Source: Ilyobacter polytropus DSM 2926 (GTDB taxonomy: Bacteria; Fusobacteriota; Fusobacteriia; Fusobacteriales; Fusobacteriaceae). Taken from it: a stretch of 64,000 nt of DNA. Positions 1 through 64,000 of this stretch are shown here, piece after piece (positions within the stretch are counted from its first letter, which is position 1; every line of letters starts with the position of its first letter). Position numbers and translations under genes: made by a program. Below the pieces are notes generated by a model. That model was not told the DNA's origin. It searched no databases and saw only the letters and a program-made list of their open reading frames with translations. Location of the stretch: positions 620,001 to 684,000 of the forward strand of contig NC_014633.1 in the NCBI RefSeq assembly GCF_000165505.1, given 5' to 3'.

Positions 1-2034
1 GTTGTGAAGTCAGGAGAAAAAATCCTTGTTCCTAGAAATGTTCACAAATCTGTAACTGCAGCTATAATCCTAAGTGGTGCAGAACCTATATATATGAATC
101 CTGAGATTGATGATGACTTAGGTATTGCACACGGTGTAAAACCAGAAACAGTTGAAAAAATGCTAAAACAACATTCTGATATAAAAGCGGTCCTTATAAT
201 AAATCCTACATACTACGGTGTAGCAACTGACATCAAGAGAATTGCTGACATCGCACACAGCTATGATATACCACTAGTTGTTGATGAGGCTCATGGTCCA
301 CATCTTCATTTTCACGAAGATCTGCCCATATCTGCGGTAGATGCAGGAGCGGATATCTGTGCACAGAGTACACATAAAATAATTGGTGCTCTCACCCAAA
401 TGTCTCTATTGCATGTAAATTCAGACAGGGTTGATCAAAACAGAGTACAACAGATACTGAGTTTACTGCACACAACTTCTCCTTCATATATATTGATGGC
501 ATCTCTTGACTGCGCCAGAAGACAGATTGCAACTGAGGGAAGAGAACTTCTCACCAAGAGTATTTCCCTTGCACATAAACTCAGAAGTGAAATCAACAAA
601 ATACCAGGAGTATCATCTTTTGGAATAGAGATAGTTGGAAGAGAGGGTATCTATGCCTTTGATCCTACAAAGTTAACAATAACAGCCAGAGACCTTGGTT
701 TAACAGGTTTTCAGCTAGAAACTCTACTTGTAAACGAATACAATATACAAGTTGAACTGTCTGATTACTATAATGTTTTAGCTATAATAACCCTAGGTGA
801 TTCTGAAGAAAGTATCGGGAAACTTAGTGATGCATTGAGAGATATAAGTGAACGATTCTTTGGTAAAGAGGAAATTCACAGAAAATCCCTAAAAATGCCT
901 GCTATTCCTGAACCTGTACTTATACCAAGAGAGGCTTTTAACAGTGTAAAGAACAAAATTCTTTTTGCTGAAAGTGAGGGAAAAATCTGCGGTGAGCTTA
1001 TAATGGCGTATCCTCCTGGAATACCTATTATCTGTCCCGGTGAAAGAATAACCTCAGACATTATAGAGCATATAAAAGAACTCAAAGACGCCGAACTTCA
1101 CATTCAGGGAATGGATGATCACGAACTTCAATACATTAATGTAATTGAGGAAGAAGATGCAGTATATATCTATACAGAAAAAATGAAAAACCAATTATTT
1201 GGTGTGCCTATGAACCTAGGGGCCAACAAAACAGGAATTGAATTTGGATTGGAAGCTCTCTGGGACAACTATCCAGATGTTTTTGATGAAATGGAAGTTA
1301 TCGAAATCGAGAGACAAAAGGAAGATTTTTCTGTTCAAAATCTTCGATATAAAAACACTATTCTTGATACTTGTGAAAGAGTTGCCCATACAGTAAATTT
1401 AGCAGTAAAAGATGGTTACAGGCCTATTACAATAGGAGGAGATCATTCTATAGCCATAGGAACTATAGCAGGAGTAGCCAAAGAAAAAAATATAGGGGTC
1501 ATTTGGATGGATGCCCACGGTGATATGAACACTCAAGAAAGCACACTTACTGGAAATATTCACGGTATGCCTCTTGCACTTTTACAGGGACTAGGGGACA
1601 AGGATCTATGCAACTGTTTTTATGACGGACCTAAAATAAAAAGTGAAAATATTGTACTATTTGGTGTAAGGGACCTTGATGAGCAAGAGAGAGAGATCAT
1701 AAATAAAAGTGGAGTAAAAGTTGTATTTTATGATGAGATAGCTCAAAGGGGAATAGATGTAGTTTTAGACGAAGTCAGAGAATACTTAGATGTAGACAAC
1801 CTACATATAAGTTTTGATATCGATGTTCTCAATCCTGAGTACGCCCCAGGTGTCAGCCTTCCTGTCAGAGGTGGTTTTGCCCCTGATGATATATTCCACA
1901 GTTTCAAATATTTATTTAAAAATTATACCATTACATCTGTGGATATTGTAGAATTCAATCCAATCTATGACAAAAACAGTAAAACAATGGAATTTGTAAA
2001 AGAGCTTACTGAGTATGTTAAGAATCCTGATTAA
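1..2034 (+). CDS. Orn/Lys/Arg decarboxylase-arginase fusion protein (5' end outside window)
   Basis: A single uninterrupted frame enters from beyond the window start, so the N-terminus is missing. The first ~295 residues are the PLP fold of group III Orn/Lys/Arg decarboxylases (SpeA/YaaO type): DEAHGPH, then the SxHK motif with the Schiff-base lysine at nt 376-378. Residues ~300-385 match the decarboxylase C-terminal domain. From about residue 395 a complete ureohydrolase follows, with Mn-binding motifs GGDHS (nt 1435-1449), DAHGD (1510-1524) and DID (1816-1824). The GNIHGMPLA segment is typical of arginase rather than agmatinase. Inferred role: arginine to ornithine plus urea, then decarboxylation to putrescine. 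If the decarboxylase prefers arginine the route would be agmatine to putrescine instead. A bidirectional terminator follows. Domain calls are firm; substrate order is inference. Confidence 0.9.
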   Translation, partial: VVKSGEKILVPRNVHKSVTAAIILSGAEPIYMNPEIDDDLGIAHGVKPETVEKMLKQHSDIKAVLIINPTYYGVATDIKRIADIAHSYDIPLVVDEAHGPHLHFHEDLPISAVDAGADICAQSTHKIIGALTQMSLLHVNSDRVDQNRVQQILSLLHTTSPSYILMASLDCARRQIATEGRELLTKSISLAHKLRSEINKIPGVSSFGIEIVGREGIYAFDPTKLTITARDLGLTGFQLETLLVNEYNIQVELSDYYNVLAIITLGDSEESIGKLSDALRDISERFFGKEEIHRKSLKMPAIPEPVLIPREAFNSVKNKILFAESEGKICGELIMAYPPGIPIICPGERITSDIIEHIKELKDAELHIQGMDDHELQYINVIEEEDAVYIYTEKMKNQLFGVPMNLGANKTGIEFGLEALWDNYPDVFDEMEVIEIERQKEDFSVQNLRYKNTILDTCERVAHTVNLAVKDGYRPITIGGDHSIAIGTIAGVAKEKNIGVIWMDAHGDMNTQESTLTGNIHGMPLALLQGLGDKDLCNCFYDGPKIKSENIVLFGVRDLDEQEREIINKSGVKVVFYDEIAQRGIDVVLDEVREYLDVDNLHISFDIDVLNPEYAPGVSLPVRGGFAPDDIFHSFKYLFKNYTITSVDIVEFNPIYDKNSKTMEFVKELTEYVKNPD

Positions 2035-2078
2035 TTTCTAATAAAACACAGAGTATTAAAAATTTAAAAAATAAAATT

Positions 2079-2135
2079 ACCCATAAATAGTAAAGTCCAA
2101 ATAACCTAACTATTTATGGGTATTCTTTGTTTTAT
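2079..2135. terminator. Bidirectional intrinsic terminator
   Basis: A perfect 12-bp inverted repeat (2079-2090 with 2110-2121, arms acccataaatag and its complement) is followed by a T-rich run. It sits between the converging fusion gene and the L,D-transpeptidase gene. Confidence 0.8.
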
Positions 2136-2152
2136 TTTCAGACTACAATAAT

Positions 2153-2812
2153 TTAGATAAACTTACTTTTCTTTGCATAATTCGAGTCATTACCATTTAC
2201 AAATAAGACACTTCCATTTTTTATGGTGTCTATAATCTCTGGTGAAAGTTCTTCAGGAAGTGCAGGGCAGCCCCAACTTCTTCCTAATCTTCCGCTAGTT
2301 TTTATAAAATCAGGGTTAGCATAGTCTGCAGCATGGATAACTATCGCTCTTTTTCTGGCATTGTCATTTATCCCCTCTTCGAGCCCTTCTAGCCTCAAAG
2401 AATAACCCTTACTTCCCACATAAGTCTCATCTGTCAGAAAAAATCCTACAGAACTTTTGTGAGAATTAACAGTATTAGAAAATTTTTCAGCAAAAATATC
2501 ACCTGTTCTTGTACCGTGAGCTACATATGTTTCATAAAGTAACTTTTTATTTTCAATATCCAATACAAAAAATCTCTGTTCAGTAGATGGTTTTGTATAA
2601 TCAATAATAGTTAAAATACTGGAATTTTTTTTCTCTTTTATTTTTTGGTATCCAGCTATAGCATTTTTAAAAATTTCAAAACTAACCTTTTCTTTTAGGT
2701 TAATTCTAGCATACAGGTCTTTTAAATCAAAGTTGTTGGGAGTAAGAGCATAAGAAGTAGAGGACATCAACAAACTTAAAAGAACTATAAACTTAATCAT
2801 TCTTTTTCTCAT
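2153..2812 (-). CDS. Exported L,D-transpeptidase-like protein (YkuD_2 family)
   Basis: A 219-residue protein with an N-terminal signal peptide (MRKRMIKF, hydrophobic core, TSYA). The C-terminal half carries VIHAADYA and GRSWGCPALP, giving the conserved His and the catalytic Cys of L,D-transpeptidase catalytic domains, here of the murein L,D-transpeptidase family related to YkuD. It should act in the periplasm on peptidoglycan stem peptides, but cross-linking, lipoprotein attachment or hydrolysis cannot be distinguished. The ATG at 2812 was chosen because an AGGAGG lies just upstream; an in-frame ATG ten codons earlier lacks this spacing. It appears monocistronic. Confidence 0.82.
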   Translation of the reverse strand: MRKRMIKFIVLLSLLMSSTSYALTPNNFDLKDLYARINLKEKVSFEIFKNAIAGYQKIKEKKNSSILTIIDYTKPSTEQRFFVLDIENKKLLYETYVAHGTRTGDIFAEKFSNTVNSHKSSVGFFLTDETYVGSKGYSLRLEGLEEGINDNARKRAIVIHAADYANPDFIKTSGRLGRSWGCPALPEELSPEIIDTIKNGSVLFVNGNDSNYAKKSKFI

Positions 2813-2941
2813 AAGTACCTCCTGATAATTGTAAATAAACATATTACAATTACATTATAGCTTTTTTTTAGAAATTCAAAAAGATTTTTTTATATTTTTT
2901 AATATCTTTTTAATTATAAGACTTAAAATATTCTTCATAAA

Positions 2942-2968
2942 AAATGCCAGCCTGTAAAGCTGACATTT
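2942..2968 (-). terminator. Terminator after the 2975-3718 gene
   Basis: Imperfect 10-bp inverted repeat (2942-2951 with 2959-2968). On the minus strand it is followed by a T-rich stretch, directly after the stop at 2975. Confidence 0.65.
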
Positions 2969-2974
2969 AACAAT

Positions 2975-3718
2975 TTATTTTTTTATTATAACTGAAGCAT
3001 TGTGATCAAATGGATTTGTTCTATAGGCAAGAGAAAATAAATAAGGATAACTTTTTCTCAGATGTTTCATATAGCTGATCCATTGATGTTTTAATTCTCC
3101 GTACACTCTATTCATATCTCCTGTAAGATGCTGATAATCTTCTTCAGGAAGTTCATGAAGAGCCCCCCTATACCTCAGCTCTTCAGCAAGGTGAAAAACA
3201 GCCCACAAAAGTTCCGTAAAACTTTCGTGTTCCAATAAGTTGGGATTCTCAAGGAGTCTCAATAGAAAAGATTTTTTATTTTCTAAGAGAGACTTTAACT
3301 TAGACCACTCAATTTCCTCTATAGCGAATTCACTTTTGTGTCCCTTTAAAAAGTCACACATATCTTGAAATTCCTTTTCGGAAGAACGGTCTGTTACACT
3401 AAATCTAGACTGAGACCCTGCTATACCCTCATCCATATTTGCTATAATACTTAAAAGTTCGGTTCCTACCTCACTGTAAAAGGTTCCTATTACCATGTTT
3501 AATTTTTCCATACGTTCCTGCTTTTCCCTGTTCTCAAGAACTTTATGTATAACCAGTGTAACCAGCAAAACCTCAATAAACATAAAAGCAATATCTTCTA
3601 TAAGGAATTCAACAATATGATGTGGATTTTTAAATAAAAAATATGCAATAAGATAGAATATTATCGACATAGATATTAGTAATATACCAGTATAAACCTT
3701 CCAATTTAATTTTTTCAT
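2975..3718 (-). CDS. Membrane protein of unknown function
   Basis: I do not recognise the family. About 247 residues: two hydrophobic segments near the N-terminus (residues ~8-27 and ~36-60), then a charged, mostly helical soluble region (HKVLENREKQERMEKL onward) with no catalytic motif I can name. The topology, two membrane helices with a large cytoplasmic helical domain, would suit a membrane-anchored regulatory or scaffold protein. The ATG at 3718 is preferred because AGGTGG lies upstream at good distance; a GTG three codons earlier overlaps this ribosome site. It has its own terminator and is divergent from the opp operon. Confidence 0.7.
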   Translation of the reverse strand: MKKLNWKVYTGILLISMSIIFYLIAYFLFKNPHHIVEFLIEDIAFMFIEVLLVTLVIHKVLENREKQERMEKLNMVIGTFYSEVGTELLSIIANMDEGIAGSQSRFSVTDRSSEKEFQDMCDFLKGHKSEFAIEEIEWSKLKSLLENKKSFLLRLLENPNLLEHESFTELLWAVFHLAEELRYRGALHELPEEDYQHLTGDMNRVYGELKHQWISYMKHLRKSYPYLFSLAYRTNPFDHNASVIIKK

Positions 3719-3727
3719 TTCCACCAC

Positions 3728-4122
3728 CTGATTTGATTTTATATGAGATCATATTCAAATAACATTTATTTTAACATATTAAAATAAAAAAATCTATCTT
3801 AAAACATGAATACTAAGTACATAACTAAGTTGACTTTTTTAAAAAATTAAAAAAATTTAAGAATCTTTCAGCAAAAAAAGCTTAATATTGCACTCATTAT
3901 AGTGAAATTTTGTACAAAACTACCTTGAAATAATGAGCATATAAATAATAAATTATATTTTATTGAAAAAAATTATTAGAATATAATGTCACTATGTCAG
4001 TTTTATGTCAATAATATTTTAGCCGGAAATATTCATAAAATGAAGACTTGTTTAAATCTTTATCTGCATATTTACGACTAAATTTATTATAAAATATATT
4101 TTTTAGAAGGGAGAGAAACAAA
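3728..4122. other. Intergenic region upstream of the opp operon
   Basis: About 395 AT-rich bases without a gene, between the divergent membrane-protein gene and oppB. It holds a TATAAT at 3982-3987 whose only candidate -35 (TTTATT, 3959-3964) is poor, an inverted repeat ctcattat/ataatgag (about 3893-3900 and 3931-3938) that could be an operator, and a doubled tatgtcagtt/tatgtcaata around 3993-4012. The oppB ribosome site, gaagggag, is at about 4106-4113. None of these elements is proven. Confidence 0.4.
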
Positions 4123-5043
4123 TTGGGTAGATTTATAGTAAAGCGTATGATACAAATGTTTATTACACTGTATCTTGTAGTTACTGCTACTTTCTTTTTG
4201 ATGCATGCTATACCCGGAGGACCTTTTACTAGAGAAAAGCCTCTGCCGCCTGCAGTTATAGAGGCACTTGAAGCAAAATTCAAATTAGACCAGCCTTTAC
4301 ACGTACAGTATTTTGATTATGTTAAAGGGGTTTTTACTTTTGATTTTGGACCCTCATTCCAAAAGGTAGGGGTAGATGTGACAGATATGATTATGAAAGG
4401 ACTTCCAGCCTCAGCAAAAATTGGAATGATGGCAGTATTGGTGGTTCTTCTCATCGGTATTCCACTGGGTATTATATCTGCATTAAAGCAAAACAAGTGG
4501 GAAGACTATGTGGTGACTATACTAGCCACAATAGGTGTAACGATTCCTAGTTTTGTAATGGCTACACTAATAATATATGTCTTCAGTGCAAAACTTCAGG
4601 TCCTTCCGTCCTTTGGACTTAAGACCTGGAAACACTTTATAGGGCCTGTTATCGCACTAAGCGGATTTTCCCTTGCTTTTGTAGCGAGACTAACACGTTC
4701 TAGTATGCTAGAGGTTCTGCAGCAGGATTATATAAGGACAGCAAGGGCTAAAGGATTGTCTGAATTTGTAGTAATCGGAAAACATGCACTTAAAAATGCT
4801 CTTATTCCAGTTATCACTTATGTAGGTCCTATGATCGCTAGTATCCTAACCGGATCATTTGTAATCGAGAAAATTTTTGCCATACCGGGTATGGGAAAAT
4901 ATTTCGTAGAAAGCGTAGGTAATAGAGATTACACAGTCATTATCGGTGTTACTGTTTTCTATGCTGCTTTCTATATTATTATGGTCTTTATAGTGGATGT
5001 AATCTACGGTATTATAGATCCGAGAATAAAGCTGCATGATTAG
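4123..5043 (+). CDS. oppB: Peptide ABC transporter permease OppB/DppB
   Basis: A 306-residue inner-membrane permease and first gene of a five-gene oligopeptide importer operon. The N-terminus matches the OppB family (RFIVKRMIQMFITL, then PGGPFTREKPLP), with about six membrane segments. The ABC coupling loop is clear near residues 200-225 (DYIRTARAKGLSEFVVIGKHALKNA, read across nt 4728-4800). The start is TTG, supported by gaagggag upstream and by family alignment. It ends 14 nt before oppC. With OppC it forms the channel for peptides delivered by OppA. Confidence 0.93.
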   Translation: MGRFIVKRMIQMFITLYLVVTATFFLMHAIPGGPFTREKPLPPAVIEALEAKFKLDQPLHVQYFDYVKGVFTFDFGPSFQKVGVDVTDMIMKGLPASAKIGMMAVLVVLLIGIPLGIISALKQNKWEDYVVTILATIGVTIPSFVMATLIIYVFSAKLQVLPSFGLKTWKHFIGPVIALSGFSLAFVARLTRSSMLEVLQQDYIRTARAKGLSEFVVIGKHALKNALIPVITYVGPMIASILTGSFVIEKIFAIPGMGKYFVESVGNRDYTVIIGVTVFYAAFYIIMVFIVDVIYGIIDPRIKLHD

Positions 5044-5057
5044 GAGGGAGTCACTTA

Positions 5058-6233
5058 ATGGATAAAAGATGGGAAAGGGTCCCTAAAGAGGCCCTTGAAA
5101 AAGAAAAAGTAGTCAGACCCAGTCTTACTTACTGGCAGGATGCCTGGAGAAGACTAAAACAAAACAAACTTTCTATGATTGGTCTAGTTACAATAGTCTT
5201 ATTGTTTATTTTAGCTATCTTTGGACCAATAATTTCAAAATTCAGTTATGAGGATCAGAATCTAAATCTTGGAAACATACCTCCTAGATTTGAAATTTAC
5301 AAAGTTGACGCCGATAATTTTGTTTATGTCCATTCAGAATACAAGCTTATCTCAGTTTCTGAAAAGGGAGAATTGTTTGATATGATTCTTCCGTCAAAAG
5401 AAGATATTCCAAATTTGAAAAAAGAATATGAAATCGACGGAAATAAAGTTGTTTTGGATTTTAAGAATGCCAGAAACGCGAAAAAAAATCCAAATATTAA
5501 AAAATTTCAAATATTTGTAAATGATTCTGAAATACAGCCGCTGAAGAAAGTCTTTAATAAGACCTATTATTTCGGAAGTGATTCCTTTGGAAGAGATCTT
5601 TTTATAAGAGTTCTTTACGGAGCTAGAATCTCTCTTACAGTTGCTGTTATGGCTACACTGGTAAACTTTTTTGTAGGTATACTCTATGGTGGTATTTCAG
5701 GATATGTCGGAGGAAGAATAGATTCATTCATGATGAGATTTATAGACTTGATAAGTACTATACCTCTTCTTCTTTATGTAATTCTTCTGATGGTAATAAT
5801 AGCGCCGGGTCTCAAAACTATTATTTTGGCCATGGGTATCACTTATTGGGTAAATATGGCAAGAATAGTAAGAGGACAAGCACTTTCTATCAAGGGACAC
5901 GAGTATGTTCTTGCAGCTAGGACTTTAGGGGCTAGTAATACGAGAATATTAGTAAGGCATATTATTCCAAATGCCATGGGACCTATTATTGTTTCACTGA
6001 CAATGATGATCCCTAGCGCAATTTTTACGGAATCATTCCTTAGTTTTATCGGTCTTGGAGTATCAGCTCCTCAAGCTTCTTGGGGAACTCTTGCAAGTGA
6101 TGCCTTAGGTGGATTAAGGTCATATCCTTATCAACTTATATTTCCTTCCTTGGCAATTAGTATAACTATGCTTGCATTCAATTTTCTAGGAGACGGACTG
6201 CGTGATGCACTAGATCCTAGATTACGTAAATAA
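5058..6233 (+). CDS. oppC: Peptide ABC transporter permease OppC/DppC with enlarged periplasmic loop
   Basis: A 391-residue permease partner of OppB. The N-terminal OppC_N segment holds TM1 (residues ~40-58). The conserved FGSDSFGRDLFIRVLYGARISL region and TMs 2-6 follow, with the EAA-type coupling loop around residues 275-300 (GHEYVLAARTLGASNTRILV). OppC proteins are usually near 300 residues. Here roughly 90 extra residues, charged and partly beta-like, lie between TM1 and the FGSDSFGRD motif and should face the periplasm. An AGGAGGG precedes the ATG. The gene is in an operon with oppB and oppD. Confidence 0.92.
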   Translation: MDKRWERVPKEALEKEKVVRPSLTYWQDAWRRLKQNKLSMIGLVTIVLLFILAIFGPIISKFSYEDQNLNLGNIPPRFEIYKVDADNFVYVHSEYKLISVSEKGELFDMILPSKEDIPNLKKEYEIDGNKVVLDFKNARNAKKNPNIKKFQIFVNDSEIQPLKKVFNKTYYFGSDSFGRDLFIRVLYGARISLTVAVMATLVNFFVGILYGGISGYVGGRIDSFMMRFIDLISTIPLLLYVILLMVIIAPGLKTIILAMGITYWVNMARIVRGQALSIKGHEYVLAARTLGASNTRILVRHIIPNAMGPIIVSLTMMIPSAIFTESFLSFIGLGVSAPQASWGTLASDALGGLRSYPYQLIFPSLAISITMLAFNFLGDGLRDALDPRLRK

Positions 6234-6250
6234 TAAAGGGGTGTTTTGAT

Positions 6251-7264
6251 TTGTCGGATAAATTATTAGAGTTGAAAAATGTAAAAACCTCTTTTTACAC
6301 TCACCTCGGAGAAGTTCAGGCTGTGAGAGGGGTGAGTTATCATCTTGAAAGAGGTGAGGCTCTCGGTATAGTAGGAGAGTCTGGCAGTGGTAAAAGTGTG
6401 ACTTCCATGTCAGTAATGGGATTACTTCAGCACCCTGGAAAGGTAAAAGAAGGAGAAATTTTATTTAAGGGTGAGAATCTCTTGAAGAAAAACAGTAAAG
6501 AGATGATGAATATAAGAGGTAATGAGATTGCCATGATATTTCAGGATCCTATGACTTCACTAAACCCTGTTTATACTGTTGGTGATCAGATTATGGAAGC
6601 CATAAAAATTCACCAAAAAGTTTCAAAAGATGAGGCAAGAAAAAAAGCCATAGAAATGCTTACACTTGTTGGAATTCCGTCTCCTGAGACAAGAATAGAC
6701 AACTATCCACACGAATTCAGTGGTGGTATGAGACAAAGAGCGATGATTGCCATAGCTTTATCTTGTAAACCGGATCTTCTTATAGCAGATGAACCGACTA
6801 CTGCTCTTGATGTTACAATACAAGCTCAGATATTAAAACTAATGAAAGATCTGAAAGAAAAAATAAATACATCCATTATACTTATTACTCACGATCTTGG
6901 TGTAGTTGCTGACGTATGTTCTAGAGTTATAGTTATGTATGGCGGATTAATCATGGAGGAAGGTACTACTGAAGAGATTTTTTACAGACCAAAGCACCCC
7001 TATACAATGGGGCTCCTAAAATCCATCCCAAAACTAGTAGAGGAAGAGAGACTCATCCCAATAGACGGGACGCCTCCTGACCTTTTAAAACCACCAGTGG
7101 GCTGCCCTTTCGCAGCTAGATGTGACTATGCCATGAATATCTGCTTAGAAGAAAAACCAGATTACTATTCTTCTAGTCCCAATCACAGGGCTATGTGCTG
7201 GCTTCTCGATGAAAATGCGCCTCATGTAGAAGTAGATACCGGTGTCAGAAGGGGGGCTAAATAA
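6251..7264 (+). CDS. oppD: Peptide ABC transporter ATP-binding protein OppD
   Basis: A 337-residue ATPase. Walker A GESGSGKS (~residues 42-49), Q-loop [12 protein letters not shown], signature FSGGMRQR, Walker [13 protein letters not shown] and H-loop LITHDLG are intact. The C-terminal oligopeptide-transporter extension has the cysteine cluster region ([15 protein letters not shown]) that binds a cluster or metal in many OppD/DppD proteins. The start is TTG, placed by the family N-terminus ([11 protein letters not shown]). The stop codon abuts the start of oppF. It powers peptide uptake with OppF. Confidence 0.94.
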
Positions 7265-8272
7265 GTGTCTGATATAAAAAAGGAAGATATACTTTTAGAG
7301 GTAAAAAACTTAAAGAAATATTTTGAATCTAAAAAAGGTTTTTTTGGAAAAAAAACCCAATATGTAAAAGCAGTAGACGATGTTAGCTTTTATATAAAAA
7401 AAGGTGAAACCTTTGGATTGGTAGGAGAATCCGGATGTGGTAAATCAACTACAGGACGGACTCTTATAAGGCTCTATGATGTCACCGCTGGAAATATAAT
7501 TTTTGACGGACAGGACATCAGTAACTTAAAAGAAAGAGACTTGATTCCATTTAGAAAAAAAATTCAAATGATATTCCAAGATCCATATGCTTCACTTAAT
7601 ACAAGAATGACTGTAGCAGATATTGTAGGTGAGCCTTTAGATATTCACGGTATTGCCAAAGGACAAGATAGACAAAACAGAATATATGAACTACTGGAAA
7701 AAGTCGGTCTAAGCAAAGACCATGCAAGCAGATATCCTCATGAATTCAGTGGTGGTCAAAGACAGAGAATCGGTATAGCCAGAGCTCTCGCAGTAGATCC
7801 AGAGTTTATCATCTGTGACGAACCTATCTCTGCTTTAGATGTATCCATTCAGGCACAGGTTGTTAATATGCTTGAAGATCTGCAGAAGGAATTGGGGCTT
7901 ACTTATCTTTTCATAGCCCATGACCTTTCTATGGTAAAGCATATATCTGACAGAATAGGGGTAATGTATCTTGGTAAAATGGTTGAAGTGGCAGAAAGTG
8001 ATGAACTGTATGAAAAACCTGCTCACCCCTATACCCAGGCACTCCTGTCTTCTATACCTATACCAGACCCTGAGCTCAATGCCCAGATGGAAAGAGAGAT
8101 TCTAGAGGGAGATGTCCCAAGTCCTCTTAATCCACCTAGCGGATGTAGATTCAGAACAAGGTGCAAATATGCCAAAGAAATTTGCTCACAACAAGAGCCG
8201 ATCTTACAAGAAGTTGCTCCTGGACATATGGCTGCCTGTCATTTTTCAAAGGACTTCTACAATAATAAATAA
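7265..8272 (+). CDS. oppF: Peptide ABC transporter ATP-binding protein OppF
   Basis: A 335-residue ATPase paired with OppD. Walker [11 protein letters not shown]-loop [11 protein letters not shown], signature FSGGQRQR, Walker [13 protein letters not shown] and H-loop FIAHDLS are all present, plus the C-terminal extension [14 protein letters not shown]. It starts at a GTG immediately after the oppD stop, which suggests translational coupling; the ribosome site lies in the oppD tail (agaaggggggc). Forms the heterodimeric ATPase of the importer. Confidence 0.94.
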
Positions 8273-8311
8273 TTTGATCTTAAACAAATATATATAAAGG
8301 GAGGAAACACA

Positions 8312-9964
8312 TTGAAGAAAAGATTTATGATGTTAGGAATTCTAATCTTATCACTTCTCATGGTAGCATGCGGTGGTAAAAAAGAAGCGTCAACAGGAAA
8401 AGATACAGAGCAAGTGCTTGTATTCAACCTTGGAGCTGAACCAAAAACTGTAGATCCACAGCTAAACTCAGCAACTGACGGAGGTATCGTTATCAACAAT
8501 ACTTTCGAAGGTCTTATGAGAATGAATAATGAAGGGATGCCAGTTCCTGCAACTGCAGAGTCATACGAGGTATCTGAAGACGGTAAAGTATATACATTCC
8601 ATATCAGAGAAGGGGCCAAATGGTCTGACGGTCAGCCTGTAAAGGCAGGAGACTTTGAGTATGCATGGAAGAGAGCCCTTGACCCTGCAGTTGCCTCAGA
8701 ATATTCTTTCCAACTTTACTATATTCAAGGTGCTCAAGAATACTTTGAAGGAAATGCTTCTGCAGATGATGTAGCAGTAAAATCAATCGACGATAAGACT
8801 TTAGAAGTTACACTTGTTGGTCCTACTCCATATTTCCTTGCTCTTACTACATTCTACACTTACATGCCTGTAAGAGAAGACGTAGTTACCCAGAAACCTG
8901 AAGGATGGGCAAAAGATACAACTATCGCTGTTTCAAACGGACCTTTTGTAATTAGCGAGTACAGCCCTTCTGATAAGATAATTCTTCTTCCTAATGAAAA
9001 CTACTGGAACAGAGAAAATGTAAAATTAGATAAAATAATTTTCGAAGAGATAGTCGACAATACTACAGCTCTTACCGCCTATGAAAATGGAGAACTTGAC
9101 ATCCTTAGAGATGGAGAAGTGCCACAGCAGGATATACCTAGACTTCAGCTTGAAGACCCTACTTTCTCTATAGCTCCATTCTTGGGAACTTATTACTATA
9201 TTTTCAACGTAGACAAGGAACCAACTGATGACGTAAATGTAAGAAAAGCCCTTACATACGCTATCGACAGAAAGGCAATCACAGAACAAGTAGCAAAAGG
9301 CGGACAGCTTCCTGCTACAGGATTCGTTCCAAATGGTCTTTTTGATTCAGAAGGAAGAGACTTCAGAGCTACTGCTGGAGATTTTGATATCAGTGTAACT
9401 GCAGATATCGAAAAAGCTAAAGAATATCTTGCTAAAGCCGGATACCCTAACGGAGAAGGATTCCCTAAACTTACTGTAGTTTACAATACTTCTGAGGGAC
9501 ACAAGGCAATAGCTGAAGCTGTACAGGAGATGTGGAAGAAAAACCTTGGAATAGACGTAGAGCTTATGAACCAAGAGTGGGCTGTATTCCAAGACACTAG
9601 ACACGTTGGTAACTTTGAGATTGCAAGAGCAGGATGGATAGGAGATTATGCTGACCCTATGACATTCCTTGATCTATGGACATCTTATTCTGGAAACAAC
9701 GATGCACAGTGGAAATGGACAACTAACGAAAAGAAATTTGCTTCTAATAAAAAATATGATGCACTTATCGAAAAGTCAAAAGTTACTCAGGGAACTGAAA
9801 GAGATGCTCTTCTTTATGAAGCAGAAAAAATTCTTATGGACGAGATGATAACTATGCCTATCTACTACTATACTGGACCTATGATGGTGCAAGAATATGT
9901 TAAAGGATGGGAAAGAGACATCTTAGGAACTTGGTATTTCGGAAATGCAGAAATGGTAAAATAA
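8312..9964 (+). CDS. oppA: Oligopeptide-binding lipoprotein OppA
   Basis: A 550-residue solute-binding protein of family 5. It has a lipoprotein signal peptide with lipobox LMVAC (Cys20) and characteristic segments LGAEPKTVDPQL near the mature N-terminus and WSDGQPVKAGDFEYAWKR. It should be lipid-anchored and present peptides to OppBC. The start is TTG behind ggaggaaaca. It is last in the operon, following oppF by 39 nt, and is closed by a strong hairpin. The synonymous codon choice is somewhat richer in C-ending codons than the other genes in the window, consistent with high expression (inference). Confidence 0.94.
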   Translation: MKKRFMMLGILILSLLMVACGGKKEASTGKDTEQVLVFNLGAEPKTVDPQLNSATDGGIVINNTFEGLMRMNNEGMPVPATAESYEVSEDGKVYTFHIREGAKWSDGQPVKAGDFEYAWKRALDPAVASEYSFQLYYIQGAQEYFEGNASADDVAVKSIDDKTLEVTLVGPTPYFLALTTFYTYMPVREDVVTQKPEGWAKDTTIAVSNGPFVISEYSPSDKIILLPNENYWNRENVKLDKIIFEEIVDNTTALTAYENGELDILRDGEVPQQDIPRLQLEDPTFSIAPFLGTYYYIFNVDKEPTDDVNVRKALTYAIDRKAITEQVAKGGQLPATGFVPNGLFDSEGRDFRATAGDFDISVTADIEKAKEYLAKAGYPNGEGFPKLTVVYNTSEGHKAIAEAVQEMWKKNLGIDVELMNQEWAVFQDTRHVGNFEIARAGWIGDYADPMTFLDLWTSYSGNNDAQWKWTTNEKKFASNKKYDALIEKSKVTQGTERDALLYEAEKILMDEMITMPIYYYTGPMMVQEYVKGWERDILGTWYFGNAEMVK

Positions 9965-9981
9965 TTCAATGATTTTATTTT

Positions 9982-10010
9982 AAAGTAAGGCTTCGGCCTT
10001 ACTTTTTTTT
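9982..10010 (+). terminator. Terminator of the opp operon
   Basis: Hairpin aaagtaaggc-ttcg-gccttacttt with a stable tetraloop, followed by a T run. It lies directly downstream of oppA. Confidence 0.92.
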
Positions 10011-10063
10011 ATTATTAAAAAAATATATGTTATAATTGATTATGTATTTTGTTATATATATTG

Positions 10064-10100
10064 AAAAGTCTTTCCGAGCTTTATATTGGGCTGACTTTTT
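10064..10100 (+). promoter_or_regulatory. Leader hairpin upstream of the ArsB-type transporter
   Basis: Inverted repeat aaaagtc/gactttt (10064-10070 and 10093-10099) with an inner agc/gct pair (10077-10079 and 10090-10092), followed by a short T run. It lies ~35 nt before the transporter start, where an attenuator would sit. It matches no riboswitch class I can name. Confidence 0.35.
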
Positions 10101-10133
10101 ATTAATAAATTTATTCTTTATAAGGAGGTTAAG

Positions 10134-11435
10134 ATGAACACTTTTACACTGGGAATTTGTATTTTTCTTTTTACTTATTACCTCATAATAACTGAAAAAA
10201 TACCCCATACCCTTTCTGCACTGTTAGGTGGTGTGCTTATGGTTATTTTGAAGATTTTACCTTCAGAAAAGGCCTTTCATTCCATTGATCTAAATGTTAT
10301 TTTTCTTTTGATCGGTATGATGATAATTGTCCATATAACATCTGAATCGGGTTTATTTCAATGGGTTGCCATTAACATTGCAAAGAGTGTAAGAGGGGAG
10401 CCCTTTCCATTGATGCTTTTACTCATGGTAATAACAGCTTTATTTTCAGCCCTTTTAGACAACGTTACTACGATTTTACTACTAGGCCCTGTAACCATAC
10501 TGATAACTGAGGAGTTGAAAATTGACTCTATTCCATTTCTTATAGCAGAAGTTATCGCTTCTAATATTGGTGGAACTGCCACACTCATTGGAGATCCTCC
10601 GAATATTCTCATTGGAAGTGCTTCTAAATTAACTTTCAATGAATTTGCAATTAATTTATCACCTATAGCATTAATTATACTCGTAGTCACAATTATTAAT
10701 TTTAAATTTATTTTTGGGAATAAAATGAAGGTATCTAATGTTTTGAAAGCCAAAATTATGGATATTGATGCAAGCAGAGCTCTCAGGGACAAAAATCTTA
10801 TGATAACATCTTTATCAGTTCTTTTATTTGTTTTTATAGGGTTCCTGACCCACTCCATAACTCATATTGAGCCTGCATTTATAGCCTTTGGGGGTGCAGT
10901 TGTCCTTATGATAGTTACTAAAAAAGACGTGGAAGAGATTTTTAAGACTATAGAATGGAAAACTTTATTCTTTTTTATAGGTCTTTTCATTATGGTAGAA
11001 GGTATCGTAGAAATAGGTGCTATCGATATTTTAGCTAACAGGGCATTAACTTTCACAGGAGGTGACCTTCCCAAAACATCTATCCTAATTCTATGGATGT
11101 CGGCAATAATATCATCCGTTGTAGATAATATACCCTATACAGCCACTCTTATTCCTATGATTAAGACAGGACTGATACCAAACATTGCAACTTCACATCC
11201 TGAGATATCTCTTCAAGTAATTAGATATTCTCTCTGGTGGGCTCTGGCTTTAGGAGCTTGTCTCGGTGGTAATGGTACACTAATCGGAGCTTCTGCCAAT
11301 GTTGTAGCTGCTGGAATAGCATCAAAAAGTGGAAAAAACCTTTCATTTATGAAGTTCACCAAATATGGATCTCTTATAATGATAGAGTCTCTATTACTCA
11401 GCACTTTATATCTTTGGTTTAGGTTTTTTAGATAG
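10134..11435 (+). CDS. ArsB/NhaD-type membrane transporter (ion transporter superfamily)
   Basis: A 433-residue polytopic inner-membrane protein with about 11-12 hydrophobic segments. Two inverted-repeat signature regions are visible: SNIGGTATLIGDPPNILIG (residues ~143-161) in the first half and LGACLGGNGTLIGASANVV in the second. Both are typical of the ArsB/NhaD/CitM/SLC13 ion transporter superfamily; the DNVTT and DNIPYT motifs also fit. The substrate (arsenite, Na+/H+, a dicarboxylate or another anion) cannot be read from sequence. No arsR or arsC is nearby, so an arsenite role is unsupported. Preceded by ataaggaggtt and a leader hairpin. Confidence 0.85.
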   Translation: MNTFTLGICIFLFTYYLIITEKIPHTLSALLGGVLMVILKILPSEKAFHSIDLNVIFLLIGMMIIVHITSESGLFQWVAINIAKSVRGEPFPLMLLLMVITALFSALLDNVTTILLLGPVTILITEELKIDSIPFLIAEVIASNIGGTATLIGDPPNILIGSASKLTFNEFAINLSPIALIILVVTIINFKFIFGNKMKVSNVLKAKIMDIDASRALRDKNLMITSLSVLLFVFIGFLTHSITHIEPAFIAFGGAVVLMIVTKKDVEEIFKTIEWKTLFFFIGLFIMVEGIVEIGAIDILANRALTFTGGDLPKTSILILWMSAIISSVVDNIPYTATLIPMIKTGLIPNIATSHPEISLQVIRYSLWWALALGACLGGNGTLIGASANVVAAGIASKSGKNLSFMKFTKYGSLIMIESLLLSTLYLWFRFFR

Positions 11436-11456
11436 AAAAAATTTTTATTCTGCAAT

Positions 11457-11488
11457 ATAAAAGACCTGGATATATCCAGGTCTTTTAT
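11457..11488. terminator. Bidirectional terminator
   Basis: Perfect 16-bp inverted repeat (arms ataaaagacctggata and complement) between the converging transporter and transaldolase genes. A/T tracts flank it on both sides. Confidence 0.9.
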
Positions 11489-11499
11489 ATTGGTATAGT

Positions 11500-12588
11500 T
11501 TATTGTTTAGCCTTGGCCTCTATACTAGCTAAAAGCTCTCTATAGGCATCCTCAAAAGCAGACAGTCCTTTTTTAAGTAGGACATTAAAGACTTCATTCA
11601 TTGACACCCCTGCATCCTCTAAATCTCTGAAAATTTCATTTGCCTTAGAATCATCTGCATCAAGGGCTATTTTAGCAGTTCCGTGATCTATCAATTTCTC
11701 AAGAGTATTATAAGGTAAAGTATTTACTGTGTCTGGAGCAATAAGTTCAGTAACATATTTTATATCGCTGTAAGCTGAATTCTTTGTCCCAGTAGAAGCC
11801 CACAATACTCTTTGTAAGTTAGCTCCTTTTCTAGATAGCTCTTGGAACTCTGGAGAATTTTCAATCCCTCTATAAATAGAATAAATTATCATAGAGTTTG
11901 CAACAGCAGCTTGTCCCGCAAGATCTTCTCTTCCTCTTTCTTCCAAAAGGTCATCAACCATACTCTCTATTCTGCTTACAAATACACTTGCAACTGAGTG
12001 AACCTTGGTTAAATCTTCGTTATTATCAGCTAGCCTTTTTAGACCTCTAATATAAGCTTCAGCCGTCTTTCGGTACTGCTCTGGAGAAAATATAAGTGTT
12101 ATATTTACACAGATACCCCTAGAAATAAGCTCCTCTATAGCCACTATCCCTTCATCAGTTGCAGGAACTTTAAACATCACATTTTCTCTGTTTACCTTTT
12201 CATGAAGTCTTATTCCTTCTGAAAGGGTTTTTTCTGTGTCTTCTGCCAACAATGGGTTAAGCTCTAGACTTATATACCCGTCTCTTTCTGCAGTTTTTTC
12301 ATACACAGGTTTCAGAATATCTGCCGCCTCCTGTATATCTCTCACAGTTAACTCGTCGTATATCTCTTCAACTGATCTTCCATTAGAAGCTAGTTCTTTT
12401 ATTTCATTGTCATAGTCGTTACTTTTTGCTATGGCATTATGAAATATACTAGGATTTGATGTAACACCCATAAGCCCAGCATTGATAAGTTTTTTTAGTT
12501 CTCCGCTTTGTATGATATCTCGACTAATAAAATCAAGCCATAAACTTTGACCTAGATTATCTAGTTCTCTTATGATTTCTTTGTTCAT
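11500..12588 (-). CDS. tal: Transaldolase (long type)
   Basis: A 362-residue transaldolase of the long, actinobacterial/cyanobacterial-like subfamily. It interconverts sedoheptulose 7-phosphate plus glyceraldehyde 3-phosphate with erythrose 4-phosphate plus fructose 6-phosphate in the pentose phosphate pathway. Visible signatures: GVTSNPSIFHNAI near residues 41-53, the active-site strand VMFKVPAT with the Schiff-base Lys, and VHSVASVFVSRIE. The C-terminal half contains VLWASTGTKN. The ATG at 12588 follows aggggggttgaa. Cytosolic, apparently transcribed alone. Confidence 0.93.
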   Translation of the reverse strand: MNKEIIRELDNLGQSLWLDFISRDIIQSGELKKLINAGLMGVTSNPSIFHNAIAKSNDYDNEIKELASNGRSVEEIYDELTVRDIQEAADILKPVYEKTAERDGYISLELNPLLAEDTEKTLSEGIRLHEKVNRENVMFKVPATDEGIVAIEELISRGICVNITLIFSPEQYRKTAEAYIRGLKRLADNNEDLTKVHSVASVFVSRIESMVDDLLEERGREDLAGQAAVANSMIIYSIYRGIENSPEFQELSRKGANLQRVLWASTGTKNSAYSDIKYVTELIAPDTVNTLPYNTLEKLIDHGTAKIALDADDSKANEIFRDLEDAGVSMNEVFNVLLKKGLSAFEDAYRELLASIEAKAKQ

Positions 12589-12662
12589 TTCAACCCCCCT
12601 GAATTATATGCTTGTAATATATTATGGGTTAAAATTTTAAAAAAAGCAATTTTTTTTACACT

Positions 12663-14009
12663 CTAAACCTTTTTAAGAACTGGTTCTTTGAAAAAAGCCA
12701 GTGTTTCTCCGACAATAACTTTTCTAAGTACTAAAAGTCCAACAAGATTTGGTATTACCATAACACCATTTACTATATCGGCAATAAGCCAGATTGTATC
12801 TAGCTTTAAGAAAGGTCCTGATGCTATCATCACAAGGAATATAACTTTAAACCACTTGATAGCTTCCTTTTGGAAAAGATACTGAGTACACTTTTCTCCA
12901 TAGAAGTTCCAACCTATTATTGTAGTAAAGGCAAAGAATATTATTCCAATGTTCACGATAAGAGAACCATAAGAACCAAGGTAGAATTCAAAAGCCTTTG
13001 AAGTAAGTAATGATCCTGATAAACCGTCTTGAGACCACAAACCTGATGAAACAACTATTATTCCAGTAATGCTACAAACTATCAAAGTATCTAAAAATGG
13101 TCCTATCATTGATATTAGACCCTGTTTAACAGGTGAGTCAGTTTTTGCACTAGCCGCTGCAATTGGTGCTGAACCAAGTCCGGCTTCATTTGAGAATACT
13201 CCTCTAGCAACACCGGCTCTCATAGCCATCATAATTCCAGCTCCTGCAAAACCTCCTACTGCTGCACTTCCATTAAATGCAGATTTTATTATAAGAGATA
13301 TAGCCGACATTGTAGCAGAAGGATTTGAAGCCATTATTACAACTCCACCTACTATATAAAATACAGCCATGAATGGAACAAGGAATGAAGCAACCTGAGA
13401 AATTCTCTTGATTCCACCGAAAGTAACAAGGGCTACTGCTATTGTAAGGACAATACCGGTAGTCATAGTCGGTATTCCTATGGCACCTTTCACACCTTCT
13501 ACCACTGCGTTTACCTGTGGGAAAGTCCCTATTCCTAAAAGGGCAACCATTATTCCAGAAAAAGCAAATACTTTTCCTAAAAATTTGTTTTTAGCACCTT
13601 TTTCGATATAATACATCGGTCCGCCTGAATATTCTCCGTCTTTTTTTTCACGGTATTTGATTGCAAGAAATCCTTCTGCAAATTTTGTACTCATACCAAA
13701 GAAAGCAGCAATCCACATCCAGAATATAGCACCTGGACCTCCTAACTTTATTGCAGTTGCTACACCTACGATATTACCTGTACCGATTGTAGCTGCCAGA
13801 GCTGTACAAAGGGCTGCAAATCCAGATACATCTCCCTCTTTAGAATCAGAATTACCGTCTTTTTCAAATAGAAATTTAAAAGCTGTTACAAGTTTTGAAA
13901 TCTGAATACCTTTTAAATTTACAGTAAGATAAATTCCAGTTCCCACAAGTACAAAAAGTGTAGGAAATCCCCATATAATGCTGTCTAGTTGTCCTAAAAT
14001 TTCTTTCAT
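12663..14009 (-). CDS. Sodium:alanine/glycine symporter (AgcS family)
   Basis: A 448-residue inner-membrane symporter of the alanine or glycine:cation symporter family (AlsT/DagA). It shows the signature ATIGTGNIVGVATAI near residues 73-87, then GPGAIFWMWIAAFFGM and ~10 membrane segments. It imports alanine or glycine with Na+. The tandem glycine riboswitch in its 5' leader suggests that glycine is a physiological substrate or signal here (inference). The start at 14009 follows aagggaggaaaaa. Confidence 0.93.
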   Translation of the reverse strand: MKEILGQLDSIIWGFPTLFVLVGTGIYLTVNLKGIQISKLVTAFKFLFEKDGNSDSKEGDVSGFAALCTALAATIGTGNIVGVATAIKLGGPGAIFWMWIAAFFGMSTKFAEGFLAIKYREKKDGEYSGGPMYYIEKGAKNKFLGKVFAFSGIMVALLGIGTFPQVNAVVEGVKGAIGIPTMTTGIVLTIAVALVTFGGIKRISQVASFLVPFMAVFYIVGGVVIMASNPSATMSAISLIIKSAFNGSAAVGGFAGAGIMMAMRAGVARGVFSNEAGLGSAPIAAASAKTDSPVKQGLISMIGPFLDTLIVCSITGIIVVSSGLWSQDGLSGSLLTSKAFEFYLGSYGSLIVNIGIIFFAFTTIIGWNFYGEKCTQYLFQKEAIKWFKVIFLVMIASGPFLKLDTIWLIADIVNGVMVIPNLVGLLVLRKVIVGETLAFFKEPVLKKV

Positions 14010-14048
14010 TTTTTCCTCCCTTATCTGTCAGATGGCAGAAGGGGCGTA

Positions 14049-14082
14049 ATAAAAAAAGAGACTACAAAAAAATGCAACCTCT
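14049..14082 (-). terminator. Expression-platform terminator of the glycine riboswitch
   Basis: Read on the minus strand, agaggttgca pairs fully (with G-U pairs) with tgtagtctct across a T-rich loop and runs into seven T. It lies between aptamer II and the AgcS ribosome site, where a riboswitch-controlled terminator is expected. Confidence 0.78.
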
Positions 14083-14089
14083 AGAAAAC

Positions 14090-14255
14090 ACGCCATGCCT
14101 GTTTTCCTCTGTCCTTTTACCTGAGAGTATTACTCCTTCGGTGACTAGAATTAACCAATTCTCTCCAGAGGCTCGTCCAGTATAGGTCCATTTACCTGAA
14201 AGATTTACTTCTTCGGTGGCTGTAAAAACAGCTCTCTCCCCATACCTTCATCCGA
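14090..14255 (-). promoter_or_regulatory. Tandem glycine riboswitch
   Basis: Two glycine aptamers lie in the 5' leader of the AgcS gene. Aptamer I (about 14180-14245) shows ggggagagag, ccaccgaagaagtaaa and ctttcaggtaaatgga. Aptamer II (about 14105-14168) shows ctctggagag, tcaccgaaggagtaa and actctcaggtaaaaggacag. These are the conserved core segments of the gcvT-type glycine riboswitch in the right order. They are followed by a terminator hairpin and the AgcS start, so control by transcription termination is likely. Confidence 0.95.
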
Positions 14256-14279
14256 CTTAATTAAATTTTTATTAAAAAT

Positions 14280-14308
14280 ATAATAATCAATTTATTAAAA
14301 AATGTCAA
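14280..14308 (-). promoter_or_regulatory. Promoter for the glycine riboswitch-AgcS transcript
   Basis: On the minus strand, TTGACA (14303-14308) and TATTAT (14280-14285) are separated by exactly 17 nt. They lie ~25 nt before aptamer I. Confidence 0.75.
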
Positions 14309-14525
14309 AGGTTTTTTTTTAATACATATCATTATATTTTTTTATACCCCCTTAGACTACTATATATATTATTAATAATCTCTTAATTATTTAATTTTAT
14401 TAAAATAATTTTATGACAAAAGTTCTTTTGGATCTGTCTAATAAAGGAAAATAAAAGAATAAGAGTAATCTTTTAATAGGTTACTGTGTTATACTTTTTA
14501 TCTAATTTTTTATTCAGGAGGAAAT

Positions 14526-15410
14526 ATGAAAAGGGCAAGGTTAATATACAACCCATATTCTGGTGAAAATTATATAGTGAAGCATTTAGATACTATTTTT
14601 AAAGTTTATCAGAAAAAGGGATATACCATTGATGCTTTCAGAATAAGCTATGAAGCTAATATAGAAGATGCATTCAAGGATATTGGAGGTGAATACAACC
14701 ACATAATCATAGCAGGTGGGGATGGGACAGTAAATCAAATAATTAATATAATGAAAAAAACAGGTATTGACTTACCTGTTGCCATACTTCCAACTGGCAC
14801 TGCCAATGATTTTGCAACCTGTCTGGGAATGCCAAAAGATATATCTGAAGCCTGCCAACAGATCCTCAGTTCTAATGTTAAACTAATCGACCTTGGAAAA
14901 GTAAACGATACTTATTTTGTAAATGTTGCCAGTACAGGCTTATTCACAGATGTTTCCCAAAAGACAAATGTCAATCTTAAGAACACAATGGGAAAATTGG
15001 CATATTATTTCAGTGGTATTATAGAGATCCCAAATTTCAAGAGACTTCAGATAACAGTTGAATCTAAAGAACTAAAATATACAGGCCACTCGCTTATTAT
15101 ATTTGCTTTCAACGGAAAAAGTGCTGGAAATATTGATATTGCCTATAAGTCTCAGCTAGATGACGGACTTTTGGATATTGTCATAGTAAAGGCAGAAATA
15201 ATGACCGAAACCCTTTTATCCTTTTTTAAGTTTTTAAAAAAAGAGCATCTTGAAAATCCTAAGGGAGTAATACACTTCAAAACTAACCGATTATCTCTAA
15301 AGTGCAATGAATCTATCTCCACAGATTTAGACGGAGAAAAAGGTCCTGATTTTCCTCTTGACATACAATGCATAAAAAACGGCTTAAAAATATTGGGGTA
15401 TGCAAACTAA
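14526..15410 (+). CDS. Diacylglycerol kinase-family lipid kinase (YegS/DagK-like)
   Basis: A 294-residue cytosolic or membrane-peripheral kinase. The catalytic domain shows RLIYNPYSGE at the N-terminus, AGGDGTVNQIIN (residues ~61-72) as the nucleotide-binding GGDGT motif, and LPTGTANDFA near residue 90. The C-terminal beta-rich domain fits the YegS/BmrU/DgkB family, which phosphorylates diacylglycerol or related lipids. It starts after caggaggaaat. The nucleoside-kinase gene follows after 23 nt, probably in the same transcript. An extended -10 candidate TGtTATACT lies at about 14487-14495. Confidence 0.88.
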   Translation: MKRARLIYNPYSGENYIVKHLDTIFKVYQKKGYTIDAFRISYEANIEDAFKDIGGEYNHIIIAGGDGTVNQIINIMKKTGIDLPVAILPTGTANDFATCLGMPKDISEACQQILSSNVKLIDLGKVNDTYFVNVASTGLFTDVSQKTNVNLKNTMGKLAYYFSGIIEIPNFKRLQITVESKELKYTGHSLIIFAFNGKSAGNIDIAYKSQLDDGLLDIVIVKAEIMTETLLSFFKFLKKEHLENPKGVIHFKTNRLSLKCNESISTDLDGEKGPDFPLDIQCIKNGLKILGYAN

Positions 15411-15433
15411 ATAATACTTGAAGGGAGAACACC

Positions 15434-16900
15434 ATGGAAAACTACAATGAAAGAAACTACTATACAACTTTGAAATTCATTTTGATCAAGGCTACTTACG
15501 ACCTGTTTCCAGAGGCAGAAGTTAAGATACACCACTCTCTAAATAAAGGAATCTACGGTGAAATCCTAAAGGATCCTAAAATACGTTCTGAGGATATTTT
15601 AGCTATAAAAAACAGAATGAATGAACTTATAAGGGAAGATATTCCCATAAGGCCTGTTATTATGCCTGTCTGTGACATTGAAAAACATGACTGTATTTAT
15701 AACAGACCAGACATGAGAAGGCTTATTGAGTACAGCGATTGGGTTGACCTAAGAGTCTATGAAATGGAAGGTTTTTATGACTATTATCACAATGGTATGT
15801 TAAGTAGTACCGGTTATCTCAACTTGTTCGATTTGTCACCTTATAACGGAGGATTTATTTTAAAATATCCTTTCCAAAATGACCCCTATAGAATACCTGT
15901 GGAAACTGACCATAAAAAACTTGCAAAAATATTTCATGAATCAGAAGAATGGGGTCAGATAATGGAAGTTTCAGATGTGGGAGCCTTAAATGAAAAAATA
16001 CTAAACAATGAGATAGCCGAACTCATAATGGTAAATGAAGCCCTGCATCATAAAAAACTTTCATTTATTGCTGACGAAATCGCCAAAAAAGAAAATGTTA
16101 AATTAGTTACAGTAGCCGGGCCTTCGTCTTCTGGTAAAACCACTTTCACCCAAAGGCTTGCAATACATCTGAGGGTAAATGGCCTAAAGCCACTTGTTAT
16201 CTCTCTAGATAACTACTATATCGGGAGAGCGCTGCTTCCCTTAGACGAAAATGGAAAAAAAGATTTTGAATCAATAAAAGCTCTGGATACAAAACTATTA
16301 AATAAAAACTTGAAAGACCTTATGAACGGAAAAGAGGTAGAAATACCAAAATATAACTTCTTCAGTGGAGAGAGGGAATACACAGGTAAGAGAGTAAAAT
16401 TAGCAAAAAATGGGATTATTCTTATAGAGGGAATACACGGTCTAAATGAAGAACTCACCCGGGATATACCAAAACAAAATAAATATAAAATTTATATTAG
16501 CTGCCTGACCACCCTAAATGTCGATGACCATAATAGAATTCCAACAAGTGAAGTCAGAAAACTTCGAAGGATTGTAAGAGATAGCCTTTCAAGAGGTACC
16601 GGTGCAGAGGGAACATTAAATATGTGGGAATCTGTGAGACGTGGAGAAGAAAAAAATATATTCCCCTTCCAAGAAGAGGCTGATGCAATATTTGATTCAA
16701 ACCTAATTTATGAATTGGGGGTACTTAAAAAATATGCTCACGGGGAATTAAAGAAAGTGAAACCGGGAAGTATATTTTACGAGGAGTCTCAGAGACTTAT
16801 TAAGTTTTTAAATTATTTCAGAGAGATAAATCACGACTTTGTTCCTGATGACTCTATTCTCAAAGAATTTATAGGCGGAAGTTATTTTTATAAATACTAA
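15434..16900 (+). CDS. Nucleoside kinase (uridine kinase-like, with N-terminal ThrRS-related region)
   Basis: A 488-residue protein. The C-terminal half is a uridine kinase/phosphoribulokinase-type P-loop domain: VAGPSSSGKTTF near residues 228-240, SLDNYY after it, and IILIEGIHGLN as the Walker B-like strand. The N-terminal ~200 residues resemble the extra domain seen in threonyl-tRNA synthetase-related nucleoside kinases (the pattern DLSPYNGGFILKYPF is typical). The architecture is common in Firmicutes, Thermotogae and Fusobacteria. Likely function: phosphorylation of a pyrimidine nucleoside; substrate unproven. Lies 23 nt after the lipid-kinase gene and closes the transcript. Confidence 0.86.
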   Translation: MENYNERNYYTTLKFILIKATYDLFPEAEVKIHHSLNKGIYGEILKDPKIRSEDILAIKNRMNELIREDIPIRPVIMPVCDIEKHDCIYNRPDMRRLIEYSDWVDLRVYEMEGFYDYYHNGMLSSTGYLNLFDLSPYNGGFILKYPFQNDPYRIPVETDHKKLAKIFHESEEWGQIMEVSDVGALNEKILNNEIAELIMVNEALHHKKLSFIADEIAKKENVKLVTVAGPSSSGKTTFTQRLAIHLRVNGLKPLVISLDNYYIGRALLPLDENGKKDFESIKALDTKLLNKNLKDLMNGKEVEIPKYNFFSGEREYTGKRVKLAKNGIILIEGIHGLNEELTRDIPKQNKYKIYISCLTTLNVDDHNRIPTSEVRKLRRIVRDSLSRGTGAEGTLNMWESVRRGEEKNIFPFQEEADAIFDSNLIYELGVLKKYAHGELKKVKPGSIFYEESQRLIKFLNYFREINHDFVPDDSILKEFIGGSYFYKY

Positions 16901-16920
16901 AATAAATTTATATAAACATA

Positions 16921-16953
16921 AAGAAGAGAGATGAATAATCATCCCTCTTCTTT
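16921..16953 (+). terminator. Terminator after the nucleoside kinase
   Basis: Inverted repeat aagaagagagatga / tcatccctcttctt with a short loop and a following T-run, 20 nt downstream of the stop. Confidence 0.85.
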
Positions 16954-17143
16954 AATTGCATATATTGTCAAATCAAATAAAAAACTGCTACACAGAATAA
17001 AAAATATAAATACCACTTGTTACAGATAAATCGCTATTATATCTATCTTGAAAGCGGTTAAAGATAAATAATCAAAAAATTACAGCTTAACTTTTACATA
17101 TTATATATCAGGAACTAAATGAATTATGTTCCTTTGAAATCTC

Positions 17144-17172
17144 TTGTGTCTGATTTAATTATGTAGTATAAT
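17144..17172 (+). promoter_or_regulatory. Candidate promoter of dnaN
   Basis: TTGTGT (17144-17149) and TATAAT (17167-17172) are 17 nt apart, 30 nt before the dnaN start. Just upstream a ggaac/gttcc inverted repeat (17111-17132) could be an operator. The rest of 16954-17143 shows no gene and no obvious DnaA-box cluster. Confidence 0.6.
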
Positions 17173-17201
17173 TTTTAAAAACTGTTTTTTGGAGGAATTT
17201 A

Positions 17202-18293
17202 ATGAAAATCAGAGTAAACAGAGAGGAACTTATTAAACTCCTTTCAAATCTTTCTGTAGTAATAAAAGAAAATTCAATAAAACCCGTAATATCCGGTACA
17301 AAATTAGAAGCAAAAAATGGAATGGCTGTATTCACTGGTTCAAATCTTGAATTCAGTTTTATATCTTCTATCCCTGCACAGATAGAAAATGAAGGTGTAA
17401 CAGTATTTAAAATTCCTCTTATTCTGGAGTATATCAAACTTTTAGAGGTAGAAAATCTTGATATAACAGTGAGCGAGGGTAAACTTTTGATTCACAGAGC
17501 AGAATTTTCAATAATGGACTGGGAAGAATATCCAGAGATAAAGCAACCTGAGTCTGAAAATATTTTTGAAGTTGAAAGTCAGGAGATAATATCAGCTTTT
17601 GAAAAGGTTAAATTTTCAGCTTTTCCAACTGCAGATAATCTGGCCATAAACTGCATAAGAATGGCCTGTGATGACAATGAGTTAAATATGATCTCTACAG
17701 ATTCATACAGACTAACAAAATATTTTCTTGAGACCCCTTGCAAAAGTAAAATGGAAGTATCAATTCCCCTTGAAAGTGTAAATATAATATGTAAGCTATT
17801 GAAAGATTCAGAAGAAAAAGCTTCTTTTGGGGTTAAAAACGGTATTTTAACAATAAAAAAAGGAAATTCTTTTATGTCTACAAGACTTATCGAACTTCCA
17901 TTCCCCGACTATAAAACAATATTTAAAAATATGTCCTATACAAAAAATATAGAACTTAACACAGCAGACTTTAAGGGAAGTATGAAAAAAGTCCTTACTG
18001 TGGCTAAGAGAAATATCGAGACAAAAAACGGGGCTATCTTTGAATTTAAAGGAAATCGACTTATTTCAACTGTTTCTTCAGGGAGTGCAAAGACAGTCCA
18101 AAAGATAGATACGATAAAAGAAGGAGAAGATTTCAAAGCCTCTTTAAATGTAAAATTTGTATATGACTTTATATCTAATATCCAAAAAAATATCCTTATC
18201 AAGGCTACGAACTCCAGTTCTATGTTCATAATGGAAGAGGCTGGAAATAAAAACTATAAATATATACTTATGCCTTTAGCATTGAGAGATTAA
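17202..18293 (+). CDS. dnaN: DNA polymerase III beta subunit (sliding clamp)
   Basis: A 363-residue beta clamp with three repeated clamp folds. It begins MKIRVNREELIKLLS and ends in KYILMPLALRD, matching the conserved C-terminal clamp signature YxLMPxRL except that the usual penultimate Arg-Leu is altered. The sequence is otherwise divergent from textbook clamps. It tethers the replicative polymerase to DNA. No dnaA, recF or gyrB is next to it, so it stands outside the classical origin cluster. A terminator overlaps the stop codon. Start supported by ttggaggaattta. Confidence 0.88.
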   Translation: MKIRVNREELIKLLSNLSVVIKENSIKPVISGTKLEAKNGMAVFTGSNLEFSFISSIPAQIENEGVTVFKIPLILEYIKLLEVENLDITVSEGKLLIHRAEFSIMDWEEYPEIKQPESENIFEVESQEIISAFEKVKFSAFPTADNLAINCIRMACDDNELNMISTDSYRLTKYFLETPCKSKMEVSIPLESVNIICKLLKDSEEKASFGVKNGILTIKKGNSFMSTRLIELPFPDYKTIFKNMSYTKNIELNTADFKGSMKKVLTVAKRNIETKNGAIFEFKGNRLISTVSSGSAKTVQKIDTIKEGEDFKASLNVKFVYDFISNIQKNILIKATNSSSMFIMEEAGNKNYKYILMPLALRD

Positions 18294-18317
18294 GTGGGTA
18301 TTTTGCCCACTTTTTTC
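18292..18317 (+). terminator. Terminator of dnaN
   Basis: Stem aagtggg/cccactt followed by T6. Its 5' arm overlaps the dnaN stop codon. Confidence 0.85.
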
Positions 18318-18318
18318 T

Positions 18319-18613
18319 TGGCACCTTTAAAAATTAAAAAATGAGTTTATTTATTAGATAAGACCGGTAGATAATATCTGAATTTTTAATTTTTCAGAAA
18401 AAACATGAATTTTCAGGTGTTGTATTCATTTTTTTATCATTTTCACAGATAGGAAAATCAAATTTTTTAAACTTTCAGATATTTTAATATATCAATTTAA
18501 ATTAAAAAGTTATTTTTATAGTTGAAGAACCTTAAAGTAAATATACAACCTGAAATAGTATGTTTCTTCTTTGTAAAATACTTTAAATTAATTACAATCA
18601 AAAGGAGGGATAA
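18319..18613. other. AT-rich intergenic region before the asparaginase gene
   Basis: About 295 bases with no open frame of note. No convincing -35/-10 pair was found. Only the strong ribosome site aaaggaggg at the end is clear. Confidence 0.4.
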
Positions 18614-20023
18614 ATGTTAGATAAAGTTCTTATTATTAACACTGGCGGAACGATAGGCATGGTTCACAGCGAAAAGGGAAACACCATGAGTCCCTTAAGA
18701 CCGGCCGAAAATTGGAATGAGATTGCCAAGGAACACCCTGTTCTTAAAGGCTTTGCAACTGACTATTATCAATTTCATCCACTTGTGGACTCCTCTGATA
18801 TTAACCCAGAAAGCTGGACAAAAATGGCTCAAGTGATCGAAACCAATTATAATAACTATAGGGGATTTGTTCTTCTTCACGGTACTGACACCATGTCGTA
18901 CACGGCATCTGCCTTATCATTCATGCTTAAAAATCTTGATAAACCGGTAATTATTACTGGAGCACAGGTGCCCCTAGAAAAGCCTAGGAGTGATGCTCTG
19001 CAAAACCTGGTTACCGCCATTCAAATAGCTGGAAATGAGTTTTATGGTATAAGACTTGTCCCTGAAGTCTGTATATTTTTCAGAGATACTCTTCTAAGAG
19101 GTAACAGAAGCAGAAAAAATGATGCCAGAAACTATTTTGGGTTTTCTTCTCCAAACTATCCATCACTGGCTGAGGCTGGGGCAGAACTTGGAATCAAGAA
19201 AAACAAGCTTTTAAAAAAATCCAAAGGTACTTTTCATATAGAAACTGCTTTGGACGACAGAGTAATAATAATTGAAATATTCCCCGGATTAAAACCTTCA
19301 TACTTAAAAAATATATTTGAGAGTATAGGGGATCTAAAAGGTGTTATCTTAAAAACCTATGGAAACGGGAATGCTCCTACCAACGTTGATTTTATAGATG
19401 TTATTAATTCTCTTACCTCTAGAGGTATCGTAGTTATAAACATTACACAGTGCACTACTGGTACTGTAAAAATGGGAATGTATGAGGCCAGCATTAAGCT
19501 TGTAGATGCAGGAGTAGTAAGTGGGCTAGACTTAACACCTGAAGCAGCACTGACAAAACTCATGTATCTCTTGGGTAAGACTGAGGATTCAGAAGAAGTA
19601 AAAAAACTCATGTCAATTGATATATGTGGAGAACAGACGCTCAATCATTATAATTTTAAGTTCACTCAAAATAGTCCTGCTAAAATTTGTAAATTTTCTT
19701 TTGAAATTCCAAAGGAGATAGCAGGTGGAGATATGATCGAAGCCGCCTTAAGGATAAAAAACCTTTCCCTGAAAAATAAAATAGACAAAATAAATATTAG
19801 AATTTCTATAGAGGGAGACAATTTTATTGAGAATATTGAAAAATTTCAGAGTATTAAAACCCTCAAAAAAAACAAGGATAATATAAATGAAGATATTCTT
19901 TTAAATTTTAATAAATGTGTCAAAAAAATAGCAGAAGAAAGCCGAGTGATAAAGATCACACTAGAGTCCGATGAGTCAATTGTATGGGGTGACGCGGTAT
20001 TCTCAATATATTCCGAGTGTTAG
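18614..20023 (+). CDS. Type I L-asparaginase with additional C-terminal domain
   Basis: A 469-residue protein. Residues ~1-340 are a cytoplasmic AnsA-type asparaginase: NTGGTIGM with the first catalytic Thr near residue 13, LLHGTDTMSY with the second Thr near residue 93, then TGAQVPLEKPRSDA. It hydrolyses asparagine to aspartate and ammonia. No signal peptide is visible. AnsA proteins are about 330-340 residues; here ~125 extra residues follow (from about QTLNHYNFKF) with alternating hydrophobic strands, suggesting an appended beta-sandwich domain I cannot name. Start supported by aaaggagggataa. Confidence 0.88.
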   Translation: MLDKVLIINTGGTIGMVHSEKGNTMSPLRPAENWNEIAKEHPVLKGFATDYYQFHPLVDSSDINPESWTKMAQVIETNYNNYRGFVLLHGTDTMSYTASALSFMLKNLDKPVIITGAQVPLEKPRSDALQNLVTAIQIAGNEFYGIRLVPEVCIFFRDTLLRGNRSRKNDARNYFGFSSPNYPSLAEAGAELGIKKNKLLKKSKGTFHIETALDDRVIIIEIFPGLKPSYLKNIFESIGDLKGVILKTYGNGNAPTNVDFIDVINSLTSRGIVVINITQCTTGTVKMGMYEASIKLVDAGVVSGLDLTPEAALTKLMYLLGKTEDSEEVKKLMSIDICGEQTLNHYNFKFTQNSPAKICKFSFEIPKEIAGGDMIEAALRIKNLSLKNKIDKINIRISIEGDNFIENIEKFQSIKTLKKNKDNINEDILLNFNKCVKKIAEESRVIKITLESDESIVWGDAVFSIYSEC

Positions 20024-20081
20024 CTAATGAGTAGTGCAAACCTTAAAATATATTCTAACTTTAAAATTAATATCACCTTTA

Positions 20082-20110
20082 TTGACAGCATGTAAATAAT
20101 GATGTATAAT
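20082..20110 (+). promoter_or_regulatory. Consensus sigma-70 promoter for the fluoride riboswitch transcript
   Basis: TTGACA (20082-20087), a 17-nt spacer and TATAAT (20105-20110) form a perfect consensus promoter ending ~20 nt before the aptamer. Confidence 0.92.
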
Positions 20111-20130
20111 ATTTAAAATAGAAAAATAAA

Positions 20131-20219
20131 AGGGGGATGAAGCTCTCCCGGAAAAATTCCAAATGCTTCTAATTACGGAGATGATGGCTTCTACAGAAAA
20201 AACTGTAGGAGCTTTTTTT
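20131..20219 (+). promoter_or_regulatory. Fluoride riboswitch (crcB motif) with terminator
   Basis: The aptamer (20131-20196) shows the crcB-motif core in order: gggggatgaagctctccc, a linker with the taat element, then gagatgatggcttctacag. The terminator is embedded at its 3' end: gcttctacag (20187-20196) pairs with ctgtaggagc (20203-20212), followed by seven T. The 5' arm of the terminator is part of the aptamer, so fluoride binding should prevent termination and turn the downstream antiporter on. Confidence 0.94.
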
Positions 20220-20236
20220 GTTAAAAGGGGTGAAAA

Positions 20237-21451
20237 ATGAAAACACTACTTTCTCTGGCTATTCTCCTTATAGGGGGACATTATGCCGGTAAAATTGCAG
20301 AAAAGATGAAACTTCCAAAACTAATGGGTATGATTATCTTCGGATGTATCGTCGGTCCTGCATACCTAAACCAGATAGACAGCCTTACCCTGCATATGAG
20401 TAAGGAATTAAAAAGTATAGCCTTGGTTACTGTTCTTATTACAGGAGGACTGGGAATAAGTACAGAACAATTGAAAAAAATGGGTCGTCCTGCTCTTTTA
20501 TTAAGCTTTATTCCAGCAGGACTTGAAGGCTTTGCAGTTGCCTTTGCAGCAATGAAACTTTTCGGATTTACTTTTATACAGGGTGGAATTTTAGGATTTA
20601 TAATATCTGCAGTGAGTCCTGCTGTACTGATTCCCTCTATGGTTGACCTTATAAGCAGAGGAATAGGTCAGAGAAAGGCCATACCTCAGATGATGTTAGC
20701 TGGAGGATCAGCAGATGACAGTATCGCAATAGCTCTTTTTACTACATTTATGAGTCTTTATCTTGGATCTTCTTCAGGAATAGCATCCAACTTATTGTTG
20801 GTGCCGGTCTCTATAGTTTTAGGAGTTTTTTCTGGTATCGCCGCGGCACTTTTATTAAAATTTTTATGTAAAATTACAAAAAATCCTATAACTCACTGTT
20901 TTTTAGTATTGGCAACCGGTGTTGGGATGAGAGTCTTAGAAGAATTAAAAATTCTTAAAATCAACTCCCTTATTGGGGTTATGGTCATGGGATTTGTTAT
21001 AAGTAACTACTGTGAAGAAGAGCTTGGAACTAGTTTAAAACAGACTCTAGGAAAGGTATGGCAGGTTGGACAGATATATCTGTTTACCCTTGTGGGTACT
21101 GCAATTAATCCTACTCTTATAGGAAATTTACTTATTCCTGGAACACTGGCCATTATGAGTGCCCTGGTAATTAGGTCAATAGGAACATGGATCTCGCTTA
21201 TCGGAACAGACTTAACATATAAAGAAAGATTATTTTGTGTTATTGCTTACCTCCCAAAGGCAACTGTGCAGTCTGCCAAGGCGGGTGTACCACTTCAAAT
21301 GGGAGTGGTCGGAGGCGAACTGATACAGGCTGTATCCATTCTGAGCGTCCTTATAACGGCTCCTATAGGGGCTATAGGCATAAAGCTCACAGCTATACCT
21401 CTATTAGAGCCAGAAAGCCAATTAAAAGTATCACAGGAATACCTAAAATAA
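20237..21451 (+). CDS. Cation:proton antiporter-family protein, fluoride-riboswitch controlled
   Basis: A 404-residue membrane protein with ~12 hydrophobic segments. It resembles the CPA/NhaP-type antiporter fold: KLPKLMGMIIFGCIVGP near the N-terminus and the ion-binding Asp-Asp pair in GGSADDSIAIALF (residues ~152-164). The fluoride riboswitch immediately upstream (aptamer end to ATG ~40 nt) implies a role in fluoride tolerance, either by exporting fluoride or HF-derived protons or by countering pH and Na+ disturbance. Antiporters are among the gene classes reported under this riboswitch; the direct substrate is not known. Ribosome site aaaaggggtg. A convergent terminator follows. Confidence 0.87.
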   Translation: MKTLLSLAILLIGGHYAGKIAEKMKLPKLMGMIIFGCIVGPAYLNQIDSLTLHMSKELKSIALVTVLITGGLGISTEQLKKMGRPALLLSFIPAGLEGFAVAFAAMKLFGFTFIQGGILGFIISAVSPAVLIPSMVDLISRGIGQRKAIPQMMLAGGSADDSIAIALFTTFMSLYLGSSSGIASNLLLVPVSIVLGVFSGIAAALLLKFLCKITKNPITHCFLVLATGVGMRVLEELKILKINSLIGVMVMGFVISNYCEEELGTSLKQTLGKVWQVGQIYLFTLVGTAINPTLIGNLLIPGTLAIMSALVIRSIGTWISLIGTDLTYKERLFCVIAYLPKATVQSAKAGVPLQMGVVGGELIQAVSILSVLITAPIGAIGIKLTAIPLLEPESQLKVSQEYLK

Positions 21452-21464
21452 ACTGTTTCAAGCA

Positions 21465-21498
21465 AAAGTAGTCCGGTGAATATTCACCGGACTACTTT
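21465..21498. terminator. Bidirectional terminator
   Basis: Perfect 16-bp inverted repeat (21465-21480 with 21483-21498) between the converging antiporter and sensor-kinase genes. Confidence 0.82.
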
Positions 21499-21544
21499 GT
21501 TTATCTGCTAGTCTCCATTTTTAGTAACTTATTCAAAAGATATT

Positions 21545-22942
21545 TTATGATTTCTTCAGAGTAAAGAAAAACTCAACACCGTCTGCGAGGTTATGAACTC
21601 CATAGTCAGAGTTATGAATATCCAATATTTTCTTTACTATAGAGAGCCCTAATCCTGTTCCGCCATACTTTCTAGTTCTGGCTTTATCAAGTTTGAAGAA
21701 AGGTTTCCATATGTCATTGATTTTATCTTCTGGAATTTTATCTCCACTATTATAAATCCTTATTTTAAGAAAGCCATCTTTTGCAGTTCCCGTTATTTTG
21801 ATTTCCCCATTTTCAGGAACATAGGTAACAGCATTACTAAAAAAGTTTTCCAAAACTCTTTCAACGAGTTTTATATCTCCATAAACTTCTTCATTTTTCA
21901 ATAAAAAATTCAATTTAACTTTTTTCTCCTTAAAGTCATAGGAGTAGTTTTCCAGTACATTTTCTACAAGTGAGTCTATTCTGAAAGATTCCATTTGGGC
22001 TTTTTTGTATCCCGCTTCTATTTCTGAAAAATACAGAAGTTCTTTTACTATTTTTTCCATGTTTTCAACTTCTTCTACAATAGTCGAACAGTATTCCTCA
22101 ATCTCTTCACCGCAAGCTACTCCTTCGAGGAGTCCTTCTGCATATACCCTCATGATGGCAAGGGGTGTCTTGAGTTCATGATTTACACTAGATATAAAGC
22201 TACGCCTCATTATTTCCAGTTTTCTTTCGTTTTCTAGGTCAATCTCTAGCTGAGTATTGGCATTTTTAAGATTTCCAATGGCACTTTCAAGCTTTTCAGA
22301 CATAGTATTTATACTTTCCCCTAGACTTTCAAGTTCATTTCCAGTTTTTATATCCACTTTTTCATCAAAATTGAGTCTCGATATATTCTTGGCATTTTTT
22401 TCTAGACGAATAATTGGTTTAGAAACCTTATTAGAAAATATATATGAAACAGCCAGGGATAAGAAAGCAACAAGAAAAAAACTATAGTAATAAAATTCCC
22501 TGCTTATTTTTACAGAATTCTCTACAGAAGATACCGGGGTTGTTATAACTAAAAACATCTGATTTGTTATTTTTGTTATATTGACCAGAAGGTTTATTCC
22601 CTGTTCTTTCTGATATACTTTCTCTATATTGGCACCGATCTCCACATCAGCCCAGTCTAAATCGTCTAAAATTCCCCTCACATCGTCATCTATACGGTAC
22701 TGATACCTGTCCTCCATATTGAGAAAATAAACCTCTATATTGCTCTCCCTCTTTAGCCTAGGAATGTTTATGTTGCCGTCTCCTTCTGTGAGAAGTGTTG
22801 ATATTTTATGAAGTTCTTCCTTTTTTTTGTTTAAAGAGTAGCTATCTAGAAGCGTCGCATTCAAAAGATATATCAGAAATATGGGCAGTATGGATATTAT
22901 CATCATATAAAAAAATATATCCCTGCTTATTTTACCTTTCAT
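21545..22942 (-). CDS. Membrane sensor histidine kinase
   Basis: A 465-residue kinase. TM1 (residues ~10-30), a periplasmic sensor loop (~35-150), TM2 (~152-170), HAMP (~172-225), then the dimerisation domain with phosphorylatable His255 in FISSVNHELKTPLA. The ATPase domain has the N-box FFSNAV and G-box KYGGTGLGLSIVKK. Partner of the OmpR-type regulator just upstream: its ATG overlaps the regulator stop codon by one base, implying coupling. The signal is unknown. The neighbouring pair of small exported proteins suggests envelope sensing of CpxA type (inference). Confidence 0.92.
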   Translation of the reverse strand: MKGKISRDIFFYMMIISILPIFLIYLLNATLLDSYSLNKKKEELHKISTLLTEGDGNINIPRLKRESNIEVYFLNMEDRYQYRIDDDVRGILDDLDWADVEIGANIEKVYQKEQGINLLVNITKITNQMFLVITTPVSSVENSVKISREFYYYSFFLVAFLSLAVSYIFSNKVSKPIIRLEKNAKNISRLNFDEKVDIKTGNELESLGESINTMSEKLESAIGNLKNANTQLEIDLENERKLEIMRRSFISSVNHELKTPLAIMRVYAEGLLEGVACGEEIEEYCSTIVEEVENMEKIVKELLYFSEIEAGYKKAQMESFRIDSLVENVLENYSYDFKEKKVKLNFLLKNEEVYGDIKLVERVLENFFSNAVTYVPENGEIKITGTAKDGFLKIRIYNSGDKIPEDKINDIWKPFFKLDKARTRKYGGTGLGLSIVKKILDIHNSDYGVHNLADGVEFFFTLKKS

Positions 22943-23604
22943 TATTCCTCCTCAAACCTATACCCAACTCCACGAACAGTCTTAATATGTTTCCCTTTAA
23001 GTTTTTTACGCAGCTGTTTTACATGGGTGTCCACAGTTCGAAGGTCTCCATAATAATCAAAACCCCATATCTGGTTTAAAAATCTCTCTCTGGAAATAGC
23101 AATATCTTTGTTTTCAACCATCATAAGGAGCATATCATACTCCTTTGGAGTCAAATCCAAAATTTCATCAAAAAAAATTACCCGATGGCTACTAGAGTCA
23201 ATTTCTAATTTACCAACTTTTAAGCTATTCTCTTCTGTTTTAGTATCTTTTCTTTTTAACAGCACCTTGACTCTTGCTAAGAGTATTTTAAGGCTGAAGG
23301 GCTTAGTTATATATTCATCCGCCCCTAGATCAAATCCAAACAGCTCGTCATCCTCAGTACTTCTTGCAGTCAACATTATAATTGGAATTTTAGACTCTTT
23401 TCTTATTTTCCTGCATATAGTCCATCCGTCAATTTTGGGAACCATAACATCTAAAATTGCCAGATCAAAAGTATTCTCGTAAAATAATTCTAAAGCTTCT
23501 TCTCCGTCGCAGGCCTCTATAACCTCATAACCGGCTTTTACAAGAAAGTTCTTTACCACCTTTCTCATTTTATCCTCATCTTCTAAAAGTAAAATTCTTT
23601 CCAT
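22942..23604 (-). CDS. OmpR-family response regulator
   Basis: A 220-residue DNA-binding regulator. The receiver domain has Asp52 in LAILDVMVPKIDGW, the acidic pocket EDED near residues 8-11, and the conserved TKPF lysine motif. The C-terminal winged helix ends KTVRGVGYRFEEE. First gene of a regulator-kinase operon; start supported by aaggaggtatatta. A terminator lies between it and the lipoprotein gene upstream, so it probably has its own promoter in 23610-23655. Confidence 0.93.
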   Translation of the reverse strand: MERILLLEDEDKMRKVVKNFLVKAGYEVIEACDGEEALELFYENTFDLAILDVMVPKIDGWTICRKIRKESKIPIIMLTARSTEDDELFGFDLGADEYITKPFSLKILLARVKVLLKRKDTKTEENSLKVGKLEIDSSSHRVIFFDEILDLTPKEYDMLLMMVENKDIAISRERFLNQIWGFDYYGDLRTVDTHVKQLRKKLKGKHIKTVRGVGYRFEEE

Positions 23605-23657
23605 TAATATACCTCCTTATGCCTTGAGTCAATTATATAATGAAATCAAAAAAAACA

Positions 23658-23690
23658 CAAAAAGGGCTTTGAAAAGCCCCTTTTAAAAAT
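23658..23690 (-). terminator. Terminator between lipoprotein and response-regulator genes
   Basis: On the minus strand, aaaaggggct/agccctttt with a short loop and a following T-rich tract separates the small exported-protein genes from the two-component genes. Confidence 0.8.
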
Positions 23691-23695
23691 TTTTA

Positions 23696-24079
23696 TTAAA
23701 GCGTTGTATTTATCTCAAGACTTCGGTACTGAATAAGTCCTTTTATCATTCCGATCTCTTTGGTAATATCCTTAAGCACTTCAGAAGATTTAGGATACTT
23801 TGACATCTCGTCGGCACTGGTCTGAAGTTTTAAAAGTTTGCCATATAATTCTTCTAGCTGTGGATCATCCATTGACTTCGCCGAATTTATATAGCAAGTC
23901 ACTTCGTGTGATCTATTTTCTTCTGCTACAAACTCAATATTTTCTTCCTGAATTTCCTCTGCTTCTACAGAATTATTTTGGATGTCACTCATTTCTTTTT
24001 TATCTGAATTCAGACTGCCGTCATTATTACATGCTGATAAAGAAATAATAATTAAAAATACTGCCATAAATTTTTTCAT
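23696..24079 (-). CDS. Small lipoprotein of unknown function
   Basis: A 127-residue lipoprotein precursor: signal MKKFMAVFLIIIS and lipobox LSAC (Cys17). Then an acidic low-complexity linker (EAEEIQEENIEFVAEEN) and a helical C-terminal domain of about 50 residues. The C-terminus (DITKEIGMIKGLIQY) resembles that of the protein just upstream (LTQRAGELKGKLEYI), so the two may be paralogues. Position beside a two-component system recalls CpxP/Spy-type periplasmic stress proteins, but no LTxxQ motif is present and the function is not known. Confidence 0.75.
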   Translation of the reverse strand: MKKFMAVFLIIISLSACNNDGSLNSDKKEMSDIQNNSVEAEEIQEENIEFVAEENRSHEVTCYINSAKSMDDPQLEELYGKLLKLQTSADEMSKYPKSSEVLKDITKEIGMIKGLIQYRSLEINTTL

Positions 24080-24098
24080 CGTACCTCCTCCTGTTGTA

Positions 24099-24401
24099 TT
24101 AGTTTTTACTCAAAACGATATATTCTAGTTTCCCCTTTAGCTCTCCGGCTCTTTGAGTTAGAACCTTTATAGAATCCCAATCTTTATCAGATTTTTCATT
24201 TTCTTTTATTAGATCAGCTTCTACAACTCTAAGTTCCTTAACTATGGCCTTTATATTAGGCTGTGAAGATCCTTCATACATCGTTATTACTTCTTCTGTG
24301 CAGACAGGTATCTCTTTGCTCAAATTCAGATTCATCCCCGCAAATGCAGCAGTTGCAATAAACAACAGACAGGCACTCAGCGGTAAAAGATTTTTTCTCA
24401 T
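24099..24401 (-). CDS. Small exported helical protein
   Basis: A 100-residue protein with a signal peptide cleaved after about AAFAG (MRKNLLPLSACLLFIATAAFA). The mature part of ~78 residues is predicted helical with many charged residues (KELRVVEADLIKENEKSDKDW). A single Cys lies in the mature N-terminus (VCTEE). It precedes the lipoprotein gene by 19 nt, so the two are probably cotranscribed. No family recognised; a periplasmic chaperone or sensor-accessory role is only a guess from context. Confidence 0.72.
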   Translation of the reverse strand: MRKNLLPLSACLLFIATAAFAGMNLNLSKEIPVCTEEVITMYEGSSQPNIKAIVKELRVVEADLIKENEKSDKDWDSIKVLTQRAGELKGKLEYIVLSKN

Positions 24402-24605
24402 AATGTAACATCCTCCTGTATTTCATTTTATAAAGATATATTATTCTATAAATGTGATGTTCCATTGAGGTTTTCTTAAAAGTTTTAGGGTTTTATACAT
24501 TTTTTTTAATTATTTCTTTTAAAAATCGACTAAAACTAGTAAAATTAAGATATATAACGAAAATTTAAGTTCTTATTTAAAAAGCATATTTTAGGGAGGA
24601 TGATC

Positions 24606-25499
24606 ATGAAAAAATTTTTAATCTTTTTTTCTCTACTTATTTTTATTGGGTGCGAAACTTTGGATATACCATCGAAAACTCCTGAAAAATTACCAGAGGT
24701 AGAAACCGAAATAAAAGAAGAGATAAAAGAAGAAATTAAAACAGAAATTGAAGAAGAAGAACCTTCAAAAACCTATGAAATAAAAAACAATGAAATACTT
24801 TTTTATTCAAAGGAGCAAAAGGTCATCAAGAGAATTGATCTGATAAAGAGGCGTGAAGAAGAATTCAATGATAACGAGATTCTTTTTTCAACCAGCCCTA
24901 TTCCGTCATCTTATGAAAAAATTCTTAAAAATAACACTCAAATACAGAGGGTATCAAACTCCTTTGGGAAAAACAAACTCATAAAAAGTTCAAAGGTATA
25001 TTTGTACGGATATCTCGACAACACGATTTTGTACGAATATGATTCCCTTATGAGGCTTTCGTCAGAGAAGTATATTGACCCTCAGGGAAAATTATATACA
25101 AAAAAGAGTTATAACTACAACAACAACTATAGAGTCATCGAAAAAAAAATCTTTGATGCAAAGGGAGCTTTTTTAGAAGAGGAGGTTTTTTCCTATACCG
25201 GGGGAACTCTTTCAAAAGTAACAGTACTTTCCGGTGACGGGAAAATATTAAGTACTAAGAATTTCATTTATGATAATTCTGGAACTCTTAAAGAAGAAAG
25301 GTTTATTAGTGGGAAAATAAATACAAGACTGGTTTATAAAAAGGACAGTTTAGGAAGAGTCGACAGAATTTCTGAGTACTCCTCAGGGAAGTATAGGGGA
25401 TACTATAAACTTATTTATGATTCTAAAGAGAGATTAACTGAAAAAAGATTTTACTCTACAGATCAGGCTGTTGTCTCTAGAGAAATATATAAATACTAA
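24606..25499 (+). CDS. Lipoprotein with YD-like repeats
   Basis: A 297-residue lipoprotein: MKKFLIFFSLLIF then lipobox FIGC (Cys16). An acidic spacer of repeated (E/K)IKEE units (residues ~35-55) follows, then, from about residue 125, successive beta-strand units such as YEYDSLMRLSSEKY, YDNSGTLKEERF and YDSKERLTEKRFY. These resemble degenerate RHS/YD or toxin-antitoxin MORN-like repeats. Likely envelope-anchored with a beta-solenoid or barrel-like extracytoplasmic domain; ligand unknown. The ATG at 24606 was chosen since agggagg ends right at the upstream ATG (24600), leaving no spacing for that one. Confidence 0.78.
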   Translation: MKKFLIFFSLLIFIGCETLDIPSKTPEKLPEVETEIKEEIKEEIKTEIEEEEPSKTYEIKNNEILFYSKEQKVIKRIDLIKRREEEFNDNEILFSTSPIPSSYEKILKNNTQIQRVSNSFGKNKLIKSSKVYLYGYLDNTILYEYDSLMRLSSEKYIDPQGKLYTKKSYNYNNNYRVIEKKIFDAKGAFLEEEVFSYTGGTLSKVTVLSGDGKILSTKNFIYDNSGTLKEERFISGKINTRLVYKKDSLGRVDRISEYSSGKYRGYYKLIYDSKERLTEKRFYSTDQAVVSREIYKY

Positions 25500-25596
25500 T
25501 AATTTTATTTTAATAGCTAAAAATCATTTAGTATATATTTAATCTACCAGAAAAATAACTTAGTGATTCTATATTAGAATTTAATTTGAATAAAGC

Positions 25597-25622
25597 AAAA
25601 GAGCTGCTATCGCAGCTCTTTT
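25597..25622. terminator. Bidirectional terminator
   Basis: Inverted repeat aaaagagctgc/gcagctcttt between the converging lipoprotein and MscS genes, overlapping the MscS stop codon. Confidence 0.88.
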
Positions 25623-26439
25623 ACTTTTCCATATTTTTAGGATTAAAATTAACATCCATTTGAGGAAACGGTATCTCTATTTTTTCTCTGTCAAAAATTT
25701 CTTTGGCTTTTTCAATTGAATCAAAATATACTGTCCAGTAGTCTGCAGTCCTACACCACACTCTGTAAGTTATATTTACAGAAGAATCTCCTAATTCTTT
25801 TACCCTTATAGTGATAGGGTCATCTTTCAATACTTTTTCATGTGAATGGGCTATCTCGTTTAAAAATGAAATAGCTTTCTTAAAATCATCTCCATAGGAA
25901 ATTCCAAAATCAATATCTACTCTTCTTTTATCATTTTTGGAATAGTTGATCAATGAGTTATTAGACAATTCTCCATTAGGAATTATGATTTTTTTGTTGT
26001 CTGGAGTATTCAAAACTGTATAAAATATCTGAATCCCTTCAACAGTTCCTGAATGACCTGCCGCCTCTATATAGTGACCTATCTCAAAAGGCTTAAAAAT
26101 AAGGATAAGAACTCCTCCTGCAAAATTTGACAAACTTCCCTGTAAGGCTAGACCTACTGCAAAAGTTGCCGCACCTAGAATTGCAACAAGTGATGTCATC
26201 TGGATTCCCACTACAGATGCTGTTATTATTACCAAAATAACATAGCTCAGAGATCGTAAGCATGATACTGCAAAGGAATGTACCATAGGGTCTGTCTTTC
26301 TCTTATACATTGCCTTATGAACCAATGCCATAATGTTATTAATGACAAATTTACCGATTATGAAAATAACTATCGCCCCTAGTAACTTCATGAAAAGATC
26401 AGCAAAGTTACTTGTGATAAAAAGCTTCATGTTCTCCAT
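25621..26439 (-). CDS. mscS: Small-conductance mechanosensitive channel (MscS)
   Basis: A 272-residue channel close in length to E. coli MscS. Three N-terminal membrane helices; TM3 carries the glycine/alanine-rich pore segment GAATFAVGLALQGSLSNFAGG (residues ~94-114, given in part). The beta domain follows (IEAAGHSGTVEGIQIFYT) and then the cytoplasmic cage (ISYGDDFKKA). It opens under membrane tension and releases solutes in hypoosmotic shock. One of three MscS-type proteins in the window. Start after aggggggtatat. Confidence 0.93.
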   Translation of the reverse strand: MENMKLFITSNFADLFMKLLGAIVIFIIGKFVINNIMALVHKAMYKRKTDPMVHSFAVSCLRSLSYVILVIITASVVGIQMTSLVAILGAATFAVGLALQGSLSNFAGGVLILIFKPFEIGHYIEAAGHSGTVEGIQIFYTVLNTPDNKKIIIPNGELSNNSLINYSKNDKRRVDIDFGISYGDDFKKAISFLNEIAHSHEKVLKDDPITIRVKELGDSSVNITYRVWCRTADYWTVYFDSIEKAKEIFDREKIEIPFPQMDVNFNPKNMEK

Positions 26440-26513
26440 ATATACCCCCCTAAATTTTTATGTTATAGATATATACATTTTTCTAATAAAATTCCTTTTA
26501 TTTTCTTAAAGTA

Positions 26514-26550
26514 AAAAAACCTCCATCAGATAAAATCTGAAGAAGGTTTT
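26514..26550 (-). terminator. Terminator of the glutamine synthetase gene
   Basis: Minus-strand stem aaaaccttcttcagat / atctgatggaggtttt followed by a T run, 14 nt after the stop. Confidence 0.9.
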
Positions 26551-26563
26551 CCATTGATTTTGA

Positions 26564-28678
26564 TTATAACTTATAAAGTAACTCTTCATAAGTTGGCATA
26601 GGCCAAATTTCTTTAGAACATAAAGTTTCTAAATTATCAGCTGCAGTTCTGATTTTATCCATCGCTGGTAATATCTCTTTTCTTGCGTACTGAACTTCAG
26701 CATCTAAGTCTTCTGGTTTATTAGCAATTATTGTCTCTAAAGCTTTTGTCTCATTCAAAAGTGTATCAACGTTTTCAGCTATTGAAACAACAAGGTCTTT
26801 TTGACTTTTTAATAAGCTTTCAGGTAAAAATTCTTTACTACTGTTGATTGTATCTGCTATTTCTTTCATGTACTTGTTAGCAGCAGGAGCAACTTCAGTC
26901 TCAGACATTTTTGTTATTACTTTTGCTTCAAGTTCTACTTGATTTACATAAATTTCACTATAAATGTTATGTCTTGACTCTAATTCTTCTGCAGTTAGAA
27001 CCATGTGCTTTTCAAATACTTCTATTGTTTCTGGAGCTAAGTTATATTTTAATACGTCACTTGTAGCCTTTAAGTTTGGAAGACCTCTCTTTTCAGCTTC
27101 TACTATCCACTCTTCTCCATAACCATTTCCGTTGAATACAACTTTTCCATGCTCAGTGTATGCATTAGTAATGATTTGCTTTATAGCTTCATTTTTATCT
27201 TCTGCTTTTTCAAGAATATCTGCATATTCTGAAAGTACCTCTGCAACAATTGTATTTAGGATTACATTTGGACCTGAAGTAGATGCTGAAGATCCAACCA
27301 TTCTAAATTCAAATTTATTTCCTGTAAAGGCAAACGGAGAAGTTCTGTTTCTGTCTGTAAGGTCTTTTGGTAATTTTGGAAGAGAGTCTACTCCAATCTC
27401 AAGTTTTGAAGATACAGCTGCACTTTCAGTTGCAACTCCTGCTACATTAGCAAGTACATCTGAAAGTTGATCTCCCAAGAAAACAGATATAATTGCTGGA
27501 GGTGCTTCATGTCCTCCTAATCTGTGGTCATTATTCGCACTTGCAGCAGATAGTCTTAGAAGTGGAGCATATCTATCCACAGCCTCTATTACAGAACTTA
27601 GGAATACAAGGAACTGAGCGTTATCTTTAGGGCTATCTCCTGGCTCAAGTAAGTTCGCACTTTCAGTTGCAAGAGACCAGTTATTATGCTTTCCAGAACC
27701 ATTTACTCCTGCAAAAGGTTTTTCATGTAAAAGAGCTACTAGTCCATGTCTAACTGCTACCTTTTGGATAATATCCATAGTAAGTTGATTACTATCAGTT
27801 GCTACGTTTGCTGTAGAGAATACTGATGCAACCTCAAATTGATTTGGTGCAACTTCATTATGCTTTGTCTTAGACGAAACTCCGATTTTCCATAGCTCAA
27901 GGTCTAGATCCTGCATGAATGTAGCTACTCTTTCTTTTATAGTACCAAAGTAGTGACCTGTAAGTTCCTGCTCTTTTGCAGAAGCGGCACCTAATAATGT
28001 TCTACCAGTATGCATAAGGTCTAATCTTTTTTCATAGAAATCTTTCTCTACTAAGAAGTACTCTTGCTCTACTCCTAAAGTAGTATATGTTTTTTTAGTT
28101 TTTGTATCTCCTAAAGCTTTTAAAACTCTTAAAGATTGTTTTTCAACAGCTGCCATAGATCTTAAAAGAGGAACTTTTTTATCTAAAGCATGTCCCTTGT
28201 ATGAAACAAAAGCTGTAGGTATGTAAAGAGTTATACCAGTCTGATCCTCTCTCAAGAATGCAGGTGATGTAGTATCCCATGCAGTATAACCTCTAGCTTC
28301 AAAAGTAGCTCTTAGTCCTCCACTTGGGAATGATGATGCATCAGGTTCTCCTTTTATTAGCTCTTTTCCAGAGAATTCTAACATTACGTTTCCGTCTGGG
28401 CCTGGATTAACAAAAGAATCATGCTTTTCAGCTGTAATTCCTGTAAGTGGTTGGAACCAGTGAGTAAAGTGAGTCGCTCCTTTCTCAAGTGCCCAATCCT
28501 TCATAGCGTTTGCAATAACTTCTGCAACATTTAACGTAAGATCTTTTTCTCCATTTTGTACTTTTTTAAACTCTTTAAAAATACTTTTAGGTACTCTTTG
28601 CTTTAAAGTAGCCTCATTAAAACAGTTAGTTCCATAAACTTCAGTCAAAGGTCTCACTTTAAAATCATTATTTTTCAT
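26564..28678 (-). CDS. glnN: Glutamine synthetase type III
   Basis: A 704-residue GSIII, within the usual 700-730 residue range of this class, which is found in Bacteroides, cyanobacteria, clostridia and fusobacteria. It makes glutamine from glutamate, ammonia and ATP. Signatures: FPSGGLRATFEARGYTAWD in the N-terminal third, GVEQEYFLV, the ATP-binding stretch NGSGKHNNWSLAT, and RTSPFAFTGNKFEFR with the catalytic acid region. It starts after agagggggaaatattt. A leader with a hairpin and a possible small ORF lies directly upstream. Confidence 0.95.
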   Translation of the reverse strand: MKNNDFKVRPLTEVYGTNCFNEATLKQRVPKSIFKEFKKVQNGEKDLTLNVAEVIANAMKDWALEKGATHFTHWFQPLTGITAEKHDSFVNPGPDGNVMLEFSGKELIKGEPDASSFPSGGLRATFEARGYTAWDTTSPAFLREDQTGITLYIPTAFVSYKGHALDKKVPLLRSMAAVEKQSLRVLKALGDTKTKKTYTTLGVEQEYFLVEKDFYEKRLDLMHTGRTLLGAASAKEQELTGHYFGTIKERVATFMQDLDLELWKIGVSSKTKHNEVAPNQFEVASVFSTANVATDSNQLTMDIIQKVAVRHGLVALLHEKPFAGVNGSGKHNNWSLATESANLLEPGDSPKDNAQFLVFLSSVIEAVDRYAPLLRLSAASANNDHRLGGHEAPPAIISVFLGDQLSDVLANVAGVATESAAVSSKLEIGVDSLPKLPKDLTDRNRTSPFAFTGNKFEFRMVGSSASTSGPNVILNTIVAEVLSEYADILEKAEDKNEAIKQIITNAYTEHGKVVFNGNGYGEEWIVEAEKRGLPNLKATSDVLKYNLAPETIEVFEKHMVLTAEELESRHNIYSEIYVNQVELEAKVITKMSETEVAPAANKYMKEIADTINSSKEFLPESLLKSQKDLVVSIAENVDTLLNETKALETIIANKPEDLDAEVQYARKEILPAMDKIRTAADNLETLCSKEIWPMPTYEELLYKL

Positions 28679-28706
28679 AAATATTTCCCCCTCTAAATTG
28701 AAAATT

Positions 28707-28745
28707 ATATAAAAAATGGGCAGGAATTCAAAAGAATCCTATCCC
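28707..28745 (-). promoter_or_regulatory. Hairpin with T-tract in the glnN leader
   Basis: On the minus strand, gggataggattc (28745-28734) pairs with gaattcctgccc (28729-28718) around a TTTT loop, with a 3-bp internal mismatch. It is followed by attttttatat, and the glnN ribosome site comes ~20 nt later. It is either the terminator of the small ORF at 28739-28906 or an attenuator controlling glnN. Confidence 0.6.
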
Positions 28746-28906
28746 ATGTTTCTGCACGTGTTAAATAAACCACTTTTTCTGTAGAAAGTTATCCCGTAAA
28801 CAGCTGCTTCTTTTTTGCAAAATGAGATTTTATCCATTGACAAGCATTGGATAAGCTCAAAACGTGAACTATACTCATTTAAAAAGCAAAATTTAGAAAC
28901 TGCCAC
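28739..28906 (-). CDS. Possible 55-residue peptide in the glnN leader
   Basis: Not a recognised family. A GTG at 28906 lies 9 nt after a strong AGGAGG (28916-28921, minus strand). The frame reads MAVSKFCFLNEYSS... to a TAG inside the glnN leader hairpin. Five codons are Cys or Trp-like rarities (four Cys), which is unusual for a real small protein, so this may be a regulatory leader peptide or chance. An alternative ATG at 28915 has no spacing to the ribosome site. Confidence 0.3.
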   Translation of the reverse strand: MAVSKFCFLNEYSSRFELIQCLSMDKISFCKKEAAVYGITFYRKSGLFNTCRNMG

Positions 28907-29066
28907 AAGAACCATCCTCCTAAAATTATTAATTCTGAACACTTTTTTAATCAAGTTCGAAAACCAGTAAAACATCAATCGAATGTATATACCACATAAA
29001 TATTTTTTATATTTTACTATTTATACAGTCAATATCTGATCTTTCTTAATGAGAATAATATCACAG
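28907..29066. other. Intergenic AT-rich region upstream of the glnN leader
   Basis: No gene seen. The region separates the end of the SIR2-associated ORF from the glnN leader and must contain the glnN promoter, which I cannot place with confidence. Confidence 0.3.
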
Positions 29067-29909
29067 CTAACTTGAAAAATCAAGATTTTTTTTAAAAATA
29101 ATTTTTGAGTTTTTCCCAAAAATGGATACTTCGCCATCTATGAGTTCACTTTCCGTAATAGGACTTTCCACATAAATTTCCTCTGTTAAATTAAATTTCA
29201 AATTTTTTAAATGAGTCTTGAAGTTTCTAACAATATTAATAGTGTCACCCTCTATAAATTCACCATTTTTGATGTTTATATTAATTTTACTTTCTATTGG
29301 TTTTTCAAGCATCAATTGATAAATAAGATCCACTTCATAAGAATTTTTTAATACTTTAGTGAATTTTTCATTGGGTGTTATTTTTTCCTCATTACAAATA
29401 AAATTATATTTATTAAGAGTGTCTAAAACCTTTTGTATTTTAAATCTTTCAATTTTATTTTCTAAAGTTACAGATGCAGATAGATAACCTATGTTAAACT
29501 CAAGTTTTTCACCTGAAAAAAGATTCACAAAAAACTTACAAACCTCTATAGATCTTTTTACAGAAAGAGTTTCAGATATGGAATAAGCTAAATATCTATC
29601 AGTGGATATTACCTTATTATTATCCTTTGATACTTTTCCTTCAAATATAATCTTGCATTCTCTATTTTTAACTTCAAAATAATTGACTCCATTGGATTTT
29701 AAAAACTTCAGGGTAAAATTCAAAAGTTTAGAATTCCCACATATAATATCAACTTTTCCTATAGTCGTTATTTTTTCTTTCATGTTAAATTCTGGAATAT
29801 TTGACCTTGAAATTGGAAATTTTATATTTTGATTGAATTCTGACTGCATTTCAAAATAAGTTTTTACAACACCACCAAAATCTTCATCTATTATGATCTC
29901 TTTTAACAA
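29067..29909 (-). CDS. Unknown protein, possibly the C-terminal half of the SIR2-like protein
   Basis: A 280-residue frame with no family I recognise: Lys/Glu/Asn/Ile-rich, with alternating short strands and a helical centre (IERFKIQKVLDTLNKYNF). The only nearby start is a TTG at 29909 behind a weak agga; no ATG or GTG lies near the front. The same frame is open upstream for ~90 nt more, through the A9 tract at 29976-29984 at the end of the SIR2 ORF. A -1 shift on that tract would join the two into a protein of roughly 575 residues. Either an independent downstream gene or one frameshifted gene. Confidence 0.6.
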   Translation of the reverse strand: MLKEIIIDEDFGGVVKTYFEMQSEFNQNIKFPISRSNIPEFNMKEKITTIGKVDIICGNSKLLNFTLKFLKSNGVNYFEVKNRECKIIFEGKVSKDNNKVISTDRYLAYSISETLSVKRSIEVCKFFVNLFSGEKLEFNIGYLSASVTLENKIERFKIQKVLDTLNKYNFICNEEKITPNEKFTKVLKNSYEVDLIYQLMLEKPIESKININIKNGEFIEGDTINIVRNFKTHLKNLKFNLTEEIYVESPITESELIDGEVSIFGKNSKIIFKKNLDFSS

Positions 29910-29965
29910 AGGTTTCCTAGGTTCTTTTTCCAGTGAAAAAAGTCTTGGATTCTCATCATCAGCTG

Positions 29966-30799
29966 TTACCTGAACTTTTTTTTTACTGACAACTCTTGAG
30001 GGGTGTCAGTAGTTTCAAAAATATGCTGTTTTTCTATCAAATATTTTTTCAGTTCATTTAAAAATTCAATTTCATTTTGTTTTAAGAGCTTTATCTCATT
30101 GGAATTCAGCCAATTAATTGTTTCTGTATTTATAATAGAGGAAGATGTTACAAAATAGGCATTTGGTTTTGAATCACCTAATTTATTATATACAAAAGAT
30201 AAAATCTCTCTTGTATCGGGATCCTCTAAGTCATAACCAATAAATAAAAGAAGTTTCCCTTTCAGTTCACGTTTCAGATTTTCAAAAAGAGGACTATAAA
30301 GTGTCAATAATTTTAACTTTCTGAAATCCTGTTTTGTAACAAGCATTTTATCCATGTGTTCAAAATCCCCATTTATTTTGTAAAGTCTAGGTAAGTCAGA
30401 TTCTACTTCACCTTCATTCTGTATATCTACCTTAAAGATATCAGGCCCATAGGAATTTTCAATAAGAGTATCAAAATTTGTTGTTACAACTGCATCAATA
30501 AAGGGAGATTTTGGAAACAAATAGAGAAGATCAGAGGTTGCCCTTGTATTCGAATAAGAGTTCTTTAACTTGTTAAGAAGCTTCAATTTGCTTCCTGTCA
30601 CGCTGTCTAAATAAACTTGACACACCTCAGCTAAAGAGTTGGTGTCAGTAACCTCTAACTTTGAATACTTATCCAAATCTTCATATATAAGCTTAGCTAA
30701 CTCTCTTTTGCTGGGATAACCCATCAATTTTCCTAAAATATCTCCTATCCATAATACAATATTTTCCCCGTCTCGTAATCTATTTATAAAATTTGTCAT
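29966..30799 (-). CDS. SIR2-like domain protein with degenerate motifs
   Basis: A 277-residue protein resembling the SIR2_2/SIR2-like domain common in bacterial defence genes. Retained: TTNFDTLIE (Asn108, Asp110) and the C-terminal FIGYDLEDPDTREIL Rossmann segment (from ~187). Changed: the NAD-loop GAGxS is IGDILGK (residues 18-24), and the usual catalytic His of the LHG motif is Asn143 in YKINGDF. It may therefore be a non-enzymatic or altered NAD-binding protein. Start after acaaggagtaaatt. Located alone between glnN and lon with the ORF at 29067-29909, consistent with an inserted accessory unit. Confidence 0.75.
   Translation of the reverse strand: MTNFINRLRDGENIVLWIGDILGKLMGYPSKRELAKLIYEDLDKYSKLEVTDTNSLAEVCQVYLDSVTGSKLKLLNKLKNSYSNTRATSDLLYLFPKSPFIDAVVTTNFDTLIENSYGPDIFKVDIQNEGEVESDLPRLYKINGDFEHMDKMLVTKQDFRKLKLLTLYSPLFENLKRELKGKLLLFIGYDLEDPDTREILSFVYNKLGDSKPNAYFVTSSSIINTETINWLNSNEIKLLKQNEIEFLNELKKYLIEKQHIFETTDTPQELSVKKKFR
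29975..29984 (-). other. A9 tract / A AAA AAG slippery sequence at the SIR2 ORF end
   Basis: The minus strand reads nine A then G (29984 down to 29975). In the SIR2 frame this contains the heptamer A AAA AAG, the same as the dnaX -1 frameshift site, three codons before the stop. A -1 shift here continues into the 29067-29909 frame. No clear downstream hairpin was found. Confidence 0.55.
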
Positions 30800-30888
30800 A
30801 ATTTACTCCTTGTAAATATTAATCATTTCTTAGCTTAGTATACCCTATTAATACCCATTTCACAACCTTAAAAAGCAAAGAAAATAAA

Positions 30889-30914
30889 ATCCCCCTGCCT
30901 TTGCAGACAGGGGC
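30889..30914 (-). terminator. Terminator of lon
   Basis: Minus-strand stem with arms cccctg/cagggg and flanking pairs, followed by a T-rich tail just after the lon stop. Confidence 0.8.
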
Positions 30915-30919
30915 TAATA

Positions 30920-33298
30920 CTAGTCAAATGCAACTTTGATAACATCTTCAAAATAATCTACAAAATGAACCGTAACTCCCTCTTTTATATAATCTGGAAG
31001 ACGTTCATAGTCTTTTTTATTATCCTTTGGAACTATAAGGGTAAAAATACCAACTCTTCTTGCAGCGATTGTTTTTTCCCTTATTCCCCCTATAGGCAGC
31101 ACCTTTCCTGTAAGGGTTAGTTCACCAGTCATGGCCACTTCCTTTCTCACAGCTTTTCCTTTTGCCAGAGAATATAAGGCTAAGGCCATTGTTACTCCTG
31201 CAGATGGACCGTCTTTAGGAGTTGCCCCTGCTGGAACATGAAGGTGGACTGTATTTTTATCAAAAAAGCTTCTTTCTTCTTCAGAACAAGCTTTTTCTTT
31301 GTTTAGGTAAGACCTGACATAAGAGTGGGCTATTTCCGCAGATTCTTTCATCACATTTCCTAGCTGTCCTGTAAGTTTAAACCCTTTTTCTTTATTACTA
31401 ATACCGGTAGCCTCTATATACAGTGTGGCTCCCCCCATAGATGTCCATGCAAGTCCTAGTGTAACTCCAGGTACAGATCTCTGATAAAGCTCCTCAGTTA
31501 TAAAGAGAGGCTGTCCCAGGAATTCTTCTAGGTTTTTTTTGTTGATATTCACTTTATTCACATCACCTTCAGCTATACGTAGGGTGGTTTTCCTCATTAT
31601 CTTTCTTATATTTTTTTCAAGATTTCTTACGCCTGCTTCTCTGGCATACTTGTCTACCACATCTTCTATTGCTCCCTTGTTGATGTTTACCTCACGCTTG
31701 GTAAGGCCATGTTCTTTCATCTGATTTGGGATTAAAAACCTCTTGGCGATCTCTAGCTTTTCCTCCATTATATAACCAGGAAGCTGAATGACCTCCATAC
31801 GGTCAAGAAGTGGTTTTGGTATAGTATCCATGGTGTTTGCAGTTGTAATAAATAATATCTTGGAAAGATCATACCTGACATCTAAGTAATGATCCAAAAA
31901 GTCTCTGTTTTGTTCTGGATCTAGCACCTCTAAAAGTGCAGAGGCAGGGTCTCCCTGGTAGCTGTTTCCTATTTTGTCAATCTCATCTAGCATTATAACT
32001 GGATTTGAAGTTTCTACTCTTTTGAGAGCCTGTATTATCTTTCCTGGCATTGCACCTATATAAGTCCTTCTGTGTCCCTTTATCTCAGCCTCATCCTTCA
32101 TACCTCCAACAGAAAATCTGTAAAATTTTCTGTTGAGAGTACTGGCTATAGATTTACCTATAGAAGTTTTACCAACTCCTGGAGGACCGACAAGGCAAAG
32201 AATAGAACCAGTTACATTCCCTGTTTTCATTATGGTACTTATAAATTCTAGTATATTTGTTTTTACATCCTGAAGACCATAATGATCCTTATCTAATATG
32301 GTTCTGGCTTTTTTTACGTCTAGCCTGTCATCAGAATATATTCCCCAAGGAAGTTCTATTATGGATTGTATATAAGACCTGGTCACATGATATTCAGGAG
32401 AGCTCTGATCTATCATTTTCAGCTTTTCAAACTGCTCTTCTACAACATTTTTAGCTTCTTCTGAAAGTTCTATTTCTGATAATCTTTCTACAAGTTTATC
32501 TATTTCAGTCTGTTTATCATCTTTTTCCATTCCAAGCTCTTTTTTTATAAGCTTAAGCTGTTCCCTGAGAAAATAGTCTTTCTGCTGTTTGCTTACTTTG
32601 TCTTCGATCTGCTTTTGTATTTTTTCCTGAAGCTGAGATATTTCTAGCTCTTTTTTCAGAAGTGTCAGAAGCTTCCTACATCTTTCTTCTAGATTAAATT
32701 CTTCTAAAAGTTCCTGAAGCTCTTTGCTTTCAATCTTTAACATTGCCGCTATGAGATCCATCAGTATACTAGGTTTGTCATAGGAAACCTGAGACATTAA
32801 AAGTTTCAGCTCTTCTTGCATTATAGGATTAACCTTAAATATCTCTTTAAGCGAGGTCATGATAGCAAGCATATAAGCACGTACTTCATCATTTGGAGCT
32901 CCGCTTGGTTCCTGGTTATATTCTACATTCCAAGTGAGAAGCGGTGTCTTCTCCACTGTTTTTATCTTCTTAAATCTAGTTATTCCCTGTACTATTATTT
33001 GTACAGTATTCGGAGAAATCGGTGTGATCTTATGAATTTTAACTACAGTTCCCACATCATAAAGCTCCGATTTAAAAAGATCGACTTCATCTACTTCTTT
33101 TGTAAATACAAGTCCCATTAACCTATTTTCTTTTTCTTCCACTTTTCTTATTGCTTCAAGGAACTGTCCCCCTGAAAATGTTATAGGAATCATTATATTG
33201 GGGAAAACAGGTCTTGTTACAATGGGAAGAATTACAAGTTTTTCCGGCATTATCTCATTGACACTAACAAGTTCTGTTATGTTATTATTATCAGCCAT
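30920..33298 (-). CDS. lon: ATP-dependent protease Lon
   Basis: A 792-residue LonA protease, normal family length. N-terminal substrate-binding domain (~25-215), coiled linker (~215-330), AAA+ module with Walker A GPPGVGKT (residues 371-378) and Walker B PVIMLDEIDK, and the C-terminal protease with catalytic Ser in PKDGPSAG and its Lys partner in GGIREKTIAA. It degrades misfolded and regulatory proteins in the cytosol. The start follows aaggaggagatcact. Apparently monocistronic, divergent from cls. Confidence 0.96.
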   Translation of the reverse strand: MADNNNITELVSVNEIMPEKLVILPIVTRPVFPNIMIPITFSGGQFLEAIRKVEEKENRLMGLVFTKEVDEVDLFKSELYDVGTVVKIHKITPISPNTVQIIVQGITRFKKIKTVEKTPLLTWNVEYNQEPSGAPNDEVRAYMLAIMTSLKEIFKVNPIMQEELKLLMSQVSYDKPSILMDLIAAMLKIESKELQELLEEFNLEERCRKLLTLLKKELEISQLQEKIQKQIEDKVSKQQKDYFLREQLKLIKKELGMEKDDKQTEIDKLVERLSEIELSEEAKNVVEEQFEKLKMIDQSSPEYHVTRSYIQSIIELPWGIYSDDRLDVKKARTILDKDHYGLQDVKTNILEFISTIMKTGNVTGSILCLVGPPGVGKTSIGKSIASTLNRKFYRFSVGGMKDEAEIKGHRRTYIGAMPGKIIQALKRVETSNPVIMLDEIDKIGNSYQGDPASALLEVLDPEQNRDFLDHYLDVRYDLSKILFITTANTMDTIPKPLLDRMEVIQLPGYIMEEKLEIAKRFLIPNQMKEHGLTKREVNINKGAIEDVVDKYAREAGVRNLEKNIRKIMRKTTLRIAEGDVNKVNINKKNLEEFLGQPLFITEELYQRSVPGVTLGLAWTSMGGATLYIEATGISNKEKGFKLTGQLGNVMKESAEIAHSYVRSYLNKEKACSEEERSFFDKNTVHLHVPAGATPKDGPSAGVTMALALYSLAKGKAVRKEVAMTGELTLTGKVLPIGGIREKTIAARRVGIFTLIVPKDNKKDYERLPDYIKEGVTVHFVDYFEDVIKVAFD

Positions 33299-33455
33299 AG
33301 TGATCTCCTCCTTGTATGTTTTTTAACTATATAGTTACAAAGATATAAAGAATTTCCTTTATATTTTATTTAACTAATTAAAAAAAAATAACTCGAGGAA
33401 AAAAATTTTACTTTTGTATAACTATATTAAAGACAAGAATCTGAGGTGAAATGTT

Positions 33456-34904
33456 ATGGTTTTAGAGCATCTGATTTTCTTCGCAAAGTATATTTACTTT
33501 ATTAATATACTTTTTGTAGTCGTTATAATCTTCGTTGAAAGAAAAAAACCTGTCTATAGTTTGTTCTGGATCACAGTTCTTGTTCTGACATCCTATATTG
33601 GATTTATATCTTATCTGTTGTTTGGTTTAAGTTTTAGAAAAAAAAGACTAAGTAAAAAGTTTTATATGAGAAATCTTTTCAGGTATACTAATCCTTCTGA
33701 AAATAATGAGGCCAAAAAACTTGAAAAATGGGAGCAGATGATACAGTATTTAGAGCTTACAGGGAAAAACCGGTTAACTTTTTCAAATAGCACAGTAATT
33801 TTTACTGATGGAAAAAAACTTTTCCAGGACATGAAAGATGAGTTAAAAAAAGCGACTTCTTATATACACATGGAATATTTTATCTTTGACAATGATGCTT
33901 TGGGGAAAGAATTCTTTTCTATTTTGAAGGAAAAGGCAAAATCCGGTGTAGAAGTCAAACTAATATTAGATGGTGTAGGGTGCAGAAAACTTCCGCTAAA
34001 AAAAATTGTAGCACTCAGAGATTCAAAAATCGATGTGTTGGTTTTTTTCCCCTCTTATTTTCCCTTTATAAACCTGAGGGCCAACTACAGAACTCACAGA
34101 AAAATATGTATAGTTGATGCAAAGTTAGGCTATATCGGAGGATTTAATATTGGGAAAGACTACATAGGGAAGGGTCACCTGGGAAAGTGGAGAGACACTC
34201 ATATAAAAATGAAAGGTGAAATCTTAAATGAGCTTCAGAAAGAATTTTTTTCATCCTGGGATTTTATAAAAAATCAAAAGTTTTTAAGTTTCAAGAAAAA
34301 AGTTAGGAACAGATATGATGAAAAAAAATATTTTCCTGAAAAAGAAAAGATTGGGAATTCTTCTATACAGATTGTAGGAAGTGCCCCAGATTATGAATTT
34401 CACCTGATAAGAGATGCTATTCTTCATATGATAACAAAGGCAAAAAAATATATTTATATACAGACTCCTTATTTTATACCAGATGATATTATTTTTGAAG
34501 CTTTGAAAATAGCTTCACTTTCTGGGGTAAATATAAAAATAATGATTCCAAATAAACCTGACCACCTTATGGTGTACTGGGCAACTCACTCTTATGTTGG
34601 AGAGATGATAACTATGGGAGTGAAGTTTTACTCCTATAAAAAGGGGTTTCTTCACAGCAAAGTAGTCATCGTAGACGATGAGGTTGCCACAGTTGGAAGT
34701 TCTAATTTTGATTACAGGAGTTTTTATCAAAATTTTGAAATAAATGCTTTTATATATGATTTTGACACTGTGAAAAAATTAAAAGCAACATTTATAGAGG
34801 ATCTGGCAGAAAGTTCATCTATAACAAAAGAAATTTACCACAACAGAAAGCTCTTGGTAAAATTCAAGGAATCCATCAGCAGACTGTTTTCTCCAATTCT
34901 CTAA
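33456..34904 (+). CDS. cls: Cardiolipin synthase
   Basis: A 482-residue phospholipase D-family membrane enzyme that condenses two phosphatidylglycerol molecules into cardiolipin. Two N-terminal membrane segments (residues ~8-28 and ~35-55) precede two HKD catalytic motifs: THRKICIVDAKLGYIGGFN and LHSKVVIVDDEVATVGSSN. The start follows gaggtgaaatgtt. The PHP gene begins 13 nt after the stop, so they form an operon. Confidence 0.94.
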   Translation: MVLEHLIFFAKYIYFINILFVVVIIFVERKKPVYSLFWITVLVLTSYIGFISYLLFGLSFRKKRLSKKFYMRNLFRYTNPSENNEAKKLEKWEQMIQYLELTGKNRLTFSNSTVIFTDGKKLFQDMKDELKKATSYIHMEYFIFDNDALGKEFFSILKEKAKSGVEVKLILDGVGCRKLPLKKIVALRDSKIDVLVFFPSYFPFINLRANYRTHRKICIVDAKLGYIGGFNIGKDYIGKGHLGKWRDTHIKMKGEILNELQKEFFSSWDFIKNQKFLSFKKKVRNRYDEKKYFPEKEKIGNSSIQIVGSAPDYEFHLIRDAILHMITKAKKYIYIQTPYFIPDDIIFEALKIASLSGVNIKIMIPNKPDHLMVYWATHSYVGEMITMGVKFYSYKKGFLHSKVVIVDDEVATVGSSNFDYRSFYQNFEINAFIYDFDTVKKLKATFIEDLAESSSITKEIYHNRKLLVKFKESISRLFSPIL

Positions 34905-34917
34905 GGGGGTAATAATT

Positions 34918-35664
34918 ATGATTGAATTTGATAAATTATCAGATTATTTTAATGAATTTTATGACTTTAGGCCGAATGATGACTCAATTTACCTAGACCT
35001 ACATCTTCATACAAGCGCTTCAGACGGATACAATACCCCAAAATTTTTCATAGATTTTTTAAATGAAAAAAAACACTTGATATCCATAACAGATCACAAT
35101 GAGATCAGAGGTGCAGTAAAAATAGCCGAACTTGGAATAAGTGTAGTTCCTGGAATAGAACTCGGGTGTGAAGACGGCTTTGAACTTCTGGTTTATTTCA
35201 ATACCTTTGAAGACCTTGAAGAGTTTTATGCCAGAGAGGTCGAAGGAAACAAACACCCCTATAGGATGGCTAGAACCACAAAGGATGTTTTTTATTATTT
35301 AGACCTTTTAGAGGGTAGAGGCTGCCATATCTCAATCCCTCACATAAATGGAATGGCTCAGAAAAATTTTATTAAAAACAAGCATTATCTTTCTGAGGTA
35401 ATAAAAAGAGTAGATTCTTTAGAAACATATAACCACTCTCTGTCAAAAAAAAGAAATTTAACTGCAAAAGATTTGAGAAAAAGATATGATTTAAATGCAA
35501 CCTTTGGAAGTGATGCTCATATCAACAGAGAAATCCTTTCATTTTACCGCTTCCTAAACATGGAAGAAAAAAAACATCATAAATTAATGGATTCTCTCTA
35601 TAAGGTTCCCATGCTTTCAGGTCTCGGAAAGAAACATCTAGTGCATATGTTCAAGAAAAAATAA
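34918..35664 (+). CDS. PHP-domain phosphoesterase
   Basis: A 248-residue protein with the metal-binding motifs of the polymerase and histidinol phosphatase domain: DLHLHTSASDG (residues ~27-37), ITDHNE, GIELG, PHINGM and a C-terminal GSDAH. It is likely a trinuclear-metal phosphoesterase. Similar stand-alone PHP proteins act on nucleoside phosphates or 5' RNA ends; the substrate here is unknown. Cotranscribed with cls. Confidence 0.85.
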   Translation: MIEFDKLSDYFNEFYDFRPNDDSIYLDLHLHTSASDGYNTPKFFIDFLNEKKHLISITDHNEIRGAVKIAELGISVVPGIELGCEDGFELLVYFNTFEDLEEFYAREVEGNKHPYRMARTTKDVFYYLDLLEGRGCHISIPHINGMAQKNFIKNKHYLSEVIKRVDSLETYNHSLSKKRNLTAKDLRKRYDLNATFGSDAHINREILSFYRFLNMEEKKHHKLMDSLYKVPMLSGLGKKHLVHMFKKK

Positions 35665-35675
35665 AATTTTTATAA

Positions 35676-35706
35676 AAAATCATCCGTATTATTTACGGAT
35701 GATTTT
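35676..35706. terminator. Bidirectional terminator
   Basis: Inverted repeat aaaatcatccgta/tacggatgatttt between the converging PHP and SGNH genes. It overlaps the 3' end of the SGNH gene. Confidence 0.9.
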
Positions 35707-36370
35707 CATTTAATAGATTATTATACTCAAAAAGATCTTTGACAGCTTTAAAATATTTTTCCGCCATTATTTCATAACCATATTCATTTGGATGAACTGT
35801 GTCACTCATATACTTTGGCGTTCCCCAGGCTTCACCCCATATATCCTCAATGAGGAAAACATTGTCTTTAGAGGAAAGCTCTTTATATATTTCATCATAA
35901 TTTTTCTTATCTTTTGATTTTATAAAAGATAATATAGAATTTTCAGGAAAAAATTTTGCTATAAAAACCACTGTACCTCTGTCTAAAAGACTGTCAACCA
36001 TATGTTCCAAATGAATCTTTGTCTTTTCACTAGCTATTTTTCTGAAATAATCATTGGCTCCAAATTCTAGTATAACTATGTCTGGATCAAGGCTCAAAAC
36101 ATCTTTTTTAAGCCTTTTTCTTCCCTGTGAAGCTGTTTCACCTGGAACGCCTTTATTTATGATCTTTACATCTAGGTAATTTTTAAGGTAATCAGGATAG
36201 CTTTTCCCCTCAGGAGCCCCTATACCTGCAGTTAGGCTGTCTCCGAAACACACTAAAACAGTCTCCCGCCCTTTTGGCAGTTCTATTTTTAACGGATTCT
36301 TATCAAAAAAAACAAAAGCTCCTAAAATAATCGTTATTAATCCGCTTATTATTAAACTTTTTTTCTTCAA
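35693..36370 (-). CDS. SGNH/GDSL-family esterase, membrane-anchored or secreted
   Basis: A 225-residue hydrolase. An N-terminal hydrophobic segment (residues ~5-23) is a signal or anchor. The SGNH blocks follow: FGDSLTAG (Ser), the Gly region GVPGETAS, GANDYF (Asn) and DTVHPNEYGY (Asp and His). It resembles TesA/lysophospholipase-type esterases, so acyl ester hydrolysis in the periplasm is likely. The start is TTG at 36370 after gtgaggtgaaagt. It lies downstream of the MerR gene and may share its transcript. Confidence 0.88.
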   Translation of the reverse strand: MKKKSLIISGLITIILGAFVFFDKNPLKIELPKGRETVLVCFGDSLTAGIGAPEGKSYPDYLKNYLDVKIINKGVPGETASQGRKRLKKDVLSLDPDIVILEFGANDYFRKIASEKTKIHLEHMVDSLLDRGTVVFIAKFFPENSILSFIKSKDKKNYDEIYKELSSKDNVFLIEDIWGEAWGTPKYMSDTVHPNEYGYEIMAEKYFKAVKDLFEYNNLLNENHP

Positions 36371-36409
36371 ACTTTCACCTCACAGATCATTAAAAACACT
36401 TTATCACAG

Positions 36410-37219
36410 CTATTTTATCTTTATTCTTGTCATGTGTAAAAAACTCTCTCTGTTTTTGCTTATTCCGGGTCCACCCATAAATTCTAGAAAAATATCCCCT
36501 ATAGTCTCATAATTATTGTCTTCTATCCATTTCAAAAATAATTTTAAACTTTCCTCTGTAATAGGTGCGCCTTTTACATACACGCAGGCATACCTTCCCT
36601 TTTCCAAAGTATAAGTGTTTTTATAAGATTTTTTCTCTCTGAAGATTACAAACTTGTCTTTTTTTAAATTTCTATTTTCTAGGTTATTTTTATCTATAAT
36701 CAAGCCCACAGAAGCTTTCTGTCTCGAATTCCGATCACCAAAAATTTCATTAATTTTATTAAAAAAATACATTCTATTTTCTTCTTCTTTCTCTGAAATT
36801 TTTTCTACAAATATACCCTTCATCTCATCATACTCCTCAAGAAAAGGTTTATTCACAATTTTATCTGCTTTTAGAAGATCTGTAAAATATTTTTTTTGTA
36901 TTTCAAGATTTTTCTCTATCTCCATAAGCTTTTCTATTTCTATTTTATTTTCAGAGATTCTTTTTTCTATCAAACCCAGTGTGTAGTCGTAATCCAATTT
37001 ATCAAGATGCTTTTTTATAAACTCCAGAGGAAATTCTAAGCTCCTGAGATGTACAATTATTTCTAATACACCAATCTGGCCTGCTGTATAGTACCTATAA
37101 CCGTTATTTTCATCTCTTTTTTTTGGTTTCAGGATGTTTGCCTTATCATAATATCTAAGTGTATGTGCCGATACTCCGCTTATTTTAGATATTTCGCTTA
37201 TTGTAAACAGTTTCTCCAT
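36410..37219 (-). CDS. MerR-family regulator with GyrI-like effector domain
   Basis: A 269-residue regulator. The N-terminal winged helix-turn-helix (FTISEISKISGVSAHTLRYY, residues ~4-23) is followed by a long coiled coil (~75-120) and a C-terminal domain (~170-269) similar to the GyrI/AraC effector-binding fold of BmrR-type multidrug regulators. Such proteins bind small lipophilic drugs and activate efflux genes. It is the next gene after the RND pump on the same strand (77-nt gap), so it may regulate that operon (inference). Confidence 0.86.
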   Translation of the reverse strand: MEKLFTISEISKISGVSAHTLRYYDKANILKPKKRDENNGYRYYTAGQIGVLEIIVHLRSLEFPLEFIKKHLDKLDYDYTLGLIEKRISENKIEIEKLMEIEKNLEIQKKYFTDLLKADKIVNKPFLEEYDEMKGIFVEKISEKEEENRMYFFNKINEIFGDRNSRQKASVGLIIDKNNLENRNLKKDKFVIFREKKSYKNTYTLEKGRYACVYVKGAPITEESLKLFLKWIEDNNYETIGDIFLEFMGGPGISKNRESFLHMTRIKIK

Positions 37220-37296
37220 AAAATAAAATTCCCCCTAAGCCTTGCTTAATAAATTATAGCAGATAAGGGGGAAAGTTTTATACAATATTTAAATTT

Positions 37297-40200
37297 TTAT
37301 ACAGTTTCATTTTCAATTTCAGTATTTCCGGGATATTTTTTTCTCCATGCTGCAATAAAATATTCTCTAATATCTTCTACGATATAGTAAATACATGGTA
37401 TTAAGATCAAAGTCAGTATAGTGGCAAAGCTTAGACCAAATATAACTACGAAGGCCATTCCGTTATACATCTCGGCCCCCTCACCATTGCTTATTGCTAG
37501 AGGAACCATCCCGAGGACTGTTGTCATAGTTGTCATAAGTATAGGTCTCAGTCTTGTGACTCCAGAAGTCATAACTGCTCTAGAAATATTATCTCCTGCG
37601 TCTATCCTCTGATTTATAAAATCTATGAGAACGATGGCATTGTTTACAACGATACCTATTAAAAGGATTATTCCCACGAAGACCATGGCATCCAGACTTT
37701 TCCCTGCAAAGTAGAGGCCAAAAATAGCCCCCATTGTGGATAGTGGTATTGAGAATAGTATTATCAACGGAAAAACAAAGGATTCAAACTGCCAAACAAG
37801 TATGAAATATATCAGAAAAACTGCCACAACAAAGGTAGAAGCAAGTTGTTTGAATATAGCCCCCATATCTTTGTTGTTTCCGCTAGAACTGTAAGTCACA
37901 CCATCTGGAAGTCCTATTTTATTAAGCTCTGATATAATGCTAGCCTCTGCACTCTGCAGGTTTGCATTCTTTTCAAGGTTGGCATATAAAGTCACCTTTC
38001 TCTTCTTATCTTTCTTCTCTATCTTTGACGGACCTTCTACCAACACATAATCTGCCACATCAGATATTCTGACACTTTTACCATTATCTAGAGCTATTCT
38101 AGAGTCTAATAGAAGCTTGCTGGATTCTCTGTACTCCTTTTTCAACTGAACAGTGACATCTATCTCATCATTATCACTATTTATTGTTATAGGAACGTCC
38201 CCATTTATCTGAGTCTCTATCATACTAGCTATATCAGACACACTGACACCATAATATTTTGCTTTTTCCCTGTCTATTATAAACCTTCCCTCTGGCTTAC
38301 CTCCTTCAAGAGATGTGCTTACATCTGTCAATCCTGGAATCTCTGATATTTTTTCTTTTAGTTCATCAGAGATTACCTCTAACTGCTTTTCGTTATCAGA
38401 ATAAAGGTTAAATTCAAGATCATTTACATCAGAGGATCCTCTTACAAAATCCGGAACAACTGTAATAGTTACATCAGGTATTCCTTGGAATTTATTTCTA
38501 AGGTCACTCATAATGTCATACATACTCTCTTCTCTGGTAGTTTTTAGACCTGCGCTTAGATTTAGCACCACATCTTCTGTATCTCCCATTATTGAGTAAT
38601 TGGTCGCATAGTTTAGATCCTTTGCTCTTTCTTCTAGTATCCCTGCTATTCTGTCAGCCATTTTTATATCTGCTCCAGAGGGAAGGGACGCTATTACGGC
38701 AAAATCTCCACTGTCCTGAGTCGGTAAGAATCTTCCGCCTAAGGTTTTTGACATGAATATAGAGGCGATAAACATAATTATTGCTCCAGTGACAACTAAA
38801 AATCGTCTTCTTAAAGCTAATTTTAAAACATCCTTATACTTTTGCTTTACAAATTTCATCAAAGAACCTTCATGGGCTATGTCTGTATTTTTTTTGAGAA
38901 CCTTACTACACATCATAGGTACAAACATTACAGCCACTATAAGTGATGCTGTGAGACAAAAGCTTATAGAATAAGACATGTCTCCAAACTGCTTTTTAAC
39001 TATCCCTTCCTGAAACACCATAGGTAAAAATACTGCCATTGTTGTAAGGGACGATGTTATTACAGGCAGGGTAACTTCACTAGCTCCCTTTTCCGAAGCG
39101 ATAAGCTTATTTTCTTTGAATTCTGTAAAACGTCTGAATATATTATCTATGACTACTACCGAGTCATCAACAAGCATACCTACTCCAAGAGATAGACCCA
39201 TCAGTGAAATTATATTGATGCTTACCCCCATGGCGTTTAATAAAAAGAAAGTAAATATTATAGATGTTGGGATAGACATAGCAACTATCATTGTCACAGA
39301 AATATTTTTTAAAAATAAAAATAATATTATAGATACAAGAATTATCCCTGTGTACGCACTCTCTTTTACGCTGGAAATGGAATTTAATATGGTTACAGAT
39401 GAATCATGGGCTATCTTTGTCTCGGTATTTATAGGCATTGATCCCTCTACATTTTTCAAAACTTTTTTTATGGAATTTACTATTTCTACTGAATTTCCGT
39501 TGTCAGTTTTTGTTATAATCAAAGCAAGGGCATCTTTACCACTGTTTCTAAATATAGTGTCTTTGTCCTTTATAGACATTTTTACATCTGCCACGTCTTT
39601 TAATTTAAGAAGTTTTCCATTTGAATTTTTTAGAACTATATCTGAGATTTCCTCTACGGTAGAAAGCTCTCCCTCTACTTTAATTATATATTCTTTTTCC
39701 CCTTCCATGAGTGTCCCTCCAGGGATATTGACATTAGCATCAGATATAATAGAACTTATCTCCTCTATACCTATATTATAGTTATCTAGTTTTTCAGGAT
39801 CCACTTCCACTAGGACTTCCTGCTCCTGTCCACCTCTTATAAGCACCTGGGATACACCGTCTATTCTCTCAATTAATGGTTTTACAGTTGCATTGGCATA
39901 GGTCCTCATCTCCATGGGATCTCCCCCTACAAGCATTAGAACCATTGCAGGTATACCAGATGTAGACTGCTCCCTTATTACAGGTTCGTCTGCATCATCA
40001 GGAAGTTTCCCACTTATCTGGTTTATCTCATTTTGAATCAGAGTTATCTTAGTTTCTACGTCTGTTCCGTAATCAAATTTTACATCTATTGTCGACTCTC
40101 CCACCTCAGATGTAGAATTATATTCAGTTATTCCGTCTATATTTGGCAGAATATCCTCTATTTTTTTCGTTATCATATCATTTACATCATCAGGAGTTGC

Positions 40201-40359
40201 CCCATCCCATTTTATACTTATGCTCGCCATTGGGTATGATGTGCTGGGCATCATTTCCACAGGCATCTTGGTAAGTCCCAGGTATCCAAAAAATATCATG
40301 GCTATCATTATCATGGTAGTTGTAGCCGGTTTTTTTATGGAAAAATTTGATAAGCTCAT
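37297..40359 (-). CDS. RND-family efflux transporter (AcrB/HAE-1 type)
   Basis: A 1020-residue inner-membrane proton antiporter. It begins MSLSNFSIKKPATTTMIMIA with TM1. TM4 carries the proton-relay Asp-Asp pair in LGVGMLVDDSVVVIDN. There are twelve membrane helices and two large periplasmic loops, with the internal repeat evident (LIGIVVNNAIVLIDF in the second half). It pumps drugs, lipids or other amphiphiles out through the adaptor and the TolC-like channel encoded just upstream. The gene follows the adaptor by 4 nt. Substrate unknown. Confidence 0.95.
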   Translation of the reverse strand: MSLSNFSIKKPATTTMIMIAMIFFGYLGLTKMPVEMMPSTSYPMASISIKWDGATPDDVNDMITKKIEDILPNIDGITEYNSTSEVGESTIDVKFDYGTDVETKITLIQNEINQISGKLPDDADEPVIREQSTSGIPAMVLMLVGGDPMEMRTYANATVKPLIERIDGVSQVLIRGGQEQEVLVEVDPEKLDNYNIGIEEISSIISDANVNIPGGTLMEGEKEYIIKVEGELSTVEEISDIVLKNSNGKLLKLKDVADVKMSIKDKDTIFRNSGKDALALIITKTDNGNSVEIVNSIKKVLKNVEGSMPINTETKIAHDSSVTILNSISSVKESAYTGIILVSIILFLFLKNISVTMIVAMSIPTSIIFTFFLLNAMGVSINIISLMGLSLGVGMLVDDSVVVIDNIFRRFTEFKENKLIASEKGASEVTLPVITSSLTTMAVFLPMVFQEGIVKKQFGDMSYSISFCLTASLIVAVMFVPMMCSKVLKKNTDIAHEGSLMKFVKQKYKDVLKLALRRRFLVVTGAIIMFIASIFMSKTLGGRFLPTQDSGDFAVIASLPSGADIKMADRIAGILEERAKDLNYATNYSIMGDTEDVVLNLSAGLKTTREESMYDIMSDLRNKFQGIPDVTITVVPDFVRGSSDVNDLEFNLYSDNEKQLEVISDELKEKISEIPGLTDVSTSLEGGKPEGRFIIDREKAKYYGVSVSDIASMIETQINGDVPITINSDNDEIDVTVQLKKEYRESSKLLLDSRIALDNGKSVRISDVADYVLVEGPSKIEKKDKKRKVTLYANLEKNANLQSAEASIISELNKIGLPDGVTYSSSGNNKDMGAIFKQLASTFVVAVFLIYFILVWQFESFVFPLIILFSIPLSTMGAIFGLYFAGKSLDAMVFVGIILLIGIVVNNAIVLIDFINQRIDAGDNISRAVMTSGVTRLRPILMTTMTTVLGMVPLAISNGEGAEMYNGMAFVVIFGLSFATILTLILIPCIYYIVEDIREYFIAAWRKKYPGNTEIENETV

Positions 40360-40363
40360 CTGT

Positions 40364-41422
40364 TTAGGCCTCCTTTATTTTGTCGTTGTTCTCGAGAAGG
40401 TACTGCCCCTGGGTTATTATTTTATCTCCTGGCTGATATTCATCAAAAACTATCTGTTGGTAGTCATCTGTTGATATCCCTAGGTCTACCTTATAGATAA
40501 CTGCCTTTCCTTCTCTTGAAACTGCGATATAATTATACATATCTTTCAACATTACTGATTCTTTTGGAACAAAGAATCCTTCGACCTCTTCACTGCTTAC
40601 CTTTACCTTAGAGTACATCCCCTTGACCAACTTCCCATATTTATTTTCTACCAAAATTGTAGTTTCGTATTTTTTAGTATCACTGTCAGATGCGGGATTT
40701 ATTTTTTCTACTATTCCTTCTACCTCTTCTTTTATATCCTCTAGGTATACCTTGGCTTTGTTGCCTTTTTTTATGTTTTTAAGATCAGAAGCAGCTATGC
40801 CTATTTCTATCTCCATCTGACTGTTGTCTACAACTGTAAAAAGGTTTGCGTCTGCATTTATTTTTTGGTATTTTTTTATACTAAGATCACTAACTAAGCC
40901 TGAAATTTTTGACTTAACTGTGAGGTTTTCATAGTCTTCTTTTGACTTTATATACTGGGATTCAGTTATTTCCATCTCTCCTTCACTCTGTATATACTGA
41001 TTTTTCACAGTAAGAAACGAGTCTTCAGATATTAGTTTTTTATCAAAAAGAGTCTTGTATTTCTCATATGATATTTTGCTCGTCTCATAGTCTGACTTGG
41101 CCTTCATATACTCACCCTTTGATTCTAAGTAAGCAGCCTTAGTGTCTGTATCTTCCAAAACCATAACAATTTTTCCCTTTTCAACATAGTCACCATTTTG
41201 ATAATTTATCTTTACCACGTCTCCTCCAGTGTCAGTTACGTGAGTCACTTCATTCAGGGGAGTGAGTTCCCCGTTATAATTTTTGATGTTTTCAACCTTA
41301 GTTTTTTTAAGCTCTATGCTTTTAACACTTTTAGAAATTTCTTTTTTTTCAACTGGTGTTACTTTGGATTTACCGCATGCAGCTAGTAACACTATAGTTA
41401 TAATTAATATAAATTTTTTCAT
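40364..41422 (-). CDS. Periplasmic adaptor lipoprotein of the RND pump (HlyD/MFP family)
   Basis: A 352-residue membrane-fusion protein with lipobox LAAC (Cys16). The lipoyl half-motifs flank a coiled-coil hairpin: first half VTDTGGDVVKINYQNGDYVEKG, then helices (~100-155), second half VKSKISGLVSDLSIKKYQ. A beta-barrel and membrane-proximal domain complete it. It bridges the RND transporter and the outer-membrane channel. The gene is the middle of a three-gene operon, 12 nt after the TolC-family gene. Confidence 0.93.
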   Translation of the reverse strand: MKKFILIITIVLLAACGKSKVTPVEKKEISKSVKSIELKKTKVENIKNYNGELTPLNEVTHVTDTGGDVVKINYQNGDYVEKGKIVMVLEDTDTKAAYLESKGEYMKAKSDYETSKISYEKYKTLFDKKLISEDSFLTVKNQYIQSEGEMEITESQYIKSKEDYENLTVKSKISGLVSDLSIKKYQKINADANLFTVVDNSQMEIEIGIAASDLKNIKKGNKAKVYLEDIKEEVEGIVEKINPASDSDTKKYETTILVENKYGKLVKGMYSKVKVSSEEVEGFFVPKESVMLKDMYNYIAVSREGKAVIYKVDLGISTDDYQQIVFDEYQPGDKIITQGQYLLENNDKIKEA

Positions 41423-41434
41423 TTTATCCTCCTG

Positions 41435-42682
41435 TTACTTTATAAGATTTAGGTATTCTTCGTATGCCTGATAATAATCCATCTGTATGTTGATATAATT
41501 AACCTGAGCTTCTCTAAGGTCTGATTCTGTCTGCAAATAATCTACTGTATCTAACAGTCTGTTGGCATATTTTTCTCTGTCTATCTCATATATCTCATTT
41601 GATGTTTCATAGGCTTTTTTTCTTGTTTCTATAAGACTGTAAAGAGTTTTCATCTCAAGATATGCCGAAGTTATTTCTTTTTTCAGTTCCTCTATACTGT
41701 CATCTCTTGAAATTTCAGCCTTCTCTGTATCCAGTTTTGCACTTTTGTAAGAATCCATGGAACTTCCAAAATTAAATATCTCCCACTCAAAACTTACCCC
41801 TATACTCCACTGCCAGTCTTCTACATCTGCAGAATCTGAAAAACTAGCAAGATCCGAGCTTTCATAAGCATACTCGAGATCCACCTCTGGTAAAAATTCA
41901 CTTTTAGCAGCCTTTTCCTCTATTTTTGTTATCTCAGCTGTTAAATTTAACTTCTTCGACTCTAGACTTTCCTTCACTGCATTTTTCAGATCATTTTTAA
42001 AGTTAATTTTTTCAGGATTTATTTTCTCTGTATCTATATTTGATAGCTGAATCTCTTTTTCAAGGGATATCCCCATCAATTTTTTTAGTGTCATCTTTTC
42101 TTTTTGAATTTCATTTTTGGTATCTATAATGTCACTTTCGTTCTCATAGAGAGAGGATTCAACCTTTAGAATCTCACTTTTGTCTATAAGTCCTAGATTG
42201 TAAAACTCCTGTTGTCTATTTAGTTCCTCTTCTTTTTCACGCTTGGAAGTTTCATATACTTCCAAGGTCTTTTGAAGTTGAAGTATAGCTATATATTCTT
42301 TAACCACTTCAAGCCTGGTGTCCCACTTTTCTTTCTCATAAGTGAGCTCATATAATTCTTTGCTTTTTTGGGATCCCTCTATACCATAAAAGATCTCTCC
42401 ACCTGAATATATAGGCTGTGTCAATACTATCCCGTTCTCAAAATAACCGTCGTCGTAACTGTCACTTTTGTCATCTGTGTAGTTACTTTCCAAGCTTATG
42501 GAAGGTAGCCCTTCTTTATAAGACTGCTTATAAAGAAGATCCTGCTGTACTGTCTCTATTTTACTGTTTTTAAGGTCGCGGTTATTTTCATAAGCCATGT
42601 CCACAGCCTTTTCCAAGGAAACTTCCATACCAAAGGAACTGCATGACATTACCATCATCAAGCCCAATATTTTTTTCTTCAT
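41435..42682 (-). CDS. Outer-membrane efflux protein (TolC family)
   Basis: A 415-residue exported protein: signal peptide MKKKILGLMMVMSCSSFG, then two OEP repeats of long alpha-helices. EKAVDMAYENNRDLKNSKIE marks the first and VKESLESKKLNLTAEI the second. It forms the trimeric exit duct for the RND pump encoded downstream. First gene of the operon tolC-like, MFP, RND; ribosome site ataaggagaag. The promoter must lie in or beyond the repeat element at 42745-43273. Confidence 0.92.
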   Translation of the reverse strand: MKKKILGLMMVMSCSSFGMEVSLEKAVDMAYENNRDLKNSKIETVQQDLLYKQSYKEGLPSISLESNYTDDKSDSYDDGYFENGIVLTQPIYSGGEIFYGIEGSQKSKELYELTYEKEKWDTRLEVVKEYIAILQLQKTLEVYETSKREKEEELNRQQEFYNLGLIDKSEILKVESSLYENESDIIDTKNEIQKEKMTLKKLMGISLEKEIQLSNIDTEKINPEKINFKNDLKNAVKESLESKKLNLTAEITKIEEKAAKSEFLPEVDLEYAYESSDLASFSDSADVEDWQWSIGVSFEWEIFNFGSSMDSYKSAKLDTEKAEISRDDSIEELKKEITSAYLEMKTLYSLIETRKKAYETSNEIYEIDREKYANRLLDTVDYLQTESDLREAQVNYINIQMDYYQAYEEYLNLIK

Positions 42683-42744
42683 CTAATCTTCTCCTTATAA
42701 AAGTATCTGTATTTAATTCAAATTGCTACTTAAAAATTGTAAAT

Positions 42745-43273
42745 AAATTACTGAATTTATCCAAAGTTCCGTTACTTTTCCTTGATGAAAAGCACCCCGA
42801 GGGCATTTCCTCCCTTCGGTCAGGGCATAACCAAAAATCAAGGCCTGTGAAAAATAAGCTAAATGCCTTCGGAAATCTAAGTAGAGTAATGAAACTCAGA
42901 AATTAAGTTTCTGAGAACCATAAAATATACTCGTATAACTCGTTATTTTATGGTCACTCGCTACGCTCAGACAGTCGATTTTTTCTAGAGATTTCTTTCA
43001 GTCATTCTTAACGCTGATTTTGTCAATGGCCGAAAGAATTTCAAAAGATTTAAAAAAATTATTTAAAGATTTTAAATTCCCCTTTAAAAAATACCGTTAA
43101 GAAATCATCTTGTGAAATCCACTTTCATTGAAATAAGGAGGTTTACCGACTATATTTCAATAGAAAGTTAGTTCAGAAGGGATTTTAGGTATTTTTTAGG
43201 GGTGCCTTTTCTTTGGTTACTTTCTTTGGGCAAGCAAAGAAAGTAACACAGCCTTTCGGAGAAATTCAATACT
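42745..43273. repeat. MITE-like element, long copy (about 530 bp)
   Basis: Non-coding element. A near-identical core of ~275 bp (42977-43251) recurs at 52855-53128 with one substitution and one single-base indel. The left end is a palindrome of gttactttt / aaaag-taac type, split here by a 35-bp insert (42793-42827). The right end has a hairpin of ggttactttctttg and caaagaaagtaac (43214-43246). Outer ends aaattactgaatttatcc and ggagaaattcaata (43258-43271) form a diverged terminal inverted repeat. A second copy-specific insert (about 42890-42960) contains two palindromes. No transposase. Confidence 0.8.
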
Positions 43274-43456
43274 CTAACCAAAGTTAGATATAAATAACAA
43301 CTCAGTTTATATTTACAAAGTATAATAATCCTTAGAGTCACTCTAAGGTCAATAATAAATCTTCCTGTATACCTACAAAAATCCCATGATACATTAATGC
43401 CTTTCTTCTGTGTCATTTCAATGTCCGGCAGAGTCCTAAAATCAGATAATATAAAA

Positions 43457-43480
43457 GGGAGTTCCATAAGGAACTCCCTG
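43457..43480 (-). terminator. Terminator of the autotransporter gene
   Basis: Perfect stem agggagttcc / ggaactccct with an ATAA-type loop. T-rich on the minus strand, ~60 nt after the stop. Confidence 0.85.
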
Positions 43481-43541
43481 CAATAATTATTAAACTGTTT
43501 TACCCATAGTCAGAAAAATCCTGTTAGGATTTCTAGCTTAC

Positions 43542-46169
43542 CTAAAATTTCCAGCTGACACCTAGGTCTATGTTGTTTTCACCAAGATCATCCTGCTGTG
43601 TATATGAATACATGATTCTGTAAGTCAGGGAATCATTTACGTTGTAGTTGAATCCTGTCAAGATGCTGTAAGTGTCTTCATCGATATTGGCTCCCTGGAT
43701 TTTGAAGCTTTCTGCATTGGCATCACCTTTGAAAGAAGCCTTCTGGTCTTTGTTTAAGTCGGCATATTCATGCTCCCAAGATCCACCTAGACACCATACC
43801 AGTTTGTCAGTAAGATCTACATCAAGTCTAAGTCCGAGTTTGCTTGTTACTGAGTCTAGACCCTGCTTTTCTACGTCAAGAGCTGCCAGTCCTATACTTC
43901 CGCTTTCTGTGAAGCTTTCTCTCTCTATTCTTGAATAGCCCACACCGATTGACGGAACCATAGTCACTCTTTCACTTAATTCTATATTTTTATTCAGATC
44001 TGTACCGATACTCACACTGTAACTGTCATAATCAGAGTTTGCCTCAAGACCCAGTGTAGTTATCTCACGGGTCACATCATTTTTAGAGTACTCTGCCCCT
44101 AGATGAGACGCCAGCATATAGTCCTTCCCAAAGTACAACTTATGAGTCATTCCAAGATGGAAGGTCTCTGTCTCAGCATCACTGCCGTCGTCGTAGTCAT
44201 TTCTCATGTCGAAGTAACCATAAGACATTCCCATTGAAGAGTTTTCTCCTATTATTTTTTCGGTTATACCAACGAATCCAGAACCGTGAGTGTCATATTC
44301 CACACCTGTCTGATCAAATCTTCCGGTAGTCCCCAAAACGTCAAAATGCTGAATATATTTTTCTTCTCCCTGCAAAAAAGAATAATTAGGGCTTTGTGTA
44401 AAGGTATCTGAAGAGAGTTCCGCCGTAGCACTATCAAGCAACAGAGCAAAATCACTCTGTCTTTTCCCCTTTAACGTCAGAGGGCTGCTCATCATAGAAT
44501 TAATTTTTCCTGTAAACATTTTATTTACCTGAATATGCTCATCAACCAAATTGCCGTACATCTCCCCACCTAGTTCGCTGACGGCTTTTTCTGCATCATC
44601 CATAGAAACATTTGACAGAGCCTCATGTATACCCAGGCTATCCTGGTCATCATCTAAAATGTTTATTATTTGAGTTTCATCATTATCCTCGGTGGTTGCT
44701 CTCAGTTCATCGTATACATCCTTTCCACTCAAGGTAACCACTGTCTGAGTTCCGCTTTCGTCTATATCTGTGACACTCCATCCCAGAGTTTCTACAAATA
44801 GCTCATCATCATATTCCAAGGTTCCGTCTTCAGCCACAAGATTACCGTCTGAAACAACGTTGGTAGTAATTAGATCTCCTCCGAATATAACTTCATAGCT
44901 AGATTCAGCGGCAGTATCTAGACCACTTACGTAAAACTGAACCTTACCTGTGTCTGAAACTGTGATATCTCCTCCGAACGTCTCAATCTTAGGAACCAGT
45001 ATATCACTTCCAGATATCTCTGTATTCAGAGTAAGAGTTCCATCGATTGTAAGCCCTGTAGCCGTTCCCCTGTAAGGTGTATATCCGTCATAAGGGTTCA
45101 TGATTATCTCATAACCTTCTGCAAGAGTAGCAGTCGAACCTGTGCTTATCTTAAGCTCATTAAAATCATAAATGTTTTTTTCTATGAGCATTTCCGAAGT
45201 TTTATAGGCATATAACATATTGTACCCGCTTTTATCACCGTAGATATCTCCAGTTCCATCTACGTTCACACCGGTATAAGTTAAATAATTGTACCCTTCT
45301 CCAAAAAATTTAATATCTCCATTTATCTTACCACCAGAAACTGTTACTGTGTTTGTACCTCCTGATTTCATCAGTACGTCTCCATTAATATTATTATCAG
45401 AATTGGAATTTGTCAGAGTATTGTTGCCAGTATCTGAAGTCATTATAACTGCTGTATCCGCACTTATATTTCCACTATTGTTAAAGGTTCCACCTTGAGA
45501 AAAATAGAAACCTATCCCGTGTCCTTCAGTATAAACGTTTACATCCACGCTACCATAGTCCGATTTATTTTCTGTATAGTAGATTCCTATAACATCAGCA
45601 CCTGTCAAAGAAGCCACATTAAACCTTGTTCCCTGACCGTGAAGGTAACCTCCATTCTCTAGCTTTAAGCCTACGAAAACTTCACCTTCAGACAAACCTC
45701 CTGTATTTTCGAGAATATTTGTATCAGTATAGCTGTGAAAACACGTATAAGTATCATGTTTAGAGCCTACCACAAGGGTTTTATCACCACTATCGCCTGT
45801 AAAAGGATTTAAAGTTTTTGCAATAAAAGTTGTATTTTTATCATTTACATTAACATTCTTGTAATTACGGTCATGATCAGGCAGGCTATTTCCACTTCCA
45901 GTATAAGCTGCCTCTCCCATAGTCACAATTCCATTCTTTACAACAATACCATTATTAATATTAATTATGTTATCCCCTATAACTATCCCACTGTTTGTTT
46001 CTATTATACTACCATCACCGGTAACAATATCCCTGTTATCATTGACAGAAGATATAGCCATTGCCACATTCCCTGTTATAAGCATTGTAACTATTAATCC
46101 CACCGTTATCCTGATCTTATTCTTAAAGCTAGACTTAAACCTTTTTGTAAAACTGTTATTTAAATTCAT
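43542..46169 (-). CDS. Autotransporter with C-terminal beta-barrel
   Basis: An 875-residue type Va secretion protein. It has a long basic signal sequence (to about NVAMA). The passenger (~40-590) is rich in Gly/Asn/Thr/Ser repeats of short strands, typical of a beta-helix (NINGDVLMKSGGTNTVTVSGG). The autotransporter barrel occupies about the last 265 residues, ending VSWKF with the expected terminal aromatic. Fusobacterial autotransporters act in adhesion or aggregation; no protease or adhesin motif is visible, so the role is open. Start after aaaggggagaatt. Confidence 0.93.
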   Translation of the reverse strand: MNLNNSFTKRFKSSFKNKIRITVGLIVTMLITGNVAMAISSVNDNRDIVTGDGSIIETNSGIVIGDNIININNGIVVKNGIVTMGEAAYTGSGNSLPDHDRNYKNVNVNDKNTTFIAKTLNPFTGDSGDKTLVVGSKHDTYTCFHSYTDTNILENTGGLSEGEVFVGLKLENGGYLHGQGTRFNVASLTGADVIGIYYTENKSDYGSVDVNVYTEGHGIGFYFSQGGTFNNSGNISADTAVIMTSDTGNNTLTNSNSDNNINGDVLMKSGGTNTVTVSGGKINGDIKFFGEGYNYLTYTGVNVDGTGDIYGDKSGYNMLYAYKTSEMLIEKNIYDFNELKISTGSTATLAEGYEIIMNPYDGYTPYRGTATGLTIDGTLTLNTEISGSDILVPKIETFGGDITVSDTGKVQFYVSGLDTAAESSYEVIFGGDLITTNVVSDGNLVAEDGTLEYDDELFVETLGWSVTDIDESGTQTVVTLSGKDVYDELRATTEDNDETQIINILDDDQDSLGIHEALSNVSMDDAEKAVSELGGEMYGNLVDEHIQVNKMFTGKINSMMSSPLTLKGKRQSDFALLLDSATAELSSDTFTQSPNYSFLQGEEKYIQHFDVLGTTGRFDQTGVEYDTHGSGFVGITEKIIGENSSMGMSYGYFDMRNDYDDGSDAETETFHLGMTHKLYFGKDYMLASHLGAEYSKNDVTREITTLGLEANSDYDSYSVSIGTDLNKNIELSERVTMVPSIGVGYSRIERESFTESGSIGLAALDVEKQGLDSVTSKLGLRLDVDLTDKLVWCLGGSWEHEYADLNKDQKASFKGDANAESFKIQGANIDEDTYSILTGFNYNVNDSLTYRIMYSYTQQDDLGENNIDLGVSWKF

Positions 46170-46840
46170 AATTCTCCCCTTTTATATTTTTTTAAAAAGA
46201 TCAAACCCCTAAATTCGATCTTCTTCCTTTGATAACTTATAATTCAACATATCTGTATATAAATTTATTATTTTTTAAAAGTTTTAAATAATCCTGCCAT
46301 TTAAATTCCATTGAAAATGTTTTTGTGTCATAACTGTGTCGCTTTTGTGTCATTCATGTGTTGCAGTTGATTATCGGGATAATATTACCCCAATTTATAC
46401 CTATATGCAAATTTATATCTGTAAATACTCCTGTAAATTCAGATATTTTTGAGTTTACTGTCAAAAAATATGTATTTTAAACAAGTCTAAATTTTGAAAA
46501 ATTTAAAAGAAATCTATAATTATCGCACGAATATATTTATATTGTGATATTTTTGATATTTTTTTATTGTAATTTTATAAAAATAAAAAACATCAGAAAA
46601 ATTTTTCTTTTTAGATTTTCCAATGATTTGAAAAGACCCAAATAATCTATAAAAAATTTTTAATATGTTTTTATCCTCTGTTGCTAACTTTATTTCAAAC
46701 AGTAACCTAGGTTAAATTAATAGGGATGTTTTATTTTATTCCCAAATAGTATATAATTTAAAATAATATAGATATTTTATCTGATCTGGGTTTTAAGAAT
46801 TATTCAGATAGATTTATTTCAAATTAAGGGGGAATTTACA
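46170..46840. promoter_or_regulatory. Divergent control region between autotransporter and proC
   Basis: About 670 AT-rich bases without a gene. Notable elements: ttttgtgtcat twice in direct orientation (46321-46331 and 46343-46353, 22 nt apart) with two further tgtgt motifs beside them, and the perfect 12-bp palindrome taacctaggtta at 46703-46714. The first group lies ~150-185 nt before the autotransporter start, the palindrome ~130 nt before proC. These look like operator sites but no regulator can be assigned. Confidence 0.5.
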
Positions 46841-47647
46841 TTGGATAAAAAAATAGGATTCATAGGCTGCGGAAATATGGGAGAGGCTATTCTGGGAGGA
46901 ATCATTTCTTCTGGTGTTTTAGAAGGAAAAAATATCTGGGTTTCTGAGCTTAGCAGCGACAGATTAAAAGAACTTTCTGATAAATACGAGGTAAACACTA
47001 CCACTGACGGGAAAGAGGTGGTTAAAAACACAGATATATTCATAATCGCAGTAAAGCCGAATATCTACCCTGTGGTTCTAGAAAATATAAAAGAGCTGAT
47101 AGACAGCACAAAAACAGTGGTGACAATAGCTGCAGGAGTGACTATCGCCTCAGTGGAAAATATTATCGGGTCTGACAAGAAAATCATCAGAACCATGCCA
47201 AACACCCCGGCTCTTGTGGGAGAGGGGATGACCTCTATATCTCCTAACGGTGTTGTAAAAGAAGATGAAGTTGAAGAGGTAAAAGGAATATTCAAAAGTT
47301 TCGGAAAAGCCGAGATTTTATCAGAATATCTTATTGACAGCGTGATAGGTGTCAGCGGTTCTGCTCCTGCCTATGTATTTATGTTTATCGAAGCCTTAGC
47401 CGACGGGGCAGTTTTAGAGGGGATGCCAAGGGAAAAGGCCTATCAGTTTGCAGCACAAACAGTCCTTGGGTCGGCAAAGATGGTATTAGAGACAGGAAAA
47501 CACCCTGGTGTCTTAAAAGATGCAGTCTGCTCTCCTGGAGGGACAACTATAGAGGCTGTAAAAGTTTTAGAAGAAGAGGGATTCAGAAAAGCTGTAATAA
47601 AAGCAGTAGAAGCCTGTGCATCAAAATCAAAAAAAATGAGTAAATAA
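46841..47647 (+). CDS. proC: Pyrroline-5-carboxylate reductase
   Basis: A 268-residue enzyme for the last step of proline synthesis: pyrroline-5-carboxylate plus NAD(P)H to proline. The N-terminal Rossmann motif GFIGCGNMGEAILGGI, the AVKPNIY segment and the C-terminal signature VCSPGGTTIEAVKVLEEEGFR are characteristic. Cytosolic. It starts at TTG with aagggggaatttaca upstream. No proA or proB adjacent. Confidence 0.95.
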   Translation: MDKKIGFIGCGNMGEAILGGIISSGVLEGKNIWVSELSSDRLKELSDKYEVNTTTDGKEVVKNTDIFIIAVKPNIYPVVLENIKELIDSTKTVVTIAAGVTIASVENIIGSDKKIIRTMPNTPALVGEGMTSISPNGVVKEDEVEEVKGIFKSFGKAEILSEYLIDSVIGVSGSAPAYVFMFIEALADGAVLEGMPREKAYQFAAQTVLGSAKMVLETGKHPGVLKDAVCSPGGTTIEAVKVLEEEGFRKAVIKAVEACASKSKKMSK

Positions 47648-48033
47648 ATTTTGCTTCACAAATTAGACTGCAAATTAAAATAATTTCTGATAATTTACAC
47701 GATATATCAAAAAGCTTAAAGTCAAAAGATTTTGTCACGAATGAAAATCGATAAAAGATAAAAAAATTATCACGAATAATAAAAAACTTTTGGTCACAGA
47801 GGACGCAGAGAAAAAGAAAAAGGTTCACAGAGAAAAAATAAAAAAACAACTTGACTTGCCAATATAATTTTTATAAAAGACTTTCTGTAAACTACAGGGA
47901 GTCTTTTATACATTAGTATTGCATTTTTATTAATTAAAAATTAACTTTTTTTAACTTGTCTTAAAGAATAAATTATATTATAACTTTATTAATGTACATT
48001 CTTAATTTCTGATAAATTATAGGGGGGAAAAAC
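47648..48033. other. Intergenic region with tandem cacagag/cacgaat words and a terminator
   Basis: A ~385-bp gap. It contains tcacgaat twice (about 47737 and 47771) and, on the same strand, ggtcacagaggacgcagag followed by ggttcacagag (47793-47832), words typical of dispersed intergenic repeats. A terminator-like stem aaaagact/agtctttt with inner ctgta/tacag lies at 47875-47907. No ORF. Confidence 0.5.
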
Positions 48034-49158
48034 TTGGAAAAAAATATAATTTCCCAAGAGGAATTAAAAGATTTTGAAAAAAAAATAATAAAACAGATAT
48101 CTGGTTTCAGAACCAGAAAATTTAAGAATCCCTTATTAATAATTAATACCGGGGGCACAACCTCTAATCGTAAAGTTAAAACTTTTATCAACAAATTTTT
48201 AAATACATTAAATGAGTATCAATCCTTTGACACAAACTACCACCTCATCCTGGCAACAGAAAAAATCGAAAATATGGAAATTTTTTCAGAAAATTCCAGA
48301 GTTGAATTCAAAAAATACATAAACTCTATCAAGCCTCAAAGTACAGACTACAGCCTTTTAAATCCTATTCATTTTATAAGCACCTTAAACTTCAAACCTG
48401 ATATTGTTTTTATATTTAATATGTCTAGAAACAAAGACTGCCTCAATGACACCAAAGAACTACGAGATGATTTTTTATATATTTCCAAAAAATTAGTCTG
48501 GATACTTCCTGAAGACTATGCCGATGAATTCACTAACCTTGATCCACATATTATTAGTCAGAAAAAATATATCGAGATAAGCACAGAGTCCCAGTGGAAC
48601 AAAGTAGATATTTTCCAGCGGGCATTGACTCTGGCTACAAAGGCACACAAAAATCAATGCAGAAAAGGAACGACGACCCCCTATATTGTTCACCCTGTCA
48701 TGGTGGCTATGCTTTTAAGGGAAGAGGGATGCCCAGAACACCTTATTTTATCAGGCCTTCTCCATGACACTATAGAAGACTCTCATATCACCTATGAAGA
48801 CATAAATACAAAATTTGGTAAAAAAGTGGCAAAAATAGTCCTTCATCTTTCAGATAAAGATAAGAGTCTTCCATGGGAGACGAGAAAACAATGTGAGATT
48901 GACTTTTTAAAAAAGGATGCTACGCCAGAAGAGATAATAGTAGCCTGTGCAGATAAATTTCACAATATCTCATGTATCAGTGCCGACTACAAACAAGCAG
49001 GAAACCATGTGTGGAAAAGATTTAATGCACCGAAAGAAAAACAGCGATGGTATTATTACGAACTTTTAAATATTTTTGAGAATAATTCAGAAACTTTGGA
49101 GTCACTTTCGCTGTATGAAAAATTCAAAAATAAAGTCTATGAAGTTTTCCCGGAGTAA
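48034..49158 (+). CDS. HD-domain (p)ppGpp hydrolase-like protein with vWA-like N-terminal region
   Basis: A 374-residue two-domain protein. Residues ~190-330 are an HD hydrolase of the RelA/SpoT or MESH1 class: TKAHKNQCRKGTTTPYIVHPVMVA (His205, His220), LLHDTIED (HD at 244-245), FGKKVAKIV and ADKFHNI. It could hydrolyse (p)ppGpp or a related nucleotide. No synthetase domain is present. Residues ~30-160 look like a degenerate von Willebrand A/Rossmann fold: LLIINTGGTTS in place of DxSxS, then STDYSLLNPIHFI and PDIVFIFNMSRN. Start is TTG after tagggggg. Pairing of these domains is not one I recognise. Confidence 0.78.
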   Translation: MEKNIISQEELKDFEKKIIKQISGFRTRKFKNPLLIINTGGTTSNRKVKTFINKFLNTLNEYQSFDTNYHLILATEKIENMEIFSENSRVEFKKYINSIKPQSTDYSLLNPIHFISTLNFKPDIVFIFNMSRNKDCLNDTKELRDDFLYISKKLVWILPEDYADEFTNLDPHIISQKKYIEISTESQWNKVDIFQRALTLATKAHKNQCRKGTTTPYIVHPVMVAMLLREEGCPEHLILSGLLHDTIEDSHITYEDINTKFGKKVAKIVLHLSDKDKSLPWETRKQCEIDFLKKDATPEEIIVACADKFHNISCISADYKQAGNHVWKRFNAPKEKQRWYYYELLNIFENNSETLESLSLYEKFKNKVYEVFPE

Positions 49159-49173
49159 GTCTCCGGGTTTTTT
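49149..49173 (+). terminator. Terminator overlapping the stop of the HD gene
   Basis: Stem cccggag/ctccggg with the TAA stop codon in the loop, followed by six T. Confidence 0.9.
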
Positions 49174-49264
49174 CTATTATGGCACAATTAAAAATCAATG
49201 GTGGAATTTTATTTTTTTTTAGATATAATGTCTTTAAAAATAAAAGTATTTGTAAGGAGACTTT

Positions 49265-49831
49265 ATGATTCTGTGGGAAATTTTTTGGTCATTTTTCAAA
49301 ATAGGGGCATTTACTTTCGGAGGAGGATATGCCATGATTCCCCTTATTGAAAAAGAGATCATCACAAATAAAAAATGGATAGATGAAGATGAACTATTAG
49401 AAATAATATCTATAGCACAGATGACTCCTGGAGTTATAGCCATAAATACCGCTACATTTGTAGGAAGAAAATCCGGCGGGGTAAAAGGTGCCCTGGTGGC
49501 TTCAGCTGCTGTGGTTTTACCCTCGCTATTTGTCATATCTATAATAGTAACTTTTTTTTCCAAAAGTTTTGAATCTGCCCTGGTGCAAAAATTCCTGACT
49601 GGAGTCAGGGCAGGTCTTCTGGCTCTAATGGCAAACTCACTCCTCAGACTTTTTAGATCTGGAGCCAATAACATAGTGGGAATAATTCTTCTCACCATAA
49701 GCCTGACAGCACTTATATTATCTATGTTATCCCCTATTACCCTTATTATTTTTGGATCTGTAACAGGTATTATGCTCTACAGGTTTTTTCCTGAGTTCAC
49801 TATGAAATACCTTGGTGGTGGTAAAAAATGA
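49265..49831 (+). CDS. Chromate transporter, N-terminal half protein
   Basis: A 188-residue membrane protein with one ChrA domain: FKIGAFTFGGGYAMIPLIEKEI near the N-terminus and AQMTPGVIAINTATFVG after it. Short-chain ChrA systems consist of two such ~180-residue proteins. The second (next gene) overlaps this one by 4 nt. Likely exports chromate, or in anaerobes another anion. Ribosome site gtaaggagactt. Confidence 0.9.
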   Translation: MILWEIFWSFFKIGAFTFGGGYAMIPLIEKEIITNKKWIDEDELLEIISIAQMTPGVIAINTATFVGRKSGGVKGALVASAAVVLPSLFVISIIVTFFSKSFESALVQKFLTGVRAGLLALMANSLLRLFRSGANNIVGIILLTISLTALILSMLSPITLIIFGSVTGIMLYRFFPEFTMKYLGGGKK

Positions 49832-50358
49832 TCTATTTTAATCTATTTTTTACATTTTTTAAAATCGGTCTTTTTACCTTTGGGGGAGGACTGGCCATGC
49901 TTCCACTTATCCAGCAGGAACTTTTGAGAAAAAACTGGATGACTGTACCGGAATTTTTGGACCTAGTATCAATAGCCCAGATAACTCCGGGAGCTATAGG
50001 GGTAAACTCTGCTACATATGTAGGAAACAAACTCTGCGGATTTTGGGGAGGAGTAACCGCCACTGCAGGGGTAATTACCCCATCTATAATTATAATCCTC
50101 ATACTTTCTGCCATACTTATAAAACTAAAGGGAAATGTCTATAAGGATGCATTCTTTTTTGGTATAAAACCCATCACTATCGGGTTAATAAGTTATGCCG
50201 GATACACCATTGGAAGGGATACATATTTTATAGATCATAAAATCAGCATCACCCCTATACTTATTTCGATCTTTGCCTTTATTATCCTTAGAAAATTTAA
50301 GACGAATCCAGTTTACATTATTTTTCTTTCGGCTATAACTGGAATAATTTTTTTATAA
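49828..50358 (+). CDS. Chromate transporter, C-terminal half protein
   Basis: A 176-residue single ChrA-domain protein: FKIGLFTFGGGLAMLPLIQQEL and AQITPGAIGVNSATYVG. Its ATG overlaps the preceding stop in an ATGA arrangement, implying coupling and heterodimer formation. About five hydrophobic segments. Bidirectional terminator follows. Confidence 0.9.
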   Translation: MIYFNLFFTFFKIGLFTFGGGLAMLPLIQQELLRKNWMTVPEFLDLVSIAQITPGAIGVNSATYVGNKLCGFWGGVTATAGVITPSIIIILILSAILIKLKGNVYKDAFFFGIKPITIGLISYAGYTIGRDTYFIDHKISITPILISIFAFIILRKFKTNPVYIIFLSAITGIIFL

Positions 50359-50372
50359 GATTTTTCCAAAAT

Positions 50373-50416
50373 AAAAAGGAGTCTTTAACCTATTACAGGC
50401 AAGACTCCTTTTTTAT
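50373..50416. terminator. Bidirectional terminator
   Basis: Inverted repeat aaaaaggagtctt / aagactccttttt with T-rich ends on both strands, between the converging chromate and phosphoesterase genes. Confidence 0.88.
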
Positions 50417-51144
50417 TTTTTCTTTCCTCTATACACCCCTGTCCTCAGCTCGTTGATATAATGCTCTAAGTCAGGTATCTTTTTTTCTATGGCGTACTGG
50501 ACAGCTAGCTCTATGTCATAGGGCACTCTCACAATAGATATAGAGAAAGCTCCCTCCTCAAGGCTTTTATAACTTCCCTCTATAATTCCGTAGGATGCCA
50601 ATGTAAACTCGAGAGGATTCCCCACACTTCCTACATTAAATATCATCTTTTGATCAAAACACTGGGAATAAGCTCCGTGAATATCTCCGTATATTATAAC
50701 ATCTGAATCAAGCTCAGAATCTTCTGGAGCCTCAAAGAGTTCAGCCTTTTCAACATAACTTGCCGAGGCATGTACCCTTTTTAAGACATCTTTAGGTGAG
50801 GCGTGACATATTCTGACTAATTTACCACTCATGTAAAACTCTTGATATAGTGGAAGGCTTTTCAAATATTCTAGTCTTTCTTTTCCTAGTATACCTCTGT
50901 GCCACAGTACTTCTTCAAACTCATTATCTTCCTGTTCTGAGATAAAATATTCCCAATTTCCTTTGACTACTATCTCACATTTTTTCCTTATAATGTCAAC
51001 TGTTTCACAAGAACCCGGACCCTTTCCTGCAAGATCCCCAAGACAAAATATCCTAGATATTTTTCTATCTTCTATATCTTTTAAAACAGCTTCCAAAGCA
51101 GGTATATTTCCATGAATATCTGATATGACAGCTATTTTATCCAT
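50413..51144 (-). CDS. Calcineurin-like metallophosphoesterase
   Basis: A 243-residue hydrolase with dimetal motifs: AVISDIHGN (residues ~4-12), FCLGDLAGKGP, GNWE, CHASP and a late GDIHG/NVGSVGNP. It belongs to the YfcE/MPP-like group, with unknown substrate (phosphodiester, nucleotide or lipid head group). Cytosolic. Start after aaaaggagatagatt. Monocistronic. Confidence 0.87.
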   Translation of the reverse strand: MDKIAVISDIHGNIPALEAVLKDIEDRKISRIFCLGDLAGKGPGSCETVDIIRKKCEIVVKGNWEYFISEQEDNEFEEVLWHRGILGKERLEYLKSLPLYQEFYMSGKLVRICHASPKDVLKRVHASASYVEKAELFEAPEDSELDSDVIIYGDIHGAYSQCFDQKMIFNVGSVGNPLEFTLASYGIIEGSYKSLEEGAFSISIVRVPYDIELAVQYAIEKKIPDLEHYINELRTGVYRGKKK

Positions 51145-51286
51145 AATCTATCTCCTTTTGAAAATTGATATTAAAAAAATCTATGCTATAATCTATTATA
51201 ATCCATTTTTTTTATTCTGTATATTAGAAAGAGTTATTTTTAATGTCTTATAAAGACTTGGATAAACAGTCAACATAAGTTTTACA

Positions 51287-51315
51287 TTGTAATTTTTATT
51301 AAATAATTGTATAAT
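51287..51315 (+). promoter_or_regulatory. Promoter of cvfB
   Basis: TTGTAA (51287-51292), 17-nt spacer, TATAAT (51310-51315), 31 nt before the ATG. Confidence 0.78.
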
Positions 51316-51346
51316 ACAGGGTATTTGTTATTCAAAGGAGTGTAAT

Positions 51347-52186
51347 ATGATAAAAATAGGAAAAAGACAAAAGATGAAAGTAAATAATATTGCGAGTATC
51401 GGTGCTTATATGGACGCTGAGACGGACAATCCTAAAGATAATATCCTTTTACCTAATAATGAGATTGAAAATATTGAGGTGGAACCTGGAGACTACCTAG
51501 ATGTATTTATCTACCGTGATTCTGAGGACAGGCTAATAGCTACACTAAGAAAAACCTATGCAGTTGTAGGAGCACTTTCAAAACTTGAAGTTGTAGATAT
51601 AACTGAAATAGGGGCTTTTTTAGACTGGGGACTCAATAAAGATATCCTGCTTCCTAGGGGTCAAGAAGAGGGAAAATTAAAATTAAGAAATAAATATCTC
51701 GTAGGTCTATACGAAGACAAAAAAGGAAGACTTTCTGCCACTATGCAGATTTATAAATTCCTTCTGCCTTGCAACGACTATAAGTCAAATGATCTTGTTT
51801 CAGCTACAGTTTACAGAATTCAGAAAGATATCGGGGTTTTCGTTGCGGTAGATGACAGATATTTCGGACTTATTCCAAAAAGTGAATGCTATGAAGAATA
51901 TGAAGTAGGACAGGAATTAGAACTAAGAGTTATCAGAGTAAGAGAAGATGGTAAACTTGATCTTAGCCCTAGAGCATTATTGCACCAGCAGATGGACAAA
52001 GATGCAGAAAAGCTTATTGAAAAGATGAAACTCTATAGAAATACCTTTCCTCTAAATGACAAAAGTTCACCAGAAAAAATAGAAAAAATGCTTGGTATGA
52101 GTAAAAAGGCCTTTAAAAGAGCCATGGGAAGTCTTCTGAAAAACGGTCTTGTGACAAAAACAGAAGATGGATTTAAAGTCAAATAA
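51347..52186 (+). CDS. cvfB: S1-domain RNA-binding protein CvfB/YitL
   Basis: A 279-residue protein with three S1-like modules (about 1-70, 70-135 and 145-210: e.g. VVDITEIGAFLDWGLNKDILLP and YRIQKDIGVFVAVDDRYFGLIP) and a C-terminal winged helix (PEKIEKMLGMSKKAFKRAMGSLLKNG). CvfB homologues bind RNA and affect virulence factor expression in Staphylococcus. It probably has a translational or RNA-stability role here. Ribosome site aaaggagtgtaat. Confidence 0.9.
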   Translation: MIKIGKRQKMKVNNIASIGAYMDAETDNPKDNILLPNNEIENIEVEPGDYLDVFIYRDSEDRLIATLRKTYAVVGALSKLEVVDITEIGAFLDWGLNKDILLPRGQEEGKLKLRNKYLVGLYEDKKGRLSATMQIYKFLLPCNDYKSNDLVSATVYRIQKDIGVFVAVDDRYFGLIPKSECYEEYEVGQELELRVIRVREDGKLDLSPRALLHQQMDKDAEKLIEKMKLYRNTFPLNDKSSPEKIEKMLGMSKKAFKRAMGSLLKNGLVTKTEDGFKVK

Positions 52187-52218
52187 TAACAGTAATATCA
52201 AATACGTTTAATTTAAAA

Positions 52219-52250
52219 AACCGCCTGAGTATAGAGGCGGTTTTTTTCAT
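52219..52250. terminator. Bidirectional terminator
   Basis: Stem accgcct/aggcggt (52221-52227 and 52236-52242) with A and T tracts at either side, between the converging cvfB and RseC-like genes. Confidence 0.9.
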
Positions 52251-52654
52251 ATTCTTTTTATTATTTTCATATTTTTTTTAATGAGTTTTTCCCCTCTGCT
52301 GGTGTCAAAATATCTTATTAGGTAAAAGGCTGCTATGAGAAAAAGAAAACTTATAAATATTCCAAGGCCCTCTTTTGCACCAAAAAATTGTGCTATGAGA
52401 TATCCCATTATCATAAAAAGTGGAGGCACAACATAAAGAAAAAGTCCCACTGAATACACAGAACTGTCTTCCATCTCAAGGAGAACTCTGTCTCCAGAAT
52501 CAACAGGAAAGTCAGGAAGATCAACCTCTATAACAAACTCATCTTTCTTTACCTTACATTTTCCACAGCTTCCGCACCCTCCTTTATGGGCAGGCTTTAC
52601 ATTTACATAGGCTGTATCATCTTCTATTTGTAGTATTATCCCTTCTTTTTGCAT
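52247..52654 (-). CDS. RseC/MucC-family membrane protein
   Basis: A 135-residue inner-membrane protein: Cys motif CGSCGKC (Cys27, 30, 33), a short beta domain, then two membrane helices (~74-96 and ~100-118), the layout of RseC/MucC. In proteobacteria RseC acts with the Rnf/Rsx complex on SoxR reduction and sigma-E control. No rnf or rpoE is adjacent here. The ATG at 52654 is favoured over a GTG three codons upstream because aagaggtg is then correctly spaced. Confidence 0.85.
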   Translation of the reverse strand: MQKEGIILQIEDDTAYVNVKPAHKGGCGSCGKCKVKKDEFVIEVDLPDFPVDSGDRVLLEMEDSSVYSVGLFLYVVPPLFMIMGYLIAQFFGAKEGLGIFISFLFLIAAFYLIRYFDTSRGEKLIKKNMKIIKRI

Positions 52655-52720
52655 AAATAACACCTCTTTTAAAAAAACAAAATATATGATTTACCCTAAG
52701 TTGCTCTATTATTTTAAATT

Positions 52721-53151
52721 AAATTATTGAATTTATCCAAAGTTCCGTTACTTTTCCTTGATGAAAAGTAACCAAAAATCAAGGCCTGTGAAAAATAAGC
52801 TAAATGCCTTCGGAAATCTAAGTAAAAATCAAAACTCGCTGCGCTCAAACAGTTGATTTTTTCTAGAGATTTCTTTTAGTCATTCTTAACGCTGATTTTG
52901 TCAATGGCCGAAAGAATTTCAAAAGATTAAAAAAATTATTTAAAGATTTTAAATTCCCCTTTAAAAAATACCGTTAAGAAATCATCTTGTGAAATCCACT
53001 TTCATTGAAATAAGGAGGTTTACCGACTATATTTCAATAGAAAGTTAGTTCAGAAGGGATTTTAGGTATTTTTTAGGGGTGCCTTTTCTTTGGTTACTTT
53101 CTTTGGGCAAGCAAAGAAAGTAACACAGATTTTGGATAAAGTCAGTAATTT
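52721..53151. repeat. MITE-like element, short copy (431 bp)
   Basis: Second copy of the element at 42745-43273, without the two inserts and probably closer to the ancestral form. The left end aaattattgaatttatccaaag (52721-52742, read in two parts) mirrors the right end tttggataaa plus gtcagtaattt (53131-53151), giving ~22-bp terminal inverted repeats. Just inside are palindromes gttactttt/aaaagtaac (left) and ggttactttctttg/caaagaaagtaac (right). No significant ORF and no transposase. It lies between the RseC-like and HMA genes. Confidence 0.82.
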
Positions 53152-53245
53152 ATTGGAATTTATTTAAGCAGTAACTAGAATTGCTTATCCTTTTTAGTTG
53201 TGCCTCAGTGAAGTTTTCATCACAAAGATTATGTCACCTGAATCT

Positions 53246-53515
53246 TTATTTTTTCTTAAAAAACTTGGAAAAAATTCCGGATTTTTTCTCACCTTCAAAT
53301 TCACTATCATCTATATTTTCTATAGACACCACTGTGTATCCCTCTTTTTCTATTGCTTCTTTTAGAATTTCTTCAGATACCATCCCTTTAATCAAAGCTT
53401 CCTTTTCTTCTAGTTTAACCTTTACTTCATTTATGCCCTCTATACCATTCAATGCCTTAGTCACAGCATTTACACAATGATCACACATCATTCCCTCTAT
53501 TTTTATTCTCTTCAT
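53246..53515 (-). CDS. Heavy-metal-associated domain protein (CopZ-like)
   Basis: An 89-residue cytosolic protein. The ferredoxin-like HMA fold has metal-binding GMMCDHC (Cys11, Cys14) and KEGYTVV. It should bind Cu(I) or another soft metal. A ~25-residue C-terminal tail, ending GIFSKFFKKK with hydrophobic and basic residues, is beyond the usual ~68 residues and could contact the membrane. No copper ATPase is adjacent. Start after aggaggaaaataag. Confidence 0.88.
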   Translation of the reverse strand: MKRIKIEGMMCDHCVNAVTKALNGIEGINEVKVKLEEKEALIKGMVSEEILKEAIEKEGYTVVSIENIDDSEFEGEKKSGIFSKFFKKK

Positions 53516-53618
53516 CTTATTTTCCTCCTGCTTATATTATTCAACCCTTTTATAAATTATACCCACACACCCTATTTAAAGTCAATAAAATTAAGAATAA
53601 TGAACTTATATATGAAAA

Positions 53619-53640
53619 AAGCCCGGAATACTCCAGGCTT
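53619..53640 (-). terminator. Terminator of the HAD phosphatase gene
   Basis: Minus-strand stem aagcctgg/ccgggctt (with one G-T pair) followed by a T tract, partly overlapping the stop codon. Confidence 0.85.
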
Positions 53641-54355
53641 ACAAAATTTCCACATCTGCAGATACTCTGTAGACTAAATCTTTTCTTTCGATTATTATCT
53701 CAGTCTTTTCTTTTAGATTTTCATCAGATTTGATCTCTTTAAACAATTCCTTAGACGGATTTACAGCCCTGGGATTTCCAACTATTCTCAGCATGCTGAG
53801 ATCTCCTTTGGTGTCTCCGTAGGCAAAGCACTCATTTAGATTTAGATTATATTTTTCCCGAAAATGATCTATTGCCTTTATCTTATTTTCAGAATCCCAC
53901 ATTGGAGATATCTCTCCTGAAAATTTACCGTCTTCTGAAAAATATTTTGTTCCGCAGTAGTCATCGGCATCCCATTTTTGAGCCATTCTAGACACAAGAA
54001 AGTCCGGGCTTCCTGATATAAATATCACCTTATGTCCTTTTTCCTTATGAAATTTTATCATATTTCTAGTGTACGTATATACCCTGTTTCCCTTTAGATC
54101 CATAACCTGATCTGACACAAAGTCATTGTATTTCAAGGATATTCCCTTTATGGCTTCTACATAGGTATCTGCCAGTCCCATGAGATACTTATCGTAATCT
54201 CCGGTTCTTTCATCCCACTGCTTAAAACTGTTTTTTACCCTGTCCTCATACATTTGAATATTCAAGAGTTCATATTTTATGAGTTTCTTAAAATGCTCTA
54301 TAAGGAGAGAATTTCTGTATATGGTACCATCAATATCAAAAAATGCTGCTGTCAT
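53639..54355 (-). CDS. HAD-superfamily phosphatase (subfamily IB, SerB-like)
   Basis: A 238-residue hydrolase. Motif I FFDIDGTIYR (catalytic Asp near residue 7), helical cap (~20-85), motif II FISGSP, motif III/IV YGDTKGDLSMLRIVG. Subfamily IB proteins include phosphoserine phosphatases and lipid phosphatases; the substrate is not certain. Start after gagggggactcaca. Cytosolic. Confidence 0.87.
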   Translation of the reverse strand: MTAAFFDIDGTIYRNSLLIEHFKKLIKYELLNIQMYEDRVKNSFKQWDERTGDYDKYLMGLADTYVEAIKGISLKYNDFVSDQVMDLKGNRVYTYTRNMIKFHKEKGHKVIFISGSPDFLVSRMAQKWDADDYCGTKYFSEDGKFSGEISPMWDSENKIKAIDHFREKYNLNLNECFAYGDTKGDLSMLRIVGNPRAVNPSKELFKEIKSDENLKEKTEIIIERKDLVYRVSADVEIL

Positions 54356-54501
54356 TGTGAGTCCCCCTCAATAATTCTAGTTAATATAATAGTTATGAAG
54401 AAAAATAGAAATTCCTTTAATTTTATAGTGAAAATCTATCATCTATATGTTATCATTAATTAAGCTCCTTTTGGAGTATTATTTTAGAGCGGGGTGTTTT
54501 A

Positions 54502-54966
54502 ATGAAAATAGAAGAGAGCAAAGTTGTAGTTTTGGATTTTATTCTTAGTGACGAAGATGGAAATATACTAGAAGATACAAAAGAAGTTGGCCCTTTTGCA
54601 TATATTCAAGGGATTGGAGATTTCATTCCAAAAATAGAAGAAATTTTAGAGGGGAAAACTGAAGGATTCCAATCAAAAATAATCGTATCTCCTGAAGAGG
54701 GATATGGGCAGTACGATGAAGATCTTATCTCTGAAATGTCAAAGGAAGATTTTTCAGAATTTGATGATATTTATGAAGGACTGGATTTCCAGGCTGAAAC
54801 AGATGAAGGAGTTATGGAATTCGTTATAAAATCAATTGAAGATGACGTTGTTCTTGTAGACGGAAACCACCCTTTTGCAGGTAAAAACCTTACATTTGAT
54901 CTTAAGGTGACTGAAGTAAGAGACGCTTCAGAAGAGGAATTAGAGCACGGTCACGTTCACTTCTAA
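54502..54966 (+). CDS. FKBP-type peptidyl-prolyl isomerase (SlyD-like)
   Basis: A 154-residue protein: FKBP core (residues ~1-70 and ~125-145) interrupted by the IF chaperone flap (~70-125), as in SlyD: EGYGQYDEDLI, then FQAETDEGV and VDGNHPFAGKNLTFDLKV. The C-terminus EELEHGHVHF is a short His-containing tail rather than SlyD's long metal-binding tail. It assists folding, possibly metallocentre assembly. Ribosome site agcggggtg. Confidence 0.9.
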   Translation: MKIEESKVVVLDFILSDEDGNILEDTKEVGPFAYIQGIGDFIPKIEEILEGKTEGFQSKIIVSPEEGYGQYDEDLISEMSKEDFSEFDDIYEGLDFQAETDEGVMEFVIKSIEDDVVLVDGNHPFAGKNLTFDLKVTEVRDASEEELEHGHVHF

Positions 54967-54984
54967 ATAAATACCAGCAGTCAG

Positions 54985-55018
54985 ACAGGCTATAATATTA
55001 TAGCCTGTTTTTTTTTTG
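54985..55018 (+). terminator. Terminator of the slyD-like gene
   Basis: Inverted repeat acaggctataa/ttatagcctgt followed by nine T. Confidence 0.92.
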
Positions 55019-55155
55019 CTGAATTTCACTTAAATCCCTTTCTTAAAGGCCTTTTAAATCTTATTTTTTTGATAAAATTAAGTTTTTTGAAGGAATTTTA
55101 TCTCCTGAAGAATATATCTATTGTAAGTATTATAAGTAAAAGAGGAGGGAATATT

Positions 55156-56622
55156 ATGTCTGATTTCAAAAGTATGTTTCAATTTACTTTATCCAGTCAG
55201 TTACTTTCAATTGTCGGAGTAATTCTGATAGTTGTGGTAGGACTGATAATAGCTTCATTTATTGCCAAAAAAATAGGAGCTCTTATCAGTAAATCCAAAT
55301 TCATTCAGGGGAAAATTTCCGAAGATAAAAAGGAACAGTCCCAGGTCTTCTTCAATGTCATTGTAAAGGCTATCTATTATCTGATTGTTATTTTTATAAT
55401 AGTTGCCGCAGCAGAGAAACTAGGTTTAGGTAAATTTACAGAACCTCTCACAGGTTTTCTAAATTCTATATTTTTATATATGCCTAATATTCTCGGTGGT
55501 GTCTTCTTACTAATTATCACCCTGATATTTGCAAAATTAGGTAAATTCTTCACTGTAAAAATCTTTGATAAGATAGAATTAGACAAAAAACTAAAAGTAG
55601 GAGAAGGAACTTCTGTAACAAAAATATTAGGTGACGTTGTATACCTCATTATCTTTTTGATTTTTTTACCAGGTGTCCTTTCTGCCTTAAAACTAGACGG
55701 AATCTTAGAACCTGTAACCAATATGCTGAGCAAACTCCTTGAGCAACTTCCGAATATACTTGCAGCAGGAATTTTCCTAGTGCTTGGTTGGTTTATCGCC
55801 TTTAAGATCAGAGATATCCTAACTGGAATCTTAGAATCATTCAATTTAGATGAACGATTAAAAATTGACGGTAAAAAAGTATTTGAGGGAAATTTAAGTA
55901 AAATTATCGCAAATATCGTGTATATCCTAATCTTAATACCTGTTATAACAGCGTCTCTTGGATACATCGGTTTACAGCATATAACAGAACCAGTGGTAAT
56001 GATGATAGAGGTAATATTCAGCTATCTTCCTAGAATTGCCGGTGTTGTTATAATTCTTCTTGTGGCTACTTTCTTTGCAAAACTTATAGAGGGCATAATT
56101 ACAAGTCTTCTTAAGGGACTTCATTTTGATTCACACCTAGAGAAAACTGGTATGAAAGCCAAAGAAGATACTTACTCAAAACTTGTAGGTAAAGCTGTAA
56201 AAATTACCATTATATACCTTGCTATTATACAGTCCATAGATATACTTGAATTCACCGTGCTAAAAGACCTCAGCAGCAGTCTCACTGTGCTTTTAGGAAA
56301 AATATTCCTTGGATTATTAATAATTGCAATAGGCGTATATATTGCAGGCTTTGCTTCTGATATTATCAAGAAATCAGAAATGAAAAGCAAAGACTGTCTT
56401 GCAGCTCTTTCAAAAGCTTCAATTATTATCTTTGTTGGAGCTATGGGACTAAGACAGATGGGAATTGCAAATGAGATAATCAACATGGCCTTCGGATTCA
56501 CTATAGGAGCTATTGCAATCGCTCTGGCTATCGCCTTTGGTATAGGTGGTAGAGATCTAGCTGCTAAGAAACTAAATGAATTAGACAATAAGTTAAATGA
56601 AAAAGATGAACAGCAACAATAA
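55156..56622 (+). CDS. Mechanosensitive ion channel-like protein with repeated TM helices
   Basis: A 488-residue membrane protein made of several tandem TM_helix units, each with a hydrophobic helix followed by an amphipathic stretch such as ILGDVVYLIIFLIFLPGVLS and KIIANIVYILILIPVITAS. The C-terminus FGFTIGAIAIALAIAFGIGG resembles an MscS TM3 pore, but the MscS beta and cage domains are missing. Related to the conserved TM-helix-repeat proteins next to MscS families. The ATG at 55156, after agaggaggga, is preferred over an upstream in-frame ATG at 55069 that lacks a ribosome site. Confidence 0.83.
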   Translation: MSDFKSMFQFTLSSQLLSIVGVILIVVVGLIIASFIAKKIGALISKSKFIQGKISEDKKEQSQVFFNVIVKAIYYLIVIFIIVAAAEKLGLGKFTEPLTGFLNSIFLYMPNILGGVFLLIITLIFAKLGKFFTVKIFDKIELDKKLKVGEGTSVTKILGDVVYLIIFLIFLPGVLSALKLDGILEPVTNMLSKLLEQLPNILAAGIFLVLGWFIAFKIRDILTGILESFNLDERLKIDGKKVFEGNLSKIIANIVYILILIPVITASLGYIGLQHITEPVVMMIEVIFSYLPRIAGVVIILLVATFFAKLIEGIITSLLKGLHFDSHLEKTGMKAKEDTYSKLVGKAVKITIIYLAIIQSIDILEFTVLKDLSSSLTVLLGKIFLGLLIIAIGVYIAGFASDIIKKSEMKSKDCLAALSKASIIIFVGAMGLRQMGIANEIINMAFGFTIGAIAIALAIAFGIGGRDLAAKKLNELDNKLNEKDEQQQ

Positions 56623-56642
56623 CCTATAAACAAAATAAAGGG

Positions 56643-56680
56643 GAGCTTTAAGTATCTGATACTTAGAGCTCTTTTTTTTA
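56643..56680 (+). terminator. Terminator after the TM-helix-repeat gene
   Basis: Stem gagctttaagtatc / gatacttagagctc with a short loop, followed by eight T. Confidence 0.88.
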
Positions 56681-57259
56681 CTGAATCTAACTTCAGAAGC
56701 CTTGATTAGAGTATTTCCACATACTTTTAAATAACATATATTAATTTTTTAAATCACAATTTATTTAAGTTACTGTTTTCGGTTTCTCTTTTAGTTCTTA
56801 CTTTCAATCTATTTGAAAGTATTCCTTAACCCTTCTGCTGCCGACTCTAAAGAAACTCTCTGGTAAACAAATAACTAGATTTAAATTTATAATACTTAGT
56901 TGAAGTATACATACTCTTATTTACTCCGATCTTCATCACAATGTCTATCCCGACTCCCAATTTAACAATAGAAAAATTGTAAAACTTTAAAGTAAAATAT
57001 AGCCCAAAGTATCCAGAGAACAAAATTAGAGGATACTTTATTCAAAATCTGTATAAATATAGATAAGTTGTAGCAAACAAATATCACAACTATCAATGCG
57101 AACATTTAAAAATCAGTTTTAAGATATTTTATTGAAAAACCGGTAAAAAATTAATTTTTTTGATTGCTATTAACTTTAATGTTATTATATATAGTATTTA
57201 CTAAATGATCTGATTTTGAAATACATTTAAAAAATTAATTTATATAAAGGAGATAAAAA
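56681..57259. other. Gene-free region of about 580 bp
   Basis: No ORF above background on either strand. It includes a hairpin aaagtatcc/ggatacttt (57006-57014 and 57033-57041) without a T tract, and the mscS ribosome site at the end. It may hold an unrecognised RNA or a decayed gene; neither can be shown. Confidence 0.4.
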
Positions 57260-58162
57260 ATGGTTGCAGATACATTTTTAGAGATATTCAGTAAAGAAAT
57301 AATTTTAAATCTAATCATAAGAACTCTAATATTTTCAGCAGTGGTTATGCTGACTCTGTTTTTCGTGAAAATTTCTAGAAAGGTAATGGACAGCAATCAT
57401 AAACTTAGGGAGCTTGACCCCACACAATTTACCTTCATCAAACACTTTTTGGCAGGGATAATCTATTTTATCGGTCTCTTGTCTGCAGTGTACACCATCC
57501 CTTCATTTAGAAGTTTAGTGGTTTCCATATTTGCAGGTTCCGGTGTCCTCGCCATTATTATCGGTTTTGCATCTCAACAGGCTTTTTCAAACATAGTAAG
57601 TGGGATTTTTATAGCCATTTTCAAGCCCTTTAGAATCGGAGATCGAGTAAAACTAATCGGAAAAGAAACCTTTGGAATGATAGAGGATATCACTCTCAGG
57701 CACACCATGATAAGAACATTTGAAAACAAAAGGATAATAATCCCAAATTCGGTTATAAGTAATGAAATAATAGAAAACTCAAATATAGTAGAAGATAAGG
57801 TGTGCAACCATTTAGAAATAGGTATCAGTTATGACTCTGACGAGGACAAGGCCATTGAAATAATAAGAGAAGAAGCTATGAAACATCCAGCATTTTTTGA
57901 TAACAGAACTTTTGAAGAGGTAAATGAAGGAATGCCTCCTGTGAATGTTAGAGTGGTAGGATTCGGAGACTCTTCTGTTAATTTAAAGGCTTGGGTATGG
58001 TCTAGAGACAGTGCATCTGGCTTTGTAATGAAATGTGATCTGAATAAAAGTATAAAGCAGAGATTTGATCGTGAGGGGATAGAGATTCCTTTTCCTTACA
58101 GAACTATTGTATTTAAAAAAGACGAAGAACAATATAAAAATACTGACGAAAGCGAGACTTAG
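57260..58162 (+). CDS. MscS-family mechanosensitive channel
   Basis: A 300-residue channel. Membrane helices at ~15-35, ~55-85 and TM3 IFAGSGVLAIIIGFASQQAF; beta domain IGDRVKLIGKETFGMIEDITL; cage domain with GISYDSDEDKA. Longer than MscS at the C-terminus, with a charged tail (KKDEEQYKNTDESE). Releases osmolytes on hypoosmotic shock. Ribosome site aaaggagataaaaa. The yaiI-type gene starts directly after the stop, so the two form an operon. Confidence 0.92.
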   Translation: MVADTFLEIFSKEIILNLIIRTLIFSAVVMLTLFFVKISRKVMDSNHKLRELDPTQFTFIKHFLAGIIYFIGLLSAVYTIPSFRSLVVSIFAGSGVLAIIIGFASQQAFSNIVSGIFIAIFKPFRIGDRVKLIGKETFGMIEDITLRHTMIRTFENKRIIIPNSVISNEIIENSNIVEDKVCNHLEIGISYDSDEDKAIEIIREEAMKHPAFFDNRTFEEVNEGMPPVNVRVVGFGDSSVNLKAWVWSRDSASGFVMKCDLNKSIKQRFDREGIEIPFPYRTIVFKKDEEQYKNTDESET

Positions 58163-58603
58163 ATGAGAATAATAATAGATGCCGATGCCTGTCCCAAAGC
58201 TGTAAAGAAAATATGTGAAGATCAGGCTAGAAAACACGGAATAGAACTGATCATGGTAGTAGATGAAGCCCATGAAATATACGGAGATTTCACTGTGATA
58301 AAGGTGGTGCAGGGTATGGATTCAGTGGATCACAAAATAATCACCACCTGTATAGAGGGTGACATCGTAGTTACCCAAGACTACGGACTAGCCTCTATAC
58401 TTCTCCAGAAAGCTTCAGGAGTGATCCACCCAAAAGGGTTTCTTTATACGATTTTCAATATCGAGTCCCTTATGTTTCAGAGACATATGGGTCAGAAAAT
58501 AAGAAAAGCAGGTGGAAGAACCAAAGGTCCTAAAAAAAGAACTGGCAATGAAGACAAAGAATTTGAAAAAATACTTGTCTCAATCATTGAAAAAAAGCAG
58601 TAA
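58163..58603 (+). CDS. YaiI/YqxD family protein (DUF188)
   Basis: A 146-residue protein of the conserved YaiI/YqxD family: IIIDADACPKAVKKIC at the N-terminus (PIN-like Asp), the VTQDYGLAS motif near residue 72, and the GGRTKGPKKR C-terminal signature. A PIN-like nuclease fold is proposed for the family but no activity is established. The ATG lies immediately after the mscS stop (tag-atg), so translation is probably coupled. Confidence 0.9.
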   Translation: MRIIIDADACPKAVKKICEDQARKHGIELIMVVDEAHEIYGDFTVIKVVQGMDSVDHKIITTCIEGDIVVTQDYGLASILLQKASGVIHPKGFLYTIFNIESLMFQRHMGQKIRKAGGRTKGPKKRTGNEDKEFEKILVSIIEKKQ

Positions 58604-58639
58604 AAAACAGCTGTAAGCATCTTTCTACAGCTGTTTTTT
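58603..58639 (+). terminator. Terminator of the mscS-yaiI operon
   Basis: Inverted repeat aaaacagctgta/tacagctgtttt followed by T residues. Confidence 0.9.
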
Positions 58640-58754
58640 ACTGCTTATATCTCATAATTAACTTAAATTACTATTTAAATATATTCTGATAAAGCTGCCA
58701 AATTTTTAGCCAGATATATTTTCTCTTAAAAAAGAGCATTTAATCATCAAAATT

Positions 58755-59603
58755 TTAATCTTCAATCAGTACGAGACTGCTTTCTATAAATTGTTTAACA
58801 TGTATTTTACCGGGTTGTTTTGACTCTCCAGTTATATTTTTCATCTCTTTTCTCATTTCGGTAAAATCAAATAATTGGCTGGCATAATCTTCAAAAAGAG
58901 GGTTCATAGAATCTTCTATTCCCAGGGAAGCCATTGATTTAAATGCCTTTGTAATAACCCTACCAATACGTTTTTTCACTGCATCTATCTGCTGAATTCC
59001 ATCTTCATCACTGATTAATGCCTTGTACATATCTGACAAAGAATAATCTGATTCTTGTGATTTAGACCATATAACCGCCTTAATCAGTTCCTCACAACCG
59101 CTAGAACCGATTATACCCAGTTTACTATATAGTTTTTTTAACTTTTCCTCATACCTAATCGCAGGTTTTTCTTCTGATCCCAAGTTATTTTTCAGTATAC
59201 TCAGTACATCTTCAAATTGACTCAGTGCACCTTTTATTTTTAGATGTTCTATCACTTTTTTTATAACAGAAACAACCTCAACTACATTAATAGGCTTAGA
59301 TATAAAAAACTCTATATCTTTCTTGTAGGCTTTTGCGATCATCTGCTTGTCTGACACTTCGGAAATCATTATAATCCCCTGATCGTATTCTTCTCTTATG
59401 ACTTTTATAACTTGAAGACCGTCTTTATCAGGTAACAAAAAATCCAACAACACTATATTAGGCTTGAGCATTTTTATCTCTTCAATTGCATCTTCGCCAT
59501 TAGAGGAACTCCCGATGAGCGATCCTTTAAAATATTTATTTGAAATATCTTTCAAAATAGTAACAATACTAGGATCATCATCTACTATATAAATTGTTGT
59601 CAT
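58755..59603 (-). CDS. Response regulator with GlnL/YcbB-type output domain
   Basis: A 282-residue regulator. The receiver (1-120) has Asp54 in IVLLDFLLPDKDGL and the SKPI lysine motif. The C-terminal ~150 residues (from EEKLKKLYSKLGIIGSSGCEEL) match the YcbB-type DNA-binding domain seen in Bacillus GlnL. In Bacillus the GlnK-GlnL pair controls glutamine uptake and use. Here it overlaps its kinase by 26 nt and follows a TRAP-TAXI transporter, the probable target (inference). Start after gagagggggcgaaaccg. Confidence 0.88.
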   Translation of the reverse strand: MTTIYIVDDDPSIVTILKDISNKYFKGSLIGSSSNGEDAIEEIKMLKPNIVLLDFLLPDKDGLQVIKVIREEYDQGIIMISEVSDKQMIAKAYKKDIEFFISKPINVVEVVSVIKKVIEHLKIKGALSQFEDVLSILKNNLGSEEKPAIRYEEKLKKLYSKLGIIGSSGCEELIKAVIWSKSQESDYSLSDMYKALISDEDGIQQIDAVKKRIGRVITKAFKSMASLGIEDSMNPLFEDYASQLFDFTEMRKEMKNITGESKQPGKIHVKQFIESSLVLIED

Positions 59604-60876
59604 CGGTTTCGCCCCCTCTCATCAGTGTTTCTTTCGGAATATCAATAATCATTTTGGTCCCCTTTTTTATTTTAGATTCCACTTTAATAACTCCATTAAA
59701 AGATTCTGTAACAATATTATGAACATGGGAAAGCCCTAATCCCGTTGACATTTTACCTGTTTCAGCGTCATACTTTGTAGTATACCCAGATTTAAAAATG
59801 ACCTCCATTTTATCTTCTGGGATTCCTTCTCCGGTATCGACAACAGTAATCTCTATCTCTTCGTCTTTAAAGGTCATTTCGATATCTATCTCCCCAAAAG
59901 ATTCGATGGAATCAATACTGTTAATTGTCAGATTATTTAAAATAGATATAATTGAGTAAAAGTCATTTGTCAAAAATATTTGGTCATAGTGTACAGACAA
60001 GGCTATGTTTTTATCCTTGCTTTTTATTAATTTCAATGCATTATCAGCCACAATATTTAAAATATCTTTGTTGGTCATATATTTTATATTGGTATCAGAG
60101 TGAAAAATAGTGTCCATACCTGCAATAACCCGCAGATAATCTTTTTTTATCTCATGAATATCCTTGGCAATCTTCAAAAAAGGAGTCTTTAATTTCTCAT
60201 CTTCAGTGACTTCATAATAATGATGTACATAGGCAACCATATCTTCAATGTTATCCCTGGATTTTTTCAGAAAAAAGAGTTCTGTTTTTAATTTTGAAAT
60301 AAACATAATACTTTCATGATAATATTTATCTCGCTCACTTTTTTGAAATTTGATAAGTAAATATCTTATCAAATAATAAATAAATAGTATAATCGATGTT
60401 CTTATGGCTCCTACAAGCATAATCTTGCTTAATATAGTACTAAAATCAACAACTCTCCAGATCTGCCTAGTTGAAACCTCTATAACGTTGGATATAGAAT
60501 CACATGCCCAAATGCTCAGAAAAGCATTGAATGGATTATCTAATATCTGCCTTACTTTTAATTTCTGAAATAAAATCCCAAATGATAGATAATAAACCAG
60601 TAACGGCGTATACTGAGTAAATACATTTTCTAACGGAACCTCGTTGCTCAGGTAAAAAACAATAGACCGAAATAAAAAAGTCGATAACCCCAATGACATT
60701 GAGATGACCACGACATTATCATTCTTAAAACAAATTAAAAAAAGTGATAAAAAAATTGGTAATAATGTAAGATAAAAATTTGTGTTAAATGGAGTTATAT
60801 AAAATGGCCCTATCAAAATAGCTACCATAGAAACAATAAAGATATTTCGAATTTTTATGTCACTCTTTTTTATCAA
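59578..60876 (-). CDS. GlnK-type membrane sensor histidine kinase
   Basis: A 432-residue kinase. About six hydrophobic segments in residues 10-180 form a membrane sensor with no large periplasmic loop. A helical linker follows, then a SpoOB-like dimerisation region with the candidate phosphorylation His in KIAKDIHEIKKDYLRV, and the ATPase with NSIDSI, DTGEGIPEDK and STGLGLSHV. The TTG start at 60876 is the only one matching the N-terminal helix; the ribosome site aaggcgg is farther than usual. Partner of the regulator at 58755. Confidence 0.86.
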   Translation of the reverse strand: MIKKSDIKIRNIFIVSMVAILIGPFYITPFNTNFYLTLLPIFLSLFLICFKNDNVVVISMSLGLSTFLFRSIVFYLSNEVPLENVFTQYTPLLVYYLSFGILFQKLKVRQILDNPFNAFLSIWACDSISNVIEVSTRQIWRVVDFSTILSKIMLVGAIRTSIILFIYYLIRYLLIKFQKSERDKYYHESIMFISKLKTELFFLKKSRDNIEDMVAYVHHYYEVTEDEKLKTPFLKIAKDIHEIKKDYLRVIAGMDTIFHSDTNIKYMTNKDILNIVADNALKLIKSKDKNIALSVHYDQIFLTNDFYSIISILNNLTINSIDSIESFGEIDIEMTFKDEEIEITVVDTGEGIPEDKMEVIFKSGYTTKYDAETGKMSTGLGLSHVHNIVTESFNGVIKVESKIKKGTKMIIDIPKETLMRGGETDDNNLYSR

Positions 60877-61197
60877 TGTGATCTAACCGCCTTCTTTTTC
60901 ATAATATTTTTTACATTGTATAATAATCATGTATAAATTAAAAGTGCTAATATTTTCATTTACACTAAATTTGCCCGTAATCAAAATCAAAAAAAATCAA
61001 ATACTTTTGAAACTTTAGAAATAAATAAAAACAAAGTGATGTGCCATATAAAGCACATCACTATTTGAGGTGATTAAATTTTCTAAAAAAGAATTTTCTT
61101 TTTTTTCTCAATACTTGTAGTAGTTTTTTCTCTGATTATCTTTAGATATAAGAAAGATATTCTTCAGTATAGTTTCCTTGTTATTTTGATATAACTT
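60877..61197. other. Intergenic region between TRAP permease and sensor kinase genes
   Basis: About 320 bases carrying the permease terminator (61023-61064) and probably the sensor-kinase promoter. Nothing else was recognised. Confidence 0.45.
61023..61064 (-). terminator. Terminator of the TRAP permease gene
   Basis: Perfect 10-bp stem agtgatgtgc/gcacatcact (61035-61044 with 61053-61062), followed on the minus strand by ttgtttttattt. Confidence 0.92.
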
Positions 61198-63255
61198 TTA
61201 CTCACTCATGCATGCCGCTAATTCACCTTTTTTTCTAACATTTTGCATCAAATAGACTACTCCATATAATATCAGGCCGATACCATAATAGTAATATCTA
61301 CTTTCCATAGGAAGTTTAAACAGTATGGGTATTATTCCTGGAAAAAACAAAATTACTGTTATAATTGCAAATAACGGTAATTCATACCACCTGTTTTTAA
61401 CAAGGAACCACCCTTGAGCAAGACTTGTGAATGCAAATGCTCCCAAACATGCCATCCCGAATATTAGTAACGCTTCAGGCCAGTTATCTATCCCTACAAG
61501 AACCAGGTCAGGATTAAACACAAACATAAATGGGATTACAGCTGTTCTTAAATCATATATAAATCCTTGAACACCTGTTGCAATGGGATCAGATTCAGCT
61601 ATTGCTGCTGCAGTATATGCAGCTAGTCCCACAGGTGGAGTGTCATCAGCTAAAATTCCAAAGTAAAAACAGAATAAATGTGCAGCTACTGGGGCTACTG
61701 GATTAAGTGCATAAACTGCACTCAGTTTGATAATCACAGGAACTGTAATTGAAGCCATAACTATATAAGTTGCAGTAGTAGGAAGTCCCATGCCAAGTAT
61801 TAGACTCGCAATTGCTGTTATGAATAAAAGTAAGAAAATATTTCCTTGGGATAGCACTTCTACTATTTGTACTATCATACTACCTATTCCCATGGAAACC
61901 ACTCCAACCACTATACCGGCTGCAGCTGTAGCTAGGGCTACCCCCATCATATTTCTAGACCCATTTATTAGTCCACTTGTAATAAGTTTTATTCCGTTAT
62001 TTAATCCTGTTACAAATCCTTCACCCCTCTTATTGGATCTGAATATTTCCTGTACAAGAGCCACAACAAATAAAACCATTATAGCATTGAAAGCTGAAAG
62101 TTTTGGAGAATGTCTCATTACCATAAGTTCATATACTAGCATCCCAAGAGGTATCAAATAGTGTCCCCCTGATTTAACCGTCTTAAAAAAGTTAGGAAGA
62201 TCGGCTTTTGGAAGACCCTTTAAGCCCAATTTTAAAGCTTCTAAATGAGTTATGTAAAATAAAGCAAAGTATGATACAAAGGCCGGCACCGCTGCTGCTT
62301 TTATCACTTCTATATATGAGATTCCTAGATATTCGGCTATGATAAAGGCGGCGGCTCCCATTATAGGTGGCATCAGTTGACCATTTGTACTTGCGGCAAC
62401 TTCTGTAGCTGCAGCTATTTTGGCGGGATATCCGGCTTTTTTCATCAAAGGAATTGTAAAGGTTCCCGTAGTAACAACATTTGCTATACTTGATCCAGAA
62501 ATAAGTCCACTTAAGCCACTTGATACAACAGAGGCTTTTGCAGGTCCACCCTTGTATTTACCCAACAAAGAGAATGATAGATCGTTAAAAAACTGCCCTG
62601 CCCCGACTTTATCAAGGAGTGCTCCAAGTAGTACAAACAAAAATACCGTGTTTGCTGAAACATCCAACGGGATTCCGTATATCCCTTCTGTGGATAAAGA
62701 TATCTGACTGATATATTTTGTAAGGGACACCCCTTTGAAAGCAAATATTCCGGGCATATTAGGCCCCATAAAGGCATATGTTGATATCAGTATGGATATT
62801 ATCGGCAAGGCCGGCCCGATCATTCTATATGCTGCTAAAAGTACAATTATAACTGTACTTGTTCCAAAAATATAGTCAGTCTGGTTTGGCATCCCAGATC
62901 TCGACGCTATCCCTCCCTTGTCTAAAATTATATAAAGGATTACCCCTATAGACACAAAGGCAAGCAGCATGTCAGACAGCGGAATATAGTCTATTCTGTG
63001 TAAAAACTTCAATTTTTTCAGGGGTTTCTTAACTGCAGGAATACTTAAAAAAGCTAATACAACTGCAAATGTGAGATGTACAGCCCTTGTAGAAACACTG
63101 TCTAGTATTAAAAATTTAGGTAATGCCAACTGAAATACCGCCCATAAAATTGATATCCCAGATATTAATATTCTATCTATTTTTCTGTTGTTTCTTATTT
63201 TACCAGTTTCTTCTAGCAAAAGCTCTTCTGCTATACTTTCATCATTTTCAGACAT
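61198..63255 (-). CDS. TRAP transporter fused 4TM/12TM permease (TAXI type)
   Basis: A 685-residue fused TRAP permease: the small DctQ-like 4-helix unit (residues ~25-165) followed by the large DctM-like unit. Signatures in the large unit include GQLMPPIMGAAAFI, GLISGSSIANVVTTG and ILGMGLPTTATYIV. It uses Na+ to import organic acids delivered by the TAXI binding protein encoded just upstream. A glutamate-like or dicarboxylate substrate is possible given the GlnK/GlnL-type neighbours, but is not shown. Start after ggaaggagaaataga. Confidence 0.94.
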   Translation of the reverse strand: MSENDESIAEELLLEETGKIRNNRKIDRILISGISILWAVFQLALPKFLILDSVSTRAVHLTFAVVLAFLSIPAVKKPLKKLKFLHRIDYIPLSDMLLAFVSIGVILYIILDKGGIASRSGMPNQTDYIFGTSTVIIVLLAAYRMIGPALPIISILISTYAFMGPNMPGIFAFKGVSLTKYISQISLSTEGIYGIPLDVSANTVFLFVLLGALLDKVGAGQFFNDLSFSLLGKYKGGPAKASVVSSGLSGLISGSSIANVVTTGTFTIPLMKKAGYPAKIAAATEVAASTNGQLMPPIMGAAAFIIAEYLGISYIEVIKAAAVPAFVSYFALFYITHLEALKLGLKGLPKADLPNFFKTVKSGGHYLIPLGMLVYELMVMRHSPKLSAFNAIMVLFVVALVQEIFRSNKRGEGFVTGLNNGIKLITSGLINGSRNMMGVALATAAAGIVVGVVSMGIGSMIVQIVEVLSQGNIFLLLFITAIASLILGMGLPTTATYIVMASITVPVIIKLSAVYALNPVAPVAAHLFCFYFGILADDTPPVGLAAYTAAAIAESDPIATGVQGFIYDLRTAVIPFMFVFNPDLVLVGIDNWPEALLIFGMACLGAFAFTSLAQGWFLVKNRWYELPLFAIITVILFFPGIIPILFKLPMESRYYYYGIGLILYGVVYLMQNVRKKGELAACMSE

Positions 63256-63333
63256 TCTATTTCTCCTTCCTAAAATTCATAAATAAAATTTATGAATTTC
63301 ACCCTAGTAAAGTATTTCAAGTTCTTTATAATA

Positions 63334-63364
63334 ATAACCCCTGTTTACATGCACCAGGGGTTAT
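63334..63364 (-). terminator. Intercistronic hairpin between TAXI binding protein and permease genes
   Basis: Stem ataacccctg/caggggttat (63334-63343 with 63355-63364). On the minus strand it is followed by attattata, a weak T tract. It may lower permease expression relative to the binding protein by partial termination or by protecting the upstream mRNA. Confidence 0.65.
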
Positions 63365-63410
63365 GTTGTAAGTAGTTCAATTTAAATTATATTTTCGATA
63401 GTTCAGTTTA

Positions 63411-64000
63411 TTACATAAGATCAGAATTAATGAATTTATCTAACCCAACTTCTTTATAATATTTTATCGCTCCTTTATGAAGAGGTGCAGATAACCCCTG
63501 TAACATGCTTTCTTTAGTTAAAACTGAATATGCAGGGTGAAGTTTTTTGAATTCTTCAAAATTTTCGAAAACTTCTTTAGTGATAGCATATACTATCTCT
63601 TCACTTTCTTCAGCAGATGTTACAAAAGTTGCCTTTACCCCTACTGAATCTATATCTTCTTCATTTACTGCGTTAGGATAATTTTTTGCCTCTATTTTAG
63701 CCTTTGCATAATAAGGCTTTTCTTTAATAAGTTCTTCTATTTCACTTCCAACTATAGGAACTATTTTAACTTTAACTCTTCCTGATGTAGCCTCTTTTAT
63801 AGCTCCACTAGGATGTCCTACTGTATAGAAAAATGCATCTATTCTTTCATCTTGAAGTAGCCCAGGTGCTTCCACAGCTTTTACATTTTCTGCTTTTATA
63901 TCATCTTCTGAGAACCCGAGCGTTCCAAGAACATCTAACGAGTTTTGTAGCTGACCAGATCCTACATTTCCGATATTAACTTTTTTACCTTTTAGATCCT
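63411..64000 (-). CDS. TRAP-TAXI family solute-binding protein (5' end beyond the window)
   Basis: The C-terminal ~196 residues of a TAXI-type periplasmic binding protein. The frame is open to the window edge and reads KGKKVNIGNVGSGQ, then LDVLGTLGFSEDDIKA and the conserved VEAPGLLQDERIDAFFYTVGHPSGAIKE. The first in-track start at 63875 is therefore internal, and the signal peptide lies outside. It captures the substrate for the TRAP permease downstream. The highly similar TAXI proteins bind glutamate/glutamine-like or aromatic acids; specificity unknown. Confidence 0.92.
   Translation of the reverse strand, partial: DLKGKKVNIGNVGSGQLQNSLDVLGTLGFSEDDIKAENVKAVEAPGLLQDERIDAFFYTVGHPSGAIKEATSGRVKVKIVPIVGSEIEELIKEKPYYAKAKIEAKNYPNAVNEEDIDSVGVKATFVTSAEESEEIVYAITKEVFENFEEFKKLHPAYSVLTKESMLQGLSAPLHKGAIKYYKEVGLDKFINSDLM

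What the first reader, a model, noticed from the sequence alone, without database searches (positions are those of the whole stretch)
1..2034. Decarboxylase and arginase joined in one polypeptide
The frame runs without interruption from a PLP Orn/Lys/Arg decarboxylase (SxHK lysine and C-terminal domain) into a full arginase-type ureohydrolase with all Mn ligands. The two activities are consecutive steps from arginine to putrescine plus urea, so the fusion could channel ornithine or agmatine. I know of no characterised enzyme with this order. The arginase-type GNIHGMPLA segment suggests arginine to ornithine to putrescine, which would need an ornithine-preferring decarboxylase.
Basis: partly seen in the sequence, partly recalled or inferred. 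Interest (0 to 1): 0.75.

Follow-up and report, generated by a model that had tools for sequence, protein, structure and literature searches.

The report
Fused ornithine decarboxylase–arginase of Fusobacteriaceae
This gene really does encode one protein with two consecutive enzymes for turning arginine into putrescine, but the same fused enzyme is already described from related bacteria; what is worth keeping is that here the arginase half looks intact, whereas in the oral species studied so far it is dead.

Summary
Window 1-2034 is the last 677 codons of a 781-codon gene (G000:C2:619689-622034) whose Shine-Dalgarno and ATG lie 312 nt upstream of the window. It joins an ancestral-form (no REC domain) Orn/Lys/Arg decarboxylase to an arginase-type ureohydrolase with all six Mn ligands. 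The claim that no such enzyme is characterised is wrong: it is ODA, ornithine decarboxylase/arginase, described in F. nucleatum (Li 2021; Mothersole 2022) and essential there (2025). In F. nucleatum the arginase half is dead (Ser609, Asn713); the equivalents here (D608, D712) are intact. The fusion is in 50 of 61 Fusobacteriaceae genomes, 0 of 37 other Fusobacteriota, and no inspected match in 398 Bacillota. Both domain trees point to one fusion. 46 of 51 copies keep every ligand; loss occurred at least three times. Stand-alone ODCs of F. necrophorum-like genomes nest inside, sister to the dead-arginase clade: a secondary domain loss. Best reading: arginine -> ornithine + urea, then putrescine + CO2, by this genome's only detected OKR decarboxylase and only ureohydrolase. 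Channelling is untested. Low to modest interest.

The parts
1..2034 (+). 3' 677 codons of the 781-codon ODC/arginase (ODA) gene; the gene begins 312 nt upstream of the window (G000:C2:619689)
1..810 (+). Orn/Lys/Arg decarboxylase major domain (residues 105-374 of 9-374 lie in the window)
   Evidence: PF01276, E 6.8e-97
367..378 (+). STHK motif; K230 is the predicted PLP-binding lysine
   Evidence: sequence; conserved in all fusions extracted
901..1116 (+). Orn/Lys/Arg decarboxylase C-terminal domain (residues 405-476)
   Evidence: PF03711, E 2e-9
1117..1194 (+). junction between the two enzymes (residues 477-502), no stop or frameshift
   Evidence: present in the congeners
1195..2007 (+). arginase-family ureohydrolase domain (residues 503-773)
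   Evidence: PF00491, E 3.5e-61; closest solved chain 8d27_A, E 1.3e-123
1435..1449 (+). GGDHS; H586 is the predicted first Mn ligand
   Evidence: alignment to solved arginases; survey
1510..1524 (+). DAHGD; D608, H610, D612 are predicted Mn ligands (D608 corresponds to Ser609 of F. nucleatum ODA)
1552..1566 (+). GNIHG; H625 equivalent to the arginase general acid/base histidine
   Evidence: position assigned from alignment
1816..1824 (+). DID; D710 and D712 are predicted Mn ligands (D712 corresponds to Asn713 of F. nucleatum ODA)
1951..1953 (+). E755, equivalent to the guanidinium-binding glutamate
   Evidence: position assigned from alignment

Best explanation
It is the Ilyobacter polytropus copy of ODA, the Fusobacteriaceae ornithine decarboxylase/arginase. 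Proposed mechanism: the C-terminal Mn-dependent arginase domain hydrolyses L-arginine to L-ornithine and urea, and the N-terminal PLP decarboxylase domain converts ornithine to putrescine and CO2, which feeds spermidine synthesis. Shown: architecture, intact catalytic residues, purifying selection on both halves, being the only OKR decarboxylase and only ureohydrolase detected in the genome, presence of a spermidine synthase homologue. Inferred: both activities, substrate preference, flux direction. Not shown and not needed: substrate channelling.
For: Domain content and order. The F. nucleatum fusion has ODC activity and complements ODC-deficient yeast (PMC8503589); its ODC domain alone provides the essential function there (PMC12826042). 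All Mn ligands kept here, arginase rather than agmatinase profile. dN/dS of the arginase half is like that of the ODC half in Ilyobacter (0.019-0.032 against 0.023-0.048), whereas in two of three pairs with the dead arginase it is 2-2.6 times the ODC half. Only one PF01276 match, one PF00491 match, no arginine deiminase match, spermidine synthase homologue present, argininosuccinate synthase present. Both domain trees give the fusions as one group apart from a few derived split copies.
Against: No activity was measured on this protein. The rocF arginase equivalog cut-off is not reached (206.6 against 227.6 bits). The position equivalent to arginase Thr246 is Leu here, Thr in most relatives, which could lower activity. 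A genome with argininosuccinate synthase may make ornithine by biosynthesis and not need the arginase.
Confidence: 0.83

Rival explanations
1. Only the decarboxylase half works: the arginase domain is a retained scaffold, as in F. nucleatum, and the enzyme makes putrescine from ornithine supplied by biosynthesis or uptake.
For: F. nucleatum ODA works this way (PMC12826042); the domain is kept there without activity; Leu at the Thr246 position and a score below the rocF cut-off.
Against: All ligands and the equivalents of H141 and E277 are intact; the arginase half is under selection as strong as the ODC half in this genus.
Confidence: 0.12
2. Reverse order: the decarboxylase acts on arginine to give agmatine, and the second domain is an agmatinase.
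For: Ancestral-form decarboxylases of Psychrilyobacter are arginine-specific and lie beside agmatinase homologues (PMC8503589).
Against: The ureohydrolase scores far better as arginase than agmatinase. The ODC half groups with the F. nucleatum-like and F. necrophorum-like enzymes, away from stand-alone decarboxylases that sit beside agmatinase-like genes.
Confidence: 0.04
3. True channelling (an addition to the main reading, not an alternative to it): ornithine passes from arginase site to decarboxylase site without mixing with bulk.
For: Consecutive steps in one chain; the two stayed together in 50 of 61 family genomes.
Against: The halves can function or survive apart: the ODC domain alone suffices in F. 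nucleatum, G013 keeps the arginase half alone, G038/G039 the ODC half alone. No structural or kinetic evidence.
Confidence: 0.1
4. The fusion is an assembly or sequencing artefact.
For: None found.
Against: Same gene in two congeners and same architecture in 50 genomes.
Confidence: 0.005

Closest known systems
ODA, ornithine decarboxylase/arginase of Fusobacterium nucleatum (WP_005898385, 783 aa; PMC8503589; Mothersole et al. 2022; PMC12826042)
   Same: Same domain order, length within 2 residues, ancestral-form ODC without REC domain, residue numbering offset by one.
   Different: F. nucleatum has Ser609 and Asn713 at two Mn-ligand positions and no arginase activity; here both are Asp (D608, D712).
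Fusobacterium necrophorum stand-alone ancestral ODC (WP_005954404, 490 aa; PMC8503589)
   Same: Homologous ODC; equivalent stand-alone ODCs in G038/G039 are 71% identical and nest inside the fusion clade.
   Different: No arginase domain.
Arginase chain 8d27_A
   Same: Closest solved chain, E 1.3e-123 over 284 residues; carries the S and N substitutions reported for F. nucleatum ODA.
   Different: Two ligands substituted; the chain is an isolated domain of 287 residues.
Bacterial arginases (e.g. 6nfp, 6dkt, 1cev)
   Same: Same family and all Mn ligands.
   Different: Stand-alone enzymes; this domain falls below the NCBIfam rocF cut-off.

Membership tests
Fusobacteriaceae ODA (ornithine decarboxylase/arginase) | Ancestral-form OKR decarboxylase at the N-terminus, without REC domain | tested here: met
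   PF01276 begins at residue 9 and no REC domain is reported
Fusobacteriaceae ODA (ornithine decarboxylase/arginase) | Arginase-family domain fused at the C-terminus in one frame | tested here: met
   PF00491 at 503-773, single frame
Fusobacteriaceae ODA (ornithine decarboxylase/arginase) | Shares ancestry with the other fusions in both domains | tested here: met
   Domain trees
Fusobacteriaceae ODA (ornithine decarboxylase/arginase) | Ornithine-preferring decarboxylase activity | not testable with these tools
   Only relatives are assayed (PMC8503589)
Active binuclear-Mn arginase | All six Mn ligands (His, DxHxD, DxD) | tested here: met
Active binuclear-Mn arginase | NCBIfam rocF_arginase (TIGR01229) curated cut-off | tested here: not met
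   206.6 bits against 227.6; it is still the best-scoring ureohydrolase model
Active binuclear-Mn arginase | Urea and ornithine released from arginine | not testable with these tools
   needs an assay
Agmatinase (TIGR01230) | Curated cut-off 174.3 bits | tested here: not met
   90.5 bits

The most novel reading that the evidence does not exclude
ODA arose once in Fusobacteriaceae as a working two-step enzyme and has since come apart repeatedly: Mn ligands were lost at least three times (the F. nucleatum-like clade, G044, G050), not only in one clade; the sister of the F. nucleatum-like clade dropped the arginase domain entirely, so the 'ancestral' stand-alone ODC of the F. necrophorum-like group is a derived, stripped ODA; and in G013 only the arginase half remains.
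Probability: 0.75. Interest if true: 0.35.

Novelty: already known. Interest (0 to 1): 0.22.

Why it matters
The type of enzyme is known, but the published work I could read centres on F. nucleatum, whose arginase half is dead. Ilyobacter polytropus offers a copy with every catalytic residue and selection on both halves, which makes it a good laboratory subject for asking what the fusion was originally for and whether it channels ornithine. The family-wide record of ligand loss, domain loss and half-gene survival is a tidy natural series of a fusion enzyme decaying.

Tried and rejected
Artefact of assembly: rejected (congeners and family). ADC-agmatinase order: rejected on profile scores and tree. 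Search for the same fusion outside Fusobacteriaceae: none in the 37 other Fusobacteriota genomes; in 398 sampled Bacillota genomes most listed arginase matches have open frames near 300 aa, and the two longest (680 and 617 aa) were inspected and show no decarboxylase, only high-GC frame extension; the list was cut at weak matches, so this is not exhaustive. The genome-contig scan with the single protein found only close patterns and does not test the wider distribution well. Mothersole et al. 2022 is not held, so what it says about species with intact ligands could not be read. I did not run a structure prediction: a solved chain of a close relative already gives the fold, and a truncated monomer could not answer the channelling question.

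Full report
Observation. Window 1-2034 is open on the + strand with no stop. The window is G000:C2:620001-684000 of a 3,132,314-base genome in three contigs, the size and replicon number published for Ilyobacter polytropus CuHbu1T (PMC3035301); the identification rests on that match. The full gene is 781 codons, L002:7690-10035, starting 312 nt before the window behind AAGGAGGAGAT. Pfam finds OKR_DC_1 9-374, OKR_DC_1_C 405-476 and Arginase 503-773. The best solved relative of the C-terminal half is arginase chain 8d27_A (E 1.3e-123), then bacterial arginases 6nfp, 6dkt, 6nbk, 1cev. For the N-terminal half the best is the Orn/Lys/Arg decarboxylase family protein 2x3l.

Known kind. Li et al. 2021 (PMC8503589) report that F. 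[quoted passage not shown] They judged the arginase domain unlikely to be active because two Mn-binding aspartates are Ser and Asn. A 2025 study (PMC12826042) names the gene oda, cites Mothersole et al. 2022 (Biochemistry 61:1378) for loss of arginase function through Ser609 and Asn713, and shows that oda is essential and that its ODC domain alone restores growth. Mothersole et al. could not be read here.

This copy. Counting codons, Ser609 and Asn713 correspond to D608 and D712 here, an offset of one. H586, D608, H610, D612, D710 and D712 are all present, as are the equivalents of the catalytic His (H625) and guanidinium-binding Glu (E755) (the roles of these positions are from established arginase knowledge, the assignments from alignment). 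The domain scores best as arginase (TIGR01229, 206.6 bits, cut-off 227.6) rather than agmatinase (90.5). Between I. polytropus and its two congeners dN/dS is 0.023-0.048 for the ODC half and 0.019-0.032 for the arginase half. In the three pairs of the clade with S and N at the ligand positions (L038, L039, L042), the arginase half stands at 0.133, 0.101 and 0.037 against 0.051, 0.046 and 0.036 for the ODC half: higher in two of three. This fits a working arginase here and relaxed constraint there; it is not proof.

Genome setting. In G000 the fusion is the only PF01276 match and the only PF00491 match. There is no PF02274 arginine deiminase match; one good spermidine synthase match and one weak one; and one PF02784 match (444 aa), which I take to be diaminopimelate decarboxylase but did not test. 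Argininosuccinate synthase is present, whereas the three genomes of the dead-arginase clade (G016-G018) show only weak PF00764 matches in proteins of other lengths, in line with the auxotrophy discussed by Li et al. Putrescine in this organism therefore most likely comes from this protein. Pyruvoyl-dependent decarboxylases and agmatine deiminase (PF04371) were not searched in G000.

Distribution and history. Of 98 Fusobacteriota genomes, 50 hold the fusion (51 copies, two in G053), all in the window's family of 61 genomes (counted). The ODC tree puts all fusions together, with two stand-alone ODCs (G038, G039) nested inside as sister to the dead-arginase clade (support 100/98). The arginase tree puts the fusions together with one stand-alone arginase (G013) inside (quick method). 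Six Mn ligands are complete in 46 of 51 copies; the exceptions are L038, L039, L042, L048 (G044) and L029 (G050). On the ODC tree this needs at least three changes (bootstrap range 3-3). In G013 the arginase half is alone behind its own Shine-Dalgarno, with no decarboxylase remnant upstream. G050 and G044 are draft assemblies of many contigs, so sequencing error in them cannot be fully excluded.

Mechanism and rivals. Arginine -> ornithine + urea (C-terminal half), then ornithine -> putrescine + CO2 (N-terminal half) is the best-supported scheme. The chief rival is that only the decarboxylase works, as in F. nucleatum. Channelling is possible but unsupported: the ODC half works alone in F. nucleatum, and each half survives separately in relatives.

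A by-product. One hit of the genome-contig scan, L068, is a different fusion: the same decarboxylase family joined to agmatine deiminase (TIGR03380, 440.7 bits, above its 381.8 cut-off), followed by an overlapping N-carbamoylputrescine amidase gene (TIGR03381, 407.4 bits, just under 410.25). About 59 of 196 sampled genomes of its family hold the full-length fusion. I found no description of it in the papers searched. It looks like an independent fusion of a decarboxylase with the next enzyme on an arginine-to-putrescine route.

Verdict. A correct observation of an already known enzyme type, with a modest evolutionary addition.

Noticed in passing
L068:2998-5649 (CASFQR010000004.1) and family of G098: An 883-aa ORF fuses an ancestral-form Orn/Lys/Arg decarboxylase to agmatine deiminase, followed by an overlapping N-carbamoylputrescine amidase gene; about 59 of 196 sampled small genomes of that family have the full-length fusion. 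I found no published description; probably an arginine decarboxylase-agmatine deiminase bifunctional enzyme.
   Followed up: partly
L002:5067-7217 (G000:C2, about 2.9 to 0.8 kb upstream of the window): The gene upstream of ODA on the same strand is another two-enzyme fusion: lysine 2,3-aminomutase (TIGR03820) joined to beta-lysine N-acetyltransferase (TIGR03827), 716 aa; the same neighbour lies beside ODA in congener G042.
   Followed up: partly
L043 (G013:C191): Arginase half of ODA surviving alone, about 285 aa with its own Shine-Dalgarno, ODC half gone; the genome has extended-form decarboxylases instead.
   Followed up: partly
L049 (G055:C1), L050-L054: Stand-alone arginases about 46-49% identical to the fusion's arginase domain and sister to it in the tree; G055 has two copies about 7 kb apart plus the fusion. 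Possible descendants of the pre-fusion arginase.
   Followed up: partly
L029 (G050) and L048 (G044): Two further ODA copies outside the F. nucleatum-like clade with Mn-ligand losses in the arginase domain though the frame stays open.
   Followed up: partly
L061, L062 (G018, G016): Two of the dead-arginase genomes also carry a separate, ligand-complete arginase of about 312 aa from a distant branch.
   Followed up: no

Follow-up and report, generated by a model that had tools for sequence, protein, structure and literature searches.

A conserved -1 frame transition, probably read by dnaX-type frameshifting, joins a SIR2-like domain to a C-terminal domain without known family in Ilyobacter polytropus and its relatives

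Introduction

Among the described bacterial systems, the closest to the locus presented here is dnaX, in which the slippery heptamer A_AAA_AAG is soon followed by a stop codon and gives rise to two isoforms (tau and gamma) with a common N-terminal part. To our knowledge, well-supported frameshifting in non-mobile bacterial chromosomal genes is rare. A C-terminal region is appended by a frameshift in csoS2 of carboxysomes and in orfA/orfB of the IS3 family, and a short form made in the zero frame, as would be the case here, has also been reported for the dnaX of a few bacteria (PMC5009743). On the protein side, the closest relative is ThsA, which has a SIR2-type NADase fold. Cleavage of NAD+ by ThsA depends on both Asn112 and His152, and the H152A change also disturbs oligomerisation (PMC7272460).

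In this work, we describe a locus from a window of 64,000 nucleotides, the whole stretch analysed (NC_014633.1, positions 620,001 to 684,000), of Ilyobacter polytropus DSM 2926. A conserved -1 transition joins a pseudo-sirtuin to a domain without known family; the kind of recoding is known, the case is new, and the protein family is apparently undescribed. This gene was not found in the literature consulted, in which the GeneTack survey spans only four Fusobacteria genomes and has no mention of SIR2 in its main text.

Results

Architecture of the locus

The locus is situated on the minus strand of chromosome II, to which all features below belong. ORF1 (29966..30799) encodes a SIR2-like domain protein of 277 aa with an ATG start (Pfam SIR2_2, PF13289, E 3.8e-22), the predicted short isoform. 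Just upstream, a promoter-like TTGTGA-17-TATACT (30837..30865) was identified as a consensus match only, and a terminator-like hairpin 3' of lon (30892..30913) separates ORF1 from that gene. The 3' end of ORF1 reads GTA AAA AAA AAG TTC AGG TAA. It contains the heptamer A_AAA_AAG in the ORF1 frame (29975..29981), formed by the 3' part of an A9 run (29984..29976) and the G at 29975, and the TAA that would end the short isoform (29966..29968) lies two sense codons past the heptamer, rather than three codons after the tract as stated in the sequence-only reading.

ORF2, the open -1 frame that encodes the C-terminal domain (29067..30005, 312 codons plus stop), opens 21 nt 5' of the A run and ends at 29067. 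The coordinates and frames bear out the earlier description of a SIR2 ORF with an open -1 frame at A AAA AAG, as well as the lack of a near ATG or GTG in ORF2, none being located before +116 past the ORF1 stop. A TTG (29907..29909) is the sole possible near start and was judged not to be real, as it has no counterpart in the sister species G042. A -1 shift at 29981..29975, with one base read twice, would produce a predicted long isoform of 577 aa (29067..30799) with the predicted trans-frame peptide ..SVKKKVQVTADDENPR, and the short form would end in ..KKKFR. The A9-G pattern is present at 62 sites in the AT-rich Ilyobacter genome. Being this common, the run proves nothing by itself, and the case rests on the relatives.

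Distribution and conservation of the frame transition

The searched set comprised 98 Fusobacteriota genomes, from which the loci were fetched and the frame relation was worked out for each locus. Relatives of ORF1, some of them general SIR2 proteins, were present in 60 of these genomes, and homologues of ORF2 in 50, all within the family of Ilyobacter. Separate frames for the SIR2 and C-terminal parts were observed in 32 genomes from 8 genera, and the relation was -1 in every case (32/32). An in-frame heptamer, A_AAA_AAG or A_AAA_AAA, was found at the junction in 28 of the 32 genomes, with the A_AAA_AAA variant in G053, G032 and G035. The junctions of G038 and G039 carry CAA_AAA_CAG, followed by a strong hairpin. 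In these 28 genomes, the end of ORF1 follows the heptamer by 6 to 10 nt, and when every relative that has a run is taken, the distance from slip site to stop is 6-12 nt.

The A run varies from A6 to A9 across genera, and the -1 relation stays constant in all 32 genomes. Runs of A9 were found in all three species of the Ilyobacter genus and in G028/G029, and most members have A6 only (GGA AAA AAG, AGA AAA AAG), with one more A in GAA AAA AAG. In the flanking genes of the same loci, the background was 0.00055 per in-frame codon for A_AAA_AAG and 0.0035 for A_AAA_AAR, and a chance heptamer within about six codons before the stop is expected in roughly 2% of genes or fewer. Set against the rate of 0.00055 per codon, a junction heptamer in 28/32 genomes indicates that the arrangement is not due to chance. 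A tblastn search with ORF2 gave no match in the phage collection and, among plasmids, only an F. vincentii record. A contig pattern scan with one short pattern returned Cetobacterium and Fusobacterium matches only, which does not imply absence beyond the phylum.

No clear slippery run was recognised at the junctions of G016 (F. gastrosuis), G017 (same genus) and the F. vincentii record. In these three loci (L109, L106 and L124:4012-5768, respectively) the -1 layout is kept, ORF1 ends in TAT GCC stop, and a strong hairpin of varying sequence lies 1-5 nt past the ORF1 stop (GGTGAGGAC/GTCCTCACC and equivalents). Compared by eye, neither a hop nor a P-site slip nor a non-standard start fits all three of these junctions. 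The F. gastrosuis locus appears at both ends of contig NZ_LT607734.1 (G016:C1:14000-15732 and G016:C1:1799063-1800795), probably due to an untrimmed overlap of the circular chromosome. The 2.1-Mb F. vincentii record (L124, NZ_CP084075.1), labelled as plasmid pSB055A, bears these genes of chromosomal type and resembles a chromosome with a wrong label. Furthermore, an early stop breaks the SIR2 part near a contig end in G021:C47:27110-27481 (L110), which is possibly a decayed or broken copy.

Stimulatory signals around the slip site

SD-like motifs and their distances were taken from a published list (PMC4066793). A motif at a listed distance was present at 17 of 30 slip sites, compared with 12.3% at control positions within these genes, a descriptive comparison only, as the genomes are related. 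In nine Cetobacterium species, GAGG is located exactly 10 nt upstream of the heptamer. In the ten species of genus g5, a stem-loop begins 7 nt past the heptamer and spans the ORF1 stop codon; the heptamer-to-stem distance cited for known signals is 5-8 nt. RNAalifold predicted 8 pairs in the g5 stem; at two of them (columns 19-59 and 22-56) both partners have changed, and these compensatory changes comprise G-C to A-U in five species and U-A to A-U in one. For an 11-pair version, the covariation score was attained in 1 of 500 shuffles, and all slid registers scored lower. The G-C/A-U change (columns 19-59) probably represents one event, a single split between two subclades, in a stem that is also coding.

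Strong hairpins were observed in genera g7 and g4 as well. In Ilyobacter and its two sister species, no listed SD motif was found upstream and no unusual hairpin downstream; both kinds of stimulator are optional in dnaX-type signals. An Rfam search returned nothing at gathering score.

Selection and natural in-frame fusions

The dN/dS of ORF2 was 0.10-0.31 in five groups of close species, with 0.05-0.13 for ORF1, and 0.13-0.16 within the Ilyobacter genus, while the wrong frame of the same DNA gave 0.51-1.32. As judged from these ratios, ORF2 is under purifying selection, and its values below those of the wrong frame indicate that the long open -1 frames are not a product of chance.

A single uninterrupted ORF joining both parts, from 538 to 1126 aa, was identified in 14 further genomes. 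The search for an unshifted fusion among the relatives yielded that of Cetobacterium sp. 2A (G003), whose junction LKKKALSVTSD closely resembles the -1 product GKKALSVTPD predicted for the neighbouring genus. At the level of sequence, this fusion shows where the joint lies, and the trans-frame junction peptide is kept as KK[VA]xxV[VIT]S. The AlphaFold2 model of the fusion consists of a SIR2-like domain (1-257), a disordered segment over the joint (257-281) and the C-terminal domain (284-537). In the SIR2 tree, most lineages are shifted and the fused state has to be explained by 5 changes, of which well-supported branches force at least 4. An old frameshift with several later fusions is the simplest history on this tree, in which the root is unsure and the branches are long. 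The short isoform may be dispensable in several of the lineages with in-frame fusions.

In Cetobacterium sp. 2A (G003, L064), an A10 run is kept at the fusion joint, where a -1 shift would hit a stop within 6-8 codons; a short product may thus still be made in this species, with reversed polarity. In the other fused lineages, the in-frame heptamers fall within lysine-rich linkers or the SIR2 domain itself, and no meaning was attached to them.

The SIR2-like and C-terminal domains

By sequence, the SIR2-like domain is nearest to ThsA (profile E 8e-12). In structure comparison, the SIR2 domain of the Cetobacterium sp. 2A fusion matched the ThsA fold with Z 22.7 (2.8 A over 250 residues), with DSR2, KomC and Avs5 close behind. 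The position of the catalytic His is occupied by N, L, F, M or Y, a replacement observed in 32/32 rows of alignment A1 and 31/31 of A4; inspection by eye gave the same result for the remaining ones of the 46 members. Additionally, the catalytic Asn is changed to D or S in 10 of 32 members. Going by what is established for sirtuins, no NADase activity is expected of the domain, which would probably serve in nucleotide binding or assembly. The PADLOC ThsA profile matches the SIR2-like ORF of Ilyobacter with E 3.1e-24, and ThsA profiles match 14 of the 32 family members at 1e-5 or better even though the catalytic His is absent. These matches are a likely source of false Thoeris calls.

The confidently folded part of the C-terminal domain (29070..29915, from residue 31 of the open frame) was modelled by AlphaFold2 with a mean pLDDT of 87 and a pTM of 0.80. 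Searches with Pfam and NCBIfam (ORF2 and 46 relatives) and with PADLOC (ORF2) revealed no shared family, and Foldseek returned nothing below 1e-3. A SLOG domain gave no Pfam match in this region, and ThsA was not among its fold matches. A PH-like identity, seen in several rows with Z up to 3.8 over model residues 71-176, was too weak and was not taken as evidence.

Gene neighbourhood

In Ilyobacter, the neighbouring genes are lon and glnA, and the alarmone synthetase gene lies at another place of this replicon. Among genera g2-g7, the gene that follows usually encodes a co-directional RelA_SpoT-domain protein of ~260 aa (Pfam 6.6e-19), and its ATG overlaps the stop of the fusion in one fused clade. 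Many relatives also have, upstream and in divergent orientation, a cardiolipin-synthase-like gene. Within Fusobacteriota, the RelA_SpoT synthetase was found only in the family of Ilyobacter; in a survey, the small synthetase of Fusobacteria is listed under the name fpRel (PMC3153485), which may be this gene.

The apparent operon with a RelA/SpoT-domain alarmone synthetase, the commonest context, hints at a regulatory function close to the stringent response. More speculatively, a mix of SIR2-only and SIR2-plus-C-terminal subunits, set by the frameshift, might form a nucleotide-sensing assembly that controls the synthetase of the same operon, an idea to which we give a low probability. If true, recoding would set the stoichiometry of a stringent-response regulator in Fusobacteria.

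Discussion

We propose, with a probability of roughly 0.9 as estimated from the comparative sequence evidence, that the two frames are read by dnaX-type programmed -1 frameshifting, giving a SIR2-only and a SIR2-plus-C-terminal-domain isoform. Some ribosomes would finish the SIR2-like domain, translate two or three more codons and stop, which would produce the short isoform. Others, on reaching A_AAA_AAG, would move back by one base and read on in the -1 frame, generating a long isoform composed of the SIR2-like domain, a disordered linker and the C-terminal domain, the latter being produced solely in this form. The isoform ratio would be set by the frameshift signal, as for tau and gamma of dnaX, and the isoforms would presumably co-assemble through the SIR2-like domain. 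We infer the occurrence of slippage, its efficiency and the function of both isoforms. Programmed frameshifting was among the explanations that the sequence-only reading had offered, and it is now strongly supported by the -1 layout in 32 genomes, the junction heptamer in 28/32 and the stimulators in some genera.

The same long protein could be obtained if RNA polymerase added an A on the A run and the changed messages were translated normally. Bacterial RNA polymerase slips efficiently on nine As (PMC5009743), the three Ilyobacter-genus species and G028/G029 have runs of this length, and the in-frame junction of G003 has A10. However, most members have only A6, while the marks of ribosomal shifting (in-frame heptamer, stem-loop and SD-like motif) are kept, and as the general explanation transcriptional slippage is unlikely. 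It could contribute in the A9 species: in Ilyobacter, with A9 and without a recognisable stimulator, it could make, or help to make, the same products. Ribosomal -1 shifting is taken as the mechanism of the family, since the runs of most relatives are short and several are accompanied by ribosome-type stimulators, and a share is left to transcription in the A9 species. It is very improbable that ORF2 is an independent gene whose own start, TTG or another, is used by re-initiation or coupling. The Ilyobacter TTG at 29909 (+56 past the stop) is preceded by AGGA, and in G030 and G038 an ATG accompanied by an SD-like motif is found close to the stop; the Ilyobacter TTG, however, is not kept in both sister species (it is missing from G042), and near-start positions differ among the three sisters. 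No near ATG, GTG or TTG is conserved, the majority of members have no start that ORF2 could use, many are start-less for hundreds of bases (in G028, the first start lies 863 nt in), and separate translation would leave no reason for keeping the heptamer. The natural fusions, like the conserved junction peptide, suggest that what is conserved is a single polypeptide.

Phase variation and a single-base mutation had also been put forward. In the former, the length of the A run would toggle the long protein, and A9 runs are indeed mutable. The -1 relation nevertheless holds in all 32 genomes although genera differ in run length (A6 to A9), short runs predominate, and A9 is shared by the three sisters; together with the purifying selection on ORF2, this contradicts phase variation, which is scarcely conceivable as the explanation. 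The latter would turn the locus into a mutated or wrongly sequenced gene of ~577 residues, or a pseudogene. Homopolymers are error-prone and some 454 data were used in the genome project, but the genome is finished and was corrected with 125x Illumina coverage (PMC3035301). The single frame relation in 32 genomes and the purifying selection on both halves contradict this explanation, to which we assign practically no weight.

Regarding function, the sequence-only reading had suggested an undescribed phage-defence unit, that is, a SIR2 effector similar to ThsA of Thoeris or to DSR proteins with its dosage set by the frameshift. The structural neighbours ThsA, DSR2, KomC and Avs5 and the PADLOC ThsA match agree with such an effector. 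Nevertheless, the catalytic His is lost in all members and the Asn is replaced in roughly a third, and in ThsA a mutation of either residue abolishes NAD+ cleavage (PMC7272460). The gene has a family-wide distribution with conserved, housekeeping-type neighbours, no defence partner adjoins it, and the PADLOC matches of other neighbour genes are generic paralogue matches. The defence proposal is consequently unsupported, and we regard it as improbable.

Programmed frameshifting at this locus would add a case with deep conservation, found in one family of bacteria from the gut, the mouth, fish and sediment. Gene callers split the gene into two ORFs, and what the short isoform does can be tested directly with the unshifted fusions of sister lineages. 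The combination of a sirtuin-like domain lacking the His with an unclassified domain, often beside an alarmone synthetase, is one that defence scans can mistake for Thoeris ThsA.

Compared with ThsA, the protein shares the SIR2-type fold and differs in the missing catalytic His, in a GAG motif changed to GDx and in having no adjoining ThsB (TIR) gene. Fold scores for DSR2, other SIR2 defence proteins and FAM118 sirtuins reach Z 14-21, versus ~13.7 for the classical sirtuins listed; from DSR2 and FAM118 it differs by the loss of catalytic residues and by another C-terminal architecture, and from classical sirtuin deacylases by the absence of the catalytic His and of a GAGxS-type motif. Unlike the IS3-family orfA/orfB and csoS2, the present gene is not mobile, has no transposase and does not encode a carboxysome protein. 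In relation to dnaX, the gene is unrelated, the domain added is without known family, and the stimulators vary by genus, with none recognised in Ilyobacter. Nevertheless, it would share with dnaX the heptamer and the two-isoform plan, together with the SD-like GAGG 10 nt upstream (here in Cetobacterium) and the downstream stem-loop (here in genus g5).
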